Assembly: GCF_027942295.1 (NCBI RefSeq)
Contig: NZ_CP101416.1
Location: 682,001 to 746,000, forward strand
DNA: 64,000 nucleotides
Reading direction: 5' to 3'
Source of the DNA: Pseudanabaena sp. Chao 1811
GTDB lineage: Bacteria; Cyanobacteriota; Cyanobacteriia; Pseudanabaenales; Pseudanabaenaceae
The notes under the pieces: model-generated
Databases searched by the model: none
Told to the model about the DNA's origin: nothing
What the model saw: the letters and a program-made list of their open reading frames with translations, nothing else
Program-made: the position numbers and the translations under genes
Shown: piece by piece, positions 1-64,000 of the stretch
How the letters are laid out: every line of letters starts with the position of its first letter
Numbering within the stretch: position 1 is the first letter of the stretch

Positions 1-102
1 AAAAGGAAAAGCAGCGATTGCGTAGATCGCTAGTCTTGAATCTTAATAATACTAAACATTTAGCATGAAAGCTCTAACCTACTTGAATTGAGGTGAAATA
101 CG
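1..102. other. Leader region of the first gene
   Basis: No gene is visible in the first 102 bases. A strong ribosome-binding site (GAGGTG at about 91-96) precedes the ATG at 103. Confidence 0.5.
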
Positions 103-681
103 ATGACAGCCCAACTAGTTACACCCAGTTTTACGAGCAATATCCATAAATTTACAGTGCAGCAATACCATCTCATGCATGAGGCGGGGGTGTTTGCGGA
201 AGGCGATCGCTATGAATTAATTAATGGAGAAATCAGAGAAATGTCCCCGATTGGCATCAAGCACGCAGTTTGTGTGGCTCGTTTGACTAAACAGTTTGAA
301 AGAAAGTTAGGTGATCAGGCAATTATTTGGACGCAAAATCCCATTCGTTTAAGCGATCAATCCGAACCACAGCCCGACCTAGCAATTTTAAAGTTACGTG
401 ATGATTTTTATGCTAGTGCCTTGCCAACACCAGAGGATATCTTATTAATTATCGAAGTTGCTGATAGCACGATCACCTATGACCGTGATGTGAAAGCGCC
501 TTTATATGCTGCCAATGGGATTCCTGAAATGTGGCTATTTGATGTCAATCAACAAATTATCGAAGGCTATTCGCAACCATCCGCTTCAGGCTATAAGCGA
601 TCGCAGCGCTATGAACAGGGTGATACTCTATCTTTGCTTACATTTCCTGAAGTAGTTTTTAATTGGGAAGCCCTGATGTAA
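103..681 (+). CDS. Uma2 family (DUF820) putative restriction-endonuclease-like protein
   Basis: A 192-residue protein of the Uma2/DUF820 family, which is greatly expanded in cyanobacteria and has a PD-(D/E)XK nuclease fold. Visible family landmarks are YELINGEI near residues 37-44, the acidic catalytic-type residue in QPDLAIL (Asp92), IIEVADST with Glu118, and the late YAANGIPEMWLFD segment. GAGGTG lies 7 bases before the ATG and supports the start. Its last 23 bases overlap, tail to tail, the 3' remnant of another Uma2 gene on the opposite strand. The biological role of the family is unsettled; nuclease activity is inferred from fold only. Confidence 0.9.
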   Translation: MTAQLVTPSFTSNIHKFTVQQYHLMHEAGVFAEGDRYELINGEIREMSPIGIKHAVCVARLTKQFERKLGDQAIIWTQNPIRLSDQSEPQPDLAILKLRDDFYASALPTPEDILLIIEVADSTITYDRDVKAPLYAANGIPEMWLFDVNQQIIEGYSQPSASGYKRSQRYEQGDTLSLLTFPEVVFNWEALM

Positions 682-792
682 AAATTTGATTTGCTGTGAG
701 GTTTAGCTCAGGGAAAATTTGAGAGATCAGGCGATCGCTATTCTGAAATTTGCTAATTTGATATTCTCCATCCACCAAATTACAAACTGAGA
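659..792 (-). pseudogene. 3' fragment of a Uma2 gene cut off by IS630
   Basis: On the minus strand this stretch encodes the typical Uma2 C-terminus (NLVDGEYQISKFQ, then FPELNLTANQIF) and stops at 659-661. It is separated from its 5' part (1825-2315) by the IS630 copy. Removing the IS and one TA of the target duplication joins the parts in frame, giving QPTISVCNLVDGEYQ across the junction. The fragment has no start of its own except one inside the IS end. It is one broken gene, not a separate small gene. Confidence 0.88.
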
Positions 793-860
793 TACAGCCT
801 ATTGAGGGAAAGAGTAGTACAAGATAAGCTAGGATAGCAAAACCCAAAAGAGAGTAAAAA

Positions 861-1229
861 ATGGCACCTTACTCACTAGATCTCAGAGAAAAGATCGTAG
901 CAAACTACGAAGCAGGAAATACATCGATTCGGGAAGTAGCGAAGCAATTTCAAGTCGCGACGAAAACAGTGCAAAAACTACTGAATCAATACCGAGAGAC
1001 AGGAGAACTAAACCACAAACCATTAGGTAGTCCAATCAAAAGTCCCCTCGAAGCGCATCAGGAGAAAATCCTCGAAATTGTCTCAGAGCATCCAGATTGG
1101 ACACTATGGCAGTACTGTGAAGAAGTAGCAGAACAAACAGGAGTATCAGTGACCACAGGCAGCATGTGCCGATTTTTCCAGAGGCATAACATCACTCTAA
1201 AAAAAAGACCTATCGCCATGAAAAGGTAA
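861..1229 (+). CDS. IS630 transposase, N-terminal DNA-binding part (frame A)
   Basis: 122 residues forming the helix-turn-helix half of an IS630-type transposase: SIREVAKQFQVATKTVQKLLNQY is a clear HTH, followed by a second winged-helix-like segment. It lacks the catalytic residues, which lie in the -1 frame downstream. Near its end eight A residues (1199-1206) followed by G form a slippery run in the context CTA AAA AAA AGA. A -1 shift there leads into the catalytic frame and gives a fusion of about 315 residues, the usual IS630 length. GAG ribosome-binding site and ATG at 861. Confidence 0.93.
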   Translation: MAPYSLDLREKIVANYEAGNTSIREVAKQFQVATKTVQKLLNQYRETGELNHKPLGSPIKSPLEAHQEKILEIVSEHPDWTLWQYCEEVAEQTGVSVTTGSMCRFFQRHNITLKKRPIAMKR

Positions 1230-1273
1230 AAAGTGAGGCAGTACAACAGCAAAGATGTGAATTTTGGGAAGCA

Positions 1274-1807
1274 TTGAATGAAGTGAAAGCTGAAGATCTG
1301 ATTTGTATTGATGAAACGGGAGTATGGCAGGGGATGGAACGCTCTGTGGCAAGAAGTGAATGTGGCAAAAGAGTATTCAGTCTTCGTCCCTTTTACAAAG
1401 GTCAGAAATACACAATAATTGGCGCTATTTCAGTTGATGGGATTGTTTGCCTGAAAACGATTCAGGGTTCTATGAAAGGAGCAGATTTTCTCACCTTTGT
1501 CCAAGATGACCTAGTACCTAAATTACGTCCTGAGCATAGGATCATCATGGATAACCTCAACTGCCATAAAGTTGAGGGGGTCGCAAAAGCAATTACAGCG
1601 ACAGGTGCTAAGATTTTGTACTTACCCACCTATTCTCCTGATTTTAATCCAATTGAGATGATGTGGTCGGTTCTCAAATATTTTATTAGATTGCTTAGAC
1701 CTCATTCTCAAAAACTACTTCAGCATTTAATCAACGTTTTCCCTTACTTGTTAGAAAAAGATTTCTTCAAAAATTGGTTTACTAAGTGTTGTTACTGTAC
1801 TACTTAA
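1274..1807 (+). CDS. IS630 transposase, DDE catalytic part (frame B)
   Basis: The catalytic half of the transposase. DDE residues are visible in ICIDETGVW, IIMDNLNCHK and the YSPDFNPIEMMW signature of the DDE_3 superfamily. The listed start is a TTG, but this frame is open back to 1190 and reads KKTYRHEKVKSE through the A8 run of frame A. It is therefore probably made as a -1 frameshift product with frame A and not translated alone. The stop lies just inside the right inverted repeat. Confidence 0.92.
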   Translation: MNEVKAEDLICIDETGVWQGMERSVARSECGKRVFSLRPFYKGQKYTIIGAISVDGIVCLKTIQGSMKGADFLTFVQDDLVPKLRPEHRIIMDNLNCHKVEGVAKAITATGAKILYLPTYSPDFNPIEMMWSVLKYFIRLLRPHSQKLLQHLINVFPYLLEKDFFKNWFTKCCYCTT

Positions 1808-1824
1808 TCCCTCAATGGACTGTA

Positions 1825-2315
1825 GTTGGCTGTTTGGGATTACCGATAAAGTTGCGTCCGCCCAATGCGGCATAATCAATAATCCAATATTCAGCTATGC
1901 CCATTTCTTCATAATCGGCAAATTTTAAATGATAATCATCGCGCCAATTGGTAGATACAATTTCGATCGCTAAAGGTATGGATGCACCCTGACTCAGAAC
2001 TGATTCTTTTTTCCATCGAGGTTCATTAGATAGGTTGGCGCGATTTACTACTAGTATGTCTGGAAAATATCCAGAATCTTTGCCTTCAGGTTTGATGATT
2101 ACTTGATTAGGAATACCGTAGGGTATTCCCAATCGTTTGATTTCAAAGGGGATTTCTACACCCAAAAAGCTTTTAAGTTCTTCGTGATCTCCAACTGGTT
2201 GAGCCATTTCAACAATATTTCCGTTATGTAGTTCGTAACGTACGCCAGAATTTTCGGGAAGAAATTCCACAAATCCGTCAAAGGTTGTAACTTTGGGTAA
2301 GGTTTGAATCATCAT
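1825..2315 (-). pseudogene. 5' fragment of a Uma2 gene interrupted by IS630
   Basis: The first 163 or so residues of a Uma2/DUF820 protein: VRYELHNGNIVEM, the PDILVVNR acidic motif, LAIEIVSTNWRDDY and IAEYWIIDYAALGG are family landmarks. Reading continues four codons into the IS end (TTVH) and stops at 1812, so any product is truncated. The missing C-terminus lies at 659-792 and joins in frame after removal of the IS. It is distinct in sequence from the intact Uma2 gene at 103-681. Confidence 0.88.
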
Positions 2316-2405
2316 GGCTGGTGTGGCTTGCTGACGATAAAAGTATGATTTCTATATTACTCCTCTTCTAACTTAAAAGTTAGTGGTGGGTTTTATTGCG
2401 CTAAT

Positions 2406-5400
2406 TTAGTTGGCTAAAGCTCCTAAAGCTTTTAGGGTGTCCATTTCAGCTTGAGTTAAACCTGTGACATCGTTGATGATCATGCCTTTGTAAGGAGAGA
2501 GCGATCGCAAAGTTTGCCAACACTTACCTGTACCAACATTCCAACATCTGATCGTTTCATCCCAACTGCCACTCATCAGCGTTTTTGCATCTTCGCTGAG
2601 AGCCAGTGACACGACCCAGTGACCATGTCCTTGTAGTGTCTCAAGACAATCTCCTGTCAATACATCCCAAATTTTGATGGTGCGATCGCTACTTCCACTA
2701 ATCAAGAGATGACCATTGGGCGTAAAGATAAGCGAGACAACGGGGTGGGAATGTCCAGAAAATATGCGTAAACAAGCTCCTGTCTCTATTTCCCATAGTT
2801 TTATAGAGTTATCATCACCACCAGTTGCTAGATGTTTTGAATTGGGGCTGATTTCCATTGCCCAAACACGGTTGCTAGAGTCTGCTTCCCAAGTATGTAA
2901 ACATTTACCCGTTTCCAGATGCCAATGTTTCACTATATGGTCATAGCCGCTACTAAATAGAGTCTTGCCATCGTGACTAAACCTAACCGATAGAACGGAA
3001 CTAGGATGACCTTGCAAGGTCTGTAAGCATTCACCAGATTCTAAATCCCACACTTTCACGGTGTGGTCGTAGCTGCCACTAGCCAAAAATTTATTATCGG
3101 GACTGATGGCTATTTCCCAAATCCAACTTCGATGCCCCTGAAGGGTTTTGATGAGTTTGCCAGTCTGGGGATGCCAAAGCTTAATCGTGCGATCGGCGCT
3201 ACCACTAGCGAGAATTTGACCATTGGGGCTGAAGGCAACAGAGAGAATGCGATCGCTATGCCCTCGGAGTATTTGAAAAGGTTGAAGGTCAGTCTCTAAG
3301 GTTTGGGGAGAATTGATATTGACATTCCAGAGTTTAATCGTCTGGTCTTCATGTCCACTGGCAAGCAAGTTTTGCGGATAGATCTGATCACTATGATCAC
3401 TAATTTGAGGACTATAGGCGATCGCATAAATCGCATTACTATTTCCTTGAAGAGTTTTGATACATTTTCCCCTATGAAGTTCCCAGATTTTAATCGCATG
3501 GTCATCGCCACCGCTAACCACTAAATTCTCTTGGGGATGGAAGGCAACTGACCATACTCGATTAGTATGCTTGTGCAGAGTGTCCAGACATTTGCCAGTG
3601 GAGACATCCCAAATCTTGACGGATTGATCATAGCTACCTGTTACGAGGCGATCGCCTTGGGGACTATAGCCTAAGCAGGTGACAACCGCTTGATGTCCTA
3701 CCAACGTTTTTAAACATTCGCCCGTTTGCCAATCCCAAATTTTCACGGTGCTATCAAAGCTGCAACTGGCTAACGTTTTGCCATTAGGATTAAAGGCGAT
3801 CGCTTTTACCCAATATTGATGACCTTGCAGAGTTTGCACACAGCAACCCGTTTCTAAGTTCCTTATCTTGATCGTGTTATCTTCTGCTGCCGAAGCTAGA
3901 AGAAGACCATTGGGATGGAAATCAACTGACCAGACACAAGCATGATGTCCTTCTAAGATTTGGATAGATTCTCCTGTAACTAAGTTCCAGATTCTAACAG
4001 AGCGATCGGTGCTACTACTAGCAACAAGTTGACCATCAGGACTAAAGGCGATCGAGGTAACAATATTGGTATGTCCATGTAAGGTTCGGAAACATTCTCC
4101 ATTATTTATATTCCAGAATTTAACTGTATGATCCTGACCGCAACTAGCCAGAATGGGAGCATTGGGCGCAAAAGCAACATTCCAAACCCAACTATTATGT
4201 CCTTGACAAATAAAGAGTTGCTGACCATTAACAGCATCCCAAATCTGAATCTCGCCATTGGTGTCACTGCTAGCAAGAGAAAGTCCATCAGGGCTAAAGG
4301 CAACGCTAGTAACGCCGCCAAAGGTCGCCGCAAATAAACAATCTCGAAGGTTAGCTTGAGTAAAGTTGACTCCACGTAAGTTAAGCGATCGCAAGTCACA
4401 GTTGCGAATTGTCAGACGCGAAAAGTCATAACCTGTTAAATCAGTTCCCAAATGCACCAATAAATGAAGGAGATTTGCCCCTCCATAATTGTCTAAGAAA
4501 TGTAGAGGTAATTCATGAATTGTCTCTACATTTTGTTCTTGCCCATAATTCCTCAATTCGTCTTGCAGTTTGATTATCAGTCTACCCAACTTATGTTTAA
4601 GTTGATTCGTAGAGCCAAGGCTATTTTGTAATTGCTGAAGGATAGGTTGCACAATTAATTGAATTTGACTATCACGAATATAATCCTTCGCTTTGGCTTG
4701 AACTAAAGCATGGGTAAGCAAATATTGTGGTGATTCGGTAATTATCTCCTGACAGATTAGTTTGATTAATCGATCTGTTACATATTCCATAACTACAGAT
4801 TGCTGCGTAAATCCATAGCGATCGCGCTCAATTAAATTGCAATTCACTAAAGACTCTAAAACTTCCATCAACTTCAATTTAGATATAGATGGTATAAATA
4901 CGCTATGCAATTCCGTTAAAGAAATACTCTCGCGATAGATGCCTAGCCAATACATGATTTGATTTTGCAGATCTGATAACCCCTGGAATTGCTGAGATAA
5001 TAGATTGCTGATTCCATGAAAGAGCGTGATGCCACTGGCTAAGAAATGATTAACATTTCCTCCATGTAAGTCCCGAATGGAAGTTGCCGCAATCTTGAGT
5101 GCTAAAGGATTACCACTATAACAATCAACTACCTGTCTAGCTTCTGCATCAGAAATTAATAAGCTTTTTAGAGTTAGTATTGTTTTCCCTGCTTCAAGAT
5201 CTAATCCAGATAGAGCAAGTGTGCGTACTGCCAAGCCATCACCTTCAAGGGCAACAATTTCTGTAGGCTTTTCACGGCTAGTAAGCACCACACAACTTTG
5301 ATGATTAGTTTCTCCCAATCGCCACAAAAGTTCGCCATAGGCTTCGTATCCATCAAGGTAAGTTCCTTGCCCTTGACCATATTCCAGCAAGGTATCAAAA

Positions 5401-6053
5401 TTATCTAAAATCAGCAAACATCGATACTTACGGAAGTATTCAATCAAGCAAGTAATCTGCTCATGGAAGTTAGCAGGTAAAGTCGCGATTTGTTGCTGTG
5501 ACAGAATTTTAAGACATTCTGTAATCTTGTCTTTAAAGGTCGGAGCATGGCGTAGCGATCGCCAAATCACATAATCAAATTCTCCCTGCAATTGTTCCGT
5601 AATTTTTACTGATAGAGCAGTTTTACCCATACCTCCCATACCAAGAATTGTGACCACTCGACAGCGATCTCCCAAAATCCATTTACTCAAAGTCTCCAAT
5701 TCCTGAGTTCGCCCGCAGAATTTAGAAACGTCGATAGCTTCTCCCATATGAATCTGACTCATTCCTGAGTTAGCCTTTAAATTCGCTTTTAAAACCGCCT
5801 GCTGTTGAGCATAACGCTCCAATACTCCACGCAAATTATTTTTGGTAACTTTTTCGTTTAAAGCTTTAGACAGCGATCGCCACAATTCTGAGCCAACATC
5901 CTTGATATAGCCAAGGTCATAGTTTTTCTCCACAGCCATATCTGTATATTTCTGGGATTGCCAAGACTGCTGAAATACAAACTGCTGAACTTTCGTTAAT
6001 CGCCCACAGCCTAGTAATTGCACGGCTAGTGCGATCGCCTCATCTTCTGTCAT
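2406..6053 (-). CDS. NB-ARC ATPase with 14 WD40 repeats
   Basis: A 1215-residue STAND-class protein. Residues 1-85 form an HTH-like domain (LTKVQQFVFQQSW, then DLGYIKDVGSELWRSL) seen at the N-terminus of cyanobacterial NB-ARC and vWA-MoxR-associated proteins. The NB-ARC ATPase follows: P-loop GMGGMGKT at 138-145, Walker B CLLILDNFD, sensor-like VVLTSREKP and the GLPL-type YSGNPLALKI. A helical region leads into 14 WD40 repeats, enough for two seven-bladed propellers, and a short tail (SPYKGMIINDVTGLTQ) shared with the paralog at 25441-29172. Such proteins act as nucleotide-switched sensors in signalling or conflict; the ligand and output here are unknown. It is divergent from the lytic-enzyme cluster. 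Confidence 0.93.
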   Translation of the reverse strand: MTEDEAIALAVQLLGCGRLTKVQQFVFQQSWQSQKYTDMAVEKNYDLGYIKDVGSELWRSLSKALNEKVTKNNLRGVLERYAQQQAVLKANLKANSGMSQIHMGEAIDVSKFCGRTQELETLSKWILGDRCRVVTILGMGGMGKTALSVKITEQLQGEFDYVIWRSLRHAPTFKDKITECLKILSQQQIATLPANFHEQITCLIEYFRKYRCLLILDNFDTLLEYGQGQGTYLDGYEAYGELLWRLGETNHQSCVVLTSREKPTEIVALEGDGLAVRTLALSGLDLEAGKTILTLKSLLISDAEARQVVDCYSGNPLALKIAATSIRDLHGGNVNHFLASGITLFHGISNLLSQQFQGLSDLQNQIMYWLGIYRESISLTELHSVFIPSISKLKLMEVLESLVNCNLIERDRYGFTQQSVVMEYVTDRLIKLICQEIITESPQYLLTHALVQAKAKDYIRDSQIQLIVQPILQQLQNSLGSTNQLKHKLGRLIIKLQDELRNYGQEQNVETIHELPLHFLDNYGGANLLHLLVHLGTDLTGYDFSRLTIRNCDLRSLNLRGVNFTQANLRDCLFAATFGGVTSVAFSPDGLSLASSDTNGEIQIWDAVNGQQLFICQGHNSWVWNVAFAPNAPILASCGQDHTVKFWNINNGECFRTLHGHTNIVTSIAFSPDGQLVASSSTDRSVRIWNLVTGESIQILEGHHACVWSVDFHPNGLLLASAAEDNTIKIRNLETGCCVQTLQGHQYWVKAIAFNPNGKTLASCSFDSTVKIWDWQTGECLKTLVGHQAVVTCLGYSPQGDRLVTGSYDQSVKIWDVSTGKCLDTLHKHTNRVWSVAFHPQENLVVSGGDDHAIKIWELHRGKCIKTLQGNSNAIYAIAYSPQISDHSDQIYPQNLLASGHEDQTIKLWNVNINSPQTLETDLQPFQILRGHSDRILSVAFSPNGQILASGSADRTIKLWHPQTGKLIKTLQGHRSWIWEIAISPDNKFLASGSYDHTVKVWDLESGECLQTLQGHPSSVLSVRFSHDGKTLFSSGYDHIVKHWHLETGKCLHTWEADSSNRVWAMEISPNSKHLATGGDDNSIKLWEIETGACLRIFSGHSHPVVSLIFTPNGHLLISGSSDRTIKIWDVLTGDCLETLQGHGHWVVSLALSEDAKTLMSGSWDETIRCWNVGTGKCWQTLRSLSPYKGMIINDVTGLTQAEMDTLKALGALAN

Positions 6054-6140
6054 TTTTCGCCTTAAAAACCTACTGATACTTACACTATGACTAGCAAATC
6101 TTCATTTGTCAAAAAAATTTACACAAATAAACTAAAAATA

Positions 6141-6170
6141 TCCGACCTTAATCCGACCTTTTCTGACCTT
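6141..6170. promoter_or_regulatory. Three phased CCGACCTT direct repeats between divergent genes
   Basis: TCCGACCTT occurs at 6141-6149 and 6152-6160, and TCTGACCTT at 6162-6170, with start-to-start spacing of 11 and 10 bp, about one helical turn. The array lies about 88 bp upstream of the NB-ARC/WD40 gene and about 110 bp upstream of the M15-like gene. Phased direct repeats are typical of OmpR/PhoB-class operators. No regulator is identified, so the function is inference. Confidence 0.5.
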
Positions 6171-6280
6171 GAGGCATTGCAGTATCAGTTAAATTTCAAG
6201 TATGTAATCCAACAGCATTAAGCATTAGTGTTGACTGCAAGTTGGGATTGGGTTGTTTGTAACTGGAAGGAAGTATCCAA

Positions 6281-7207
6281 ATGTCTACTACATGGATCAA
6301 GTTAAACGCTAAAGCGCTTTATTTAATGAAGGGTGGCACGAATGAATTTATTGAAAAAGTAGATCTTGTGCCTAAATTAGAGCTTCTGACAGGTGCTACT
6401 GTTCCGACCCCTATAGCTGGTAAATTTAGTCTCAATATTCCTGCGAGATGGTTTGAAAGGTCAGATGCACCTGGACAAATGGCTATTAATCTCACAGATA
6501 CATCTGAACCATCAGCATTTAAAACAACAACTACTCCCACGGCTGCGACACCCTCTACTTTCAGCAAGATTACAGCTCCTTCTGGAGAAGAATTTGCTTT
6601 CATTGATAGTAGAAGCGCTGGCACATCAGAACCAAACTTAGCCAATTTTCAACCTAATCAAGCTCTTAATGATGGAACTTTATTGCCCCGTTACTACTTC
6701 AAGGTTAATGATTTCAAAGATTTTAGTAAGAAATTAACCACCAACTTTACTTTACTAGAGTTTATCTCTGACACAGAAATTGCTAGGGGTATTACATTTC
6801 CTTACTATATCCCAGTTGCTATTATTCGTCTCGCTGATTCTATGCAAAGTCTTCGCGATAGATTTGGTGAGCCAATTCGTGTGAGTAGTGGTTATCGCTC
6901 TCCTTTCTATCCCGATTATCAGAATAACCCTTCTTTTAAAAGCGCTCACCGCTTTGGAACAGCGATCGATTTTGTTTCGGTCGGCGATCGAATCATTGAT
7001 AGTCAAGCAGATTTGGATTTTGTAGACGATAAAGTTTTTGATGGCGGTTTTTTGGGCGGAGGTAATCGCCCATCTGGATCAAGCAGTCTTGGTTTTGAGT
7101 TTACTGAATCAGCCGCCGAAATGGGCTTCGATATCCATCACTCTCACCTTGATATGGGCTATATCACTCAAAACGCAGAACTAATCCATGTAAAAGATTT
7201 TCTTTGA
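6281..7207 (+). CDS. M15-type peptidoglycan peptidase with a novel N-terminal module
   Basis: 308 residues without a signal peptide or membrane segment. Residues 1 to about 75 form a module shared with the next gene (TWIKLNAKALYLMKGGTNEF, later APGQMAI), followed by a Thr/Pro-rich linker. The C-terminal half matches the M15/VanY-like fold: VSSGYRSPFY, the zinc motif SAHRFGTAID and a late HHSHLDMG. This predicts a zinc D,D- or L,D-carboxypeptidase/endopeptidase acting on murein peptides. It heads a same-strand run of lytic enzymes. AAGGAAG precedes the ATG. It could be an effector, an endolysin or a cell-wall remodelling enzyme; the catalytic fold is fairly sure, the role is not. Confidence 0.75.
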   Translation: MSTTWIKLNAKALYLMKGGTNEFIEKVDLVPKLELLTGATVPTPIAGKFSLNIPARWFERSDAPGQMAINLTDTSEPSAFKTTTTPTAATPSTFSKITAPSGEEFAFIDSRSAGTSEPNLANFQPNQALNDGTLLPRYYFKVNDFKDFSKKLTTNFTLLEFISDTEIARGITFPYYIPVAIIRLADSMQSLRDRFGEPIRVSSGYRSPFYPDYQNNPSFKSAHRFGTAIDFVSVGDRIIDSQADLDFVDDKVFDGGFLGGGNRPSGSSSLGFEFTESAAEMGFDIHHSHLDMGYITQNAELIHVKDFL

Positions 7208-7264
7208 GTCTTGTCTCTAAATTTTGTCGATTTGTTTATCTAATGTATATCTGGAGAAAAATCA

Positions 7265-8113
7265 ATGACTTGGCTTAAATTAACAGAAAAAGAATTGTTT
7301 TTGATGGAAGGTGGAACAAACCAATTTCTTGAAAAAGTTACAGTTGTTCCCAACCCAAGTGGATCTCCTAACGAGTTTCAGATTGACTTGACTGAAGTTA
7401 AAAAATGGATGACTCGTGGTAATCCACCTGTACCTGGTTCTATGGCGATTGAATGGCAAACTGGAGTGCCAGCAACGACAAAGTTCGTTCCTCCGACTCC
7501 GACTCTTGGGGTAGATGCTTCTAGGTTTACTGAGGATATTGTCAAGCAGATTTTCTTTGATGCACCTCGCGGCAATATTAGAAAGTATTTGCCAAAGGTA
7601 CTTCATTATCTTGAAACAGTTGGCTTAGGCGATCGCGAAGCGATACTCATGGCTCTAGCAACCATCAGAGCAGAAACCGCAGGATTTGAGCCAATTAGTG
7701 AGTTTATCTCTCGGTTTAATACTTCACCTGGTGAACATCCATTCGCTCTATATGATTTTCGAGATGATTTAGGCAATGGAGCTTTTGGTGATGGTGCAAG
7801 ATTCAAGGGCAGAGGATTTATTCAATTGACTGGAAAGTTCAACTACAACAAGTTCAGCAAAAGAATCTATGGAGATGATCGACTTGTACAAGTTCCTGAT
7901 CTTGCCAATGATCCTGACGTTGCCGCTAAGTTGTTAGCTGAATTTCTCAAAGATGCTGAACTTCCTCCGCTCCCGCCTAATCGCAAAAATTGGTGGAGAG
8001 GTACTGTGACAACCCGTGACTTTGAAAAAGCTAGAAAATCGGTGAATGGGGGTACTCATGGAATAAATAATTTTATAAATGCTTTCGAGAAAGGTGAAGA
8101 GCTTGTTCCTTGA
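7265..8113 (+). CDS. GH19-type lysozyme/chitinase-like enzyme with the same N-terminal module
   Basis: 282 residues. The N-terminus (TWLKLTEKELFLMEGGTNQF, later PPVPGSMAIEW) aligns with the first 75 residues of the preceding protein, then a Pro-rich linker. From about residue 95 it resembles glycoside hydrolase 19 proteins of the endolysin type: ILMALATIRAETAGFEPISE carries the likely catalytic Glu, and GDGARFKGRGFIQLTGKFNY is the characteristic GRGxIQLTG segment. It probably cuts glycan strands of peptidoglycan (or chitin). No signal peptide. It lies 57 bp after the M15-like gene, with GGAG before the ATG, and is probably co-transcribed. Confidence 0.82.
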   Translation: MTWLKLTEKELFLMEGGTNQFLEKVTVVPNPSGSPNEFQIDLTEVKKWMTRGNPPVPGSMAIEWQTGVPATTKFVPPTPTLGVDASRFTEDIVKQIFFDAPRGNIRKYLPKVLHYLETVGLGDREAILMALATIRAETAGFEPISEFISRFNTSPGEHPFALYDFRDDLGNGAFGDGARFKGRGFIQLTGKFNYNKFSKRIYGDDRLVQVPDLANDPDVAAKLLAEFLKDAELPPLPPNRKNWWRGTVTTRDFEKARKSVNGGTHGINNFINAFEKGEELVP

Positions 8114-8225
8114 TTAAGTATTTGTTAGTCAGAGAAAGTTGATGTTCTGCATTAATTTACTATGACTTAATTTTTCTAATATTGTCATTTAAGGCAATTA
8201 ATAAAAAACACTTCCCTAATTAATC

Positions 8226-8256
8226 AGTCCAAATATAAAAACTACTTATTTGGACT
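8226..8256. promoter_or_regulatory. Inverted repeat AGTCCAAATA...TATTTGGACT
   Basis: A perfect 10-bp inverted repeat with an 11-base spacer in the 177-bp gap between the GH19 and BNR genes. It has no T-run and could be an operator or an mRNA hairpin within the presumed operon. Confidence 0.45.
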
Positions 8257-8290
8257 ATATCTTGACTTAATTTTTCAAAGAGAAAAAACA

Positions 8291-8977
8291 ATGTCTGTTC
8301 AACAAGACCTTAGAACAACACTCAGGGAGTCTGTAGAAAATTCACATTCATCCAGTATTGAGGCAACAGCCGCTCAAGTTATCGAATTAGATGATCTCAC
8401 GGCTTTAATTCTTGTCACAACACGCGAAGCTAGTTCCCTAAATAGTTCTGCTGAAAGAACTCGCACTATTGTTGTCAAAACCACTGATGGAGGAAATACT
8501 TGGCGAGAAACATTGAATACAGATAGTGGTTCTGTAAATCCTGATGAGCTATTCTTTGTTGACGAGAATCATTTTTGGATGCTTACTCAATGGCAAATTG
8601 CTGGAACATACCCAACTTTGTATTGGACTTCAGATTTTGGTGATACTTGGCAAGAATCTGATGTGATTAATGAATTTCTGAGAAGTAAGGGTCATAACAA
8701 TGTCAGTTATGCCGAAGGAATTCGCTTTCAAGATATCAACGAAGGGCTTGTTGTTGCAAGAGGTATGTCAGATCCAGAGGATGCTATTTACTTTTTACAA
8801 ACTGCTGATGGTGGCAAAACTTGGGCAGAAATTCCAGAGATTCCACATTGGTATTTCGCATTAAAACGACGAAATTGGCAACATAGGCAATTTTGGAAAA
8901 TCAATCAAGAATCATCAAACTCTATTGCTGTTGTCAAAGTAGTATCTGATTTCCCCAAGATCTTAAAGCACGAATAG
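8291..8977 (+). CDS. BNR/Asp-box (sialidase- or Ycf48-like) repeat protein
   Basis: 228 residues containing at least three Asp-box-like motifs: TTDGGNTWRE, TSDFGDTWQES and TADGGKTWAE, spaced as in beta-propeller blades of the BNR/VPS10 class. Such repeats occur in sialidases, Ycf48-like assembly factors and sugar-binding proteins. There are too few blades for a complete propeller, so the protein is short or partial. It lacks a signal peptide, unlike Ycf48. Its position between two murein hydrolases suggests a cell-surface glycan target, but this is inference. The ATG follows an AAAGAGAAAAAAC leader. Confidence 0.65.
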   Translation: MSVQQDLRTTLRESVENSHSSSIEATAAQVIELDDLTALILVTTREASSLNSSAERTRTIVVKTTDGGNTWRETLNTDSGSVNPDELFFVDENHFWMLTQWQIAGTYPTLYWTSDFGDTWQESDVINEFLRSKGHNNVSYAEGIRFQDINEGLVVARGMSDPEDAIYFLQTADGGKTWAEIPEIPHWYFALKRRNWQHRQFWKINQESSNSIAVVKVVSDFPKILKHE

Positions 8978-9057
8978 ACTACTTTAAGATTCCGTTCTAC
9001 TCATTATTCAAAAAAGAAAGTCACTAAATAATTTATCTACAAGGAGTAGAAAAAGAC

Positions 9058-9719
9058 ATGGCTATCAATAAAATTTACTTACATTGGTCTGCAACATCCT
9101 ATAAATTTACCGAGTCAGGGTCTTACCATACGGTTGTGCAAGGAGATGGTCGAATAGTCAGACTGACCAGCTACGATCAACAGACTGCCCATACTTTTAG
9201 ACGCAATTCCAATGCTGTCGGTATCGCTTGCGCTTGTATGGGGGGAGACCCTTGGAATGATTTCCCCCCAACAAAAGAGCAGGTGGAAAATATGTGCCGT
9301 GAGGCGGCAGATCTAGCCAATAGACTAGGCTGGAAACCAGATGATATCAGAGACTTGAGTACTACAGGTAACAGCGTCAATCGTATCCTCACCCATGCTG
9401 AAGCGGGAGCAAATCGAGATTTTCCTATGAGTTTAGTTGCTCAAGGTAGTGGTGTGACTGACGCTGAAGCAATTCGCTTAGGCCTACCACACGCTAATTA
9501 TGGACCAAGCAGATGGCTAGACGGTTGGTCAGGTGGAACAGTTCATCGATGGGACTTTTTTAAGGTCAAAAGCACTGATAAAGATGGATCTGGTGGTAAT
9601 ATACTACGCAAGATGATTCGAGACTTTATGAAGGCAACGCCCAGCAGTACACCGCCTACAGCGAGCGGACGTGACTGTGCAATATTTTTAAATAATGTCA
9701 AGATCACTACTGGTTCATT
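9058..9719 (+). pseudogene. N-acetylmuramoyl-L-alanine amidase, 5' part (interrupted by ISAs1)
   Basis: The first 220 residues of an amidase_2/PGRP-like enzyme: IYLHWSAT carries the first zinc His, SYHTVVQGDGRIVRL and TAHTFRRNSNAVGIACA are typical of the fold, and ILTHAEAG carries a later His. The frame continues into the IS and stops at 9742-9744. Deleting the IS and one copy of the 10-bp target duplication restores an open frame of 340 residues with the C-terminal part at 11023-11383. The catalytic domain is intact, so a truncated enzyme could still be made. GGAG precedes the ATG. Confidence 0.85.
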
Positions 9720-11012
9720 TAGGGCAACCGCACACGTTTCTTAACAATTAACGAGATTTAGACAGCGACTATGTTTAAGGCACTTAGGACATCCTTAAGA
9801 TAGTTATTGTTCCAGCCAGCTTTAAGACGTTTAGTCTTGACCCCGACCTTACTAGTTTTATCTCTTGACAACAAATTTAAACTGATATGACGTATAACAG
9901 CTAAGTTTTCGGCAATATAGCCTCGACAGGATTGAGAAGCATCCTCATTAAAGCCAACATCGAGAATCCAATGTAGTCGATTTTCAATACTCCAGTGATT
10001 TCTGACAGATTGGGAAAATCTGTGGACATCACTCTCAAGACTAAGCAGATAGTATCGCTGTTCAGTAGAAATAGTTCCATTTATAATTCGATCTGATTCA
10101 ACCATACCAATACTTTTCAAACCTATCCATTTCTCCGCACCAATTAAGTATTCGGTATTACCCATTGTCCAATAGCGACGGGTTTCAATGCGCCCATGTC
10201 CTTTCTCAACCGTTTCATAGAACTGATGTTCAATATTTTTGAAGTTCTGTTCTCGTGCAGAGGTAAATAGTTCACGCACATCTTTATGGAGATTACCTTG
10301 ATTGCCTTTCAGCGCTAACACATAATCTGCTCCCTCTTCGATGATTGTTTTCGCGATTTCGGTCTGACATCCCATTGCATCTATGCTCACCACTGAACCT
10401 CGTATCGCTAACATTTTTAGCAATGATGGAATCGCTGTTATTTCATTGGATTTCTCGTCTACTTTTTTCTGTCCCAATACCAAATGTTGTGATGCTGACC
10501 ACACACTCACCATATGAATCAGACTACGTGAATTTCCTGATCCCTTTGCCCCTCTCAGAGTTTTGCCATCTATGTTAATCAATTCTCCATCGGTTGATTT
10601 ATGGACTGCTTCCATCCAACTAATAAAGCTTTTTTGCAATTCTTCTGGCTTTAGTCTCGCAAATAATCTCTCGAATGTATCTACTGATGGTATGCCGTTG
10701 GCTAATTCCAAAAATGTCTTTAACCATTCTTCTTTCTCTTTGCCATATTCGGCGATTGCGATGAAATTATCAGCTCCACAGATCACTGCACAAATCGTGA
10801 TTATCAATATGTCGAGCAGCTTATGCAGGATACCGTGTGCTGCTCTGGGATCTTGCAAGTTCCCAAAGTGGGTTTCGATTAATCCGATGGGGTTGACTGT
10901 ATCTAGCATTTTGGGCTGCTCATTCTAAATATTCTCTATTCTCTCGTTTCTACCTTTTTCTCCTTGTTAAAAATGCTTACTAGTTTGTTAAGAAACGTGT
11001 GCGGTTGCCCTA
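9720..11012 (-). mobile_element. ISAs1-family insertion sequence
   Basis: A 1293-bp element with perfect 28-bp terminal inverted repeats (9720-9747 and 10985-11012, beginning TAGGGCAACCGCACACG). It is flanked by the 10-bp direct duplication CTGGTTCATT at 9710-9719 and 11013-11022, within the size range expected for ISAs1. It carries a single full-length transposase on the minus strand, so it looks intact and recent. It has inserted into an amidase gene. Confidence 0.96.
9758..10909 (-). CDS. ISAs1-family transposase
   Basis: 383 residues, full length for the family. ISAs1 landmarks include the N-terminal FGNLQDPRAAHGILHKLLDIL (DDE_Tnp_1-associated region), SVDTFERLFARL, INIDGKTLRGAKGSGN, SIDAMGCQTEIA and the C-terminal HWSIENRLHWILDVGFNEDA. 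The DDE residues are in the expected motifs and no frameshift is seen. It lies wholly inside the inverted repeats at 9720-11012. Confidence 0.95.
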   Translation of the reverse strand: MLDTVNPIGLIETHFGNLQDPRAAHGILHKLLDILIITICAVICGADNFIAIAEYGKEKEEWLKTFLELANGIPSVDTFERLFARLKPEELQKSFISWMEAVHKSTDGELINIDGKTLRGAKGSGNSRSLIHMVSVWSASQHLVLGQKKVDEKSNEITAIPSLLKMLAIRGSVVSIDAMGCQTEIAKTIIEEGADYVLALKGNQGNLHKDVRELFTSAREQNFKNIEHQFYETVEKGHGRIETRRYWTMGNTEYLIGAEKWIGLKSIGMVESDRIINGTISTEQRYYLLSLESDVHRFSQSVRNHWSIENRLHWILDVGFNEDASQSCRGYIAENLAVIRHISLNLLSRDKTSKVGVKTKRLKAGWNNNYLKDVLSALNIVAV

Positions 11013-11383
11013 CTGGTTCATTACTATCTGATGACCGATGCTATGTCAAACTCCGAGACTTGTTCGCTCCCTTTGGTATCAATTTTGGAGAATTTCAAGG
11101 CGGGGAAAATCCATTTGTTAATTTGCTTTCTGATAAGTTCAGACCTAAGTTTTTAGCTGATTCACCTCTGATTTCAGGATTTCCCACGGTTGATATCTTT
11201 TTAAATCGTCCTATTGACTCAGATGGAATTCCTGTTGGCGATGCTCGAACTCCTATTCAGCCATTTATGGGAGGTATTTTAATTGACAACTTAACCCATG
11301 TGCTAATTGCTGACTTTTGCAGTGAGCTTGGAATTTCTCTAACATTTGATGCATCTATTCCTGCAATACATTTAATATTCTAG
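11013..11383 (+). pseudogene. Amidase 3' part: stalk-like C-terminal domain
   Basis: The C-terminal part of the amidase broken by ISAs1; unique sequence resumes at 11023. Joined to the 5' part it reads LNNVKITTGSLLSDDRCYVKLRDLFAPFGI, a typical start of the copper-amine-oxidase-like 'stalk' domain used as a wall-associated or structural module. The domain repeats its pattern near the end (GILIDNLTHVLIADFCSELGI). A TTG in the IS end (10964) could allow separate translation, but the simplest reading is a disrupted gene. Confidence 0.85.
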
Positions 11384-11495
11384 TATTTTTATTTTGGATT
11401 GCCTTAAATAGGTGTTTAGGGCAATCTAATTGAGCTAATTGAGAATGTATCAAGATAATCTACTTCTTTTACTGAATTCTAAATATGGAGTGAGT

Positions 11496-11804
11496 ATGTC
11501 AACTGTGCGTTTCAACAGTATTTCCCAAGCAGTTGAAGATTTTAAAAAGACTCATAGCATTTTTGCTCTTGGTTCACTTTTTCAGCTTTTGAGAATTGGT
11601 ATGTTTCGGTGGGAAGTTGAAAATATTTTAGGAGAGCCAACCGAAAATCCACAGCCAATCGTTAACAATTCCAACTTCTATGCAATTGCCGATTTGGGTA
11701 CTAAGTCACATATCTATTTGATCATGTCATTTGATGGAAAAGATAACACAAGAATGGAAACAGATCGACTTTTGTCATTTGTGTTATTTCCGATCAATGA
11801 GTAG
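11496..11804 (+). CDS. Hypothetical protein of the lytic cluster
   Basis: Not recognised. The chosen start (MSTVRFNS) has GGAG five bases upstream; a longer reading from 11439 or 11445 lacks a ribosome site. The 102-residue product is soluble. It has an amphipathic N-terminal half (SISQAVEDFKKTHSIFALGSLFQLL) and the segment WEVENILGEPTENPQP, reminiscent of small proteins that start with a GxP-type turn. It lies between the amidase remnant and the lipase-like gene on the same strand. An immunity or chaperone role would fit such a context but nothing in the sequence proves it. Confidence 0.6.
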   Translation: MSTVRFNSISQAVEDFKKTHSIFALGSLFQLLRIGMFRWEVENILGEPTENPQPIVNNSNFYAIADLGTKSHIYLIMSFDGKDNTRMETDRLLSFVLFPINE

Positions 11805-11943
11805 TTATTAGGTAGAAGGTGTTGTGTAGCGGATGTTAGAGGAGTTTCTAATCATAAATAGAAACTGAAAGGTGATGGGATTAAAATTCTACGATAAACT
11901 ATTCTATTCTTTTAAAATTCCAAATACTCAAAGGAGAATCAAA

Positions 11944-12900
11944 ATGTCTACAGATTATATTGTATTTATTCATGGCGTTAATGTTCGCGATGAAGAAGCT
12001 TATAAGAAACAAGCTAACCAGATGTTTCAGAAAATCAGTGATACCATTAACAATCCATCACGAACCTTAAAACTCGTCACCTTATTCTGGGGCGATGTGG
12101 CGAGACTTTCAACCAATACTCTTCTAAATGACTTACAGGCATCTCCACAATATGATAAATTTTGGTTTAAAAACTTGAGGAATGACCAGTTTCTTCCATT
12201 TGTAGGTGATGCAGCTTTATACCTCAGCAGATTTGTTAGTTCCGAAATTGTCCAGAAAATTGCTGTTCAAGCAATAAAAGGAATTGGGCTATCACTTGAA
12301 GAACTTGCATCTCTACCCGATAGCAATAAAGGAGATCGTCTCCACCTTGTTACCCATAGCTGGGGAACTGTTGTTTTATTTGACATCTTGTTTGCCTCTC
12401 GATGGGATAACGATATTGCCGAAAAAAATTCTCGCCAACTGGTTGAGAACATACGCCGTGGATTTTTTGGTGTTGGCACTGGCGAAGAAAAAAATTACGG
12501 GATTCCATTGGCTAGCATTCATACTATGGGTTCTCCAATTGCTTTATTCAATTTAATAAATATTGGTAGTCAAAGTTCATTTGATTTTACTCCAAAACTT
12601 AAGGAGTTCTTGGAAGCACTTCAGACCAAAACAAATAAGCCTCTTCCTTGGAAAAACTATGCTCATCCTGGCGATCCCATAGCATATCCATTGGAAAGCA
12701 TTATCCCAAAACTCTTATTAGATCCCAAGGAAAATCTGGTTGATATTGAAGACATCATGAGTCCAACTAGTTGGCTTGGTAATTTGGCAGGACAATCTAT
12801 TCTACCTATCATTAATGGTGGTACAGCTCACGGAAGTTATTGGACAGAGACTAAAGTTGCCAAGAAGATTGGCGAAGTTATTAGATCAACTCAGAACTAA
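11944..12900 (+). CDS. Alpha/beta-hydrolase (lipase/esterase-like)
   Basis: 318 residues from the ATG at 11944, which has AAAGGAG 9 bases upstream; a frame extends upstream to 11872 without support. The N-terminus YIVFIHGVNV is the HG oxyanion segment of alpha/beta hydrolases, and LHLVTHSWGTVV holds the nucleophile-elbow Ser (HSWG). A late Asp and a His in TAHGSYW could complete the triad. There is no signal peptide. Related proteins are annotated as lipases or as PGAP1-like hydrolases. It is the last gene of the lytic cluster. Confidence 0.75.
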   Translation: MSTDYIVFIHGVNVRDEEAYKKQANQMFQKISDTINNPSRTLKLVTLFWGDVARLSTNTLLNDLQASPQYDKFWFKNLRNDQFLPFVGDAALYLSRFVSSEIVQKIAVQAIKGIGLSLEELASLPDSNKGDRLHLVTHSWGTVVLFDILFASRWDNDIAEKNSRQLVENIRRGFFGVGTGEEKNYGIPLASIHTMGSPIALFNLINIGSQSSFDFTPKLKEFLEALQTKTNKPLPWKNYAHPGDPIAYPLESIIPKLLLDPKENLVDIEDIMSPTSWLGNLAGQSILPIINGGTAHGSYWTETKVAKKIGEVIRSTQN

Positions 12901-13387
12901 ATTATTAAACAAACTTGTGATGGATTGTCTCATGAATAATAGTGCTATAGAGCGATCGCTATTACAAAGTCTGACTATGTGAATCATTGTGAGACAACTA
13001 ACACTCATGAAGAGATTCTTGCGATCACCCTTTTAATTCTGACATTTTAACAAAAGCAAGGAAATATAGCGATCGCCACTAAACCATGATTTATGGAATA
13101 GGCGATCGCCATCTCCTCAAAAAATTTCTAAAATCAAATTATTCCAGATTGCAAAATCTGATTTTCGGTTAGGCTTAATTCTGTACAGTTTGGCAAGATC
13201 AAGAGATCGCTATTTGCTCCATTTTAAAGAGATCGCCTATTAGCCCGTGATCGTCATCCCAAACTTTTTACTACTTGGATTCGATCTACTGGGGATTATA
13301 TCTGCTGTCCATTACTTATCAATCAATATGCGAATATGAATGGTGTCAGTGCTAAGTACCACTCACATTCAGCAATAATACTAAATA
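12901..13387. other. Non-coding region rich in HIP1 octamers
   Basis: No intact gene. Several GCGATCGC or near-HIP1 sites occur within 300 bp. A short open stretch near 13230-13370 (reading WIRSTGDYI) may be a gene remnant but cannot be assigned. The region ends at the MITE. Confidence 0.4.
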
Positions 13388-13529
13388 ACCCAAGTTGCTA
13401 CCTATTAAAAATCGGCTCAAAACAAGTTAAAAACAGCCTCGCTAAGTCCAAAATGACGCTTTTTTTATATAAAAATCTAGCATTTTTTATTTTAACTTTA
13501 GTCTTAAATGAATAGGTAGCAACTTGGGT
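13388..13529. mobile_element. MITE derived from IS982
   Basis: A 142-bp non-coding element with perfect 19-bp terminal inverted repeats (ACCCAAGTTGCTACCTATT at 13388-13406 and its complement at 13511-13529), flanked by the 6-bp duplication TAAATA (13382-13387 and 13530-13535). The ends match those of the IS982 copy at 40287-41193, whose target duplication TATTTA is the reverse complement of this one. It is therefore probably mobilised in trans by that transposase. Confidence 0.85.
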
Positions 13530-13568
13530 TAAATATTAAGACTCAACCAACCTAATCAAACTTAATTT

Positions 13569-13775
13569 ATGTCACCCGATTATATAAAAGCTCAATTAAT
13601 CCTACTTATTTCCATCGTTGCTGGAATTGCCTTTGTGGGCTGCATTTACGAAATCTCCTACGGTGCTCCAGATTTGGGCTTTGCGGCAACTTGGACAATT
13701 TTATTACTCAGTGTCCCTGTGGGTGTCTATAGCTTTATTAAGGCAGTCAGCCTCGCTCGTAAGTCTATGCAATAA
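13569..13775 (+). CDS. Small two-helix membrane protein
   Basis: 68 residues with two hydrophobic segments, about residues 7-26 (LILLISIVAGIAFVGCIYEI) and 36-57 (AATWTILLLSVPVGVYSFI), and a basic C-terminal tail (ARKSMQ). No family is recognised with confidence; small conserved cyanobacterial membrane proteins have this shape. A hairpin terminator follows the stop directly, which supports a real gene. Confidence 0.65.
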   Translation: MSPDYIKAQLILLISIVAGIAFVGCIYEISYGAPDLGFAATWTILLLSVPVGVYSFIKAVSLARKSMQ

Positions 13776-13803
13776 AGAAATGTGCGCTTGGCGCACTTTC
13801 TTT
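13774..13803 (+). terminator. Hairpin terminator after the small membrane protein
   Basis: A stem of about 13 bp with one bulge, a 3-base loop (TTG) in a GCGC-TTG-GCGC apex, and A/T-rich arms; it begins at the stop codon. Confidence 0.75.
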
Positions 13804-13837
13804 ACAAATATCTATCCTAACTACATAGGATTTTTGA

Positions 13838-13868
13838 GTTTTCATTTTGCTTACAGCAAAATGAAAAC
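13838..13868. terminator. Convergent-gene hairpin
   Basis: A perfect 13-bp stem (GTTTTCATTTTGC) with a 5-base loop between two convergent genes; it can serve as a bidirectional terminator. Confidence 0.6.
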
Positions 13869-13883
13869 AGAAGTAGTTATATT

Positions 13884-14270
13884 TTAATTTAGCAAATGGG
13901 AGATCGCCTCAATCAAAAAAGGCACAGCAACCTCATCCCAAAAGCCTTCTGAACGTCGCCCTGTTAATAACTGAAAATGTAAATTAAAGGCATGAGGATA
14001 GCCATTCACCTCAAGGCAAATATCCTCAGTCTCTAGCGTACAGCAAACCTTTTCCCCATCCGATAGCTCAGTAGCCATATATTGCATCGTCTCCGCGAGC
14101 TGCGATGCCAATTTACAAAAATCTTTAAACTCCCCCTCAGTTAGCTCGATCGCCCAACTGTCTGCCCCAACCAGTCCCTTATATATATCCACATCTGAGC
14201 GAAAGCCAATTCGCCAGCCTTCACCACAAAGTAGCTGTTTTGGTAATTTTTGATCCGTAAAATTCAACAT
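13884..14270 (-). CDS. DUF1818 family protein
   Basis: 128 residues matching the cyanobacterial/plastid DUF1818 family: GEGWRIGFRSDVDIYKGLVG near the N-terminus, WAIELTEGEFKDFCKLASQL, and the C-terminal LLTGRRSEGFWDEVAVPFLI. The family is soluble and of unknown function, generally conserved in oxygenic phototrophs. It lies 60 bp downstream of rpoZ on the same strand. Confidence 0.85.
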   Translation of the reverse strand: MLNFTDQKLPKQLLCGEGWRIGFRSDVDIYKGLVGADSWAIELTEGEFKDFCKLASQLAETMQYMATELSDGEKVCCTLETEDICLEVNGYPHAFNLHFQLLTGRRSEGFWDEVAVPFLIEAISHLLN

Positions 14271-14280
14271 ACTCCTTTAA

Positions 14281-14323
14281 GAATTTATAGTTTGTCACGC
14301 TTCGCGCAACAAACTATAAATTC
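14281..14323 (-). repeat. Hairpin between rpoZ and DUF1818
   Basis: A perfect 15-bp stem (GAATTTATAGTTTGT at 14281-14295, complement at 14309-14323) with an apex containing GCTTCGC. It may attenuate or process the rpoZ-DUF1818 transcript. Confidence 0.6.
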
Positions 14324-14330
14324 AAGCCTT

Positions 14331-14555
14331 TCAGTCGCTTAGAATTTCAGGCTGGGAAATTTCGTCAGACATTTCCATAATGGCGCGGAGGATCGGCTTC
14401 ATCATGCGATCATCATAATCATCATCTTCATAGCGTCTGAGCTTGGCACGATTAGCGACTTGGACGGTAATGCGATAACGGTTAGAAGAAGCATTGATCA
14501 ATTCTTCGACACGGCGAATAATTTGCGATGAGTCAATAGTGTAGCGTTTTGCCAT
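14331..14555 (-). CDS. rpoZ: RNA polymerase omega subunit
   Basis: 74 residues with the cyanobacterial omega pattern: an N-terminal [27 protein letters not shown], then acidic [25 protein letters not shown]. Omega assists assembly of RNA polymerase by binding the beta' subunit. The length agrees with cyanobacterial RpoZ. The ATG start is the only one near the conserved N-terminus. Confidence 0.93.
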
Positions 14556-14865
14556 ACATCCAAAAGAAAATGAGTTCTCTAAGTCTAACGCGATCGCGAT
14601 CCACTAGATCATAAAGTCTCAAAAGAAGAGGAAGTATTAAGCAATAAAGCCTCAAAGATTGCACCATTTGGCGGATCAATTCCTCCATCATTTATTTATT
14701 TGGGGATTGATGGAAGAGTAACCCTTTGGGGCATTTTTCTACAAACCTTTGAGGATTTGCCATATGCCAAAGTACTGAGACTTTACGAAAATATTTTAAC
14801 CAAACAAGTTTTGTGATGTAATATGATGGTCTCGCATAGCTATTTGGGGCGGATTCTTCAAATCC

Positions 14866-15561
14866 ATGACTGCAAAGAAAGTACTGGTAATTGACGACAG
14901 CATCATGATCCGCAAAATGGTTAAAAGCATTTTGGCGGGCAAGTATGATGTCTTAGAAGCAAGTGACGGTAAATCAGGCTTAGATGCCGCTCGTCGCAGC
15001 TTTCCTGACCTAATTTTGCTTGACTTCGTGATGCCCAAATATAATGGCTATCAAACTTTACAAGCAATTCGACGTGTCGAAGGGTTACAAAAAGTCCCTG
15101 TAATCATGATTTCGGGACTCAAAGAACAAGTTACAGAACATGTTCCCGAACCCTTCACTGAGTTTGATTTTCTCGAAAAACCCTTTGAAGCTGATGTCTT
15201 GGTTTCACGGATCCAAGCCTTTTTAACTACTGAGCCTGTTCAACCTGTCTCGGCGGCAAATGCTAGATCCTCTGCACCTGCTGTGGTTAGGGAAATACAA
15301 CCACCCAGCGAAGAGCCTAGTTTACAAATGATTCTCAATCGACTTACATCGACGGAAACTTTGTTAGTCCAAGGAATTGAAAACCTGATTCAGCGTGAAG
15401 TTGTAGCTAGAGTTAATGAGTTAAATACAAAGATTGAGCATCAAGATCAAGCGATCAAATTGTTAAATCAGCGTATGGATAAAGTTTCTGAACAAATTGA
15501 TCATCAAAATAAAGGCTTGATGGTGATTTTGCGAGAACTCAAAGCTTTACAAGGCAAATAA
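14866..15561 (+). CDS. Response regulator with coiled-coil output region
   Basis: 231 residues. Residues 1-120 form a CheY-like receiver: Asp10/Asp11, phospho-acceptor Asp53 in ILLDFVMP, a Ser in VIMISG and Lys in FLEKPF. A Pro/Ala-rich linker follows, then from about residue 150 a coiled coil (LLVQGIENLIQREVVARVNE, later ALKLL/MDKVSEQI-type heptads) in place of a DNA-binding domain. Output is probably by protein contact. The kinase partner is not evident here. Confidence 0.88.
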   Translation: MTAKKVLVIDDSIMIRKMVKSILAGKYDVLEASDGKSGLDAARRSFPDLILLDFVMPKYNGYQTLQAIRRVEGLQKVPVIMISGLKEQVTEHVPEPFTEFDFLEKPFEADVLVSRIQAFLTTEPVQPVSAANARSSAPAVVREIQPPSEEPSLQMILNRLTSTETLLVQGIENLIQREVVARVNELNTKIEHQDQAIKLLNQRMDKVSEQIDHQNKGLMVILRELKALQGK

Positions 15562-15592
15562 AAAAGGGAGGCACTTAGAGCCTCCCTTTTTT
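15560..15592 (+). terminator. Intrinsic terminator of the response regulator
   Basis: AAAAAGGGAGGC pairs with GCCTCCCTTTTT around a 7-base loop, ending in a T-run; it also faces the convergent cruF. Confidence 0.9.
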
Positions 15593-15607
15593 ATTTGCAA
15601 ATCCAGT

Positions 15608-16570
15608 TTAACGAGTAGCGATCGTTTCTGCTACTAGATTTGGAGAAGCATTTTCAAGGCTCTTTTCTTCACTAGGTGTTGTGAAATACAGCACTGCCAT
15701 AGGTAATGCCCCTACTAAGATGCCGAGCGATGCTGGCACATAAAATCCTGCATTAAAACTAAGGATCAGGGCAAAGGCAAAGTTTCCTGCATAGATGATC
15801 GTGGGAAACAATATTTGTTGACGATTAAGGATTGCTTGATTTTTCTTGCTCCAAATGAGCGAAGCAACTGTCATAAACAATGTCCCAGTACCAAACCAGC
15901 CAAAGAAATTTTGGTAAGGCATTCCATAAAATTCACCTGCTTGATGCCATTCCCAGAAAGGATATGGAGTTTGGCTCATCGCGGGATCAAGCACAAAGTC
16001 CCATGATGTGAGCATTAATGCGCCAAGGGCGATCGCGCCAATTCTGTAACCCCATCCTGTTCCAAAGCGCATAATTGTGGCGGCAATGAGGAAGGCAGAA
16101 AATCCCATATAAAACCAAGAGAGGGGAATCGTAAATGGAACTAATCCTGCAATTTTGTAGCCTAAACCACTGAGGTAAGAATAAGCACCAAAGGGAAAAC
16201 CTGTGCTAGTGCCAAGTAACTCACTGCTGACGGAAATACCGATCGCAGGAATGCAGAATGCAAGGGTACGCTTTAGACCGATAGTTTGCTTACCGTACAG
16301 AAAGGCGGCGATCGCCCCAAAAATCATGTAGGATGCGCCGCCATTTTGCATTCCCCATGAAAAGACTTGCAAACCAGCTTCAGACAAGCTCTCAATAAAA
16401 GCACTATTTGGCAGTACAAAAACTAAGCCAAACAGACCAAAGACCATCGAAATTAGGTGCATCCCTAAATTAAACCATTGTGCGGGGATCGCTCGCCTCA
16501 TCACGCCATGTACTCCCAGAAATAGTTGAAATTTACTTGATAGTAATCTCAGAGTTATTAGTTGCAGCAC
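15608..16570 (-). CDS. cruF: Carotenoid 1',2'-hydratase CruF (DUF422)
   Basis: 320 residues, an integral membrane protein with about 7-8 hydrophobic segments. Family landmarks are ELLGTSTGFPFGAYSY, GYKIAGLVPFTIPLSWFYMG, TSWDFVLDPAMSQ and PFWEWHQAGEFYGMPYQNFFGWFGTG. CruF hydrates gamma-carotene or lycopene ends at C-1' on the route to myxoxanthophyll glycosides in cyanobacteria. CruG, the partner glycosyltransferase, is not adjacent. The start follows the conserved N-terminal region but may be a few codons long. Confidence 0.9.
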   Translation of the reverse strand: MLQLITLRLLSSKFQLFLGVHGVMRRAIPAQWFNLGMHLISMVFGLFGLVFVLPNSAFIESLSEAGLQVFSWGMQNGGASYMIFGAIAAFLYGKQTIGLKRTLAFCIPAIGISVSSELLGTSTGFPFGAYSYLSGLGYKIAGLVPFTIPLSWFYMGFSAFLIAATIMRFGTGWGYRIGAIALGALMLTSWDFVLDPAMSQTPYPFWEWHQAGEFYGMPYQNFFGWFGTGTLFMTVASLIWSKKNQAILNRQQILFPTIIYAGNFAFALILSFNAGFYVPASLGILVGALPMAVLYFTTPSEEKSLENASPNLVAETIATR

Positions 16571-16697
16571 TTGGCGATGCCCCTAAATAACCTCTAGAGT
16601 TTAAACTTTGCTTTAATTAACTTAACAAAAGTATAAGCTAGCATACCATTCATTTTTGAGTTTGATGTTTGAGTCACTTTGGGCTAAAAAGTACCAT

Positions 16698-17210
16698 CTA
16701 GCCTGATTTGGATGCCCAAAGTGCTAAAACCAATAGAGTCACTGCGATCGCAAACCAAAGAAAGTTATTTTTACTTTCCGTATTGGGTTTCTCAAGAGAA
16801 ACTTCACGAAAGGGCTTTTGGTTAGTTTGTCCTGTGCTTTTAGCAATAGGCTTTGATTGATAGGTATCAGGTGACTCCAAAATCGGTACTTCTGAGACCA
16901 CCCCCTCTAGCTTGCTCAATGGCGGTGCTGTGAGAATTCCCAAAATATATTTTGCAGACTTACGCACATCACCCACAGGATGATTTTTAAGACTGCGACA
17001 TAGGACGATCGCATCGTCAGTGCGACCATTAGCATCATAGGCATTAGCTAGCCATATTAAAATTTCGCCACCTAAGCTTGTTTCTAAAATAGCTAAAGCA
17101 CGGGCGCGTTCAAGCAGTGTGATTGCCTTTTGATAATCACCTCTCTCAAAATTAAGAACGCCCTGTTGATATAGATCTGATGCTATTTTGTCAGCACTGA
17201 TTTCTTCCAT
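16698..17210 (-). CDS. TPR-like protein with C-terminal membrane anchor
   Basis: 170 residues from the ATG at 17210, which has GGAGGT 9 bases upstream; the upstream ATG at 17243 would include this ribosome site in coding. Residues about 10-45 carry a TPR motif (ASDLYQQGVLNFERGDYQKAITLLERARAL) followed by a second (LIWLANAYDANGRTDDAIVLCRSL). A Lys/Pro linker leads to one C-terminal transmembrane helix (FLWFAIAVTLLVLALWA). The tail-anchored topology places the TPRs in the cytoplasm. The partner is unknown. Confidence 0.75.
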   Translation of the reverse strand: MEEISADKIASDLYQQGVLNFERGDYQKAITLLERARALAILETSLGGEILIWLANAYDANGRTDDAIVLCRSLKNHPVGDVRKSAKYILGILTAPPLSKLEGVVSEVPILESPDTYQSKPIAKSTGQTNQKPFREVSLEKPNTESKNNFLWFAIAVTLLVLALWASKSG

Positions 17211-17279
17211 CAGTAAATTTTCACCTCCATTATTAATCTTCAAGCCTTTTCCGCAGAATAGGGACTGGGATCAGACAAT

Positions 17280-17690
17280 TTAAGCTTTTAAAGCTTGGAC
17301 AATCTCATAATTTGCAGCAGGTAATTGATAGGTATCTAACTCATCAATAGTCACCCAACGAATTTCTGAACTGGCAATCATCTTTGGTTCACCTGAAATA
17401 TGAGTGCAGTGATGCACGATTAAACTCACCTTCAAAGTTTCATATTCGTGATCGACAGTAATTAAGTGATTGCCAACTTCTACCTCGATCGCTAGTTCTT
17501 CCTGTAACTCACGCTTAATACAGGCTGCGGCATCCTCATCTGGCTCAATCTTGCCTCCAGGGAATTCCCAATATCCCGCCAGTTCACCCTCAGGCAAACG
17601 GCGATCAATTAAAATACGCTGGCGATCGCGATCCCAGACCACACCAACCCCAATACGTCGATACTTTTTAGTACTCAAATTAGTCATCAA
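17280..17690 (-). CDS. mutT: NUDIX hydrolase, MutT-like
   Basis: 136 residues. The Nudix box is clear: GGKIEPDEDAAACIKRELQEEL, with the REXXEE metal-binding core, although the usual Gly after EE is Ala here (EELAI). WEFPGGKIE is typical of MutT-type 8-oxo-dGTP diphosphatases. MutT removes oxidised GTP precursors to prevent mutation. Its first 11 bases overlap the end of the cysteine synthase gene upstream, so the two are probably translated together. Confidence 0.88.
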   Translation of the reverse strand: MMTNLSTKKYRRIGVGVVWDRDRQRILIDRRLPEGELAGYWEFPGGKIEPDEDAAACIKRELQEELAIEVEVGNHLITVDHEYETLKVSLIVHHCTHISGEPKMIASSEIRWVTIDELDTYQLPAANYEIVQALKA

Positions 17691-18687
17691 TAAACTCCAA
17701 GCCCTTAGCCACAGGGGTTAAACCTTTTTCTGCTAACCATTCAGGGTTATACATTCGGCTTTGATATCTGCCACCACCATCACAGAGAATGGTGGCGATC
17801 GTATGTCCCTTACCAAGCTTTCGTGCCAGCTTCACCGCACCAACCACATTAAGCGCTGCCGAACTACCAACAAATAAACCATCATGCTTGAGCAAATATT
17901 GCGACATCTCGATTACTTGCTGATCAGTTCCTTGGAAAGCACCATCTAATCTAGCGCGATTAAAATTAGCCGTCGCTCGATTAATCCCAATTCCTTCAGT
18001 AATTGAATTACCTTCAGCCTTAAATTCACCTGTGGTGATATAGCTATACAAACCTGAACCTGTAGGATCAATCAGATAGGTTGAGATCTGAGGATTTTGT
18101 TCTTTGAGATAAGAGGTCACACCACCAATAGTGCCACCAGTACCAGATGACATCACAATGCCATCAAGTTCACCACCCGCTTGTCTCCAGATTTCAGGGG
18201 CGGTTGTGTGGTAGTGAGCATCAGAGTTAGATAGATTTTCAAATTGATTTGCCCAAAAAGCATTTTCAATTTCTTCAGCACGTCTTCGAGCCACATGATA
18301 GTAATTATCAGGACTAGTAAAAGGTGCAGGTGTAGCTAGTTCCACCTCCGCACCCAAAGTTCTCAGCAAATCAATTTTTTCCTGTGACTGATTGCTAGGC
18401 ATGACTATCACACTACGATATCCACGGGCATTAGCAACCAAGGATAATCCAATACCAGTATTACCTGCTGTCCCTTCAACAATTGTGCCACCTGCCTTGA
18501 GAAGACCTGCCTTCTCCGCTTCTAACACCATAAACAGAGCCGCCCGATCCTTAACGCTTCCACCGGGGTTGAGAAATTCAGCCTTACCTAAAATCGTGCA
18601 ACCCGTTGCTGCCGATAGGGACTCAATTTCAATCAGGGGCGTATTACCCACAGAATTTGCAAAGCCAATCCGAATATCTCTTGTCAT
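17680..18687 (-). CDS. cysK: Cysteine synthase family (PLP-dependent)
   Basis: 335 residues. The PLP lysine lies in LNPGGSVKDRAA, the substrate loop is EGTAGNTGIGL, and SSGTGGTIGG binds PLP phosphate. Fold type II enzymes of this group join O-acetylserine and sulfide to make cysteine. The loop EGTAGNTG (in place of the common EPTSGNTG) and the extended C-terminus resemble the second cyanobacterial CysK paralog, which may have other activities. It overlaps mutT by 11 bp. Confidence 0.88.
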   Translation of the reverse strand: MTRDIRIGFANSVGNTPLIEIESLSAATGCTILGKAEFLNPGGSVKDRAALFMVLEAEKAGLLKAGGTIVEGTAGNTGIGLSLVANARGYRSVIVMPSNQSQEKIDLLRTLGAEVELATPAPFTSPDNYYHVARRRAEEIENAFWANQFENLSNSDAHYHTTAPEIWRQAGGELDGIVMSSGTGGTIGGVTSYLKEQNPQISTYLIDPTGSGLYSYITTGEFKAEGNSITEGIGINRATANFNRARLDGAFQGTDQQVIEMSQYLLKHDGLFVGSSAALNVVGAVKLARKLGKGHTIATILCDGGGRYQSRMYNPEWLAEKGLTPVAKGLEFIDD

Positions 18688-18905
18688 GGAATATTAAAAG
18701 AAATGAACTACAGCAAAGATTTACAACTTGTTGATCAATATCAGTATATTTGGGTCTGTAATTAGTTATATAGATATTCGCAAATTTGCATTTTCTCAGT
18801 TTATTTCGACTAACCGTCATTTATTGCCAATAAACGCACGAAACTAACTGAATCCAGAAAAAATGCATTACAGACAAATATCATCTCTAATATCAAAATA
18901 AACAT

Positions 18906-19358
18906 ATGAAATTCTTAGTCGCCATTGATGGCTCTCAAGCTGGCGAACATGCTCTTGACAAAGCCCTAGCTCTCGCCGCACCGCTCAAAGCCGAAATTGT
19001 TTTGTTGACTGTCGTTGAGCCTCTCAGCAGCTATGTCCCTGAAGTGATGTTACCTACAGGCGATTGGGTTGGCTGGCGAGGACTACCTGATGTGGAGCTT
19101 GAGCGCAAAATCTTGAGTGCAGGCCAAGCCTTATTACAAAAGGCTCAGGATACCTGTCAGTCCGCACAACTAGAAAGTCGGACTAGACTAGAAACAGGTC
19201 AGCCCCGTGACGTAATCTGTTACGTGGCAAAAGAGGAAAGCCCAGATTTATTAGTACTTGGATCAAGGGGATTAGGTTCCATTGAACGTTTGATGCTGGG
19301 CAGTGTCAGTGATTATGTGGTGCATCATTGTGGCTCTCCTGTTTTGATTGTGCGCTAA
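18906..19358 (+). CDS. Universal stress protein (UspA family)
   Basis: 150 residues forming one Usp domain. The N-terminus MKFLVAIDGSQAGEHALDKAL carries the first ATP-site Asp, and GSRGLGSIERLMLGSVSDYVVHHCGSPVLIV matches the G-x2-G-x9-G-S ATP-binding motif. An inserted loop (LPTGDWVGWRGLPDVELE) near residues 48-65 is typical of some cyanobacterial members. No operon partner is evident beyond the ferredoxin-like gene 86 bp downstream. Confidence 0.9.
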   Translation: MKFLVAIDGSQAGEHALDKALALAAPLKAEIVLLTVVEPLSSYVPEVMLPTGDWVGWRGLPDVELERKILSAGQALLQKAQDTCQSAQLESRTRLETGQPRDVICYVAKEESPDLLVLGSRGLGSIERLMLGSVSDYVVHHCGSPVLIVR

Positions 19359-19377
19359 GGTTTATGTATCTGGCAGG

Positions 19378-19404
19378 TTTTATTTTGCCAACGGCAAAAT
19401 AAAA
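19378..19404 (+). terminator. Hairpin after the Usp gene
   Basis: A perfect 12-bp stem (TTTTATTTTGCC) with the 3-base loop AAC between the Usp and ferredoxin-like genes. Confidence 0.6.
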
Positions 19405-19444
19405 GCTTAAAACATCCCTGAGATAAATTTTTGGTTTTCCAACC

Positions 19445-19738
19445 TTGGATAGTCCCTCACCACGTCAAGTACTTGTATGTCAATACCGCACCTGTACTAA
19501 AGACGGTGCAGGTCAAGTTTTAGCAGCATTGCAACAGCAGAAAATCCCTAATGTGACGATAAAATCCTGTGGATGTTTGGGGTTATGTGGCTCTGGTCCC
19601 ATAGTTATGGTGTTGCCAGACAATGTTTATTACTGGCACATTACCCCTAAAAAAGCTCAAGCAATTATCACCACACATTTACTTGGCAATACACCTATAC
19701 AGTCAATGCTGCATCCTCGACTGCACCCAAAACATTAA
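19445..19738 (+). CDS. Thioredoxin-like [2Fe-2S] ferredoxin
   Basis: 97 residues. Cys residues in VCQYRTCTKDGA and KSCGCLGLCGSGP reproduce the C-x4-C and C-x3-C pattern of the thioredoxin-like 2Fe-2S fold seen in NuoE C-termini and cyanobacterial (2Fe-2S) proteins. YYWHITPKKAQAII follows as in that family. The start is a TTG (19445) and is uncertain by a few codons. Its stop codon lies inside the following 20-bp hairpin stem. Confidence 0.82.
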   Translation: MDSPSPRQVLVCQYRTCTKDGAGQVLAALQQQKIPNVTIKSCGCLGLCGSGPIVMVLPDNVYYWHITPKKAQAIITTHLLGNTPIQSMLHPRLHPKH

Positions 19739-19770
19739 AGGCAGTGCAAAGCACTGCCTTTAATGTTTTG
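19728..19770 (+). terminator. 20-bp hairpin spanning the ferredoxin stop codon
   Basis: CAAAACATTAAAGGCAGTGC (19728-19747) pairs perfectly with 19751-19770 around the 3-base loop AAA. The TAA stop is in the left arm, so the last codons of the gene belong to the hairpin. Confidence 0.8.
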
Positions 19771-19834
19771 AAGAGAAAAGCCCATGTATCTACATAGGCA
19801 AACCTTTTACACGTGACTGATATAAAGCTTGAGC

Positions 19835-20764
19835 CTAACAAGCACCAAATCCAGATAGTACTTTAGGTACAGTCATCAATAAAATCTTTAAGTCTGACCA
19901 CAAACTCCAACTACGAAGATAGCTAAGATCGCATTCAGTAACCGCATCTAGGTCAAGCATTGTAGAGCGAGCGCTAACTTGCCAAGCACCTGTTACACCT
20001 GGCAGTGATTTTAATCTTCTTTTACCATTGCCATTAATGCGTAAAGCATCGTATAAAGCCCAAGGACGTGGACCAACTAAACTCATTTCACCACGGAGAA
20101 CGTTAAATAGTTGAGGGAGTTCATCAAGGCTGTACTTACGCATCCAGCGCCCTACAGGTGTAATCCGAGGATCGTCTTCACATTTATGCAGACCAGTCTG
20201 ACCAGTCATGACTAGATGATGGAGTTTATCTGCATCTGTGATCATCGTGCGGAATTTAATGATCCGAAATAGTCTACCTTGTTCACCTACACGCCATTGA
20301 TGAAAGAAGATCGAGCCACTTGAAGTACCTGCAATGATGGCTGCCAACACAATCATCACTGGACTAAGAATGATCAAAATTACTAAAGCGGCAAGCCAAT
20401 CGATCGCACGTTTAATACTCCATGCGATCGCCTTATTTTGTTGGGGCAATTCATCTGCATGAGGCAATTTCAGAAATACAGACTTAGTAGAGCGTTGACA
20501 GAGATCAGCTAAATTCTTGAGTCTTGCTTCCCCAATTTCAGGTCTCACATAGACTGTATTTACATCATGCTTACGAACATTCTCTTGGAGTAAGTTAGCT
20601 TTGGCAATTGGGAACTTAAGACCCTTGAAGTTCTTATTAACAATGAAGTTTACGAAAGACTTTGATTCATCAACTTGAAGCTTAAAGTTGGATAGAAACA
20701 TGGATTCTTTCAAACCATTTGTAAATTGAACTACCTGAAGCTTATTTGTAACAAGACCTATCAT
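19835..20764 (-). CDS. Bacterial sugar transferase (polyprenyl-phosphate glycosyl-1-phosphate transferase)
   Basis: 309 residues. Residues about 115-150 give one hydrophobic helix (IDWLAALVILIILSPVMIVLAAIIA) followed by the catalytic core: FHQWRVGEQGRLFRIIKFRTM, the YSLDELPQLFNVLRGEMSLVGPRP signature, and GVTGAWQVSAR. Enzymes of this WbaP/EpsL group load the first sugar phosphate on undecaprenyl phosphate to start exopolysaccharide units. The N-terminal 110 residues are a reduced form of the usual CoA-binding-like region, so it has one rather than five membrane segments. Its neighbours are a Wzc-like kinase and glycosyltransferases. Confidence 0.9.
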   Translation of the reverse strand: MIGLVTNKLQVVQFTNGLKESMFLSNFKLQVDESKSFVNFIVNKNFKGLKFPIAKANLLQENVRKHDVNTVYVRPEIGEARLKNLADLCQRSTKSVFLKLPHADELPQQNKAIAWSIKRAIDWLAALVILIILSPVMIVLAAIIAGTSSGSIFFHQWRVGEQGRLFRIIKFRTMITDADKLHHLVMTGQTGLHKCEDDPRITPVGRWMRKYSLDELPQLFNVLRGEMSLVGPRPWALYDALRINGNGKRRLKSLPGVTGAWQVSARSTMLDLDAVTECDLSYLRSWSLWSDLKILLMTVPKVLSGFGAC

Positions 20765-21453
20765 GTCTTTCCTCTCAATTAACCTTAATGTCTCGTAAAT
20801 ACAGATGTTGGATCGGATTGTCTTGGCAACAGATAAACTGAAAAGCTGAATATTGAGTTTAATTCAGAGAACAACTGTAAGTATTAGCTACAGGGGTTCT
20901 AGATATAAACTGCACTGCCTGATTAGGGAACTCACTATATAGGTCGGAGTAAGGAATATTCCCTAATTAAAGGATTACAGTTTCACTTCCATAACATGAA
21001 CTGAATAGAACTTCTGGAATTTTAGAAATATTATTAGCTTTTCTTGAATATACTTATCCCTTAATTCCCAGAACATAGCAACCACTATAAGTTACTAAAA
21101 GGTCATACTAAAAGTTATATAAAAGTTATATAGCAAGCCTAAATCAATCGTTAGAAGCTCAGGAGCATGACAAGAGAATACAGCTCTTTGCCTTGCCTAC
21201 AAAGGATTTAGGACTACTCTAGCAAAGTTTGATTGAGGCTCTAAGCTATGGCGATCACCACTTCAGTCTTCAGACATAGAACTACTGCACAACTCCACTC
21301 TGGGATCTAAATTGGTTCTAATTTCTCTAGATATATAGCCCTCATCTCTAGCCTATCTTCCGCAGGAGAGAGGAACAAGAAAATAATTGGTGTTGCACCC
21401 TCTCTCCCTCATACGAAAGGGTGAGAGATGGGGGGTACATGTACAATCAGTTA
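20765..21453. other. 689-bp non-coding region in the exopolysaccharide locus
   Basis: No gene is visible. It holds the tandem AAAAGTTATAT repeat (21110-21131) and lies between the sugar transferase and the BY-kinase gene, both on the minus strand. The length suggests a regulated promoter for the transferase. Confidence 0.5.
21110..21131. promoter_or_regulatory. Tandem 11-bp repeat AAAAGTTATAT x2
   Basis: Two exact adjacent copies (21110-21120 and 21121-21131). Similar phased AGTTATA motifs occur at 25401-25420 and 31696-31725. Spacing of one helical turn suggests a response-regulator binding site. Confidence 0.45.
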
Positions 21454-23658
21454 TCAATTAGAATCACGATCTTCTTCTTCCTCTTCCTCATCGCTCGCCA
21501 CAGATTTATAACTATGGGGTAGTTCCTTTACAGCATTAGCAATCACACCAATGAGATTTAGTTTCTGGAGAATAGAAATAGCTTGAGAAAACTCACCACG
21601 AGTAATGCGATCAATCCTCGCAACTGCTACTACGCCACCACTACAAGACGCAATCTGAATTGTATCCACTGTTCCCAAAATTGGAGGTGAGTCAATAATT
21701 ACAAGATCATATTCCTGCTCAAAGCTCGAAATTAATTTTTGCATCCATTCTGAACTAAGCAAAGTGACCGAATCACTAGGAATTGGACCAGACGTAAGTA
21801 TATCAATAGTAGTATTCGATGATTGAATGACATCTCGGCTGTCAATACTACCTTTACTCGCAAGTAATGTCGATAGACCTCTTTCATTAGGCAAGTTGAG
21901 CTTTTTATGCAGGGTTGGGGCTCGCAAGTCTGCATCAATTAATAGCACCCGTTTATGTAATCGTGCCGCACTAGTAGCGAGTCCAAGAGCAATAGTGGAT
22001 TTACCTTCGTTAGGCAATGCCGAGGTAATCACAAGCGATCGCACAGTTACTTCTTGGGAATAAGTATTTAGCTGAATATTTTTATAAATTAAATCGAGAG
22101 ACTCTCGGAAAGGGATCCACTGCACAATCTCAATTGTCAGTGGTGAAACCGATTGTCCCTTGAGAAATTGGGGCAGAAAATTAGCATTTGATTCATCAGC
22201 TTGCAAATACTGAGGAGTCATCCCTAATAAAAACAAAGAAGATATTTGCTGCTCTAGTTCATCATAGGTGTGCATCGTATCATCCTGCATATCTCTGACA
22301 AATGCGGCAATCCCACCAAGAAACAAGCCAGCAACAACACCTAGTAATAAGTTTCTGCGTAATGCTTCCGTTGCGTCTGTAAAACCAAGCCCTGGCTCCT
22401 CAACTACTTGCCAATCAAAACCACCACGAGCAATTTCCAAACTTAGCTCTTGACGGTTTTTCAGTAATGTTTGCAAAGTATCCTGTTGAATTTGCAGTTT
22501 TGGCTTTAAAGATTCGTATTCACCTAACAGTTTGGGTAGTCGATTAATTTCTGTTCGCAGAGCTTGCTCCTGATTGGCTAGAGAAGTCAACCGAGTTTGT
22601 AAGAGAGTTTGTTGAGTCTGTGCTTCAACAATTTGCGATGCTAAATTGATATCAATCCCACTTAGTTGATCGCCATTCCACTTAGAAGACTTAGCTAAGT
22701 TAGCATCCCCTAAAATACTTTTTCTTTCTTCATCAAGACTTACTTTTTGCTGATTAAACCTTAGCTGTAGGGCTTCAACGACAGGATTATCATCTGTAAA
22801 CCTTGCTTTCTCCCGATTAAGGGCAACTTCTGTAGCTTGCATTTCTGATATTAGAGCTTGATAGCGTTGCGACTGGTTTAGTCGAGTTATCAACACAGCA
22901 TCCTGTGACGATAAGTTTAGCTTTTGCTGCAAGGACGCAAGCCTAGCATTTACCTGTTCATATTCAAGTTTGGTATTGCGCTGCTGTTGCTCAATTCCGC
23001 TTAAAGCTGATGTAATTTCTGCAACCCTCTGACTAGCATCAAACAAATTATTTTTGCGGCGAAACTCTTGAATTAGTTCAGTTACATCAGCAATACTTTT
23101 ACGAACTTTAGTAACTTGCTCATCAATACCAGCTAAGCCCTTTTGTAAGCGTTTTTCCTGTTGTTCTCGGTTATAGTCTGTATATACTTTTTGAAAAGCC
23201 CTTAAAACTTGGCGAGTTCTGACGGGATCCTTAGATGTATATTGGACTTCCACAATTTTAGTAGGGGCTTCTTTACCACCTAGCATCCCAATTTTTAATG
23301 ATTGCAGGTCAAACACCGTGATGTCAGGATATTCCGCAGCCAGTAGGTTGGCGGCTTTTTGAAACATCGAAGAGCTTTGTAACAGAGTTAACTGAGTTGC
23401 ATAATCAATTTGCACATTAGAATCAACAAATGATGAAGCCGAAGAATTAGATTTATAAGTTGATTCAACCAACAATCGCATTGAGCTAGTGTACTTAGGC
23501 TTAGCAATAATATTCATGAATACCGCGATTGCTAATCCTAGGCTTAGTCCACCTAAAAGCCAAAAACGCCTGCGCACCAAAACTGCCAAAATCTTCCCAT
23601 AGCCAGGATCTTGCTCAGAGATCACGGGTTTATTTGATTGCACAGTGGATATATTCAT
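21454..23658 (-). CDS. Wzc-like polysaccharide co-polymerase with BY-kinase domain
   Basis: 734 residues. A Wzz domain with a transmembrane helix at about residues 30-50 is followed by a long coiled coil (about 165-430), a second helix (LLLGVVAGLFLGGIAAFV) and a C-terminal tyrosine-kinase ATPase: Walker A SALPNEGKST, Walker A' VLLIDADLRAP and Walker B DLVIIDSPPILG. Such proteins set chain length and drive export of exopolysaccharide. The C-terminus has a single Tyr (HSYKSV) and a run of Asp/Glu (SDEEEEEEDRDSN) where Wzc proteins usually have a tyrosine cluster, so the autophosphorylation switch may differ. It lies 59 bp downstream of a glycosyltransferase on the same strand. Confidence 0.92.
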   Translation of the reverse strand: MNISTVQSNKPVISEQDPGYGKILAVLVRRRFWLLGGLSLGLAIAVFMNIIAKPKYTSSMRLLVESTYKSNSSASSFVDSNVQIDYATQLTLLQSSSMFQKAANLLAAEYPDITVFDLQSLKIGMLGGKEAPTKIVEVQYTSKDPVRTRQVLRAFQKVYTDYNREQQEKRLQKGLAGIDEQVTKVRKSIADVTELIQEFRRKNNLFDASQRVAEITSALSGIEQQQRNTKLEYEQVNARLASLQQKLNLSSQDAVLITRLNQSQRYQALISEMQATEVALNREKARFTDDNPVVEALQLRFNQQKVSLDEERKSILGDANLAKSSKWNGDQLSGIDINLASQIVEAQTQQTLLQTRLTSLANQEQALRTEINRLPKLLGEYESLKPKLQIQQDTLQTLLKNRQELSLEIARGGFDWQVVEEPGLGFTDATEALRRNLLLGVVAGLFLGGIAAFVRDMQDDTMHTYDELEQQISSLFLLGMTPQYLQADESNANFLPQFLKGQSVSPLTIEIVQWIPFRESLDLIYKNIQLNTYSQEVTVRSLVITSALPNEGKSTIALGLATSAARLHKRVLLIDADLRAPTLHKKLNLPNERGLSTLLASKGSIDSRDVIQSSNTTIDILTSGPIPSDSVTLLSSEWMQKLISSFEQEYDLVIIDSPPILGTVDTIQIASCSGGVVAVARIDRITRGEFSQAISILQKLNLIGVIANAVKELPHSYKSVASDEEEEEEDRDSN

Positions 23659-23717
23659 TGTCGTATCCTATGGAAGATGTCTATGGTAAAGCAAATTAAC
23701 TCTAAGTAACCTGTTGA

Positions 23718-24833
23718 TTAAGTTTTGAATATCTCTTGATGAGTACTTTTACTACTACAAATTTCTCCTATTAGCTGATCAACCTTATCAAAAAACACTG
23801 CTTCGGCAAAATTTGCGATCGCATGATCGCGAATTTTGGCATAGTTCCAATCCATATCTTGGGCTGTGATAATAGCCTTAGTCAAGGATTGAGCATTTTG
23901 CTGCTCAAACAAAATACCCGTAAGTCCTGCAACTTGGGTATCTAATACTCCTCCAGCACCATAGGCAATTACAGGAGTACCACTAGCATTTGCCTCAATG
24001 GGGACTAGTCCATAATCTTCTAACGCAGACACTACTACAAACTTTGCCTTTGCCATCAAATTACAGCGTTCAAGATCACTTACTTGACCTAGAAATTTAA
24101 TATTGCTATGGGCTTGAGCCTGTAAATGCTTCATTTTAGGACCTTCCCCTGTAATGATTAGAGGTAGCCCTAGGTCGTTAAACGCTTCAACAATTATATC
24201 AAGGCGCTTATAGCTGATATGTCGTGAGCAAACAAGATAGTAATCATCCTTTTGATCGGAAAAAGTAAAGCGGCAATCAGCGATCGGATAGTTAATGACT
24301 AATGCTTCCTTTTTATAAACATCTCGAATACGTTGTGCAACTGTGGTGGAATTAGCAATGTAGTAGTCAGGAGATTGAGCATAGTCAAAATCCTGTCGTC
24401 GCATGATTTTAAAAATCAGCTCAATTAGCGGTTGAAGAAGGCTGTATACGCCATATTCACGGAGGTAAGTATTTGTATCCCAGAGAAATCGAGTAATGTT
24501 GTGGCAGAAGCAAATATGGATTGCATCTGGTCTTTTTTGGACACCTTTGGCAAAACTAGAACTGCTGCTGATAATTAAGTCATACTCCTTAAGGTTTAAG
24601 GATCTAAAGGCAGCATAGTAAAAGGGGGCAAATAGGCGAAAGTATTTACGGGTTCCAGGGACATTTTGCAAAAATGTGGTGTGGACATGGCGAGCGCCCA
24701 ATTGAACCGTAGTTTCAGGATCATAGATAGATGTATAAACATCAGCAGTTGGGAAATGCTTACATATTTGTTCAAATACCCTTTCAGCGCCACCCCGTTG
24801 CGTAAGATAATCGTGAACTAGAGCAATTTTCAT
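23718..24833 (-). CDS. Group 4 glycosyltransferase
   Basis: 371 residues from the ATG at 24833, preceded by GGAA; a TTG nine bases upstream is less likely. The N-terminus KIALVHDYLTQRGGAERVFEQI and C-terminal EDYGLVPIEANASGTPVIAYGAGG (the EX7E motif region) are GT-B fold, GT4-family landmarks. It transfers a sugar from a nucleotide donor during exopolysaccharide assembly; the sugar cannot be told. Probably co-transcribed with the downstream BY-kinase. Confidence 0.9.
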   Translation of the reverse strand: MKIALVHDYLTQRGGAERVFEQICKHFPTADVYTSIYDPETTVQLGARHVHTTFLQNVPGTRKYFRLFAPFYYAAFRSLNLKEYDLIISSSSSFAKGVQKRPDAIHICFCHNITRFLWDTNTYLREYGVYSLLQPLIELIFKIMRRQDFDYAQSPDYYIANSTTVAQRIRDVYKKEALVINYPIADCRFTFSDQKDDYYLVCSRHISYKRLDIIVEAFNDLGLPLIITGEGPKMKHLQAQAHSNIKFLGQVSDLERCNLMAKAKFVVVSALEDYGLVPIEANASGTPVIAYGAGGVLDTQVAGLTGILFEQQNAQSLTKAIITAQDMDWNYAKIRDHAIANFAEAVFFDKVDQLIGEICSSKSTHQEIFKT

Positions 24834-25440
24834 AATTTCCAACTGAAAAATGGTATCAATATATCGTTATATGCTTCCCATGAAACCTAATCTTTCATAA
24901 AAGCTATATAAATAAATGCTTTTATGAAAAGTCAAATTATGCCCAGAAAAAAGACGTAAAGATTTACTTTTTGTTGCCAAGGTGCTGGTTAATTTGAATT
25001 TTAGGTCTGGAAAGTAGCATCAATATGAGATCTCAGATATAGTCGCACATCTTGCCAATTTTAAAAATCCTACAGAAGCTGTATAACCTAGCGCTATGGC
25101 AATTGCGAGTAATTTAAGAAATCGCCATAAATTATTTTAATCTCTCAAATGAATTAGGATTGCTATATAAATATCTAAGTACCTCGGCATAGCTAAAATC
25201 AAAAAACCTGAGGTTTGCGCCACAGGTCTTTCAGTTTTATATTTAGCCTACTTACCTTAGCAGCCTTAAATTTATAGGTAGATTTTTGGATCTGGAGAAG
25301 ATCATCAAGAATTGCTGTTCCATCAACCAGTGAGGATTACGACACCAAAAGTTACAACAAAATACCACAAAGCGTAAAACATCTTAGAATGACAAAGTAA
25401 GGTTATATAAAAGTTATATTTATATATTTAAGGCGTATAC
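24834..25440. other. 607-bp divergent intergenic region
   Basis: Lies between a minus-strand glycosyltransferase and the plus-strand NB-ARC/WD40 gene. No open frame of note. It holds the phased GTTATAT repeats next to the NB-ARC start. Confidence 0.5.
25401..25420 (+). promoter_or_regulatory. Phased GTTATAT repeats just upstream of NB-ARC gene 2
   Basis: GGTTATATAAAAGTTATAT-type sequence gives two GTTATAT units about 11 bp apart, ending about 20 bp before the start at 25441. It resembles the sites at 21110 and 31696. Confidence 0.45.
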
Positions 25441-28400
25441 ATGACGGCTGATGAAGCGGTGACATTTATAGAGTTGTCGTTAGAAGAGCGCAGTCTAACT
25501 CGTGTTGAGCAGGCTGTCTTTCTAGGAGTATGGCAAGGGTTATCCTACTCAGAGATCGCAAAACAAACTGGCTATGATGCAGGTTACATCAAGTTAGTCA
25601 GTCATAAATTGTGGCATTTGCTAACGGAAACCTTTGGCGAGAAAGTAACCAAAAGCACGGTACAAAATGTAGTCCGCCGTCAAATGCAGGGCAAAAAAGC
25701 CTTGTTAAGTAACACCATACCTAATTTAAATAATCAAACGGGTAGTCACCAAGATTGGGGTGAGGTAGTTGATGTAACTTTTTTCTATGGTCGTACTCCA
25801 GAGCTAACTACGTTAGAACAGTGGGTTGATCATGATCGCTGTCGGTTAGTGGCGATTTTAGGTATGGGAGGGTTAGGGAAAACGACTTTATCGGTCAAGC
25901 TTGCTCAGCAATTGCAAAGTAAATTTGACTTTGTGGTGTGGCGATCGCTCAATAATGCCAAAACACCAAGTGAAATGTTGGCGACGATTATTCATTTCCT
26001 ATCACAGCAGCGAGAGACCCCTGATACGAGTGATCCCAATGCCTTGATCTCTCGCTTATTAGAATATTTACAACGCTATCGTTGTTTATTGGTATTAGAT
26101 AATTTTGAATCAGTTTTAAAAGATGAAGCCCAAACTGGTGCATATCGTAAGGACTACGAAGGCTATGGGGCTTTGTTAAGAAGGGTTGGCGAAGTTTCCC
26201 ATCGCAGTTGTTTGGTGATTACCAGCCGTGAAATGCCTGAAGAAGTCGCCACCCTAGAAGGGGATATCTTACCCGTAAGAGCTTTACAACTGCATGGTCT
26301 GGATGAACCATCGGCTGAGCGTGTCCTTGAGGCTAAGGGCATCAGGGCTATGTCGAGTGATCTACATCGACTAGTGCAATGGTATCGGGGCAATCCCTTG
26401 GCTCTAAAAATTGCAGCAACTTCCATAAAAGATCTCTATTCAGGTAGTATCCATCGTTTTTTAGAACAGAAATCGATTATTTTTAGCGGCATTAGTAATC
26501 TGATTGAGCAGCAATATCAGCGGCTAACAGCCCATGAAAAGCAAATTATGCTGTGGTTGGCGATTAACCGTGAGCCAGTGCAGCCCAATGAATTGCGTTC
26601 CGATATTGTGCCGACAATCGAACAGAATTATCTAATGATGTCTTTGCGATCACTCAAGCGGCGATCGCTAGTTGAGCATACAGCAGCAGGATTTACGCAA
26701 CAGCCTGTGGTGATGGAGTTTGTGACAAACCTGTTAATTGAGCAAATTTATCAAGAAATTACCCAAGAACATCCCCTCGGAATTTTGCCCAGTATCCAGT
26801 CGAAACTCAATCGCCAACTTTTCTATTTGCGTCACTATGCCTTGATTAAAGCCACATCTAAAGACTATGTGCGCCAAAGTCAAATTCGCTTAATTTTAGA
26901 ACCATTGGTTACCAAGCTGTTAGGGCGTTTGGGCAGTAAGCAAATGGTAGCAAAGGAGCTATTACAGACTCTTTCTGAGCTAAGACGACGCGAACTTCGT
27001 CCTGAAGGTGAAATGAAGTCCACCTTTGGTTATGGTGGTGGCAATATTATTAATCTGTTATGTCATCTTGGCATTGACCTGACAGGTATAGATTTTTCCT
27101 ATCTTGCCATTCGCCAAGCCTATTTATCGGAAGTCAAATTACACCGTGTTAACTTTTCCAAAACAGCTTTACTTAAATCCGTTTTTGCTGAAGTAATTGG
27201 TGGTGTTCTGTCCGTTGCCTTTAGTGCTGATGGCAAATTATTAGCGATCGGCGATACCAAAGGCGATATTCATCTTTGGCGGGTGAGCGATGGAAAACCC
27301 TTACTCACCTATAAAGGGCATAAGGGATGGGTCGTTTCCGTATCATTTAATCCTGCGGGGACAGTCTTAGCTAGCAGTAGCATCGATCAGTCGATCAAGT
27401 TATGGGATGTATCGACAGGAGATTGTTTAAATACGCTCCAAGGATATATTGGTGCAGTTATGTCTGCGGCTTTTAGTCCCGATGGCACAATTTTAGCCAG
27501 TGGCCATGCCGATCGCACGGTACGATTGTGGCGTTCAGGACAATGCTTTCAGGTTTTACAGGGGCATGAAGACATTGTCGAAGCTGTCGCCTTTAGTCCC
27601 AAGGGACATCTACTGGCTAGCGGTAGTGATGATGGAACAGTCCGCCTATGGAATGTTGATACAGGTGAATGTATCCAGCTATTGGAAGGGCATCAAGATA
27701 TCATCTGGTCGCTTGCCTTTAGTCACAATGGCAATGTGCTAGCCAGTGGGAGTGAAGATAAAACCACAAAGTTGTGGAACGTGGAAACAGGTAGCTGTGT
27801 TAAAACCTTTACAGGGCATACTCATACTGTTTTTGCGGTCAGCTTTAGCCATGATGGTTCTACTCTGGCAACAGGCAGTGGCGATCGCACAATTCGCCTA
27901 TGGGATCTCAAGACTGCTCAATGCTTTAAGACCTTAACAGGACATAACCATTGGGTACGCTCCGTTGCTTTCCATCCCGAACGCCTGATTTTAGCCAGCA
28001 GCAGTGGTGATGAGATGGTAAAACTTTGGGAGATTGATACAGGTTTTTGCATTCGTACTTTCCAAGGACATACTGGGCGATCTTGGTCAGATCTCAGTGA
28101 TAGCCAAACTTCAAGTGGTAATAATTCAAATGAACACTTGCTGAACCTATGGGAAGTTACATCAGGACAGCAATTTCGGATCTTACAGGGTTATACCAAT
28201 GCTGTGCGTTCCGTTGCTTTTAATCTTGAGCAAACCATCCTCGCTAGTGGCGGCGATGACTCAATAATTCGCCTTTGGGATATCCAATCGGGTGAACGGA
28301 TTCGCTCATTACAGGGTCATGCAGGACATGTATGGCAGGTTGCCTTTAGTCCCAGTGGTACTCTGCTTGCGAGTTGCGCTGAAGACTGTTCGATCAAACT

Positions 28401-29172
28401 ATGGGATGTCAGCAGTGGTAAATGTTTAGCCACTATCAGTGAGCATCCTGATTTAGTCAGAACCCTTGTATTTAGCAATGACAGTCAACTACTGGCAACG
28501 GGGGAAACTAGTAAGGTGATTAAGCTCAGAGACATTGTGACGGGCAAATGTTTCCGAGTTTTACAGGGACACACTGCGGCAATTTTGGCGATCGCCTTTA
28601 GTCCCGATGATCGCTATATTATTAGCAGCAGTCGTGATAAAACGGTCAAGCTTTGGGACACCCACACAGGAGAATGTCTCCAAACCTTAGATTCTCTTTC
28701 CTCAATTGTTTCTAAGGTCACATTTATGCCTTCCCAACCCCATATTGTCATTGGTTGTAGTGGCAAAAAGATTTATCGTTGGAACACAAAAAATGGGGAG
28801 GTCTATCCTGATCCGATCGAACATCACAGTAATGTTCTAACTATTGCTACATCTCCCAATGGAATCTGCCTAGCTAGTGCAGGTGAAGATACACAGATCA
28901 GCCTTTGGAACTGGCAAAATGGTGATTTTATTAGTTCTTTAGTTGGACATACTGACACCATTTATGATGTGGCTTTCTCGGCTGATGGAAATCTGTTGGC
29001 TAGTAGTAGTCGTGATGAAACGGTCAAGCTTTGGGATATCAAGACAGGACAAAAAATTAGAACCTATCGAGAACCTCGTCCCTATGAAGGTTTAAATATT
29101 TACGAAGCTTCAGGCTTAACCCCCGCCCAAAAAGCGAAACTCATTGCTTTAGGTGCGATCGAGGAGAATTAA
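25441..29172 (+). CDS. NB-ARC ATPase with 15 WD40 repeats (paralog)
   Basis: 1243 residues with the same architecture as the protein at 2406-6053: N-terminal HTH-like domain (LTRVEQAVFLGVWQGLSYSE), P-loop GMGGLGKT at 141-148, Walker B CLLVLDNFES, VITSREMP, and WYRGNPLALKIAATS. About 15 WD40 repeats follow. One (near RSWSDLSDSQTSSG) has lost its sequence and another (FMPSQPHIVIGCSGKK) is degenerate, so there are roughly two propellers. The tail RPYEGLNIYEASGLTPAQ matches the paralog. NB-ARC/WD40 proteins are sensor switches; what this one senses is unknown. It lies among exopolysaccharide genes but on the opposite strand. Confidence 0.93.
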   Translation: MTADEAVTFIELSLEERSLTRVEQAVFLGVWQGLSYSEIAKQTGYDAGYIKLVSHKLWHLLTETFGEKVTKSTVQNVVRRQMQGKKALLSNTIPNLNNQTGSHQDWGEVVDVTFFYGRTPELTTLEQWVDHDRCRLVAILGMGGLGKTTLSVKLAQQLQSKFDFVVWRSLNNAKTPSEMLATIIHFLSQQRETPDTSDPNALISRLLEYLQRYRCLLVLDNFESVLKDEAQTGAYRKDYEGYGALLRRVGEVSHRSCLVITSREMPEEVATLEGDILPVRALQLHGLDEPSAERVLEAKGIRAMSSDLHRLVQWYRGNPLALKIAATSIKDLYSGSIHRFLEQKSIIFSGISNLIEQQYQRLTAHEKQIMLWLAINREPVQPNELRSDIVPTIEQNYLMMSLRSLKRRSLVEHTAAGFTQQPVVMEFVTNLLIEQIYQEITQEHPLGILPSIQSKLNRQLFYLRHYALIKATSKDYVRQSQIRLILEPLVTKLLGRLGSKQMVAKELLQTLSELRRRELRPEGEMKSTFGYGGGNIINLLCHLGIDLTGIDFSYLAIRQAYLSEVKLHRVNFSKTALLKSVFAEVIGGVLSVAFSADGKLLAIGDTKGDIHLWRVSDGKPLLTYKGHKGWVVSVSFNPAGTVLASSSIDQSIKLWDVSTGDCLNTLQGYIGAVMSAAFSPDGTILASGHADRTVRLWRSGQCFQVLQGHEDIVEAVAFSPKGHLLASGSDDGTVRLWNVDTGECIQLLEGHQDIIWSLAFSHNGNVLASGSEDKTTKLWNVETGSCVKTFTGHTHTVFAVSFSHDGSTLATGSGDRTIRLWDLKTAQCFKTLTGHNHWVRSVAFHPERLILASSSGDEMVKLWEIDTGFCIRTFQGHTGRSWSDLSDSQTSSGNNSNEHLLNLWEVTSGQQFRILQGYTNAVRSVAFNLEQTILASGGDDSIIRLWDIQSGERIRSLQGHAGHVWQVAFSPSGTLLASCAEDCSIKLWDVSSGKCLATISEHPDLVRTLVFSNDSQLLATGETSKVIKLRDIVTGKCFRVLQGHTAAILAIAFSPDDRYIISSSRDKTVKLWDTHTGECLQTLDSLSSIVSKVTFMPSQPHIVIGCSGKKIYRWNTKNGEVYPDPIEHHSNVLTIATSPNGICLASAGEDTQISLWNWQNGDFISSLVGHTDTIYDVAFSADGNLLASSSRDETVKLWDIKTGQKIRTYREPRPYEGLNIYEASGLTPAQKAKLIALGAIEEN

Positions 29173-29185
29173 TCATAGGGCTAAG

Positions 29186-29303
29186 TTAACGTCAGTTCGA
29201 CGAAAGCGGAAAATGGTAAAAATCGCTAAGCGATTTTTACCATTTTCCGCCAATGGCGCGGCGCTTCGCGCCGCGCCATTGGCGGTATCGAAATTACGTT
29301 AAA
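29186..29303. repeat. MITE-like element with two interlocked hairpins
   Basis: Hairpin A: 21-bp perfect stem (29206-29226/29230-29250), loop TAA. Hairpin B: 18-bp perfect stem (29247-29264/29268-29285), loop TTC. They share CCGC at 29247-29250, so both cannot form fully at once. The pair is flanked by an imperfect inverted repeat, TTAACGTCAGTTCGA on the left and its near-complement on the right (12 of 15 match). The right flank enters the end of the glycosyltransferase gene. Confidence 0.75.
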
Positions 29304-30430
29304 ACCTGTTCATAAACTGATTTCATTTGTCGGGCAATCACCTGCCAGTCGTAATTTTGTTTGACATAGGCTTGGCAAGCTTCCGCACTGGGAATTTGCC
29401 TTTGCCCAGACAATGCTTCGATCATGCCTTGGGCTAAATGCGCCGAGGTACTTCCCTCTAAAATCAAATCAGCATTGAACGGATTTAAAATTTCGGGAAT
29501 GCCACCAATTGGTGTACCTAAAACAGGTGTTCCCGCCGCCAAAGATTCAATTACAATTAGCCCAAATCCCTCTAGAGCGACAGTCGGTACAATGCTTAGC
29601 TCTGCTGCACGATAGGCGATCGCTAAGTCTTGATCACTCACAAAACCTAATAATTGCACATGATCTTCTAATTGCAGTTCTTGAATCTGCGATCGCAAGG
29701 CATCAGCGATCGCGCCTTTACCAGCAATCAATAGCAAGACATCAGGATATTTTTGGCGTACCTTTGCGATCGCCGCAATCAAATTCTCCAATCCCATCCG
29801 ATGCACTAAGCGGCGTACACAAAGGATAATCCGTCGATTCTGTTGCCACCCAAGTTTTCCCCTTGCTTGAGCGATCGATAAATCCAGATTAAATTCCGAT
29901 GTATTAATCCCTCCCCCTACAATAAAAATCTTGTCTAGCGGTACATCATAGGTTTTATGTAAAATCTGGCGAAATGCCTTCGACAAAACAATAAATCCAT
30001 TTGCCCTTTTATAAACCAATTTCTCGATCGCCCATTTTCCCCAAACCGATAGCTTACCTGCCCCCTCCGCTTTACTCTCTAACGCCCAAGGCCCATGAAA
30101 ATGGATTACTAAAGGTATATCACCAAGGCGATCAAGAATTGGGAATGTATACAGAGCAAAATGTGAAGCAACTAAATCAATTTGGGAACTCGCTAAAGTT
30201 TGATTAAATGCTTTACGGAGACTTAGCGATCGCCGCCAAGTTGAACTATCTGCCGAAGCAAATGTCCTCACCTTTTGGAGTGAACTTTCAAAAACGCGAT
30301 CGGAACCAACCACCAAGCCACTTACATCCACCCCAATCTGTGGCAAATAGTTGACACAGCCATAGTAAACACGAGCCAAGCCTCCTGCCTCTTCCAGAAA
30401 CCAACTTGTACCTAGCTGTAATGTTTTCAT
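29294..30430 (-). CDS. Glycosyltransferase, GT4 family
   Basis: 378 residues starting at MKTLQLGTSWFLEEAGGLARVYYG, the usual GT4 N-terminus with the donor-side GG; an upstream frame to 30511 adds 27 residues without homology-like features. C-terminal motifs are LLIAGKGAIADALRSQ, LLGFVSDQDLAIAYRAAELSIVPT and LEGFGLIVIESLAAGTPVLGTPIGG (EX7E). It acts in the cytoplasm on cell-surface polysaccharide or glycolipid. It lies 91 bp downstream of the PEP-CTERM gene on the same strand. Confidence 0.88.
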   Translation of the reverse strand: MKTLQLGTSWFLEEAGGLARVYYGCVNYLPQIGVDVSGLVVGSDRVFESSLQKVRTFASADSSTWRRSLSLRKAFNQTLASSQIDLVASHFALYTFPILDRLGDIPLVIHFHGPWALESKAEGAGKLSVWGKWAIEKLVYKRANGFIVLSKAFRQILHKTYDVPLDKIFIVGGGINTSEFNLDLSIAQARGKLGWQQNRRIILCVRRLVHRMGLENLIAAIAKVRQKYPDVLLLIAGKGAIADALRSQIQELQLEDHVQLLGFVSDQDLAIAYRAAELSIVPTVALEGFGLIVIESLAAGTPVLGTPIGGIPEILNPFNADLILEGSTSAHLAQGMIEALSGQRQIPSAEACQAYVKQNYDWQVIARQMKSVYEQVLT

Positions 30431-30521
30431 TGGTTTTACAATATATTCATAAACTAAAAGCCAAAGATAGTATGGGTCTATCTTCGGCTTTAAAGCATTA
30501 AATTGTGTCAATTAACATCGA

Positions 30522-31220
30522 CTATGCAATGGAACCAGCACTAGCTTGTTTTTTCTTGAGAGCCTTGCTACCGAAAAATGCTGCGGCTAAAGCAATACCA
30601 GGAATAACTACAGGAGCAGGAACTGGTCGAGGTGCGACAGCATCAAACTCGAAAGCGATTTGTTCAGTAGAGAACCTGATCTTGTCAAATTTATAGTTTG
30701 GACTGCTGGCAGTAAATGTCACATAACGATTGGATTTAGGATCAGTCCAGCTACCATTAGCATTAGCGCCAAAAACATCTGAACCAGTGAATGCTTGAAT
30801 GAGTGTATTGCCATTAAAGAATTCAACTTTATTCGATGCATCAGCCGAACCCCAATAAATGGCAAAAGTACTTAATAAGGTTGGGGAATTGTATAAAATA
30901 GCACCTAAAGTAAATCCTGGTACACTATCTTCAATTGAGGGATCTGGTTGTACTGCTAAGTACTTACTGGTATCACCTAAAGGCGCAGCTTTTACATTAA
31001 CACTAGAACCCGACGTAATATTTGATGCCGCAGATGCACCACCCAATTCAAACGTATAACCAGGGGCCGTACCATCATCAAAGGCAGTCAGCCCTGGGAA
31101 TGGGTTAGTACCAAGGGTAGAAGTAAAAGTGATGCCAGCAGCATTAGCAGAACCTGCGATCAAGGAAACCGCAAGTACACTGGTAGCTGAGATAATTGTA
31201 GAGGATAAGTATTTTTTCAT
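30522..31220 (-). CDS. PEP-CTERM sorting domain protein
   Basis: 232 residues. A Sec signal peptide (KKYLSSTIISATSVLAVSLIAGSANA, cleavage after ANA) is followed by a beta-rich domain. The C-terminus is a PEP-CTERM sorting signal of the cyanobacterial type: VPAPVVIPGIALAAAFFGSKALKKK, with the proline motif, a hydrophobic helix and a basic tail. Exosortase would cleave it and link it to the surface, usually in organisms that make exopolysaccharide. The exosortase gene is not in this window. The middle domain is not assigned. Confidence 0.88.
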   Translation of the reverse strand: MKKYLSSTIISATSVLAVSLIAGSANAAGITFTSTLGTNPFPGLTAFDDGTAPGYTFELGGASAASNITSGSSVNVKAAPLGDTSKYLAVQPDPSIEDSVPGFTLGAILYNSPTLLSTFAIYWGSADASNKVEFFNGNTLIQAFTGSDVFGANANGSWTDPKSNRYVTFTASSPNYKFDKIRFSTEQIAFEFDAVAPRPVPAPVVIPGIALAAAFFGSKALKKKQASAGSIA

Positions 31221-31749
31221 GACTCGGTCAACCTTTTTCGATAGTTTATATAGATGAGCTATAAAAAGTTCAGGTAAGCTATATGACTAAAAGATAGAGA
31301 GTATGGTCTTTAGCGATACCACCACCACCTAGAATCGTCACTTCTAAGCTACATCACTACCCAAAAAGCCTACTTTAGAGAAGATTAGACGGTACAGCAA
31401 TAACATGATATTTTGCTGTCGGCTCCCCAATCAAACTCTTTAGAAGTTAATTAGAGCTAAACTCACCACAACTAATTGGAAGACCAAGTTATGGTAAATA
31501 GCCTATTTTTTGGTATCACATCTAAATTTACTAAGCAGAAAAGCTAAATTATGAGGACTACAGGGAATGTGTCATCGTAAATAAAGCCTAATCTGATTAA
31601 CTCTACTTAGCTATTCATGATTTATTTGCGATGTGTACATATTACATGGGAAACATAAAGTCAGACACCTAACTTATGTGTTTTCGATACGAAAAAGTTA
31701 TATATTTAGTTATACATTAGTTATATTTTACTAACTTTAGTCTTTTTCA
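31221..31749. other. 529-bp divergent intergenic region
   Basis: Lies between the PEP-CTERM gene (minus) and the ferredoxin gene (plus). No gene is evident. It holds the triple AGTTATA repeat close to the ferredoxin start. Confidence 0.5.
31696..31725 (+). promoter_or_regulatory. Three AGTTATA repeats at 11-12 bp spacing
   Basis: AGTTATA at 31696-31702, 31708-31714 and 31719-31725, ending 24 bp before the ferredoxin start. The spacing is close to one helical turn, as in OmpR/PhoB-class operators. It could regulate the ferredoxin or the divergent PEP-CTERM gene. Confidence 0.5.
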
Positions 31750-31968
31750 ATGGCTTATACGATCGCATCAAATATCTGTGAAGGAATCGCTGATTGCGTA
31801 CCTGCCTGTCCTGTAGCATGCATTGAGCAAGGATCTGGCGCAAATAGCAAAGGTACAATTTGGTTTAAGATTGATGCCACAGTTTGTATTGATTGCGGCG
31901 TTTGTCTAGAGGTATGTCCTATTCAAGGAGCGATTGTGCCAGAAGAGCGTCCAGAGTTAGTGATCTAA
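31750..31968 (+). CDS. Ferredoxin with two [4Fe-4S] clusters
   Basis: 72 residues with eight Cys in two sets: CEGIADCVPACPVACI and CIDCGVCLEVCP. The second set is the canonical CxxCxxCxxxCP; the first has a wider C-x5-C-x3-C-x3-C spacing. This layout and EERPELVI at the end match the conserved small cyanobacterial 4Fe-4S ferredoxin. The low-potential clusters suggest an electron carrier; the partner enzyme is unknown. It is a single gene. Confidence 0.9.
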   Translation: MAYTIASNICEGIADCVPACPVACIEQGSGANSKGTIWFKIDATVCIDCGVCLEVCPIQGAIVPEERPELVI

Positions 31969-32205
31969 CCCAAAAGTCATTTTATGTCGTTTCTTTTTCC
32001 CGATCTCGAATGCGCATGATAGGATAAGGCTCAGGACTGGTAGGCAAGCAATCAAAAATAAACACTAAATAAACAAATATATTTGAAATATTTTGAAATA
32101 TGTTTAAGTATATTTTTAGTTTCTGGTGTTTTACCTACGGTACGCAAGCTCCGAAGAGATACACTCAATTGCTACTTGCTGCATACTTTGCAGGTGGTAC
32201 TAGAG
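31969..32205. other. AT-rich non-coding region
   Basis: No gene. It contains AT-rich repeats (TATTTGAAATATTTTGAAATATG) near 32070-32100. Confidence 0.4.
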
Positions 32206-32309
32206 TATATAACAGCTAAGACATCGCTACTGTGATGATTTTAACTGTGATCGGTTACAGATAAAAGCACTCGAAGAGTGGGCGATCGTCCCACTTTTTT
32301 GTTTTTAGA
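32206..32309 (+). ncRNA. Candidate small RNA or rimP leader with terminator
   Basis: A -10-like TATAAC near 32206-32211 is followed about 60 bases later by an intrinsic terminator: GTGGGCGATCGTCCCAC with a T-run (about 32279-32303). Nothing open lies between, so a transcript of about 85 bases is possible. It could be an sRNA or an attenuated leader of rimP. It was not matched to any known family. Confidence 0.35.
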
Positions 32310-32461
32310 CTAGTTTTTAGTATTCCTCAAGATGTGATGCCACTGCTTCACGCTAAGACACTATCTAGTCTGTGAAATTAGCTTTTAAAAGCTTGACTCA
32401 AGACCTCGCGCCTTATACACGCGAAGCAACGCCCACGTTATACGCTCACATTGTAAATTTT

Positions 32462-32923
32462 ATGAGTCATCCTCTAATTCCGCAAATTTTTCAAATTGCT
32501 GAAGAAGTTGCCTCGCCCCTTGGGTTAGAGGTTGTTGATGTCGTGCTGCATACCAATAAAAACCCTGTAGTTTTGCGGGTCGATATTCGTAATCCTGAAC
32601 AAAATACGGGACTAGATGACTGTGAAAGAATGAGCCGTGCGCTAGAGCCAACACTTGATGCGATTGATATAATTCCCCATGCCTATGTGTTGGAAATTTC
32701 TAGCCCCGGTGCAGAACGTCAGTTACAGGACGATCGCGAGTTTATTGCTTTCAAAGGTTTTATGGTGACAGTTAGCACAGCAGTTCCTCATGAAGGCAAA
32801 CAAAGTTGGACTGGGCATTTGGTATTCCGAGACGAGACCCATGTAGCCATCAGTCTTAAAGGTCGAATTGTCAAGATTCCTCGTGAACTAATCGATCGCG
32901 TTGAGCTATCCAAAATAGAATAA
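32462..32923 (+). CDS. rimP: Ribosome maturation factor RimP
   Basis: 153 residues from the ATG at 32462; the frame extends to a GTG at 32372, but the family starts near MSHPLIPQIFQIAEEVA. Landmarks are LGLEVVDVVLHTNKNPVVLRVDI, GLDDCERMSRALEPTLD and YVLEISSPGAERQL. RimP is needed for 30S subunit maturation. It is first in the conserved rimP-nusA-ylxR order. Confidence 0.92.
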   Translation: MSHPLIPQIFQIAEEVASPLGLEVVDVVLHTNKNPVVLRVDIRNPEQNTGLDDCERMSRALEPTLDAIDIIPHAYVLEISSPGAERQLQDDREFIAFKGFMVTVSTAVPHEGKQSWTGHLVFRDETHVAISLKGRIVKIPRELIDRVELSKIE

Positions 32924-32964
32924 AAATAGAATAAAAATTAAATAAATAAAAAGCGAGAAAATTT

Positions 32965-34206
32965 ATGTCATTGTTGAATTTGCCTGGTTTGGGACAAATG
33001 GTAGAAGTGATTAGCAAAGAGCGTAATCTTCCCAAACATGCTGTCCAAAATGCTTTACGTGAAGCTTTACTCAAGGGATATGAGCGGTTTCGCAAGACCT
33101 ATCGATCCGATGGAATTACCTTTGAAGAGGAATATTTTAATAATTTTGATGTGGAGCTTGACCTTGAGGGTGAAGGATTTCGCGTTTTAGCGACAAAAAT
33201 GATTGTCGATGAAGTCAGCGATGCCGACCATGAGATTGGATTGTCAGAGGTGCGGGAAGTTGCTCCTGAAGCTCAAGCTGGTGGTACTGTCGTTGTCGAT
33301 GTCACCCCTGAGCAAGGTGACTTTGGGCGGATGGCAGCAATCCAAACGAAACAAGTATTGGCACAAAAGCTAAGGGATCAACAGCGCAAGATTATCCAAG
33401 AAGAGTTCCAAGATGTTGAAGGGACAGTATTACAAGGTCGTGTACTCCGTTTCGAGAACACTTCTGTAATCGTTGCTGTTAGTAGCGGATTTGGACAACC
33501 TGAAGTTGAAGCCGAACTTCCCAAGCGTGAACAGCTTGCTGGGGAGAGACCCTATCGCCCCAATATGACCCTCAAGGTTTATTTAAAAAAGGTATTTGAA
33601 GGCTCACGGCGTGGTCCTCAGTTATTAGTCTCACGGGCAGATGCAGGGCTAGTTGTCTATCTGTTTGCCAATGAAGTCCCTGAAATTGAGGAAGAAATTG
33701 TACGGATTGTAGCTGTGGCTAGAGAAGCAAATCCTCCATCACCTGCGGTCGGGCCCCGTACTAAAATTGCGGTAGATACCCTTGAGCGTGATGTTGATCC
33801 TGTGGGGGCTTGCATTGGTGCAAGAGGGGCGCGGATTCAGGCAGTAGTAGCTGAGTTACGTGGTGAAAAAATTGATGTAATCCGCTGGTCTCCCGATCCT
33901 TCAACCTATATTGCTAACTCCCTCAGTCCTGCCAGAATTCAGGAAGTGCGCTTAATTAACGCCAATGAGAGAATTGCCCATGTGCTTGTACCTGAAGATC
34001 AGTTAAGTTTAGCGATCGGGAAAGAAGGTCAAAATGTCCGTTTGGCAGCTCGTTTAACTGGCTGGAAAATTGATATCAAAAACTTGGCAAAGTACGATTA
34101 TGAAGAAGAGGATCGCAAGATTCAGGAAAGTAGCGCAAGGATTGTCGAACCTTATGATCAATCTGAGCAGGATGATGAGAATGACTATGCAGACGATCCA
34201 GAATAA
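32965..34206 (+). CDS. nusA: Transcription termination/antitermination factor NusA
   Basis: 413 residues. An N-terminal NusA domain (VISKERNLPKHAVQNALREALLKGYE), an S1 domain (EGTVLQGRVLRFENTSVIVAVSS) and two KH domains (DPVGACIGARGARIQAVVAELRGEKIDVI; LSLAIGKEGQNVRLAARLTGWKIDI) are in order. The C-terminal acidic repeats of E. coli NusA are absent, as usual in cyanobacteria; a short acidic tail (SEQDDENDYADDPE) takes their place. It binds RNA polymerase and modulates pausing. It lies 41 bp after rimP. Confidence 0.95.
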   Translation: MSLLNLPGLGQMVEVISKERNLPKHAVQNALREALLKGYERFRKTYRSDGITFEEEYFNNFDVELDLEGEGFRVLATKMIVDEVSDADHEIGLSEVREVAPEAQAGGTVVVDVTPEQGDFGRMAAIQTKQVLAQKLRDQQRKIIQEEFQDVEGTVLQGRVLRFENTSVIVAVSSGFGQPEVEAELPKREQLAGERPYRPNMTLKVYLKKVFEGSRRGPQLLVSRADAGLVVYLFANEVPEIEEEIVRIVAVAREANPPSPAVGPRTKIAVDTLERDVDPVGACIGARGARIQAVVAELRGEKIDVIRWSPDPSTYIANSLSPARIQEVRLINANERIAHVLVPEDQLSLAIGKEGQNVRLAARLTGWKIDIKNLAKYDYEEEDRKIQESSARIVEPYDQSEQDDENDYADDPE

Positions 34207-34222
34207 TAAGGAGTAAATTCGC

Positions 34223-34510
34223 TTGGCTCTGAAGCTGCACCGCCGTTGTGTTAGTTGCCAATGTGTCGCACTGCGAGATAGTTTTTGGCGCGTAGTACGT
34301 GTACCGATCGCTCAGGAGTATCAAATTCTGGGCGATCGCGATTCTAAGCAATTTCAAATCCAACTTGATGATGGGATGGGACGATCAGCTTATTTGTGCA
34401 AAAAACTCGATTGTTTGCAAATAGCCCAGAAGAAAAATCGCTTGGGGCGATCGCTCCGTACCCATATTCCACCTGAGATTTTTGATATCCTCAAAGCGCG
34501 GCTATCGTGA
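34223..34510 (+). CDS. ylxR: YlxR family RNA-binding protein (DUF448)
   Basis: 95 residues, TTG start 16 bp after nusA with AAGGAG upstream. YlxR landmarks are RRCVSCQCVALRDSFWRVVRV and GMGRSAYLCKKLDCLQIAQKK. Members bind RNA, and in the classical order sit between nusA and infB. Here infB does not follow; galE begins 89 bp downstream. An inserted segment (IAQEYQILGDRDSKQFQI) lengthens the middle. Confidence 0.87.
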   Translation: MALKLHRRCVSCQCVALRDSFWRVVRVPIAQEYQILGDRDSKQFQIQLDDGMGRSAYLCKKLDCLQIAQKKNRLGRSLRTHIPPEIFDILKARLS

Positions 34511-34599
34511 CTAAAAAAATAAGTAAAATGCACGAGAGTCAGAACAATGGGCTGTAACCACTTATTCTCTAAGACAATAACGAAATCAACAGCAAAGTT

Positions 34600-35589
34600 A
34601 TGAGCAAGCCAACAATTCTAGTCACAGGTGGTGCAGGCTATATTGGCTCCCATGCTGTCAAGACTCTGCAACAGGTGGGGTACGAGGTTTTAATTTTAGA
34701 TAATTTGGTATATGGTCACCAAGATATCGCGGAAACCTTAGGGGCAGAATTAATTGTCGGCGATACCAATGATCGCCTTTTGTTAGACAAATTATTTCGC
34801 GATCGCCAGATTAGCGCTGTCATGCATTTTGCTGCCTATGCCTATGTGGGTGAATCGGTGACGCAACCCGACAAGTACTATCGCAACAACGTTGTTGGCA
34901 CTTTGTCCTTGTTGGAAGCGATGGTTGCCGCTAACATCAAAAGTTTTGTGTTTTCTTCCACCTGCGCGACCTATGGTGTACCACAGCAAACGCCTATCAC
35001 CGAAGACCATCCCCAATCACCGATCAACCCCTATGGGGCAACGAAGCTGATGGTTGAACGGATTTTGCAAGATTTTGATATTGCCTATGGTTTAAAGTCT
35101 GTAATTTTTCGATATTTCAATGCCGCAGGAGCCGATCCTGAAGGATCAATCGGTGAAGATCACAATCCTGAGACCCATTTGATTCCCTTAGTTTTGCAAA
35201 CGGCTCTGGGTAAACGTGAGGCAATTACGGTCTATGGCACTGACTATCCCACGCCCGATGGAACCTGCATTCGTGACTATATCCATGTCAATGATCTTGC
35301 CGATGCCCATGTGTTGGGTTTGCAATATTTACTCAAGGGCAACCAGAGCGAAATTTTTAACCTTGGTAATGGGAATGGCTTCTCAGTTAAAGAAGTAATT
35401 GATGCGGCAAAACAAATTACTGGCAAGCCGATTAATGTCGTGTTTGGCGATCGCCGTGCAGGAGATCCACCCGCTTTAGTGGGTAGTAGTGAGAAAGCGC
35501 GAACAATTTTGAATTGGCAGCCTAAATATGCTGATATTAATTTGATTTTGCAACACGCATGGCAATGGCATCAAAAACGCCATTCATAA
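34600..35589 (+). CDS. galE: UDP-glucose 4-epimerase
   Basis: 329 residues of the extended SDR family: NAD-binding TGGAGYIGS near residue 9, catalytic Ser-Thr in FSSTCATYG, YGATK with the Tyr-xxx-Lys pair, and the substrate-binding RYFNAAGADPEG. GalE interconverts UDP-glucose and UDP-galactose, supplying exopolysaccharide and glycolipid precursors. ATG start; a Rho-independent hairpin follows at about 35591-35620. Confidence 0.94.
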   Translation: MSKPTILVTGGAGYIGSHAVKTLQQVGYEVLILDNLVYGHQDIAETLGAELIVGDTNDRLLLDKLFRDRQISAVMHFAAYAYVGESVTQPDKYYRNNVVGTLSLLEAMVAANIKSFVFSSTCATYGVPQQTPITEDHPQSPINPYGATKLMVERILQDFDIAYGLKSVIFRYFNAAGADPEGSIGEDHNPETHLIPLVLQTALGKREAITVYGTDYPTPDGTCIRDYIHVNDLADAHVLGLQYLLKGNQSEIFNLGNGNGFSVKEVIDAAKQITGKPINVVFGDRRAGDPPALVGSSEKARTILNWQPKYADINLILQHAWQWHQKRHS

Positions 35590-35590
35590 G

Positions 35591-35620
35591 AAAGGCTCGC
35601 GCTTTACGCAAGCCTTTTTT
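35591..35620 (+). terminator. galE terminator
   Basis: AAAGGCT...AGCCTTTTTT hairpin immediately after the stop codon. Confidence 0.75.
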
Positions 35621-35622
35621 AT

Positions 35623-35661
35623 GAGGATTGTGTCCCTGCCTTCGGCAGGGACACAATCCTC
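35623..35661. repeat. Hairpin repeat, GTGTCCCTGCC family
   Basis: A perfect 18-bp stem (GAGGATTGTGTCCCTGCC) with the 3-base loop TTC. Related copies at 36058, 40158 and 53626. Confidence 0.8.
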
Positions 35662-35663
35662 TA

Positions 35664-35945
35664 CTATAAGAGCTTGTCAATTTTTTGGGCTAGTTCAAAG
35701 TCAAGGGCGCTAATACCACCTGCATCATGGGTTGTGAGATCGATGCGGACTTTGTTATAAACATTGAAAAGCTCAGGATGATGCCCCATCTTTTCAGCAA
35801 CGATCGCGACCTTGCTAATAAAGCCAAAGGCTTCCACAAAATTACTAAATTTAAAGTTTTTTTGAAGTTTTTGATCAACGACTGCCCAGCCAGCTAATTG
35901 GGCGATCGCCGAAGAAATTTCCACTTCAGATAATTTTTGCGCCAT
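35664..35945 (-). CDS. Pterin-4a-carbinolamine dehydratase
   Basis: 93 residues from the ATG at 35945 (a GTG three codons upstream is less likely). Family landmarks are [31 protein letters not shown], the catalytic-type [27 protein letters not shown], and [10 protein letters not shown]. The enzyme dehydrates pterin-carbinolamine; in bacteria without phenylalanine hydroxylase it may serve molybdopterin or another pterin pathway. It is followed by a hairpin repeat whose right end is at 35661. Confidence 0.92.
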
Positions 35946-36023
35946 AGGTTTCACTCAAATATATTTAATAAATCTCTCAGCATAGTTATAAACCAAACCG
36001 AGGTTGTTGTGTTTCCTGCTATG

Positions 36024-36126
36024 CGGACGGCATATAGCGCTTTTCAATCCGAGGTACAGGGTTGTGTCCCCGCCGAAGGCGGGGACACAACCCTATTAAT
36101 TCACTAGATTGGTATACGCTATAACG
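36024..36126. repeat. Hairpin repeat element, GTGTCCCCGCC family
   Basis: A perfect 17-bp stem (36058-36074/36078-36094), loop GAA, flanked by CATATAGCGCTTTTCAATC on the left and ATTGGTATACGCTATA on the right. The same flanks, inverted, occur around the copy at 53626-53666. It lies between PCD and the kinase gene. Confidence 0.75.
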
Positions 36127-36136
36127 ATCTAGGAGT

Positions 36137-37657
36137 TCACAATTTTTCTCTACTTTGACAGCATATCTCTAGGCGATAAAGCACTATATCCACTAAGTTA
36201 AAACCTTCCCAAAAAAATAGGCTCGGCAAATGTCCGCGTGGAGCTGCGATCGCAAAGATCAGATTTTCATATTTGCGCCAGACCTTTGGGGACAAGCCGA
36301 GATTGAGCCATTTGGGTCTGCGCCATCCGACGCGATCGCTAAACTTCTCATAGATATTCGCAAATTCCCAATAGGTAGATTCTTCATAGGTTAATCTTCC
36401 TCCCAGACTCTTCCAAATTTGTTTTTGAGTGCTCCATCCAAAGTGCTGATTACTAAACTCCATCCATGCCTGATCGATCGCGATCCAAATATCACAGGCA
36501 ATATTATCGATATCATCGGCAGTAAGTTCGGCGATTTTATGTTTATCAGCAAGTTCCAAAATGATTTTATTTGTAAGGCGATCGCCTTCTTGCCATTGCC
36601 CTAAACTGAGCAATTCTTGAAGTTGTTTAATTTGAGCATAGGCTTGGGAATAACTTTGAATATAGGAACTAGAACGAGGAGAGATCGCACTAACTGAAGA
36701 TAGATTTAAAGATCGCAAATCTTGCAATACCTCATTAGCGGAACGATAACGATTGGCAATTGCTCTGGCTAAAAGGCGATCGAGAATATTTGCCAAATGG
36801 CTAGAAATCGGAGCCTGTAACTTTTCGCGCCAAATCCAGCGATCGCTAACATCGTCATACAGATCAAAAGGCGAAATCCCTGTTAATAAATGAATACAAG
36901 TCACTCCCAAACTATAAAGATCACTTTGAGGCACAGCCTTGCCCCTCGCTTGTTCAGGAGCCACATATTCCGCACTCCCGATTAGAGTCCCTGTGCGGCT
37001 CGCAGTATCCGTAGTAAGAGCTTTAGCTGCACCGAAATCGACTAGGACAAAATTGGTAATTGGGGATTGGTAATTGGGGATTGGTAATTGGGGATTGGTA
37101 ATTGGGGATTGGATTTTTCTTTTTTTCTTTTTTTCTTTTTTCTTTTTCCTGACTATATTGTCTGGCTTGATATCACGATGGATGACTTGGCGATCGTGGA
37201 TAAATTGGAGAACGGGGAGAATATCTGCTAGGAGTTGATAAATCTTGGCTTCACTGAATATGCCTTGACTCTGCAACTCGTTATAAAGATTTTCGCCTTC
37301 GATGAGTTCTTGCACCAAATAGAGACATCCCTCTTCTTCAAAGTAAGCGATTAATTCGGGGATTTGCGGGTGTGAACCGAGTGATTTGAGTTGAGAAGCT
37401 TCACTTTCAAATAGGGCGATCGCTTTTTCCATTAACTGTGGCTCTCGAAATTGCGGCAAAAATTGCTTGATCGCGCAGGGTTGCCCCAATCGTCCGAGAT
37501 CGACTGCGCGAAAAGTCCGTCCCATTCCGCCCTGCCCAATTAAAGCGATCGCCTCGTATAAACCCTTAAGTTGCAAATTTTTACCGCAATTCATGCAAAA
37601 TCTACATCCTTCAGGATTGTTCGGCTTCTGACAGCTAGGGTTGAGGCAGTAGGGCAT
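36137..37657 (-). CDS. Ser/Thr protein kinase fused to a GUN4 domain
   Basis: 506 residues. A zinc ribbon (C4, C9, C18, C21, C24) leads into a Hanks-type kinase: GQGGMG near 41-46, AIKQFLP, IHRDIKPDN at 159-167, DFGAA at 207. Between HRD and DFG lies an insert of about 33 residues: a Lys/Glu/Arg run then PITNPQLPIPNYQ. The C-terminal 150 residues match GUN4, the tetrapyrrole-binding regulator of Mg-chelatase (FGWSTQKQIW near the typical FGFSVQ motif). Kinase-GUN4 fusions are known in cyanobacteria. Substrates are unknown. Confidence 0.9.
   Translation of the reverse strand: MPYCLNPSCQKPNNPEGCRFCMNCGKNLQLKGLYEAIALIGQGGMGRTFRAVDLGRLGQPCAIKQFLPQFREPQLMEKAIALFESEASQLKSLGSHPQIPELIAYFEEEGCLYLVQELIEGENLYNELQSQGIFSEAKIYQLLADILPVLQFIHDRQVIHRDIKPDNIVRKKKKEKKKKRKIQSPITNPQLPIPNYQSPITNFVLVDFGAAKALTTDTASRTGTLIGSAEYVAPEQARGKAVPQSDLYSLGVTCIHLLTGISPFDLYDDVSDRWIWREKLQAPISSHLANILDRLLARAIANRYRSANEVLQDLRSLNLSSVSAISPRSSSYIQSYSQAYAQIKQLQELLSLGQWQEGDRLTNKIILELADKHKIAELTADDIDNIACDIWIAIDQAWMEFSNQHFGWSTQKQIWKSLGGRLTYEESTYWEFANIYEKFSDRVGWRRPKWLNLGLSPKVWRKYENLIFAIAAPRGHLPSLFFWEGFNLVDIVLYRLEICCQSREKL
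37052..37112. repeat. Heptanucleotide tandem repeat inside the kinase gene
   Basis: Alternating heptamers ATTGGTA and ATTGGGG, four of each plus five bases, form the DNA of the PITN/PIPNYQ insert. On the other strand the units read TACCAAT and CCCCAAT, resembling the cyanobacterial short tandemly repeated repetitive (STRR) heptamers. An adjoining T-rich tract encodes the Lys-rich run. It is in frame within the kinase domain. Confidence 0.85.
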
Positions 37658-37672
37658 ATTTCCGACGGTAGA

Positions 37673-37690
37673 TTTACATTTGTTTACAGA
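37673..37690 (+). promoter_or_regulatory. HLR1 (RpaB) box upstream of the Hlip gene
   Basis: TTTACATT-TG-TTTACAGA fits the high-light regulatory consensus (G/T)TTACA(T/A)(T/A)NN(G/T)TTACA(T/A)(T/A) except in the last two bases. It lies about 24 bp upstream of a TATAAA at 37714-37719, a position expected for RpaB activation of hli genes. Confidence 0.7.
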
Positions 37691-37758
37691 AAATGTAAAG
37701 TTTAGTTAATTAATATAAAGTTAGCAATCACTCAACTTCTGTAGGAAAGCAATTCATC

Positions 37759-38073
37759 ATGGTATCTACACCAACCAAGACCCCAATTAGCGATAACGAT
37801 ACTTCCGAAGCAGTTACCCCAGTCGGTCTTAATGTAAATCCTACAGGGGCAGGCGTATTTGGTTTCAGTAACTTTGCCGAAACTTGGAATGGACGCATGG
37901 CAATGATCGGCTTAGTCGCTGGTTTTGCGAATGAGGTAATTACAGGTAAAGGTATTCTTGCCCAAGTCGGCATCACAGGCGGCATCAGCGTTTTGTTTGC
38001 CTTATTTTTCACTGGTTTTACCATCGCTACATTGCTCGGCTATTACACAGTAAAAGCAACTAAAAACTCCTAG
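37759..38073 (+). CDS. High-light-inducible chlorophyll-binding protein (Hlip)
   Basis: 104 residues. An N-terminal soluble stretch is followed by the chlorophyll-binding motif ETWNGRMAMIGLVAGFANE, the ExxNxRxAMxG signature of the Lhc-like family, and a second hydrophobic segment (SVLFALFFTGFTIATLLGYY). Hlips bind chlorophyll and carotenoid and protect during chlorophyll synthesis and photosystem II assembly. The length exceeds the classic 50-70 residues. A HLR1 box lies upstream and a strong terminator follows. Confidence 0.92.
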   Translation: MVSTPTKTPISDNDTSEAVTPVGLNVNPTGAGVFGFSNFAETWNGRMAMIGLVAGFANEVITGKGILAQVGITGGISVLFALFFTGFTIATLLGYYTVKATKNS

Positions 38074-38074
38074 A

Positions 38075-38117
38075 ACCCATAAAAAAAGTGGTGCTTCGCA
38101 CCACTTTTTTTATGGGT
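38075..38117 (+). terminator. Terminator of the Hlip gene
   Basis: A perfect 20-bp stem (ACCCATAAAAAAAGTGGTGC at 38075-38094) with the 3-base loop TTC and a T-run in the right arm. Confidence 0.9.
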
Positions 38118-38136
38118 TTTTTATTGGTATAATTTT

Positions 38137-38151
38137 TGAAAACGATTATCA
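38137..38151 (+). promoter_or_regulatory. Zur/Fur-like operator
   Basis: TGAAAACGATTATCA, close to the palindromic zinc-uptake-regulator box TGAAAACGATTTTCA, lies just downstream of a TATAAT at 38128-38133 and 15 bp before the ABC ATPase start. Repression by a FUR-family regulator is inferred. Confidence 0.7.
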
Positions 38152-38166
38152 TTTTTTGAGCAATCT

Positions 38167-38913
38167 ATGCTTGAAGTGCAAAACCTATCTGTGAAATATC
38201 GCGAAGTGACCGCACTATCGAATATTTCCTTTAGCCTTAGTTCTGGTTCATTAGTGGGGTTGATCGGGGCTAATGGCGCAGGTAAAAGCACCTTACTCAA
38301 AGCAATGCTGGAATTGATTCCTGCTCAAAGCGGTCAGATTTTTTATCACGAACGTCCTCTGAAGCAGCAACGTCACAAAGTTGCCTATCTGCCACAGCGA
38401 TCGCAAATTGATTGGGACTATCCTGTGACCGTGTGGAATGTGGTGATGATGTCACGGACGATGCACAGTGGTTGGTTTGGTCTGACAAGTCGCCAATCTC
38501 AAGAAATTGTCAAAGCTGCTTTAGAACGAGTCGAGCTTTACGATTTACGCGATCGCCCGATTAAAAATCTTTCAGGTGGGCAGCAGCAACGGGTATTTTT
38601 AGCGCGAGCCTTGGCGCAACAGGCAGATATTTTGTTATTGGATGAGCCTTTGACTGCCGTTGATAAAAAGACCGAGGCGTTAATGTGGCAAATTTACAAC
38701 GAGTTAAGACAAGAGGGCAAAACTTTACTGATTAGCTGTCATGAATGGGGTAATACCCTCGATCGCTACGATCAGTTGTTATTACTCAATCGTCATTTAG
38801 TCGCCAGTGGTACACCTCGACAGGTTCTAACTCCAGAAAACATTCAGAGTGCCTATGGCGGCGCGATCGCACCCAGCACTCATGATCACTCTGAAGAATT
38901 ACTGTTTTGCTAA
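38167..38913 (+). CDS. Metal ABC transporter ATP-binding protein (ZnuC-like)
   Basis: 248 residues with Walker A GANGAGKST, Q-loop LPQRSQ, signature LSGGQQQR, Walker B ILLLDEPL and the switch His in SCHEWG. The family pattern (AYLPQRSQIDWDYPVTVWNVV) places it with the Zn/Mn ABC group. A Zur-like box upstream points to zinc. The permease and binding protein are not adjacent, so it is an orphan ATPase that would work with subunits encoded elsewhere. Confidence 0.88.
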   Translation: MLEVQNLSVKYREVTALSNISFSLSSGSLVGLIGANGAGKSTLLKAMLELIPAQSGQIFYHERPLKQQRHKVAYLPQRSQIDWDYPVTVWNVVMMSRTMHSGWFGLTSRQSQEIVKAALERVELYDLRDRPIKNLSGGQQQRVFLARALAQQADILLLDEPLTAVDKKTEALMWQIYNELRQEGKTLLISCHEWGNTLDRYDQLLLLNRHLVASGTPRQVLTPENIQSAYGGAIAPSTHDHSEELLFC

Positions 38914-38923
38914 TCAAAAACTA

Positions 38924-39038
38924 TAGCTGTCGTCACTTATGTTAGTACAAAATCAAAAACCAAGAAGAGAAAGGCGGCGCGAAGCGCCGCCTTTCTCTTC
39001 TTGGTTTTTATGTCCTGATACACTTGGCGACAGCTATA
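38924..39038. repeat. MITE-like element with TATAGCTGTCG ends
   Basis: The inverted ends TATAGCTGTCG (about 38924-38935 and 39028-39038) flank a perfect 26-bp hairpin (38955-38980/38984-39009) with the 3-base loop GAA. It lies directly after the ABC ATPase gene. It is probably a non-autonomous repeat that also acts as terminator. Confidence 0.75.
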
Positions 39039-39039
39039 A

Positions 39040-39074
39040 AAGAGAGTTGTCGCGCTTTGCGCGACAACTCTCTT
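39040..39074. terminator. Terminator of the pentapeptide gene
   Basis: A perfect 16-bp stem (AAGAGAGTTGTCGCGC) with the 3-base loop TTT, just beyond the stop of the minus-strand pentapeptide gene. Confidence 0.75.
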
Positions 39075-39080
39075 CATGCA

Positions 39081-39941
39081 CTACCAAACGTCAGGTAAAA
39101 TCGCATCCTGAAAATCAGTAGTTTCAGTGTTTGCACCAGTAAAATTAGTTTTGCTGAGATTAGAGCTAGTAAACTCAGCACGATTGAGATCGGCACGACT
39201 CAAATCTGCACCAATAAAATAGGCTTCACTACAATTTGTGCCACGCAGATCTGCACCCATGAGATCGCATCCACAGAGATTTGCGCGGTAGAGATTCGCC
39301 CCAATCAAATTCGCCCGACAGAGATTTGACTCACTGAGATCAATATCTACTAAGGTTGCACCGATTAAATCCGTACCAACTAGAGCAGCAACATTGAGAT
39401 TACTATGGGACAGATCCGCCTCGCTCAAGTTTGCCCTGCTAAAATCAGTTCCCGCTAAATTAGCTTCACGTAACTCCGCACGACTTAAATTTGCCCCAAT
39501 AAGCGTTGCCCCAATCATACTCACCCCATTTAAGCTCGACATATTGAGCTTAGCAGTTGATAGATCAGCGCGATCGAGCTTAGCTAGACGCAGATTTGAG
39601 CCACGCAGATCTGCACCACTTAAGTTTGCGTTACTGAGATTAGCTTCACTGAGACAAATCATACTGAGATGTGATGAGCTAAGATTTGAACCACTCAAAT
39701 CTATACCCCTCAGATTTGCCATACTCAAGTCGGCTCCCCGTAGATTAGCTGAGGACAAATTCACCTCCCGCAGTTTTGCCCCACGCAGGTTCGCCATACT
39801 GAGATCAATACCAGATAGGTCAACGCCTTCCAACTGAATTTCGCTAAGATCAACACCACGAATATCAGGATGGGATTCCCGCCACCTGTTCCAGCTATTT
39901 ACGCCTTGATTCAGCAGTTTTACAAATTCGTCGATCGCCAC
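39081..39941 (-). CDS. Pentapeptide repeat protein
   Basis: 286 residues, of which about residues 30-275 are A(D/N)LxX pentapeptide repeats (GADLRGSNLRLAKLDRADLS-type), forming a right-handed quadrilateral beta-helix. The first 25 residues (VKLLNQGVNSWNRWRESHP) form the usual cap found in cyanobacterial members. No signal peptide is seen, so it is cytoplasmic. Function is generally unknown; some members bind DNA gyrase. Confidence 0.92.
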   Translation of the reverse strand: MAIDEFVKLLNQGVNSWNRWRESHPDIRGVDLSEIQLEGVDLSGIDLSMANLRGAKLREVNLSSANLRGADLSMANLRGIDLSGSNLSSSHLSMICLSEANLSNANLSGADLRGSNLRLAKLDRADLSTAKLNMSSLNGVSMIGATLIGANLSRAELREANLAGTDFSRANLSEADLSHSNLNVAALVGTDLIGATLVDIDLSESNLCRANLIGANLYRANLCGCDLMGADLRGTNCSEAYFIGADLSRADLNRAEFTSSNLSKTNFTGANTETTDFQDAILPDVW

Positions 39942-40204
39942 AGTTAATCTTTACTCGCAAAGAAATTTAGTAAACTCTAATTCATATAAAGCATAGCGCT
40001 GATCGTAATTTTCAAGTTATCGGCAACAACTCGCAAATCACAAAAGCTATATTTATATCTTCCTATGATTTTTACATCACGCATTAATAATGTATAGCAA
40101 TGCTTGAACAAGGATTGCTAGCTGCACTCAGGCATTGCGATAAAAAACCATCTAGTGTGTGTCTCCGCCGCAGGCGGAGACACAATCCTCTGCTTGAAAA
40201 GCGC
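39942..40204. other. Intergenic region with a GTGTCTCCGCC hairpin
   Basis: No gene. A 12-bp perfect stem (40158-40169/40173-40184, loop GCA) with CACAATCCTCT and AAAGCGCTATATA flanks is a member of the GTGTCCCCGCC repeat family. Confidence 0.65.
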
Positions 40205-40286
40205 TATATAAGTAGCTAGGCATAATTAAACCCAAAGCTGTGGCGCACGCTGTGCGTGCGCCACAGCTTTTAGGGTTTTATATTTA
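40205..40286. repeat. MITE-like hairpin element (left part), interrupted by IS982
   Basis: The left end TATAAGTAGCTAGGCATAAT and a perfect 17-bp hairpin (40234-40250/40254-40270, loop TGT) are followed by the IS982 target TATTTA. The right end, TTAATTGCGCCAGCTACTTATA, resumes after the IS at 41194-41216. The ends are imperfect inverted repeats. An uninterrupted relative lies at 43040-43145. Confidence 0.75.
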
Positions 40287-41193
40287 ACCCAAGTTGCTAC
40301 CTATGGTAACAAGAAAAAAATGCTGCTACAAAGGACAAAAGCCGAGTAACAGCAAGAAAAATGAATGATGAAATTGTAGCGATTTATTGCCTCTGTGACG
40401 ATATTCTCCGAGCGATGAATCATCAAGGTGATATACAGCAACAGATGAGTGATGCCGAAGTAATGACTACAGCTATAGTTGCAGTTGTATATTTTTGTGG
40501 AAATTTCGAGAAGGCAAGAAAACAGCTGTCAGAGTCACAATACATGCCAAATATGCTGAGTCGGAGTCGGTTCAATCGCAGACTCTATAGAGTTGAACCG
40601 ATGCTATTGATGTTGTTTGAAGCTTTGGGACAAGCATGGAAACAACTGAACACCGAATCGGTTTACAGCATTGATAGTTTTCCGATCCCCGTTTGTGACA
40701 ATATCCGCATACCAAGGTCAAAAATCTATGATGGAAATGAAGAGTATCGAGGCTATCAAGCCAGCAAGAAACGGTACTTTTACGGTATTAAAATTCATTT
40801 GATGGCTACGGAGTCGGGAGAACCTGTGGAGTTTTTTCTAACTTCAGGCTCATTTGCTGATGTTAGAGGGTTGAAAGTATTTCCATTTGCTTTACCTGAA
40901 GGCTCTGTAGTCTATGCAGATAAAGCTTACAACGATTATGAAGTGGAAGATTTATTGCTTGAAGCCGAGAATATCCAGCTCTCAGCTATGCGAAAACGCA
41001 ATTCAAAACGACCTGTACCTGCCTATGTTCAATTTCTCCAGCACCATAAGCGCAAAGTAATTGAAACCACTGGCAGTTTGATATCACAATTTTTACCTAA
41101 ATCGATTCATGCTGTTACTGCCAAGGGATTTGAGCTTAAAGTCATGCTCTTTGTCCTTGCTCTTAGCGTTAATCTATGGGTAGCAACTTAGGT
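40287..41193 (+). mobile_element. IS982-family insertion sequence
   Basis: A 907-bp element with imperfect terminal inverted repeats (ACCCAAGTTGCTACCT left; ACCTAAGTTGCTACCC right, read inward) and a 6-bp target duplication TATTTA at 40281-40286 and 41194-41199. It contains one intact transposase. The related MITE at 13388-13529 shares its ends. Confidence 0.95.
40361..41191 (+). CDS. IS982-family transposase
   Basis: 276 residues, full length. Family landmarks are the N-terminal MSDAEVMTTAIVAVVYFCGNFEKARK, YSIDSFPIPVCDNIRIPRSK (first Asp), KRYFYGIKIHLMATESGEPVEF, and VVYADKAYNDYEVEDLL (second Asp). No frameshift is seen. Its stop codon lies inside the right terminal repeat. Confidence 0.95.
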   Translation: MNDEIVAIYCLCDDILRAMNHQGDIQQQMSDAEVMTTAIVAVVYFCGNFEKARKQLSESQYMPNMLSRSRFNRRLYRVEPMLLMLFEALGQAWKQLNTESVYSIDSFPIPVCDNIRIPRSKIYDGNEEYRGYQASKKRYFYGIKIHLMATESGEPVEFFLTSGSFADVRGLKVFPFALPEGSVVYADKAYNDYEVEDLLLEAENIQLSAMRKRNSKRPVPAYVQFLQHHKRKVIETTGSLISQFLPKSIHAVTAKGFELKVMLFVLALSVNLWVAT

Positions 41194-41224
41194 TATTTAA
41201 TTGCGCCAGCTACTTATAGGTTAA

Positions 41225-42976
41225 TTAATACTTACGTTCTTGGGGGGTGAAGCGATCGCGATCAAGGGTTTGTAAGCTCATATCAACAGGGCGATTGCTA
41301 GTTTTTACCTTACCATCTTCTAAATAACCAAGGGTATGTTTGAGGTAATTGACATCATCGCGTTGAGGATAGTCTTCGCGAGAATGAGCACCACGACTTT
41401 CTTGGCGAGATAACGCGCTAGACATAATAATTTCGCCAACGGTAAGTAAACTCTTTAATTCGATCGCCTGCATCAGTTCCATATTAAAAACCGAGCTGCG
41501 ATCATCAATGAGCAAATCATGTTCGTAGCGATCACGAATAGTTTGTAATTTCTGTAAGCCATCCTTTAAACGCTGATCATCACGAAAAATGCCACAATGC
41601 TCGGTCATCGTGTCTTGCAATTGTTGACGAATATCAGCAATGCGGGATTTACCCTGTTTTGCTAACATTTGCTTGATCTTGGCGTTAGCATCGATTAGAT
41701 AGGGGCGCGACACCAGTTTGGGCATGGGGCGATCGCTGACATAGGCTCCCAATTTTTCACCCGCACGTTTACCAAAGACTACACATTCCAACAGCGAATT
41801 TGCCCCCAGACGATTTGCGCCATGCACAGATACACAGGCGGTTTCACCTGCGGCAAAAAATCCTGCGATCGGCTGACTATCAACACCAAGCACTTGACAA
41901 TCAATATTCGTAGGAATGCCTCCCATCGAATAATGGGCAGTAGGTCGCACAGGTAGAGGATGATCGATACAGTCTACCCCTGCTAACCGCAAACCTTCCT
42001 CGCGCGCAAAGGGAATCCTACTCAGGATTTTTTCTTTTCCCAAATGCCGCACATCTAAATACACATAATTACCACCATTGATGCCCCGCCCTTCCATGAT
42101 TTCACAGGCAATATTGCGCGAGGTAATATCACGGGGCGAGAGTTCCATGCGATTTTTGCTGATCGGATAATTCGCCATAAAGCGATCGCCTAAATCATTA
42201 ATTAAGTAAGCTCCCTCACCCCGCACTGCCTCTGAAATCAGCACCCCGACAGGATATAAGCCCGTTGGATGGAACTGTACAAATTCCATATCTTGTAGAG
42301 GTAAGCCAATATTTGCCGTCAAACAGAGACCATCCCCCGTTGAAGCAAGATCATTAGAAGTAGTATTAAAAACTCGCCCATAGCCACCTGTAGCCATTAA
42401 GACTGCCTTTGCTCGAAAGACAGCTACTTCCGAAGTTTCCAAACTATAGGCAACAACTCCCTTTACTTCCCTTCCACTCTCGCCATCTTCATAGATCAAC
42501 TCCATCACGTACCATTCTTGGTAAATCGTGCCACCCAAGCGCCGCAAGTTCATCACTAATTCATGGAGAATCGCGTGACCAGTCTTGTCCGCCGCATAGC
42601 AAGCGCGACTATAGGTATGTCCACCAAAAGGTCTCTGAGCAATGCGTCCATCTTCCGCACGCGAAAAGAGAACTCCTAAATGTTCCAAATCAATAATTAC
42701 TTCAGGAGCCGATTGGGTCAAAACCTGTACCGCATTTTGATCCGCGAGGTAATCGGAACCTTTGATCGTATCGAAGGCATGGGTGAGCCAGTCGTCATTG
42801 TCCACATTTTTGAGTGAGGCGGCGATCCCTCCCTGTGCGGCAACTGAATGAGATCGGATCGGATGCACTTTAGAAATTAATCCCACACTAAGGTTTGGGT
42901 AGTTTTGGGCAACTGAAAGTGCTGCCCTAGAGCCTGCCAGTCCACCACCAATAATTAAGACATCATGCTCGATCAT
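41225..42976 (-). CDS. sdhA: Succinate dehydrogenase/fumarate reductase flavoprotein subunit
   Basis: 583 residues. The FAD-binding GGGLAGSRAALSVAQ, the covalent-flavin region RSHSVAAQGGIAA, QFHPTGLYPVGVLISEAVRGEGA and the C-terminal SRQESRGAHSREDYPQRDD are typical. The enzyme oxidises succinate and feeds electrons to the quinone pool on the thylakoid. No sdhB or membrane subunit is adjacent, as usual in cyanobacteria, where sdh genes are scattered. Confidence 0.93.
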   Translation of the reverse strand: MIEHDVLIIGGGLAGSRAALSVAQNYPNLSVGLISKVHPIRSHSVAAQGGIAASLKNVDNDDWLTHAFDTIKGSDYLADQNAVQVLTQSAPEVIIDLEHLGVLFSRAEDGRIAQRPFGGHTYSRACYAADKTGHAILHELVMNLRRLGGTIYQEWYVMELIYEDGESGREVKGVVAYSLETSEVAVFRAKAVLMATGGYGRVFNTTSNDLASTGDGLCLTANIGLPLQDMEFVQFHPTGLYPVGVLISEAVRGEGAYLINDLGDRFMANYPISKNRMELSPRDITSRNIACEIMEGRGINGGNYVYLDVRHLGKEKILSRIPFAREEGLRLAGVDCIDHPLPVRPTAHYSMGGIPTNIDCQVLGVDSQPIAGFFAAGETACVSVHGANRLGANSLLECVVFGKRAGEKLGAYVSDRPMPKLVSRPYLIDANAKIKQMLAKQGKSRIADIRQQLQDTMTEHCGIFRDDQRLKDGLQKLQTIRDRYEHDLLIDDRSSVFNMELMQAIELKSLLTVGEIIMSSALSRQESRGAHSREDYPQRDDVNYLKHTLGYLEDGKVKTSNRPVDMSLQTLDRDRFTPQERKY

Positions 42977-43498
42977 AAAATTTCTTGAAAAGATGGTTTG
43001 TCTATTTTTACAGTGAACAGAGTTTTTGGAAACAAGACTAAGTAGTTAGGCATAATAAAAAAATAGAACCAAAACCTGTAGCGCACACTGCGAGTGCGCT
43101 ACAGGTTTTGGCTTTTTATATTTAATTGCACCCAGCTACTTAGAGCGAGTTTAGATATCAACATGCCTGCAACATGCTTTATATTGATCGTCTTGTTCGG
43201 TCTTTAGTATGGAGTATGGTTAATTACAGCGATCGCTAACCCACAGAAAACATTCCACGCTTGATGCCCATTTTTTGCTGGTGAGTGCGATGAAACTCAA
43301 TTCAGCGTCTCAATTCAGCATAAAAGCTCAAGCATAAAATCAGCATGGGGTAAAATTGACCAGTGCAATTGCCTCAATCACCAGTGCGATCGCGAGACAA
43401 TTTCTATTAAGATCGAGTTTCTACAATAAATCCAGTTGAGTTATGGTCGCGTAGCGACTAACTCAAAATATTAAACCTTATACGCTCTCAAAACACAA
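42977..43498. other. Intergenic region with a MITE-like hairpin
   Basis: Apart from the hairpin element at 43040-43145 nothing is recognised. HIP1 sites occur near 43230 and 43390. Confidence 0.5.
43040..43145. repeat. MITE-like hairpin element, intact
   Basis: AAGTAGTTAGGCATAATAAA on the left and TTTAATTGCACCCAGCTACTTAG on the right form imperfect inverted ends around a hairpin (stem 43069-43086, apex of 7 bases, right arm 43094-43111). It is related to the element at 40205-41216 and shows the uninterrupted form (TATATTTAATTGC). Confidence 0.75.
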
Positions 43499-44680
43499 AT
43501 GAAGACTTGGCTCAAACCCGCTCAGCGATTAGAAAAACTCCCTCAATATGTTTTTGCCCGCTTAGATGAGTTGAAGTTACGAGCGAAAGAGCAAGGTCTA
43601 GATTTGATCGATTTGGGCATGGGTAATCCCGATGGACCTACGCCTCAGCCTGTCATTGATTCTGCGATCGCTGCTTTACAAAATCCCAAAAATCATGGCT
43701 ATCCCCCTTTTGAAGGCACTGCTAGTTTCCGCCGCGCAATTACAGACTGGTACAAACGTCGTTACAATGTGCAACTTGACTCTGAGGGGGAAGCCTTACC
43801 TTTAATTGGCTCGAAAGAAGGCCTAGGACATTTAGCGATCGCCTATATCGATCCGGGGGATGTGGTGCTTGTGCCTAGCCCTGCCTATCCTGCTCATTTT
43901 CGAGGACCCTTACTCGCAGGTGGCGAAATCTATGAAATGATTCTCACCGCCGAAAATAATTGGTTGATCGACCTTGCGGCAATTCCTGAAGAAGTTGCCC
44001 AACGAGCAAAGGTCATGTATTTCAACTACCCTGCTAACCCCACAGGGGCGATCGCTCCAAGAGAATTCTTTGAAGAAGCCGTTGCCTTTGCCAAGAAGTA
44101 TGAGATCCTTCTAGTCCATGATCTTTGCTATGCCGAACTTGCCTTTGATGGCTATCAGCCCACCAGCTTACTAGAAATCGAAGGCGGAAAAGATGTTGGG
44201 GTCGAGTTTCATACCCTCTCCAAAACCTACAACATGGCTGGCTGGCGTGTCGGCTTTGTCGTTGGTAATCGTCACATCATCCAAGGTTTACGAACTCTCA
44301 AAACTAACCTTGACTACGGTATTTTCTCGGCAATTCAAGTAGCCGCAGAAACAGCATTGCAACTACCTGACCAATATCTAGAAGCAGTCTGCGATCGCTA
44401 CAAAGAGCGCCGTGATTTTCTAATTGCAGGACTGGGAGAACTAGGATGGGATATCCCCAAAACCTATGCCACGATGTATCTCTGGATTCCTGTACCTGCG
44501 GGAATGACCTCCGCCGATTTTGCCCTCAAGGTGTTAGAAAGTACAGGTGTCGTCTTCACCCCCGGTAGTGCCTTTGGTAAAGGGGGTGAAGGCTATGTCA
44601 GAATCAGTTTAATCGCCGATTGTGATCGCTTAGGTGAAGCATTAAATCGCCTCAAGCAAGCAGGCATCAGGTACAAATAG
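43499..44680 (+). CDS. Class I aminotransferase (aspartate/LL-diaminopimelate-type)
   Basis: 393 residues of fold-type I PLP enzymes. IDLGMGNPDGPTPQPVID and FNYPANPTGAIAPREFFEEAV are typical of the AspC/DapL-like group; the PLP lysine is in LSKTYNMAGWRVGF and the C-terminal Arg in YVRISL. The exact substrate (aspartate, alanine or diaminopimelate) cannot be fixed from sequence alone. It lies 79 bp upstream of lgt. Confidence 0.9.
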   Translation: MKTWLKPAQRLEKLPQYVFARLDELKLRAKEQGLDLIDLGMGNPDGPTPQPVIDSAIAALQNPKNHGYPPFEGTASFRRAITDWYKRRYNVQLDSEGEALPLIGSKEGLGHLAIAYIDPGDVVLVPSPAYPAHFRGPLLAGGEIYEMILTAENNWLIDLAAIPEEVAQRAKVMYFNYPANPTGAIAPREFFEEAVAFAKKYEILLVHDLCYAELAFDGYQPTSLLEIEGGKDVGVEFHTLSKTYNMAGWRVGFVVGNRHIIQGLRTLKTNLDYGIFSAIQVAAETALQLPDQYLEAVCDRYKERRDFLIAGLGELGWDIPKTYATMYLWIPVPAGMTSADFALKVLESTGVVFTPGSAFGKGGEGYVRISLIADCDRLGEALNRLKQAGIRYK

Positions 44681-44759
44681 TTGGATATAAATAATTGGAA
44701 TTACATAGCGCTTTACATTCCGTAATTTTGATTTTGCAAGAAAATAGGAACAGGAAAAA

Positions 44760-45611
44760 GTGATTAATTTGTTGCCGTTTGCCTTTGAATTTACTTCCCC
44801 AGGTCCGATCGCCTTTGAGCTTGGTCCGATTACTGTGCGTTGGTATGGATTGCTGATTGCTTCAGCAATTATTTTAGGTACGGTATTGGCGCAAACCCTT
44901 GCAAAAAAGCGCAATGTTGATCCTGAATTAGTCGGTGATCTGGCGATCTGGCTAGTCGTAGGAGCAATTCCCTGCGCTCGTTTTTACTATGTACTCTTTG
45001 AGTGGCAGCGTTTTCAGACTCAGCCTTGGTACAAAATATTTGCCATCTGGGAAGGCGGAATTGCCATTCATGGTGCAATCATTGGTGGTGCGATCGCGGC
45101 AACTCTTTTTTGTAAGAGGCAACAGATTTCCACTTGGCTCATGGCAGATATCGTCATGCCTGCGGTAATCCTCGGACAGGCGATCGGGCGTTGGGGTAAC
45201 TTCTTTAATTCCGAAGCCTTTGGCGCTCCCACGGATTTACCTTGGAAATTATTCATTCCGATCAATCGTCGCCCTCCCGAATTGATCAATGAGTCCTATT
45301 TTCATCCCACATTTCTCTATGAGTCCCTTTGGAATGTTGGTGTATTTGCTATTTTGATCTTTACTTTCTTGCGTTTCCCAAAACTGCGCACAGGCACAAT
45401 CACGATGATCTATGCGATCGCCTATAGTCTGGGTAGATTTTGGATCGAAGGTTTACGCACTGATAGTTTAATGATTGGACCTCTGCGTACTGCTCAAATG
45501 ATTAGCTTAAGTGCGATCGCCGCAGGCATTTTTGGCTTAATTTGGCTATACGGATTGCGTCGTCGTTTTCCCGACACAATTTCTAAAGAACTACCTACCG
45601 AAAACTCATAA
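44760..45611 (+). CDS. lgt: Prolipoprotein diacylglyceryl transferase
   Basis: 283 residues from a GTG. Seven hydrophobic segments and the Lgt signature [17 protein letters not shown] are present, with [11 protein letters not shown] near the N-terminus and YEGFWRS-type LYESLWN. It transfers diacylglycerol from phosphatidylglycerol to lipobox Cys residues. GGAA precedes the GTG. Confidence 0.94.
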
Positions 45612-45615
45612 CTTC

Positions 45616-45648
45616 ATTAATAAGCCCCGCTATGCGGGGCTTATTAAT
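45616..45648 (+). terminator. lgt terminator hairpin
   Basis: A perfect 15-bp stem (ATTAATAAGCCCCGC) with the 3-base loop TAT, located between lgt and the DUF2232 gene. Confidence 0.8.
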
Positions 45649-45674
45649 ATAAATATTTCTTGATCACCATCCCC

Positions 45675-46301
45675 ATGTCTCCAGCCCCATCCAAACATCC
45701 CCGCGCTATGGTAGAAACTGCTTTTCTAGCAAGTACTACCGCCATGTTGTTTTTAATTAACTATTACTTTCCCCTTGGTCCCTTGCTACGAATGCTATTT
45801 CCCTTACCAACAGCTTTAGCCTATTTACGCTGGAACGGTCGGGCTGCATGGATGGCAATGATCGTTACCTCCTTACTGCTAGCGATCTTAATGGGACCTA
45901 CACGCAGCATTCAATATATTATTCCGCATGGCTTGGTGGGAGTCACTTTAGGGTATCTATGGAAACGTGATTTTCCTTGGTCTGGTTCTCTCAGTATTGC
46001 TACGGTAATTAGCTCCTTAGGAACAGCTTTTCAGTTTGTATTTCTCTCAATCCTATTGGGTGAGAACCTCTGGACCTATTCAATTGTGCAAATTACAGGA
46101 TTTCTCAATTGGCTAATGCAGCTTTTGGGGTCGCTAGAACAACCAGATTTTGCCGCAATTCAAACCTTTGCGATCGCCGCGATCGTCTTTAGTAACTTTG
46201 CCTATCAATTACTAGTTCACCTAGTAGCTTGGATTGTCCTTGATCGGCTTGGCAATCCCATCCCTGCTCCCCCCAAATGGATAGAATCTTTGCTAGCTTA
46301 G
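45675..46301 (+). CDS. DUF2232 family membrane protein
   Basis: 208 residues from the ATG at 45675; the frame reaches a TTG five codons upstream. About six hydrophobic segments are seen. The LLRMLFPLPTALAYLRWNGRAAW stretch matches cyanobacterial DUF2232, a family related to S-component-like membrane proteins. Function is unknown. Confidence 0.82.
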   Translation: MSPAPSKHPRAMVETAFLASTTAMLFLINYYFPLGPLLRMLFPLPTALAYLRWNGRAAWMAMIVTSLLLAILMGPTRSIQYIIPHGLVGVTLGYLWKRDFPWSGSLSIATVISSLGTAFQFVFLSILLGENLWTYSIVQITGFLNWLMQLLGSLEQPDFAAIQTFAIAAIVFSNFAYQLLVHLVAWIVLDRLGNPIPAPPKWIESLLA

Positions 46302-46448
46302 TTACGAAACTGGCACTTAAGCTAGTTTTCAGACTCACTCAGAGAATCTTAATTAATTGACACAATCTCAAATGAGAAATTATACTCATTAGTTAACCGC
46401 CAAAATGAGTAATATTCTGAAACATTGGCGCAATTTACCTTCGCGATC

Positions 46449-46775
46449 ATGACCAATCCTGCCGAACCAACTCCAACCACCTTGACAAACACATCTATTG
46501 CCCTGTCTGAGCGAGAACTTCAAGTGATTGAACTAGTGGCTGCGGGCTTAACCAATCAAGATATCGCTGTCCAATTGGCGATCAGCAAACGAACTGTTGA
46601 TAATCACATTAGTAATATTTTAACCAAAACCAAAACCGACAATCGCGTTGCCCTAGTACGCTGGGCTTTACAATGGGGCAAGGTCTGCATTGATGAAGTC
46701 AACTGCTGCATCATTGACACGACACCCATTAATAGTGTCAACGTTCTTAATACGCAGGAATTAGAAAGTGCTTAG
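46449..46775 (+). CDS. LuxR-type HTH transcription regulator
   Basis: 108 residues. After a short Thr/Pro-rich start a GerE/LuxR HTH follows (LSERELQVIELVAAGLTNQDIAVQLAISKRTVDNHISNILTKTKTDNRVALVRWAL). No receiver domain is present. A Cys pair (CCIIDTT) near the end could be redox-sensitive. The stop overlaps the start of the next gene by 8 bp, suggesting translational coupling. Confidence 0.88.
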   Translation: MTNPAEPTPTTLTNTSIALSERELQVIELVAAGLTNQDIAVQLAISKRTVDNHISNILTKTKTDNRVALVRWALQWGKVCIDEVNCCIIDTTPINSVNVLNTQELESA

Positions 46776-47043
46776 CGAGGAGTTATCTATTAATCGCCGT
46801 AAAATTGTTTTCAATCCCGATATTGCCTTAGCAATGTATCGAGAACTAGCATCACATCTTGAACAAATTGCTGATGTTGATGCTGAGTTATTTTGGCAAG
46901 AAAGTACTGAGTTTAGCTATTTAGGTAGTCAAATTGGGGGACTCTGGCTCAGTTATCCCCAAAACCTATCAGCGCGATCGCAGGTTTTAATCGAAAATAT
47001 CTTAAATCATTACGGCAGTTGGACTTCTGAAACCAAAGAATAA
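46768..47043 (+). CDS. Conserved hypothetical protein
   Basis: 91 residues from a GTG overlapping the end of the LuxR-type gene by 8 bp. It is soluble, with helical segments (IALAMYRELASHLEQIADVDAELFWQES) and FSYLGSQIGGLWLSYP. Similar small cyanobacterial proteins are known to me only as hypothetical; no function is assigned. Coupling suggests it works with the HTH protein. Confidence 0.65.
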   Translation: MLSEELSINRRKIVFNPDIALAMYRELASHLEQIADVDAELFWQESTEFSYLGSQIGGLWLSYPQNLSARSQVLIENILNHYGSWTSETKE

Positions 47044-47086
47044 AAAGGTTTGCAGAATCAACTTTCTTAATGCAAGAAACTTTTTT

Positions 47087-47773
47087 ATGAGAAAACGCAT
47101 ATTTACCGACTTTGATGGTCCAATCATGGATGTATCAGAGCGCTATTACCAAGTTTATTTATACTGCCTTGCCAAGATCCGTCAGCCTGATCAGGTAGTG
47201 AGAACCCTATCAAAATCTGAGTTTTGGGAGTATAAGCGATCGCAAGTTCCCGAAAAAGAAATTGCGATAATGTCGGGCTTTGAGGATGAAAAACAAGCTA
47301 TTCGCTTTGCTCACCTCCGCCGCGCTACAGTCCATACCAATCCATATTTTGACTATGATCGTCTGCTCGAAAATGCAATCCCTGCTCTAGAAAAAGCACA
47401 ACAAGCAGGAGTCGATCTGGCGGTAATGACCATGCGCCGCCGCCGTGAACTAGAACCAGTACTAGATCAATATAATTTAAGGCGATTTTTCAAGAGCGAT
47501 CGCATTTTTTGTCTTGATGATGATTATGTGAAAACTGTTGATATTCAAGACAAGCCTAAGTTAATGAAACTTGCCCAAGCTAATTTACCCAAGGTCGATC
47601 AACAATGGATGATTGGTGATACTGAGGCTGATATTTTAGCGGCTCAAAGTCATCATATTCCTGCGATCGCTGTCCTGAGTGGTATTCGCAACCAACCTCA
47701 ACTAGAAAAATACCAACCAAGTCAAATTCTTCCTGATTTAACAACCTCAATAAATACAATCCTAGAAAATTGA
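47087..47773 (+). CDS. HAD-superfamily hydrolase
   Basis: 228 residues. The HAD motifs are FTDFDGPIMD (nucleophile Asp), MTMRRR (motif II Thr), a Lys in the DKPKLMK region and MIGDTEADILAA (motif IV). A helical cap lies in residues about 15-90. The group includes phosphoglycolate phosphatases and related small phosphatases; the substrate is unknown. It is followed 3 bp later by the nuclease-like gene. Confidence 0.85.
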   Translation: MRKRIFTDFDGPIMDVSERYYQVYLYCLAKIRQPDQVVRTLSKSEFWEYKRSQVPEKEIAIMSGFEDEKQAIRFAHLRRATVHTNPYFDYDRLLENAIPALEKAQQAGVDLAVMTMRRRRELEPVLDQYNLRRFFKSDRIFCLDDDYVKTVDIQDKPKLMKLAQANLPKVDQQWMIGDTEADILAAQSHHIPAIAVLSGIRNQPQLEKYQPSQILPDLTTSINTILEN

Positions 47774-47776
47774 GCA

Positions 47777-48475
47777 ATGGAGATAATAGTTTCATTACTT
47801 GTTGGGATTATTTTGGGTAGCTCAATCACATACTACATCGTGCAAAAATCACAACATGTAAAAACAATTAGGGAATATGAATCAAAAATACAAACTCTAG
47901 AAAAAAGACATCAACAAGATATCAAAGATGCGAGAAACAGAAGCATAGATGGTAGTCGAGCGGTTATTAAAGGGAAAATTGCCGAACAACTAGCACCTGT
48001 CTTACCAAATTTTAAATATCTACCATCAGATGCCAGATTTATAGGTGATCCAATTGATTATGTTATTTTCAATGGGTATACCAATCTTAAAGACAATGGT
48101 GGTTCTGAGAGTAATCTGGAAATCATAATTTTGGATGTTAAAACTGGCAATGCGTCTTTATCTCAATTCCAACAAGCAATTGCTAAAGCGATCAATGCAG
48201 GCAGAGTAAGGTTTGAAGTAGTTAGACCTGATGCTTATGAGCAAAATGAAACCAATCATAGTCAAACCTTACAAAGAAATTTTCCTCAAAAAACATACAA
48301 CATTACAGATATTCGCAAAAAACATGCGCGTGCTTACGAAGCTTGGAGTAAGCAAGAGGATGAGAAACTAATTCAAAGATATAGGGATGGGTTAAGCATC
48401 AATCAATTGGCTGCTGAATTTCAAAGACAAACAGGCGGAATTCGTTCCCGACTCAAAAAGTTAGGGCTACTATAA
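47777..48475 (+). CDS. Membrane-anchored Holliday-junction-resolvase-related protein with C-terminal HTH
   Basis: 232 residues. An N-terminal transmembrane helix (IIVSLLVGIILGSSITYYI), a coiled coil (residues about 25-65), then a domain matching the Endonuc_Holl (Holliday junction resolvase-related) family: SRAVIKGKIAEQLAPVLPNF, SDARFIGDPIDYVIF, and LEIIILDVKTGNASLSQFQ with a PD-(D/E)XK-like Asp-x-Lys. The C-terminal 45 residues (WSKQEDEKLIQRYRDGLSINQLAAEFQ) form a SANT/HTH-like fold. The start overlaps no other gene; it lies 3 bp after the HAD gene. Confidence 0.8.
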   Translation: MEIIVSLLVGIILGSSITYYIVQKSQHVKTIREYESKIQTLEKRHQQDIKDARNRSIDGSRAVIKGKIAEQLAPVLPNFKYLPSDARFIGDPIDYVIFNGYTNLKDNGGSESNLEIIILDVKTGNASLSQFQQAIAKAINAGRVRFEVVRPDAYEQNETNHSQTLQRNFPQKTYNITDIRKKHARAYEAWSKQEDEKLIQRYRDGLSINQLAAEFQRQTGGIRSRLKKLGLL

Positions 48476-48483
48476 TTCTCTAA

Positions 48484-48521
48484 ACGAAAAAAGGAGCGCA
48501 TTACGCTCCTTTTTTCGTTTA
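48484..48521 (+). terminator. Terminator of the nuclease-like gene
   Basis: A 17-bp stem (AAACGAAAAAAGGAGCG) with a 5-base loop and a T-run, just after the stop codon. Confidence 0.85.
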
Positions 48522-48536
48522 TGGATGGAGTTCAGA

Positions 48537-48710
48537 TTAGATTCCCCCTAAAAACTCTTGTTTAGCAATTTTTACCATTACAGCTTGCTGCCCTAAATAG
48601 AGCATATGTAACTCAGTGAGGAGTTGCTTAGCTGAATCTAAATCAATGTTTTGAATCTGCTGGCAAAACATCATGTGGGTAAACTGCTTCTCGATAGGTA
48701 AGTCACTCAT
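48537..48710 (-). CDS. NblA-like small protein
   Basis: 57 residues from the ATG at 48710, supported by AGAGG 8 bases upstream; the longer frame to 48752 lacks this. LPIEKQFTHMMFCQQIQNIDLDSAKQLLTELHMLYLGQQAVMVKIAKQ has the length and helix-loop-helix pattern of NblA/Ycf18 (EQQF..., then DxAKxxLxxL), the adaptor for phycobilisome breakdown in nutrient stress. Key residues differ, so it may be a divergent paralog. Confidence 0.55.
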   Translation of the reverse strand: MSDLPIEKQFTHMMFCQQIQNIDLDSAKQLLTELHMLYLGQQAVMVKIAKQEFLGGI

Positions 48711-49040
48711 AAGTACCTCTTTAGCGAATTCAAAATAAATGACACTTGGCAACGGTTCAAAGTTCCTTGACAGTAGATAATTGTCACCGTGTCAACATAA
48801 CGTAACAATACTTTAAACTCATTGAATGAAGTGTATCATGACAAACATTTTTTCTACGATATACCTAAAGAAATATTTTATAAAAACTTATACAGGCATT
48901 ACTTATGACAACTATAAGTAAACCTATAGCGTACTAGTCTAGTTAGGAAATAAATCCAGAATACGAGTGGTGTTACTTCAGGTTAATACTCGATTCTTGG
49001 GTTTTGATTTGTCCTATATATCACAATACAAATTTTGCTT
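48711..49040. other. Intergenic region upstream of the NblA-like gene
   Basis: No gene is evident. It presumably carries the promoter of the NblA-like gene; no NtcA-type GTAN8TAC was found. Confidence 0.4.
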
Positions 49041-49093
49041 AAAGCTCAAAAGAGAAGGGTGGTGCAAAGCACCACCCTTCTCTTTTGAGCTTT
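49041..49093. repeat. 25-bp hairpin
   Basis: A perfect 25-bp stem (49041-49065/49069-49093) with the 3-base loop AAA in a GTGC-AAA-GCAC apex. No gene ends here, so it stands alone between two genes. Confidence 0.8.
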
Positions 49094-49137
49094 GATTAAT
49101 GTAAGCCAAACAGAGTAAAAAGTTAACCTAACCTATG

Positions 49138-49172
49138 ATCAAAAAGGCGGCACTGAGTGCCGCCTTTTTGAT
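49138..49172 (-). terminator. Terminator of the SpoIID gene
   Basis: A perfect 16-bp stem (ATCAAAAAGGCGGCAC) with the 3-base loop TGA, reaching the stop codon of the minus-strand gene; T-rich on the exit side. Confidence 0.85.
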
Positions 49173-49981
49173 TAGTTTTTGATGGGTTGATCTCGATACC
49201 ACCAAGATAGAATTTGTACCCAATTCCAGCCATTCTGAGCCATTTGTTGGGTCATTTCTTGATCGAGGTGTTGACCATCGGATACGGGCATATACCCACC
49301 ACCCCAGCTAATCCAATTGCGCGGTAGGCGAGCGCGATAGTAACCTTTAAAACCCGGTCTGAGCATATAACCTGCGGTCGAGGCAACTGCTTGATCACTA
49401 CGGCTATGGATTAAAGCGATCGCTTGACCTGTCTGTGGATCATAGCGATAAAAACCTTTATAAACCTGATCGCGAGTATCACTGACTAGATCGTAGGGAG
49501 CTTCGCCCCACTTACGCTGACGCTGGGTATTGACAGCATAACTACGGGCAGCCACTGCTTGAGCCATTAATGCGTCCATATGCCAACTAGCAGGCATTTC
49601 GCTAGGAACAACGCTACGCAGATATTCCTCAAGGGATAAAACATTAACTGCGATCGCTTTGTTATTCCAAGCGCGTAATTCAATTTCACCTGGGTATAGA
49701 GTGTTGCCAACTTGCACTAACCCATTGTTACTGGGTGTAATGCGATAGGCAGATGTTAGAGGTAATGTGTACCACTTACCAGGATCAAGACGACGGCTAG
49801 CTTGCCCTGAAATTTGTAAAGTTGCAGGTTGAGTCACCGCTACAGACATCTTGGAGCTATTTTCTTCTTTCACCAAAACCCTTAAGAGGTTAGCTGCTGC
49901 CGCTTGAGATACTCCAGCAACAAGTACCAAGATCAAGGACAAAAATAGCGTATACATCCCTTTGGAGAAGTGTTTCATCAT
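49172..49981 (-). CDS. SpoIID/LytB domain protein
   Basis: 269 residues. A signal peptide (MYTLFLSLILVLVAGVSQAAAA) leads to a SpoIID domain: EEYLRSVVPSEMPASWHMDALMAQAVAARSYAV, then VSDTRDQVYKG and a late VASTAGYML. SpoIID proteins are lytic transglycosylases acting on denuded glycan strands in sporulating bacteria; cyanobacterial members probably modify septal or wall peptidoglycan in the periplasm. The conserved Glu near VPSEMP is present. Confidence 0.88.
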   Translation of the reverse strand: MMKHFSKGMYTLFLSLILVLVAGVSQAAAANLLRVLVKEENSSKMSVAVTQPATLQISGQASRRLDPGKWYTLPLTSAYRITPSNNGLVQVGNTLYPGEIELRAWNNKAIAVNVLSLEEYLRSVVPSEMPASWHMDALMAQAVAARSYAVNTQRQRKWGEAPYDLVSDTRDQVYKGFYRYDPQTGQAIALIHSRSDQAVASTAGYMLRPGFKGYYRARLPRNWISWGGGYMPVSDGQHLDQEMTQQMAQNGWNWVQILSWWYRDQPIKN

Positions 49982-50168
49982 TTAGTTAGTCACTCACACC
50001 TATGAGTCAAGAATGTAGGAAATATGTAATCCGTTTTAAGGCATTTGGGTGTTGCCTCGAATAACCAGATAGTTTAGCAAAACAATTCGATTTTGATAAA
50101 CATTATTTTTTCTTTTATTTACAGAGCCTTTGATCGTCAGCCTCAGATTATGCAATTTATTAAGTTAC

Positions 50169-50223
50169 AAGAAACCAATTTTTGGTGGCGCGGCTTTACC
50201 TCGCCACCAAAAATTGGTTTCTT
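50169..50223. repeat. 22-bp hairpin upstream of rnpB
   Basis: A perfect 22-bp stem (AAGAAACCAATTTTTGGTGGCG at 50169-50190, complement at 50102-type position 50202-50223) with an 11-base loop. It lies in the 375-bp gap between the SpoIID gene and rnpB, which is otherwise empty. Confidence 0.7.
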
Positions 50224-50356
50224 TATTTAATCGCTGACCCCGAATAAGTAACTGCGGCACTGACTTACACAACCAGAGAATAGTGAAAAACCCTAGAAAG
50301 GACTTTCACCATTAGCGGATCATTGGTTTTCCTTTGTTAGTACATAATAGAGATAA

Positions 50357-50813
50357 GAAAGAGTAAGCGTGCAGTTGCGAAACTTATCTCAAAATTTATT
50401 TTGAGTATAGGTTTTGAGGAAAGTCCGGGCTTCCATGAAGATCAGGCTGCTGGATAACGCCCAGTGCGAGCGATCGTGAGGACAGTGCCACAGAAAGATA
50501 CCGCCCACGAGAAATGCGCAAAGCGCATTTCTCGTGAGTAAGGGTGCAAAGGTGTGTTAAGAGCGCACCAGCAGAGTCGTGAGGCTCTGGCTCGGTAAAC
50601 CCCAGTTGGAAGCAAGGCGAGAGGATATAGGAGTTTCGATCTTCAATTGCTCTTGTATCCGTTGCTTAAATACGATTGTTAGGCGAAAGCTTGGCGATCT
50701 AATGTTAAGTGTGTGCCGCAAGAGGTATTTGGTAACAAATATCCCAGATAGATAACTGCTAAGGGAGTTGATAAGACTCCTGAAACAGAACCCGGCTTAT
50801 GTCTTGCTCTTTC
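50357..50813 (+). ncRNA. rnpB: RNase P RNA
   Basis: About 457 bases of class A RNase P RNA. P1 is formed by GAAAGAG (50357-50363) and CTCTTTC (50807-50813). The conserved GAGGAAAGTCCGGGCTTC, CAGTGCCACAGAAA, GGTAAACCCC and ACAGAACCCGGCTTA blocks are in order. An extra 14-bp hairpin lies in the variable P12 area (50506-50536). The RNA cleaves tRNA precursors together with RnpA. Confidence 0.96.
50506..50536 (+). repeat. 3-base-loop hairpin inside RNase P RNA (P12 region)
   Basis: CACGAGAAATGCGC (50506-50519) pairs perfectly with 50523-50536 around AAA. It follows AAGATACCGCC and precedes AGTAAGGGTG, where cyanobacterial RNase P RNAs vary in length. The design matches the hairpins elsewhere in the window. 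Confidence 0.85.
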
Positions 50814-51118
50814 TCTAAAAAATTGTTTTGACTGACTCAAAAAAACAAAAAGCAGATTTTTGTTTTTTTTGATAGAAATCTGGTAAATCTAGATCTTGTT
50901 ATTGTCTGCGTTCTCTTTATATCCGTTTGCAATCAAAACAACCACAATATTTTTCTTGAAAGTCCTTTAAGCAAAGCTTTCAGCAAAAATGTTAGTTCTA
51001 GTTTCAGCGCCAAGCACTGCGATTGCAGATTTTAAGGTTATGCACCTAGCTGCATTTTTGTTCTTGTATTCTGCCGAGACATTAAAACTAGATTAGTTAA
51101 AACTAGAGTAAGTAAACT
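50814..51118. other. Intergenic region after rnpB
   Basis: No gene. It contains AT-rich sequence and no distinct terminator beyond a T-run near 50865. It should carry the promoter of the HD protein. Confidence 0.4.
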
Positions 51119-53536
51119 ATGGGAATTGTTCCCAATCAAGCAGCATCGCTCCCTGAAAATCGACCATCTCGTAAGTGGTCTAGTCGAGCGATCATAGGAA
51201 TTACCTTTGTCTGTATTGTTTCAACCCTAAGTATTCGTTTTTATGCAGAGCCACGCTTAACCATTGGTAAATTTGTTGACCAAGATTTGCGATCGCCTAA
51301 AACGCTCTTAGCCACAGACATTGAGGCAACTAAACAGGCTCAAGAACAAGCCAAACAGCAAGTGGTTCCGATCTTTCGCAGCAATCCTGAAATAGACGCG
51401 AATTCTTTAAAACACCTAGAAGAATTGTTACGAGTTGGTGATAATTTACGCCTATCTTCGGGCAACTTACCCTATGTCGATCGCAAAATCCTCAGTGATG
51501 AGGTACAGCGATATTTGCGACGAGTTTCTGATTCAGTGTGGGAGCAGTTGCAAGATAAAGCCTATCGGCTAGCAAATAATCCAAACAATCAAGCTAGCGC
51601 AATCCCCGTTAACAAAGAACAAGACATTTCCGCTTTAGCAATTATTGAGCTATCTCTCTACAAACTCAATGCCCCATCTCAGGACTATCAAAATTTAATT
51701 AATAAGATTACAGAGGTTCGTCGCGCCTATGCGATGACCCAAGAAAAAGTTGCCCAAGGTCCAGCGATGTTTCGCGATCGCCTTTTAGAGATGACCAATG
51801 AGCAATGGGAAAACAACAAAAAACTCATTCGCCAAAGTTTGGTTGAGCTACAAACATCAGGAATTGTGATCGGTTTACCAGATCAGATGTTGCAATCTCG
51901 ACTCACGAATCTGAGGAATCTACCAACCAATGAAGAACATCGCGCCATGGCGATCGCGCTTCTCAGCTCTACAGTAAAACCAAATCTGACTATTGACTAT
52001 GTTGGCACAACTGAACGAGCGATCAAAGCATCGGAGTCCGTCCAAACACAGAAAATTTTCATTAAAACGGGTGACCTAATTGTTAAAGGGGGCGAAAAGA
52101 TTACGGAGCGGCAATTTGTCATTTTAGATGAGCTCCAAATGACGCAAAGGCAAGTCAACCTCATAGGATTGTCCTTGATGGCTGGCTCCACTGCGATCGC
52201 CTTTGGCATCTTTGGCTATGCCAATCGTCGATGGCAATATTTACTCAAAGTCAAATTACATATTAAAGATTTTTGTAATCTTGGCATCATTTGTACGGGC
52301 AATGCCTTAGCAACAGTATTAATGGCTCCCCACATGCTTTTCTTTGTGCCGTTAGCTAGTATGGGCTTGATCATTGGGAGTTTTTACAGTTCCCGTCTAG
52401 CGCTGTTAATTACCTGCCTAACATCAGTATTACTAGGCATTGCTATTAGTGCCGACTTGGTCGCGCTAATGCCTGTATTAATTGGCACAATTATTGCAGC
52501 CGCTATTACCAATCGCCCTCTAACGAGATCTCATCTTGCGGCAACGGGTTTACTAGTAGCTGTTATCCAAGCGGCGGTATATATCGCGATCGCCCTCATT
52601 GGCGGCATCACCCCACCGATACTAATCCTACTTACAGCCCTTAAATATGCCTCTGGTGGCATGATTTCCGCAATTGTCGCACTTGGAGCAATTCCTTACC
52701 TAGAGCATATTTCCTATGCCCTAACTCCCTTCCGACTCGCAGAGCTTGCAAACCTTGATCGCCCCCTATTAAGGCGCTTAGTTACCGAAACTCCCGGAAC
52801 TTTTCAGCACACTTTATTTGTGGCAAATCTCGCTGAAGCTGCTGCTCGCGAATTAGGAGCTGACACTACTTTAGTAAGAACAGGCACGCTCTATCACGAT
52901 ATTGGTAAAACCCTCAAACCTGAATATTTCATTGAAAATCAAATGGGGCAAACCAATCCCCATGACATTCTGAATGATCCTTGGCTCAGTGCCAAAATTG
53001 TCAAGGATCATGTTTCTGGTGGCATCAAGCTCGCACAGAAGTATCACCTTCCTGAAATGCTTCAAGCTTTTATTCCAGAACATCAAGGCACAATCACTAT
53101 TTCCTACTTCTATTGTCAAGCCAAAACTCGCTCAGACTATGTAATTGAGTCAGAATTTCGCTATGCAGGACCCATCCCTCAATCTCGCGAGACGGGTATT
53201 GTGATGTTGGCGGATGCCTGTGAAGCTGCTTTGAGATCGCTTGGGACAGAAACCACCTTAGAAGCCGCTAAAAAATTACTCATGCAAATTTTTAAAGCAA
53301 GATGGGATGATGGACAACTCCAAGATTGTTCCTTGACTTGGGAAGACTTAGACCGCATTGCCCCTGTATTTATTAAAGTTTGGCAAGAGCGTAATCACGG
53401 CAGAATTAAATATCCTCATCTAGCCGAAAAACTTGATCCTTCTGGCTCAGCTTTACCTGAGCATCTCTGCACACCAAAAGGGTTAGATACTTTAACAGAG
53501 CAAAATACTATTCCCAAAAAAATCGCCTTGAAATAG
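51119..53536 (+). CDS. 7TM-HD phosphohydrolase (PgpH-like)
   Basis: 805 residues. A first transmembrane helix (IIGITFVCIVSTLSIRFY) is followed by an extracytoplasmic 7TMR-HDED region (about 45-345), then seven hydrophobic segments (about 350-535) and a cytoplasmic HD domain: ETPGTFQHTLFVANLAEAAARELG, TGTLYHDIGKTLKPEYF, NPHDILND. This is the PgpH type, which hydrolyses cyclic di-AMP in other bacteria; in cyanobacteria c-di-AMP affects night survival and osmotic balance. The substrate here is inferred. Confidence 0.9.
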   Translation: MGIVPNQAASLPENRPSRKWSSRAIIGITFVCIVSTLSIRFYAEPRLTIGKFVDQDLRSPKTLLATDIEATKQAQEQAKQQVVPIFRSNPEIDANSLKHLEELLRVGDNLRLSSGNLPYVDRKILSDEVQRYLRRVSDSVWEQLQDKAYRLANNPNNQASAIPVNKEQDISALAIIELSLYKLNAPSQDYQNLINKITEVRRAYAMTQEKVAQGPAMFRDRLLEMTNEQWENNKKLIRQSLVELQTSGIVIGLPDQMLQSRLTNLRNLPTNEEHRAMAIALLSSTVKPNLTIDYVGTTERAIKASESVQTQKIFIKTGDLIVKGGEKITERQFVILDELQMTQRQVNLIGLSLMAGSTAIAFGIFGYANRRWQYLLKVKLHIKDFCNLGIICTGNALATVLMAPHMLFFVPLASMGLIIGSFYSSRLALLITCLTSVLLGIAISADLVALMPVLIGTIIAAAITNRPLTRSHLAATGLLVAVIQAAVYIAIALIGGITPPILILLTALKYASGGMISAIVALGAIPYLEHISYALTPFRLAELANLDRPLLRRLVTETPGTFQHTLFVANLAEAAARELGADTTLVRTGTLYHDIGKTLKPEYFIENQMGQTNPHDILNDPWLSAKIVKDHVSGGIKLAQKYHLPEMLQAFIPEHQGTITISYFYCQAKTRSDYVIESEFRYAGPIPQSRETGIVMLADACEAALRSLGTETTLEAAKKLLMQIFKARWDDGQLQDCSLTWEDLDRIAPVFIKVWQERNHGRIKYPHLAEKLDPSGSALPEHLCTPKGLDTLTEQNTIPKKIALK

Positions 53537-53589
53537 TTACTTAAATATTCTCCTGCGCGTCCCTAAGCTCACTACTGCAAAGTAATTAC

Positions 53590-54001
53590 CCAAGTCATAT
53601 ATAGCGTATACCAATCTGGTGAAGTAGAGGATTGTGTCCCCGCCGCAGGCGGGGACACAATCCTCTAAAAGCTCTATAGAGTCAAATAAAGTTAAGACAT
53701 AAAAAACAAAAGTATAGTTGCGTCGCTTTGCGACGCAACTATACTTTTGTTTTTTGCGTTTGTCCTAGTACAAACGCGAGTTCGGGATAATTTGAAACGG
53801 TCTGTGAGAGAGGGTTTGCTACGCAAACCCTCTCTCACAGACCAAAAGTAAAAGCCTTGCTCAGCAAGGCTTTTACTTTTGGTCTTTTAAAAATTTGTCA
53901 GCTTAACCACCCGAACGTGAGTTCGATAACGCCATTTGCGCGGCGCTTCGCGCCGCACAAATGGCGTTATCGAACTCACGTTCGTACAACTGGCTACTGG
54001 T
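53590..54001. repeat. Cluster of five long hairpins
   Basis: In order: 19-bp stem 53626-53666 (loop GCA, GTGTCCCCGCC family); 26-bp stem 53701-53755 (loop TTT); 21-bp stem 53799-53843 (loop TAC); 22-bp stem 53839-53885 (loop TCA), which overlaps the previous one; 35-bp stem with one mismatch 53912-53984 (loop TTC). No gene lies within. The last is flanked by CGAACGTGAGTTCGATAAC, related to the ends of the element at 29186-29303. Confidence 0.85.
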
Positions 54002-54349
54002 ATAGAAAAACATTCTGGAGTGTTATAAGATTTTCACTTTAAGTAATCATATTGCTGTATTTTTTATGATTCAAAGTAGAAATACTCAATAAAATTATCC
54101 ACAAAAAATATCTATATATTTTCTTAACAATTGATTTCTATACTTTTAATTACAAAAATCTCCAAGAAGATTGTCATAGAAGCATTACAGGAATCAGTTA
54201 AGACATTGTTAAGTTAATATTTTATTCGGGATCGCTATAATCCTCTCTCTAAAAGCGACTTAGCCTAATTTATGTCAAAAAGCTACCCTTCATAATTGAA
54301 GCAATTAATAAATTGCTTTTAGTAGTTTTGGCAAAGCCAAATAAGATAT
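54002..54349. other. AT-rich intergenic region
   Basis: No gene is visible. The promoter of the Cys-rich gene should lie here. Confidence 0.4.
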
Positions 54350-54634
54350 ATGGAATCTTCAGGTAAGTCCATTACAGCTTGTAAATTGTGTCAACATTAC
54401 AATCCTGAAGGAAGAAGGGGTGGTTTTTGTGGAAGATTGGCTGTTCCCGTCAGTGCGACATGGGACGCATGTAGTTTAGCAGCCCATCCTTTTGAGCCAT
54501 CTTGGCAACCTACTGATGACTTTAATTCACTTTTACATGATGCTTTACAAGAAACAATGGCAATTAGCCATCATATAGAAATGCCAGAAATGCAGGAGGT
54601 TTCTATGCGATCGCTTAGCTTTTCAGAATATTAA
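54350..54634 (+). CDS. Conserved Cys-rich hypothetical protein
   Basis: 94 residues. The N-terminal part holds a CxxC pair and two more Cys (ACKLCQHYNPEGRRGGFCGRL, then WDACSLA) that could bind a metal such as zinc or an iron-sulfur cluster. The tail is acidic and Met-rich. Proteins with this CxxCxxYxPEGRRGGxC pattern occur in cyanobacteria without assigned function. ATG start; it is a single gene. Confidence 0.7.
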   Translation: MESSGKSITACKLCQHYNPEGRRGGFCGRLAVPVSATWDACSLAAHPFEPSWQPTDDFNSLLHDALQETMAISHHIEMPEMQEVSMRSLSFSEY

Positions 54635-54929
54635 TTGAGCACACATTATTATTTATTAAGTTGTTGCCAATCAGCTCAGATTAGGTATTAGTACGTATTA
54701 CTAGTACTTGTTTTTAGCTAACTCTAAATATATCCACCTAAAATCTTGAATAAATTTGAATAAATTTGAATAAATAATGCTTGTTGTCAATATTTATTCC
54801 AGTCATTTTTACTAGTTCTAATGACTATGTTTGTATTACAAACTGTTGAGGTTTGAAGAAAATTTTGAGAGTATGACCCTGCCATACTCTCAAAATTTTC
54901 TCTATTTTTTAATTCAGTGCAACATGTTT
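54635..54929. other. Intergenic region left of IS630 copy 2
   Basis: No gene is seen. It contains a tandem AATAAATTTGAAT-type repeat near 54748-54775 and an inverted repeat, GAAAATTTTGAGAGTATG with its complement, near 54858-54901. Confidence 0.45.
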
Positions 54930-54997
54930 TACAGCCTATTGAGGGAAAGAGTAGTACAAGATAAGCTAGGATAGCAAAACCCAAAAGAGAGTAAAAA

Positions 54998-55366
54998 ATG
55001 GCACCTTACTCACTAGATCTCAGAGAAAAGATCGTAGCAAACTACGAAGCAGGAAATACATCGATTCGGGAAGTAGCGAAGCAATTTCAAGTCGCGACGA
55101 AAACAGTGCAAAAACTACTGAATCAATACCGAGAGACAGGAGAACTAAACCACAAACCATTAGGTAGTCCAATCAAAAGTCCCCTCGAAGCGCATCAGGA
55201 GAAAATCCTCGAAATTGTCTCAGAGCATCCAGATTGGACACTATGGCAGTACTGTGAAGAAGTAGCAGAACAAACAGGAGTATCAGTGACCACAGGCAGC
55301 ATGTGCCGATTTTTCCAGAGGCATAACATCACTCTAAAAAAAAGACCTATCGCCATGAAAAGGTAA
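54998..55366 (+). CDS. IS630 transposase, DNA-binding part (copy 2, frame A)
   Basis: Same 122-residue protein as at 861-1229, with the HTH and the A8 slippery run at 55336-55343 leading into the catalytic frame. Confidence 0.93.
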   Translation: MAPYSLDLREKIVANYEAGNTSIREVAKQFQVATKTVQKLLNQYRETGELNHKPLGSPIKSPLEAHQEKILEIVSEHPDWTLWQYCEEVAEQTGVSVTTGSMCRFFQRHNITLKKRPIAMKR

Positions 55367-55410
55367 AAAGTGAGGCAGTACAACAGCAAAGATGTGAATT
55401 TTGGGAAGCA

Positions 55411-55944
55411 TTGAATGAAGTGAAAGCTGAAGATCTGATTTGTATTGATGAAACGGGAGTATGGCAGGGGATGGAACGCTCTGTGGCAAGAAGTGAATGT
55501 GGCAAAAGAGTATTCAGTCTTCGTCCCTTTTACAAAGGTCAGAAATACACAATAATTGGCGCTATTTCAGTTGATGGGATTGTTTGCCTGAAAACGATTC
55601 AGGGTTCTATGAAAGGAGCAGATTTTCTCACCTTTGTCCAAGATGACCTAGTACCTAAATTACGTCCTGAGCATAGGATCATCATGGATAACCTCAACTG
55701 CCATAAAGTTGAGGGGGTCGCAAAAGCAATTACAGCGACAGGTGCTAAGATTTTGTACTTACCCACCTATTCTCCTGATTTTAATCCAATTGAGATGATG
55801 TGGTCGGTTCTCAAATATTTTATTAGATTGCTTAGACCTCATTCTCAAAAACTACTTCAGCATTTAATCAACGTTTTCCCTTACTTGTTAGAAAAAGATT
55901 TCTTCAAAAATTGGTTTACTAAGTGTTGTTACTGTACTACTTAA
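55411..55944 (+). CDS. IS630 transposase, DDE part (copy 2, frame B)
   Basis: Same 177-residue frame as at 1274-1807, with IDETG, DNLNCHK and NPIEMMW. It is expected to be made as a -1 frameshift fusion with frame A. Confidence 0.92.
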   Translation: MNEVKAEDLICIDETGVWQGMERSVARSECGKRVFSLRPFYKGQKYTIIGAISVDGIVCLKTIQGSMKGADFLTFVQDDLVPKLRPEHRIIMDNLNCHKVEGVAKAITATGAKILYLPTYSPDFNPIEMMWSVLKYFIRLLRPHSQKLLQHLINVFPYLLEKDFFKNWFTKCCYCTT

Positions 55945-56097
55945 TCCCTCAATGGACTGTAGTTATCGCTCTTAGCTAGCTATCACAATTTGTACAGTGC
56001 ATAAATTCAGGAATGGTAGGGTTTTACTAGTCGGACAAAGCTCTGTATGTTACGCTAAATCAATAATATTTTATAAAAATTAGTTTTATAGGGCAAA

Positions 56098-57621
56098 GTG
56101 CTAGCAAGGGTTTGGAGTGCAACAATTTTAGGCATTGACGCGATTCAGGTAGGGGTAGAGGTAGATGTATCGGGAGGACTGCCCGGAATCACCTTAGTAG
56201 GATTACCTGATACTGCTGTTCAAGAAAGTCGAGAACGGGTGAAAGCTGCTATCAAAAACGCAGGATACGCTTTCCCAATGCGAAAAATCGTGATTAATCT
56301 CACCCCTGCGGATTTACGGAAAGAGGGGCCAATCTTTGATCTACCAATTAGCATCGGCATTCTCGCTGCTTCCGAACAGGTTGAGCCACAGTTATTAGGT
56401 GATCACCTATTTTTAGGGGAGGTTTCCCTAGATGGTTCCTTAAGGCCAGTGTCGGGAGTATTACCGATCGCGGCGGCAGCTAAACGATTAGGCATGATAG
56501 GAATCGTTGTACCTAAGGAAAATGCCCAAGAAGCAGCACTTGTCAAAGATTTAGCAGTGTATGGACTACAAAGTATTACCGAGGTTGGTGATTTTCTGGC
56601 GCATCCTGAAAAATATCAACCCGTAGTTGCTAACCCTGAAATGAAATGGCACGACAGCGACTTTAAGCTAGATCTAAAAGATGTCAAAGGTCAACAACAT
56701 GCTCGCCGCGCCCTAGAAATCGCCGCCGCAGGCGGACACAACCTAATTTTTGTTGGTCCCCCCGGTTCTGGCAAAACTCTATTAGCAAGACGCTTGCCTA
56801 GCATTTTGCCCAATATGAATTTCGACGAGGCTCTAGAAGTAACCAGAATTCATTCTGTCGCAGGATTATTAAAAGGTAAGGGCTTAGTTAGCGATCGCCC
56901 TTTTCGTAGTCCCCACCATTCCGCCTCAGGTCCCTCACTCGTAGGTGGTGGCAGTTTCCCCCGTCCAGGAGAAATAACACTTGCAACAAATGGGGTGCTT
57001 TTTTTGGATGAGCTGACGGAGTTTAAAAGGGACGTATTGGAATTTTTGCGCCAACCCCTCGAAGATGGATTTGTGAGCATTTCCCGTACCCGTCAATCTG
57101 TTACATTCCCAGCACAGTTCACGTTGGTCGCGAGTACAAACCCATGTCAATGTGGCTACTATGGCGATGCTGTCCAACCTTGTACCTGCACACCACGTCA
57201 GCGTGAGCAATATTGGGCAAAGCTATCTGGGCCGTTAATGGATCGCATTGACCTCCAAGTAACTGTCGCTCGCTTAAAGCCCGATGAAATGACGCGATCG
57301 ACTGAGGGAGAAGACTCTAGTGCAGTTAAAAAAAGAGTACAGGCATCCCGCAAAATCCAACAAAACCGCTTTCAAAACGAGGCTAGGGTTAACTGTAATG
57401 CTCAGATGCAATCAAGGCATTTACGCCAATGGTGCAAATTAGACGATCCATCGCGAGATCTCTTAGAAGCTGCGATTAAGCGTTTAGGTTTGTCTGCTCG
57501 TGCCACCGATCGCATTCTCAAGGTATCGCGCACGATCGCAGATCTAGCTAGTACCGAAGACATTCAAGTCGTGCATGTCGCCGAAGCAGTGCAATATCGC
57601 ACATTAGATCGTGCCACTTAA
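56098..57621 (+). CDS. comM: YifB/ComM family Mg-chelatase-like AAA+ ATPase
   Basis: 507 residues, GTG start. An N-terminal Lon-like ChlI domain (VDVSGGLPGITLVGLPDTAVQESRERV) precedes an AAA+ module: Walker A GPPGSGKT near residue 221, Walker B VLFLDELTEF, and ATNPCQCGYY. The C-terminal helical domain ends with LSARATDRILKVSRTIADLA. ComM is a DNA helicase that drives branch migration in natural transformation. It lies directly upstream of a type IV pilus-type chemotaxis operon, a sensible setting for competence. Confidence 0.93.
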   Translation: MLARVWSATILGIDAIQVGVEVDVSGGLPGITLVGLPDTAVQESRERVKAAIKNAGYAFPMRKIVINLTPADLRKEGPIFDLPISIGILAASEQVEPQLLGDHLFLGEVSLDGSLRPVSGVLPIAAAAKRLGMIGIVVPKENAQEAALVKDLAVYGLQSITEVGDFLAHPEKYQPVVANPEMKWHDSDFKLDLKDVKGQQHARRALEIAAAGGHNLIFVGPPGSGKTLLARRLPSILPNMNFDEALEVTRIHSVAGLLKGKGLVSDRPFRSPHHSASGPSLVGGGSFPRPGEITLATNGVLFLDELTEFKRDVLEFLRQPLEDGFVSISRTRQSVTFPAQFTLVASTNPCQCGYYGDAVQPCTCTPRQREQYWAKLSGPLMDRIDLQVTVARLKPDEMTRSTEGEDSSAVKKRVQASRKIQQNRFQNEARVNCNAQMQSRHLRQWCKLDDPSRDLLEAAIKRLGLSARATDRILKVSRTIADLASTEDIQVVHVAEAVQYRTLDRAT

Positions 57622-57873
57622 ATAAAAAATAATAGCCCCATACATGCTATTTTGTGTCTTGACTTTTAGCTCTAAACTAATTCTCTTTATTAAATAAGAC
57701 TAAAATATGAACAGTGTAATAAACAAGATCAACGTTAACCGCAAGCGTTAACTTAAATAAATAGTAATCTAGAAGTTATGGTAGGTACATCTTCTTGCTG
57801 CCTAACATTAAGACGAACTAATTATGTTGTTGAGTGAGTTGCTAATGGAAGAATCCTATCGGGGCATTCATGT
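57622..57873. other. Promoter region of the chemotaxis operon
   Basis: 252 bp without a gene. A -10-like region near 57710 and an imperfect palindrome (AACGTTAACCGCAAGCGTTAA) near 57731-57751 are candidates for a regulatory site. Confidence 0.4.
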
Positions 57874-58242
57874 ATGAGTACAGTTCTGGTGGTTGAAGAT
57901 AGTGTCACACAGAGAGAAATGATTGAAGACTTACTTAAAGGTAGTGGTTTGATCGTCAAAACAGCAGGTGACGGCATAGAAGCCCTAGAGCAAATGCAAA
58001 GCAGTTGCCCAGATATCGTAGTTATGGACATTGTCATGCCTCGCATGAATGGCTATGAACTATGCCGTCGCATTAAAACTGATCCCAAAACCGAACGCGT
58101 TCCCGTTGTAATGTGTTCGTCTAAAGGTGAAGAATTTGATCGCTACTGGGGAATGAAGCAAGGTGCTGATGCCTATATTGCTAAACCATTTCAGCCACAA
58201 GAGTTAGTTGGTACTGTCAAACAGTTACTTAGAAAAGCTTAA
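57874..58242 (+). CDS. CheY-like response regulator (PilH type)
   Basis: 122 residues, receiver only. Asp9 and neighbouring Glu in VVEDS, phospho-acceptor Asp52 in VVMDIVMPRMNGYE, Ser in VMCSSK and Lys in YIAKPF. The order CheY-CheW-MCP-CheA downstream matches the Pil/Tax3 type operon of Synechocystis, which controls type IV pili and competence; the family is known, the function here is inferred. Confidence 0.93.
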   Translation: MSTVLVVEDSVTQREMIEDLLKGSGLIVKTAGDGIEALEQMQSSCPDIVVMDIVMPRMNGYELCRRIKTDPKTERVPVVMCSSKGEEFDRYWGMKQGADAYIAKPFQPQELVGTVKQLLRKA

Positions 58243-58394
58243 GAATTTCAAGGTGATCACGAAAACCATGAACAATTCTTGATTATTCAAGGTCAGTTCG
58301 TTAACATCAATATTTTAAGATTTTCTAAAGCTTAAAACTTATAAAATTCAGGACATCAAAAGTTGCAATTTTGCAAGGTAGAGCTTCCCAAATT

Positions 58395-58922
58395 ATGGTA
58401 GGAAACCAAGATTTCTTCCCCGGCATCGGACAAGATCAGGCAACTGACTTTGACCAAGGTATCGAAGCACCAGAAGGTGAGCTGCATTTAAGATTTTTTG
58501 TAGCTTCTGGGATTGAATTTGCCTTGCCTGCAATTGGAGTTAGTCAGGTATTAGAATATGCTCCAGATCGGATCAACCCCATGCCCAATGTCTCACCCTT
58601 ACTGCTAGGTACAGTTAATATTCGGGGTAGAGTAGTTTGGGTAGGAGATCTTGGTCAGTTTTTAGGAGAAGTACCTCCCGTCAATACTGATCGGGCTGAA
58701 ATTTCCATCATTGCGATCGAGGATCAAGGCATGATGTTGGGTTTAGCAGTAGAACAAATTGGTGTTATGGCTTGGCTTGATCCTTCACAGTTAACCGTTT
58801 CTAGAAACAGCGCTGACAGTATGGCTCCATTCATCAAAGGTGAGTGGATAATGGAAGGCAGCGAACCCTTAAAGTTGCTCGATCAAGTTAATATTTTGCG
58901 ATCGGCACGGTGGGCATCGTAG
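58395..58922 (+). CDS. CheW-like adaptor
   Basis: 175 residues from the ATG at 58395; a TTG eight codons upstream is possible. The CheW fold is seen in LRFFVASGIEFALPAIGVSQVLEY, PNVSPLLLGTVNIRGRVVWVGDLGQFLG and SIIAIEDQGMMLGLAVEQIG. CheW couples the chemoreceptor to CheA. It lies 152 bp after the CheY-like gene. Confidence 0.92.
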   Translation: MVGNQDFFPGIGQDQATDFDQGIEAPEGELHLRFFVASGIEFALPAIGVSQVLEYAPDRINPMPNVSPLLLGTVNIRGRVVWVGDLGQFLGEVPPVNTDRAEISIIAIEDQGMMLGLAVEQIGVMAWLDPSQLTVSRNSADSMAPFIKGEWIMEGSEPLKLLDQVNILRSARWAS

Positions 58923-59055
58923 ATAGGGTCTATATGACTATGTAATATGTACGAACATACGACCTATGGCTATAGACAACAGATACTAAGTAGAAATGAT
59001 TTCAAAATGATTTCGAGCAAATGGTAGAGATTTTAGGGTTTTTAGGAGAAGGCAC

Positions 59056-61401
59056 ATGGCATCAAGTACACAACACCAAAAAGAATACGAAAAGGCTTCC
59101 TTAGCCTACATGCAGGGAGACTACAACCAAGCTGCCAAATTGACACAGGAGCTTGTACAAGTCTGCCCTAGCGAGCCTATGTATCGGTTACTTCATGCCC
59201 ATATTAATCTTGCCCTAGAACGCTATCAGGATTCAATCGGTGAATATGAAAAGGTTCTGCACCTAACCGATGACACCTCAATTCTTGAATATGCTCATAG
59301 TGGGATTGCGGCGGCTAAAGAAAGATTAGATCTCGATGATGGCTACAACGATAACTTAGGGGATATGGTTAGCTCATCAGCAGACGAGTTTAGAAATAAG
59401 CAATATGCTTACGAAGATGACAATAGCTACAATGCATCAACATACATGCAAGGAGCTTGGACCACAGATGATAGTGGAGGACAGAGCCGTAGCACCAATA
59501 ATTTTGATTTTGAAGATTTTAATTCCGATGTTTCGATGAATGGGTCTGGTAATTACAGCTATAATGCCGAAACCCAAGTAACTGGCGTATCTAGCTTTAA
59601 TTCTAATTACAAAACTGGAAATTCTGGGATGAATTCAGACACTGATGTTGTCTTCATGGATGAATTTGATGATTTTGATGACATTAGTGAATCATCTTTC
59701 TCTAACTCCTTTGGTGATTCTGATGCAACGCAAATGGCATCGGATCGATCGCTGTCCGAGTTTGGCAGTCAAGATTTTGCAACTTCAGTCCGTGCCAGCA
59801 ATACTACGGCAGTAGTTAGCTCAGACATGGCAGCAGGAAGATTTAATCAGGCTGGCAATGAGGCAGAGCTATTTGGTCTAGGCGCGATTAATTCTCCTGT
59901 AGGCACAAAACGGGGAAATACTGAGGTCGTAGCTGAGGCATCGGAACAGGGGGGCTTATTTTCTCCCTTTGATAACATGCCCCTCAAAACCAAGACCCTA
60001 ATTACCGCGATCGCCTCAGGGGTGGTGGCAATGGTAGCCGCAGGGGTGGTAACAAACTTTGCGATCGGCTCGATCAAGGATAATTCAACCCGTGAACAGG
60101 TAAGAAATACAGGTTGGATGATGGCAGGGGCAGCGGCGATCGCTAGTGGCTCAATGGCTTGGGCCTTAGGCAAGCGCTCTTCTAAACTGATTGAGCAATC
60201 GACTGAGAACTTACAATCTCAGTTTGAGTCCGTCATTCGTGGTGATATGACTCCCCGCGCCGCTATCTATAGCGAAGATGATTTTGGTAGGTTAGCCGCA
60301 AGCTTTAACCACATGATTCAGTCGATTGTATCGAATACCAATGAGGCTCAACGCAAAGCTGCCGAACAGGAACAAGCTAAAGAAGATCTCCAACGTCAGG
60401 TAATTCGCTTACTAGACGACGTAGAAGGGGCGGCGCGTGGTGACTTAACGGTGCAGGCAGAGGTAACAGCCGACGTACTCGGAGCAGTTGCCGACTCTTT
60501 TAACCTCACCATTCAAAACCTTCGCGAGATTGTTAACCAAGTAAAAATCGCGGCGCGTCAGGTAAACGAAAGCTCTCGCGAAAATGAAGCATTTGCCCGC
60601 AGCTTGTCATCGGACGCATTGCGTCAAGCTGAAGAATTAAGCGTTACCTTGAATTCAGTACAAATGATGACGGAATCGATTCAGCGTGTAGCAGAAAGCG
60701 CCCGTGAAGCAGATCAAGTGGCAAAACTCGCATCGGAAACTGCAATCAAGGGTGGTGAAGCCGTAGAACGCACCGTAGCTGGTATTCTCGACATTCGCGA
60801 AACGGTTGCGGAAACTACACGAAAGGTAAAACGACTGGGTGAGTCGTCCCAAGAAATTTCTAAGATCGTTGGTTTAATTTCCCAGATTGCTTCCCGTACT
60901 AACTTACTCGCACTTAACGCCAGTATTGAAGCAGCAAGAGCGGGTGATGCGGGACGTGGTTTTGCGATCGTTGCCGACGAAGTTCGCCAGCTCGCTGATC
61001 GCGCCGCCAAAGCATCGAAGGAAATCGAACAAATCGTATTGCAAATTCAGAGTGAAACCAGTAATGTGCAACAAGCGATGGAAGTCGGCACACAACAGGT
61101 TATCGATGGTACCAAACGTGCTGAACAAGCTCGCCAATCCCTAACCGACATTATTCAAGTGTCCCACCGCATTGAAACTTTAGTACTATCCATTACTGAA
61201 GATACTGTCAAACAAACCGAGACTTCACGCACCGTATCACAGGTTATGCAATCCGTTGAGTTAACCGCCCAAGAAACATCCCAAGAATCACAACGAGTAT
61301 CAGCTTCACTACAAAACCTTGTAGGTGTTGCGCGTAGTCTACAGGATTCTGTGGAAAGATTCCGCGTTGACTCAGGCGATAAAACAACGGGAGGTCGTTA
61401 G
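59056..61401 (+). CDS. Methyl-accepting chemotaxis protein (PilJ/TaxD type) with TPR N-terminus
   Basis: 781 residues. An N-terminal TPR region (1-95) is followed by a disordered Asn/Asp/Ser-rich linker (95-300), two membrane helices ([22 protein letters not shown] and [18 protein letters not shown]), a HAMP domain, a second HAMP-like stretch and a C-terminal signalling domain with the hairpin tip [34 protein letters not shown]. The periplasmic loop is only about 15 residues, so sensing is probably through the cytoplasmic part. AGGAG lies 8 bases before the ATG. Confidence 0.93.
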
Positions 61402-61453
61402 TACTTTACCTCTAGCTAGCTACTCATACCCTAATCTTTGAGAGGATTCTGTC

Positions 61454-64000
61454 ATGAACTCGGAACAACAACAGCAGCGTATCATGGGTTACTTCATTGA
61501 AGAAGCCCGTGAACATCTTCAGACAATTGAGCAAGGGGTATTAAACTTGCAAGATATATTGGATGAACCTGAATCAATTAATGAGCTTTTTCGTGCGGCT
61601 CATTCGATAAAAGGGGGAGCTGCGATGCTTGGCGTGGGCAGTATCCAGCATGTCGCGCACCGATTGGAGGATTTTTTCAAGATCCTTAAAGAGAATCCTC
61701 AAATAAATGTTGATGAACGTTTAAAAAGCTTGCTTTTAGCTGGTTTTGATCCTCTAGCAGAGTTATTGGACGAACTCCAAAATGGGTTTAAGGTATCCGA
61801 TGAGTTAACCATTGAGACAAATAATCGTGTTAAGCCAGTTTTTGCAGAATTAGAATCCTATCTCAATCAATTAGTATCTAATAACGCTCAGGAAACGGCG
61901 CAGGTTTCTAGTCAATCTACAAGTAAGATTGCGGAAAAGACCAAATCCCTTGCTTCTTTGGAGTCAATATTTCAAGAAGAAGTTACGGCTAAAATGCGAG
62001 ATATGTTGCAATTATTTCGTGGTGGAGATTCTCCAGAAAGCCGATCGCAGTTACAGGAGATTTGCAATTACTTTCAAGAGACAGGCAATAACTTTGACTT
62101 AAGAAATTGGACTAATCTCGCTACCCAAGTCAAAAATGCGATCGCCCAGCCTACTAACTCCTATCGAACCCTTGCACCTATTTTAATTAGAGAATTAAAA
62201 GACGCGCAGGATCTAGTTTTGGCAAAGCGTGAAGCTGAAATTTCCATATCCTCTCAAATTCAAAGCCTATTACCCTATCGATTTTCTGATTCAGAAGATG
62301 ATGAGGTTAGCACAATTTTCACCACGGCATCTGGCAATATTCAAGATGATGCATTTATCGAAGATTTCCAAGTTGCAGAAAGTGAAGAATCCCAAGATTT
62401 AAACCTAATTGAGCCAATGGAGCAACAAGCCTCCAGTGCCGATATTGTTGATCTATTTGCCGATTCTGATGACATTGCTAACTACAGCAGTGAAGAAGAA
62501 TTCGATTTATTAGAACTTCCCCAAGAGCAAATCGATCAAATGGATTGGATGGATAGTGAATATGAAATCACTGAAAACCAACATATTGACGGGCCTAAGG
62601 TTGGAGCATCAGAATTAAAATCCCTAGCAGTTCTATTTGAGAATGATGATATTGATTTCGACTCCGCTTGGGAAGATATCAAGTCTAACGAAACTAGTAT
62701 CTCTAATCATGGCTCTGAACAAACCACAAATAATAATCAGGATGAGTTTGCCGATCTACTCGAAAACACTTCAAACAATCTTCAAAGTGATGCTGCCACA
62801 GATCTGGGAATAGAAGAATCTAGCATTGCTCAATTGTTTGGAGATTTTTCTGCCGATGAAAAAACAGACAACTTAAACGCAATCGGCGAATCTTCTCAAG
62901 GTTTATTTCCCGAAGATCAGAACTTGTTCCCAGATGATATTGATATCACTGGTTCCGATTCTCAATTAGAGGCTGAGAATGCTCCAGTAAGTTTGGATGC
63001 ACTAATTGATGACGAATTAGACAAAGAATTAATTGTCGATGATTCCATAGATCAGGGTTTTGATGATTTTGATCTAGGTATTGAGATCATTGATCAAATT
63101 AGTGAGAGTGAGAGTCCCAGTATAAATGTTGATGAAATTGACTTTACTGAAGGTTTCGATCAACTTGCTGATCAGCCAACAGGCGAAGATTTACTCACAT
63201 CTCAGGGAGATTTTGACTCACTCTCTAGTGAAGAATATTTTGCTGAGATAGAAAGACAAGAAAATGAAATATCTAACCCAACCTCTGACGATTTCTATGG
63301 AATCGAAGAACCCAGTGAGCCATTTGCCTTAACTGTTTCTGAAGAAAGCATGGCGTTACTAGAAGATCCCTTTGCGATCAGTGACAATCTTGATATGGAT
63401 TTTCTAGATACACCAGCAAATATTACAGATAGTGACGTTAGCAGTTCTAGTGGAGATATCTTTTCCAAGGATTTTTCTGAAGAAATTGATATAGACAATA
63501 ACTCGCCAATAATATCGAGCAGTGAAGACTTCGATACTAGTGATACATCAGGCTTAAATATATTTGATGAGCTAGGTTTCGATAATGATGAATTTGAGGA
63601 AGAAATTGCCACACCCACAGATCGTAGTAATGATGAGCAAAATTTCTTAGATAATCTAGATAATATTGACGAATTGGCAAATCAACCAATTTCTAGCAAT
63701 AGTGATTCTGACTTAAATGAAGATTTAAGTTTTCCTGCTTCAGACAACTTTGAGGCAAACTTTGACGAGTTTATAGATGCTGATGCAGTCAATGGTAATG
63801 ATGAAGTCGATGGTTTGTTTGCTGATTCTCTAGAAGTTGAAAATGGTGATCATGCGGAAGTGATTACAAATGATTTAACCGATGATTTCTCAGACTTTGA
63901 TGACGATGGCATTGATCCAACAATTAATATTGCTGATGAGTTAGGTGATTTCTTTAGTCATGAAGTAGAATCTGCTGAGACTAAATCTGCTTCTACAGAT
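61454..64000 (+). CDS. CheA-like hybrid histidine kinase, N-terminal part (runs off the window)
   Basis: 849 codons open to the last base. The start ATG at 61454 lies 52 bp after the receptor gene. Residues 1-105 form a histidine phosphotransfer domain with phospho-His50 in FRAAHSIKGGAAMLGVG. A helical segment follows (about 155-270, QEEVTAKMRDMLQLFRGG), then more than 500 residues of very acidic, Ser/Asn-rich low-complexity sequence. The ATPase, CheW-like and receiver domains expected in PilL/PixL-type proteins must lie beyond the window. Confidence 0.9.
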   Translation, partial: MNSEQQQQRIMGYFIEEAREHLQTIEQGVLNLQDILDEPESINELFRAAHSIKGGAAMLGVGSIQHVAHRLEDFFKILKENPQINVDERLKSLLLAGFDPLAELLDELQNGFKVSDELTIETNNRVKPVFAELESYLNQLVSNNAQETAQVSSQSTSKIAEKTKSLASLESIFQEEVTAKMRDMLQLFRGGDSPESRSQLQEICNYFQETGNNFDLRNWTNLATQVKNAIAQPTNSYRTLAPILIRELKDAQDLVLAKREAEISISSQIQSLLPYRFSDSEDDEVSTIFTTASGNIQDDAFIEDFQVAESEESQDLNLIEPMEQQASSADIVDLFADSDDIANYSSEEEFDLLELPQEQIDQMDWMDSEYEITENQHIDGPKVGASELKSLAVLFENDDIDFDSAWEDIKSNETSISNHGSEQTTNNNQDEFADLLENTSNNLQSDAATDLGIEESSIAQLFGDFSADEKTDNLNAIGESSQGLFPEDQNLFPDDIDITGSDSQLEAENAPVSLDALIDDELDKELIVDDSIDQGFDDFDLGIEIIDQISESESPSINVDEIDFTEGFDQLADQPTGEDLLTSQGDFDSLSSEEYFAEIERQENEISNPTSDDFYGIEEPSEPFALTVSEESMALLEDPFAISDNLDMDFLDTPANITDSDVSSSSGDIFSKDFSEEIDIDNNSPIISSSEDFDTSDTSGLNIFDELGFDNDEFEEEIATPTDRSNDEQNFLDNLDNIDELANQPISSNSDSDLNEDLSFPASDNFEANFDEFIDADAVNGNDEVDGLFADSLEVENGDHAEVITNDLTDDFSDFDDDGIDPTINIADELGDFFSHEVESAETKSASTD

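Follow-up and report, generated by a model that had tools for sequence, protein, structure and literature searches.

How does a perfect palindrome come to lie within a ribozyme, and by what process does it change there? RNase P RNA is an essential RNA. In the window studied here (64,000 nt of Pseudanabaena sp. Chao 1811, NZ_CP101416.1, positions 682,001-746,000; the genome is referred to as G000), its gene, rnpB, is single copy, with one RF00010-supported match in the 4.73-Mb genome, and its helix P12 ends in such a palindrome (Table 1). An initial annotation described a stem of 14 perfect base pairs, closed by an AAA loop, that extends the variable P12 helix, regarded it as one more hairpin of a type seen elsewhere in this DNA, and proposed that these hairpins can enter or grow within a functional RNA and be tolerated. 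The description and the variability of the helix are borne out by the arm sequences, the RF00010 alignment, and the long, short, and other forms found among 24 rnpB genes; the proposed origin fares less evenly.

A perfect hairpin at the tip of P12

The position of the hairpin is confirmed by a covariance-model match at P12 of a full-length RNase P RNA class A, and misplacement within the RNA is ruled out by the same full-length RF00010 alignment. At the base of the helix, CCGC (50501-50504) pairs with GT (50538-50539) and GG (50542-50543), with an unpaired AA between them. Above this base are one C/A mismatch and then the 14 perfect pairs and the AAA loop; the predicted whole-RNA fold of rnpB includes the distal 14 pairs. 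As single-stranded DNA, the 31-mer at 50506-50536 folds at -16.6 kcal/mol (z -8.9). The hairpin does not qualify as a terminator, as it lies inside the RNA with no T-run after it. An A/T stem occurs downstream of rnpB, at 50839-50869.

Table 1. Coordinates in the window of rnpB, the parts of its P12 helix, and intergenic hairpins compared with the sister genome G015
Feature	Position	Strand	Basis or comparison
rnpB, RNase P RNA class A	50359..50815	+	RF00010, 241.5 bits, E 2.5e-77, model 1-367 of 367
Helix P12	50501..50543	+	Rfam consensus alignment, local RNA fold
5' arm, distal P12 hairpin	50506..50519	+	14 nt, 100% complementary to 50523-50536
AAA triloop, distal P12 hairpin	50520..50522	+	TTT (reverse complement) in G015, orthologous alignment
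3' arm, distal P12 hairpin	50523..50536	+	3 of the 14 pairs differ from G015 in both bases and remain Watson-Crick
Intergenic hairpin, same build	19728..19770		AAA loop, versus TTT in G015; one pair changed in both arms
Intergenic hairpin	39040..39074		TTT loop, versus AAA in G015; three pairs changed in both arms
Intergenic hairpin	45616..45648		TAT loop, versus ATA in G015; one pair changed in both arms
Intergenic hairpin	15554..15598		7-nt loop exactly inverted in G015

Perfect hairpins are abundant in this genome. The window holds 23 that do not overlap (stem of at least 12, loop of 0 to 8), compared with 0 or 1 in each of ten dinucleotide shuffles, and a 384-kb genome sample that includes the window holds 131, compared with 1 in a local shuffle. 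Five hairpins with a stem of at least 12 bp occur in 200 kb of Escherichia coli K-12. Across 718 kb, 217 of 233 hairpins lie outside open reading frames of at least 100 codons, although such frames cover 79.5% of the sequence; extrapolation gives about 1,500 perfect hairpins per genome. The effective loop is 3 nt long in 97 of the 131 hairpins, and the most frequent triloops pair up as reverse complements (GAA 17 and TTC 9, TTT 13 and AAA 8, TAA 8 and TTA 7, TAC 4 and GTA 4, GCA 3 and TGC 3). Triloops of the d(GCGAAGC) kind are very stable in DNA.

The P12 hairpin shares its build (perfect stem, 3-nt loop, GC-rich apex) with many of these, and to this extent the term "same hairpin type" is apt, but it is not a copied sequence. 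Its 17-nt tip has one exact place in its own genome and three with two mismatches, the two changes being paired each time. The tip typical of the relatives has 10 places in 26 genomes, 6 of which are rnpB by their coordinates and 4 of which lie elsewhere. We therefore reject a copy of a high-copy repeat; the tip lacks the many near-identical copies expected of a dispersed mobile hairpin (REP, SDR, or MITE-like). An STRR repeat is likewise rejected, as no tandem short repeats are visible by eye at 50506-50536.

Other hairpins in the window do form a family. Those at 35623-35661, 36058-36094, 40158-40184, and 53625-53667 share a core close to TGTGTCCCCGCC-NNN-GGCGGGGACACA and carry the loops TTC, GAA, GCA, and GCA; the hairpins at 35623, 36058, and 38955 are missing from the sister genome G015. 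A near-perfect hairpin upstream of rnpB (50169-50228) has many dispersed matches in four relatives, and a 27-bp short dispersed repeat (48990-49016) has 17 matches at 96% in G015. Five perfect or near-perfect hairpins crowd into 360 bp of one intergenic region (53625-53984), which is quite different in G015.

History of P12 in the genus

We recovered rnpB from 24 of 26 Pseudanabaena genomes, counting the window gene, and compared it with 12 genomes from seven other genera of the family (family-level set, 38 genomes, to which the order-level set added none; two of the 12 other-genus sequences, L029 and L031, fell outside the search expression, and their P12 was read by eye). P12 takes a long triloop form in 16 of the 24 Pseudanabaena genes, a short form in 6 (L002, L007, L015, L016, L022, and L023; a GAAA, GAGA, or TTCG tetraloop in five of these), and another form in 2 (L017 and L021). 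Thirteen of the 16 long stems are unbroken, two of them with one G-U pair, and mismatches occur in three (L004, L018, and L019). In the 12 other-genus genomes, P12 is short, moderate, or long and imperfect. The variability or absence of the hairpin among relatives, which the initial annotation would take as a sign of insertion, is thus real. The opposite possibility that it had named, an ancestral helix kept with compensatory changes by all relatives, holds in part: the long form, with strong covariation, is present in 15 of the 23 relatives and absent from the others.

As the rnpB-only tree resolves poorly, with 13 of its 21 inner branches left open, we used an rpoB tree of Pseudanabaena and six genomes of other genera; L007 is left out of it, the rpoB of its genome (G011) being in two pieces. 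Well-supported branches force at least four changes of the long-P12 state, and the best tree has six. The deepest-branching Pseudanabaena in this tree (G003) has a long P12, and we therefore take the long form to be an early feature of the genus that has disappeared repeatedly, and not a recent insertion. The simplest reading, judged by eye, is that the long form arose once, in the genus ancestor, with several losses thereafter. A single basal gain is favored because the arms of the long forms share sequence around AGANATA, and later gains by insertion may have occurred at single nodes. Since the long form is both genus-wide and present in the deepest branch, the window strain most likely inherited its hairpin, and recent entry by insertion does not fit this distribution. 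Of the three things that the initial annotation proposed for such hairpins, tolerance is well supported and growth is likely, whereas insertion is weakly supported in general and unlikely for the window strain.

We nevertheless considered a mobile hairpin element that entered the loop of P12, either in the genus ancestor or afterwards. The shorter or differently built P12 of the 12 other-genus genomes would fit such an event, as would the neighborhood, in which hairpins are partly dispersed repeats (50169-50228) and partly absent from G015 (35623, 36058, and 38955). P12 also accepts inserts, as seen in the heptamer repeats of L021 and L037 and the long P12s of L032, L035, and L036. However, the tip is not high copy, and no target duplication is seen by eye, although the short-P12 relatives are too distant to give clean empty sites; G015 carries the hairpin. 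Moreover, the tetraloop bases of short forms correspond to bases that face their exact complement in long forms (L007 versus L009 and L002 versus L008), which a plain insertion would not give. We consider this origin improbable; if it did occur, it would be compatible with the explanation of later change that we prefer below.

Two sets of matches fall outside this comparison. A weak second RF00010 match (L025, G025:C1:1586405-1586471) covers 67 bases at 21.6 bits, against a gathering score of 100, and is likely due to chance. A pattern from the rnpB region after P15 also matches contigs titled Acidobacteria, Clostridia, and uncultured bacterium (L116, L123, and L129), which may reflect chance or contamination.

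Matched arm changes and inverted loops

The changes within P12 are unusual in form. Between G000 and G015, sister genomes whose syntenic stretches are mostly 94 to 95% identical and whose rnpB cores are 96.9% identical, no pair of the distal stem is changed on one side only, and the two loops are reverse complements of each other (Table 1). Between L005 and L013 (rnpB core 97.4% identical), P12 differs by one matched pair and by the loop, GAA versus TTC. Among the 16 long forms, the loop is GAA, AAA, or GAG in 12 and TTC or TTT in 4. The four pyrimidine-loop forms sit, by eye, on separate branches of the rpoB tree; L013 (TTC), for example, has a sister, L005, with GAA. The 12:4 ratio of purine to pyrimidine loops means that some preference at the RNA level may remain.

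Intermediates of stepwise compensation are scarce. Predicted folds place 2 G-U pairs among the 258 pairs of the 16 long distal stems and 7 among the 340 pairs of all 24 P12s, a count that excludes a basal P12 G-U pair present in the 11 aligned long forms. Five other helix segments of the same genes, also in predicted folds, have 13 to 19 per 100 (P3, 67 of 385; P16, 47 of 253; P14, 27 of 144; P18, 28 of 190; P8-P9, 35 of 262). P14 and P18 have few distinct sequences (5 and 6, compared with 22 for P3, 17 for P16, which was found in 23 of the 24 genes, and 15 for P8-P9), so that their G-U counts repeat a few conserved pairs, and P3, P16, and P8-P9 are the fair comparison. Covariation is strong: 8 of 22 pairs are changed on both sides in an alignment of seven long P12s and 11 of 19 in an alignment of four, with the score reached in 0 of 500 shuffles each time, although these shuffles are lenient because the rows are related by descent. 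Compensatory changes in relatives are thus seen in 11 of the 16 long forms, in two length classes, as expected of a helix of RNase P RNA.

These observations allow an explanation at the RNA level alone, in which pairing in P12 is selected, arm mutations are matched later, and the loop drifts freely. The helix is genuine and covaries strongly, and decayed or half-changed stems do occur: relative to L014, L018 and L019 carry unmatched changes and L011 carries one G-U pair, and the stem of L004 has decayed. However, this explanation does not predict exact inversion of the loop, nor does it account for the near absence of G-U pairs from distal P12 when they are common in the five other segments. 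Six relatives manage with a short P12, and the same marks appear at intergenic hairpins, as described below. We therefore regard RNA-level compensation on its own as very unlikely. The reverse-complement loop versions and the near-missing G-U pairs point instead to copying from arm to arm at the DNA level. Matched two-arm changes that lack intermediates and inversion of the loop, the two marks by which template switching would be recognized, are both found in P12; the changes in L004, L011, L018, and L019 are not of the matched kind.

Hairpins outside rnpB behave in the same way. In syntenic stretches, we examined 134 hairpins of G000 against G015. Flanks were unsuitable for 76, no ortholog was present in G015 for 27, and 31 could be compared. 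The loops of these 31 were exactly inverted in 11 cases, the same in 7, near-inverted in 5, near-same in 4, and ambiguous in 2; the remaining two were a loop of different length (AAA to TTTT) and a self-complementary one. If the loops of orthologous hairpins had been drawn independently from the set of triloops seen, at least 11 inverted of 30 would be expected with a P value of about 6e-6. In the arms, 487 pairs were the same, 35 were changed on both sides to another Watson-Crick pair, 23 were changed on one side (several of these at the outer ends of stems), and 3 were changed on both sides without pairing. A further intergenic hairpin, L089:526-546 (G016) versus L090:512-532 (G021), has, by eye, the same flanks and identical arms, with a GAA loop in one and TTC in the other.

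The closest pair of genomes, G007 and G006, differs at 601 positions in 129 kb (0.47%). Among 47 hairpins, the loop was inverted in 14, the same in 23, self-complementary in 1, and not comparable in 9, i.e., 14 of 37 comparable loops were inverted, while 4 of 658 arm pairs had changed and 654 were the same. The inverted fraction rises with stem length, from 0 of 9 at 9 to 11 bp through 4 of 15 at 12 to 15 bp and 4 of 11 at 16 to 19 bp to 6 of 11 at 20 bp or more, all of these being small numbers. By a hand estimate, an inverted fraction of 14 of 37 translates into some 0.7 flips for each hairpin over 0.0047 substitutions per site. The implied rate is in the region of a hundred flips per hairpin per substitution per site, with the upper bound left open because the inverted fraction nears one half.

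Assemblers might pick an arbitrary loop orientation between long inverted arms, and the rise with stem length would fit such an artefact; in addition, G006 is probably a metagenome assembly. We find this extremely unlikely as the source of the signal. Flips occur at 14-bp stems with 3- or 4-nt loops, which short k-mers span, and paired arm changes go with several of them. G000 and G007 are single-contig assemblies, and the pyrimidine P12 loop occurs in four genomes that were assembled separately.

As a control, E. coli K-12 and HS (1.1% apart) were compared over 200 kb. Of 32 hairpins of at least 9 bp, 25 were comparable (23 loops the same, 2 other, and none inverted), 1 was self-complementary, 3 had no partner, and 3 were skipped. 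Only five stems reached 12 bp, of which three were comparable, all with the same loop. Since nearly all E. coli stems are shorter, this is a weak control, which cannot tell whether fast flipping is special to Pseudanabaena.

Probable copying between hairpin arms and its precedents

We think it probable that template switching during replication, between the arms of a hairpin, perfects, rewrites, and flips these hairpins, and that the tip of P12, in a long form ancestral in the genus, tolerates this. A long, perfect P12 with a 3-nt loop would have been present in the genus ancestor, and several lineages would later have shortened or replaced it. When one arm mutates and replication stalls at the DNA hairpin, the polymerase would switch template and copy the other arm (or the complement of the other arm on the sister strand), turning a single change into a matched pair; a switch that spans the loop would leave the loop inverted. 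The same process would act at the many intergenic hairpins of these genomes. A single process would then account for paired changes in the arms, the rarity of intermediates, loop inversion, and the rise with stem length.

The ribozyme would tolerate such copying if the P12 tip makes no essential contact and any perfect stem suffices. P12 has been described as sometimes dispensable, with cyanobacteria as an example and Vioque 1997 cited for this (PMC2858038). This description, together with the lack of sequence conservation, suggests that P12 can bear being copied over.

Other routes at the DNA level would leave the same marks. A hairpin or cruciform could be cut by a structure-specific nuclease (for example, of the SbcCD type) or by a junction resolvase and then rejoined or repaired from the other arm. 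The end products would be the same, and the stem-length trend fits extrusion of a hairpin or cruciform as a first step. Published cases with the same marks have been assigned to template switching (PMC8604942 and PMC8794818), and we hold the nuclease route to be possible but the less likely of the two.

Template switching between inverted arms is known to homogenize arms and flip spacers (PMC8604942 and PMC8794818; E. coli reporters in PMC7202029). Monttinen and Loytynoja 2022 (PMC8794818) describe matched stem changes, loop inversion, and perfection through arm copying, with bacterial cases among them; Table 1 of that paper lists 6 cases of compensatory change with loop inversion and 69 of loop inversion alone. 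Their cases are in rRNA genes, and the term "RNase P" is absent from the text as available, whereas we describe P12 of rnpB, in which flips recur within a single genus. Abraham and Hazkani-Covo 2021 (PMC8604942) report spacer inversion at yeast inverted repeats, GAA/TTC spacers included; they have ten events in yeast coding sequence, whereas here 14 of 37 loops, mostly intergenic, are inverted at 0.47% divergence. The P12 case is thus a new instance of a process already known from rRNA, yeast, and plastids, and what is new is its action inside a catalytic RNA and its frequency here.

Among the literature matches listed, no paper concerned loop inversion in rnpB or in Pseudanabaena hairpins, judging by title and the start of the abstract; with many further matches unlisted and subscription journals mostly outside the search, this argues only weakly for absence. 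Neither of two surveys of inverted repeats in bacteria (PMC13155455 and PMC10434271) mentions Pseudanabaena in its available text.

Matching substitutions on the two sides of an RNA stem are normally taken to prove that selection maintains the structure. Because the strong covariation of P12 is accompanied by the same pattern at intergenic hairpins, part of the covariation signal may be a signature of mutation. The genus offers many countable natural flip sites at low divergence, at which the rate, the stem-length dependence, and the genetics of the copying would be measurable. A bolder reading, which we put forward only tentatively and consider unlikely as it stands, is that hairpin processing or template switching is unusually active in Pseudanabaena, perhaps through a dedicated or altered enzyme set. 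It would flip and re-copy the roughly 1,500 hairpins of each genome far faster than point mutation, and P12 would be rewritten by mutation bias, with compensatory evolution occurring in single steps.

Plastids descend from cyanobacteria. The nearest natural parallel is found in plastid spacers such as trnH-psbA (PMC2903610), where small inversions tied to palindromes are frequent and are feared even within species; unlike P12, these lie in intergenic plastid DNA and not in a catalytic RNA.

A different kind of repeat occupies P12 in two further genomes. AT-rich heptamer repeats (TACTTTT type) fill the P12 of L021 (G005) and L037 (G030), which belong to two different genera. Vioque 1997 reportedly describes STRR repeats in the rnpB of heterocystous cyanobacteria. 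That case resembles ours in that repetitive DNA is tolerated in cyanobacterial rnpB, and differs in that, going by the title, the repeats are tandem and not a single perfect palindrome. The P12 repeats of L021 and L037 look closer to STRR repeats, which they resemble.
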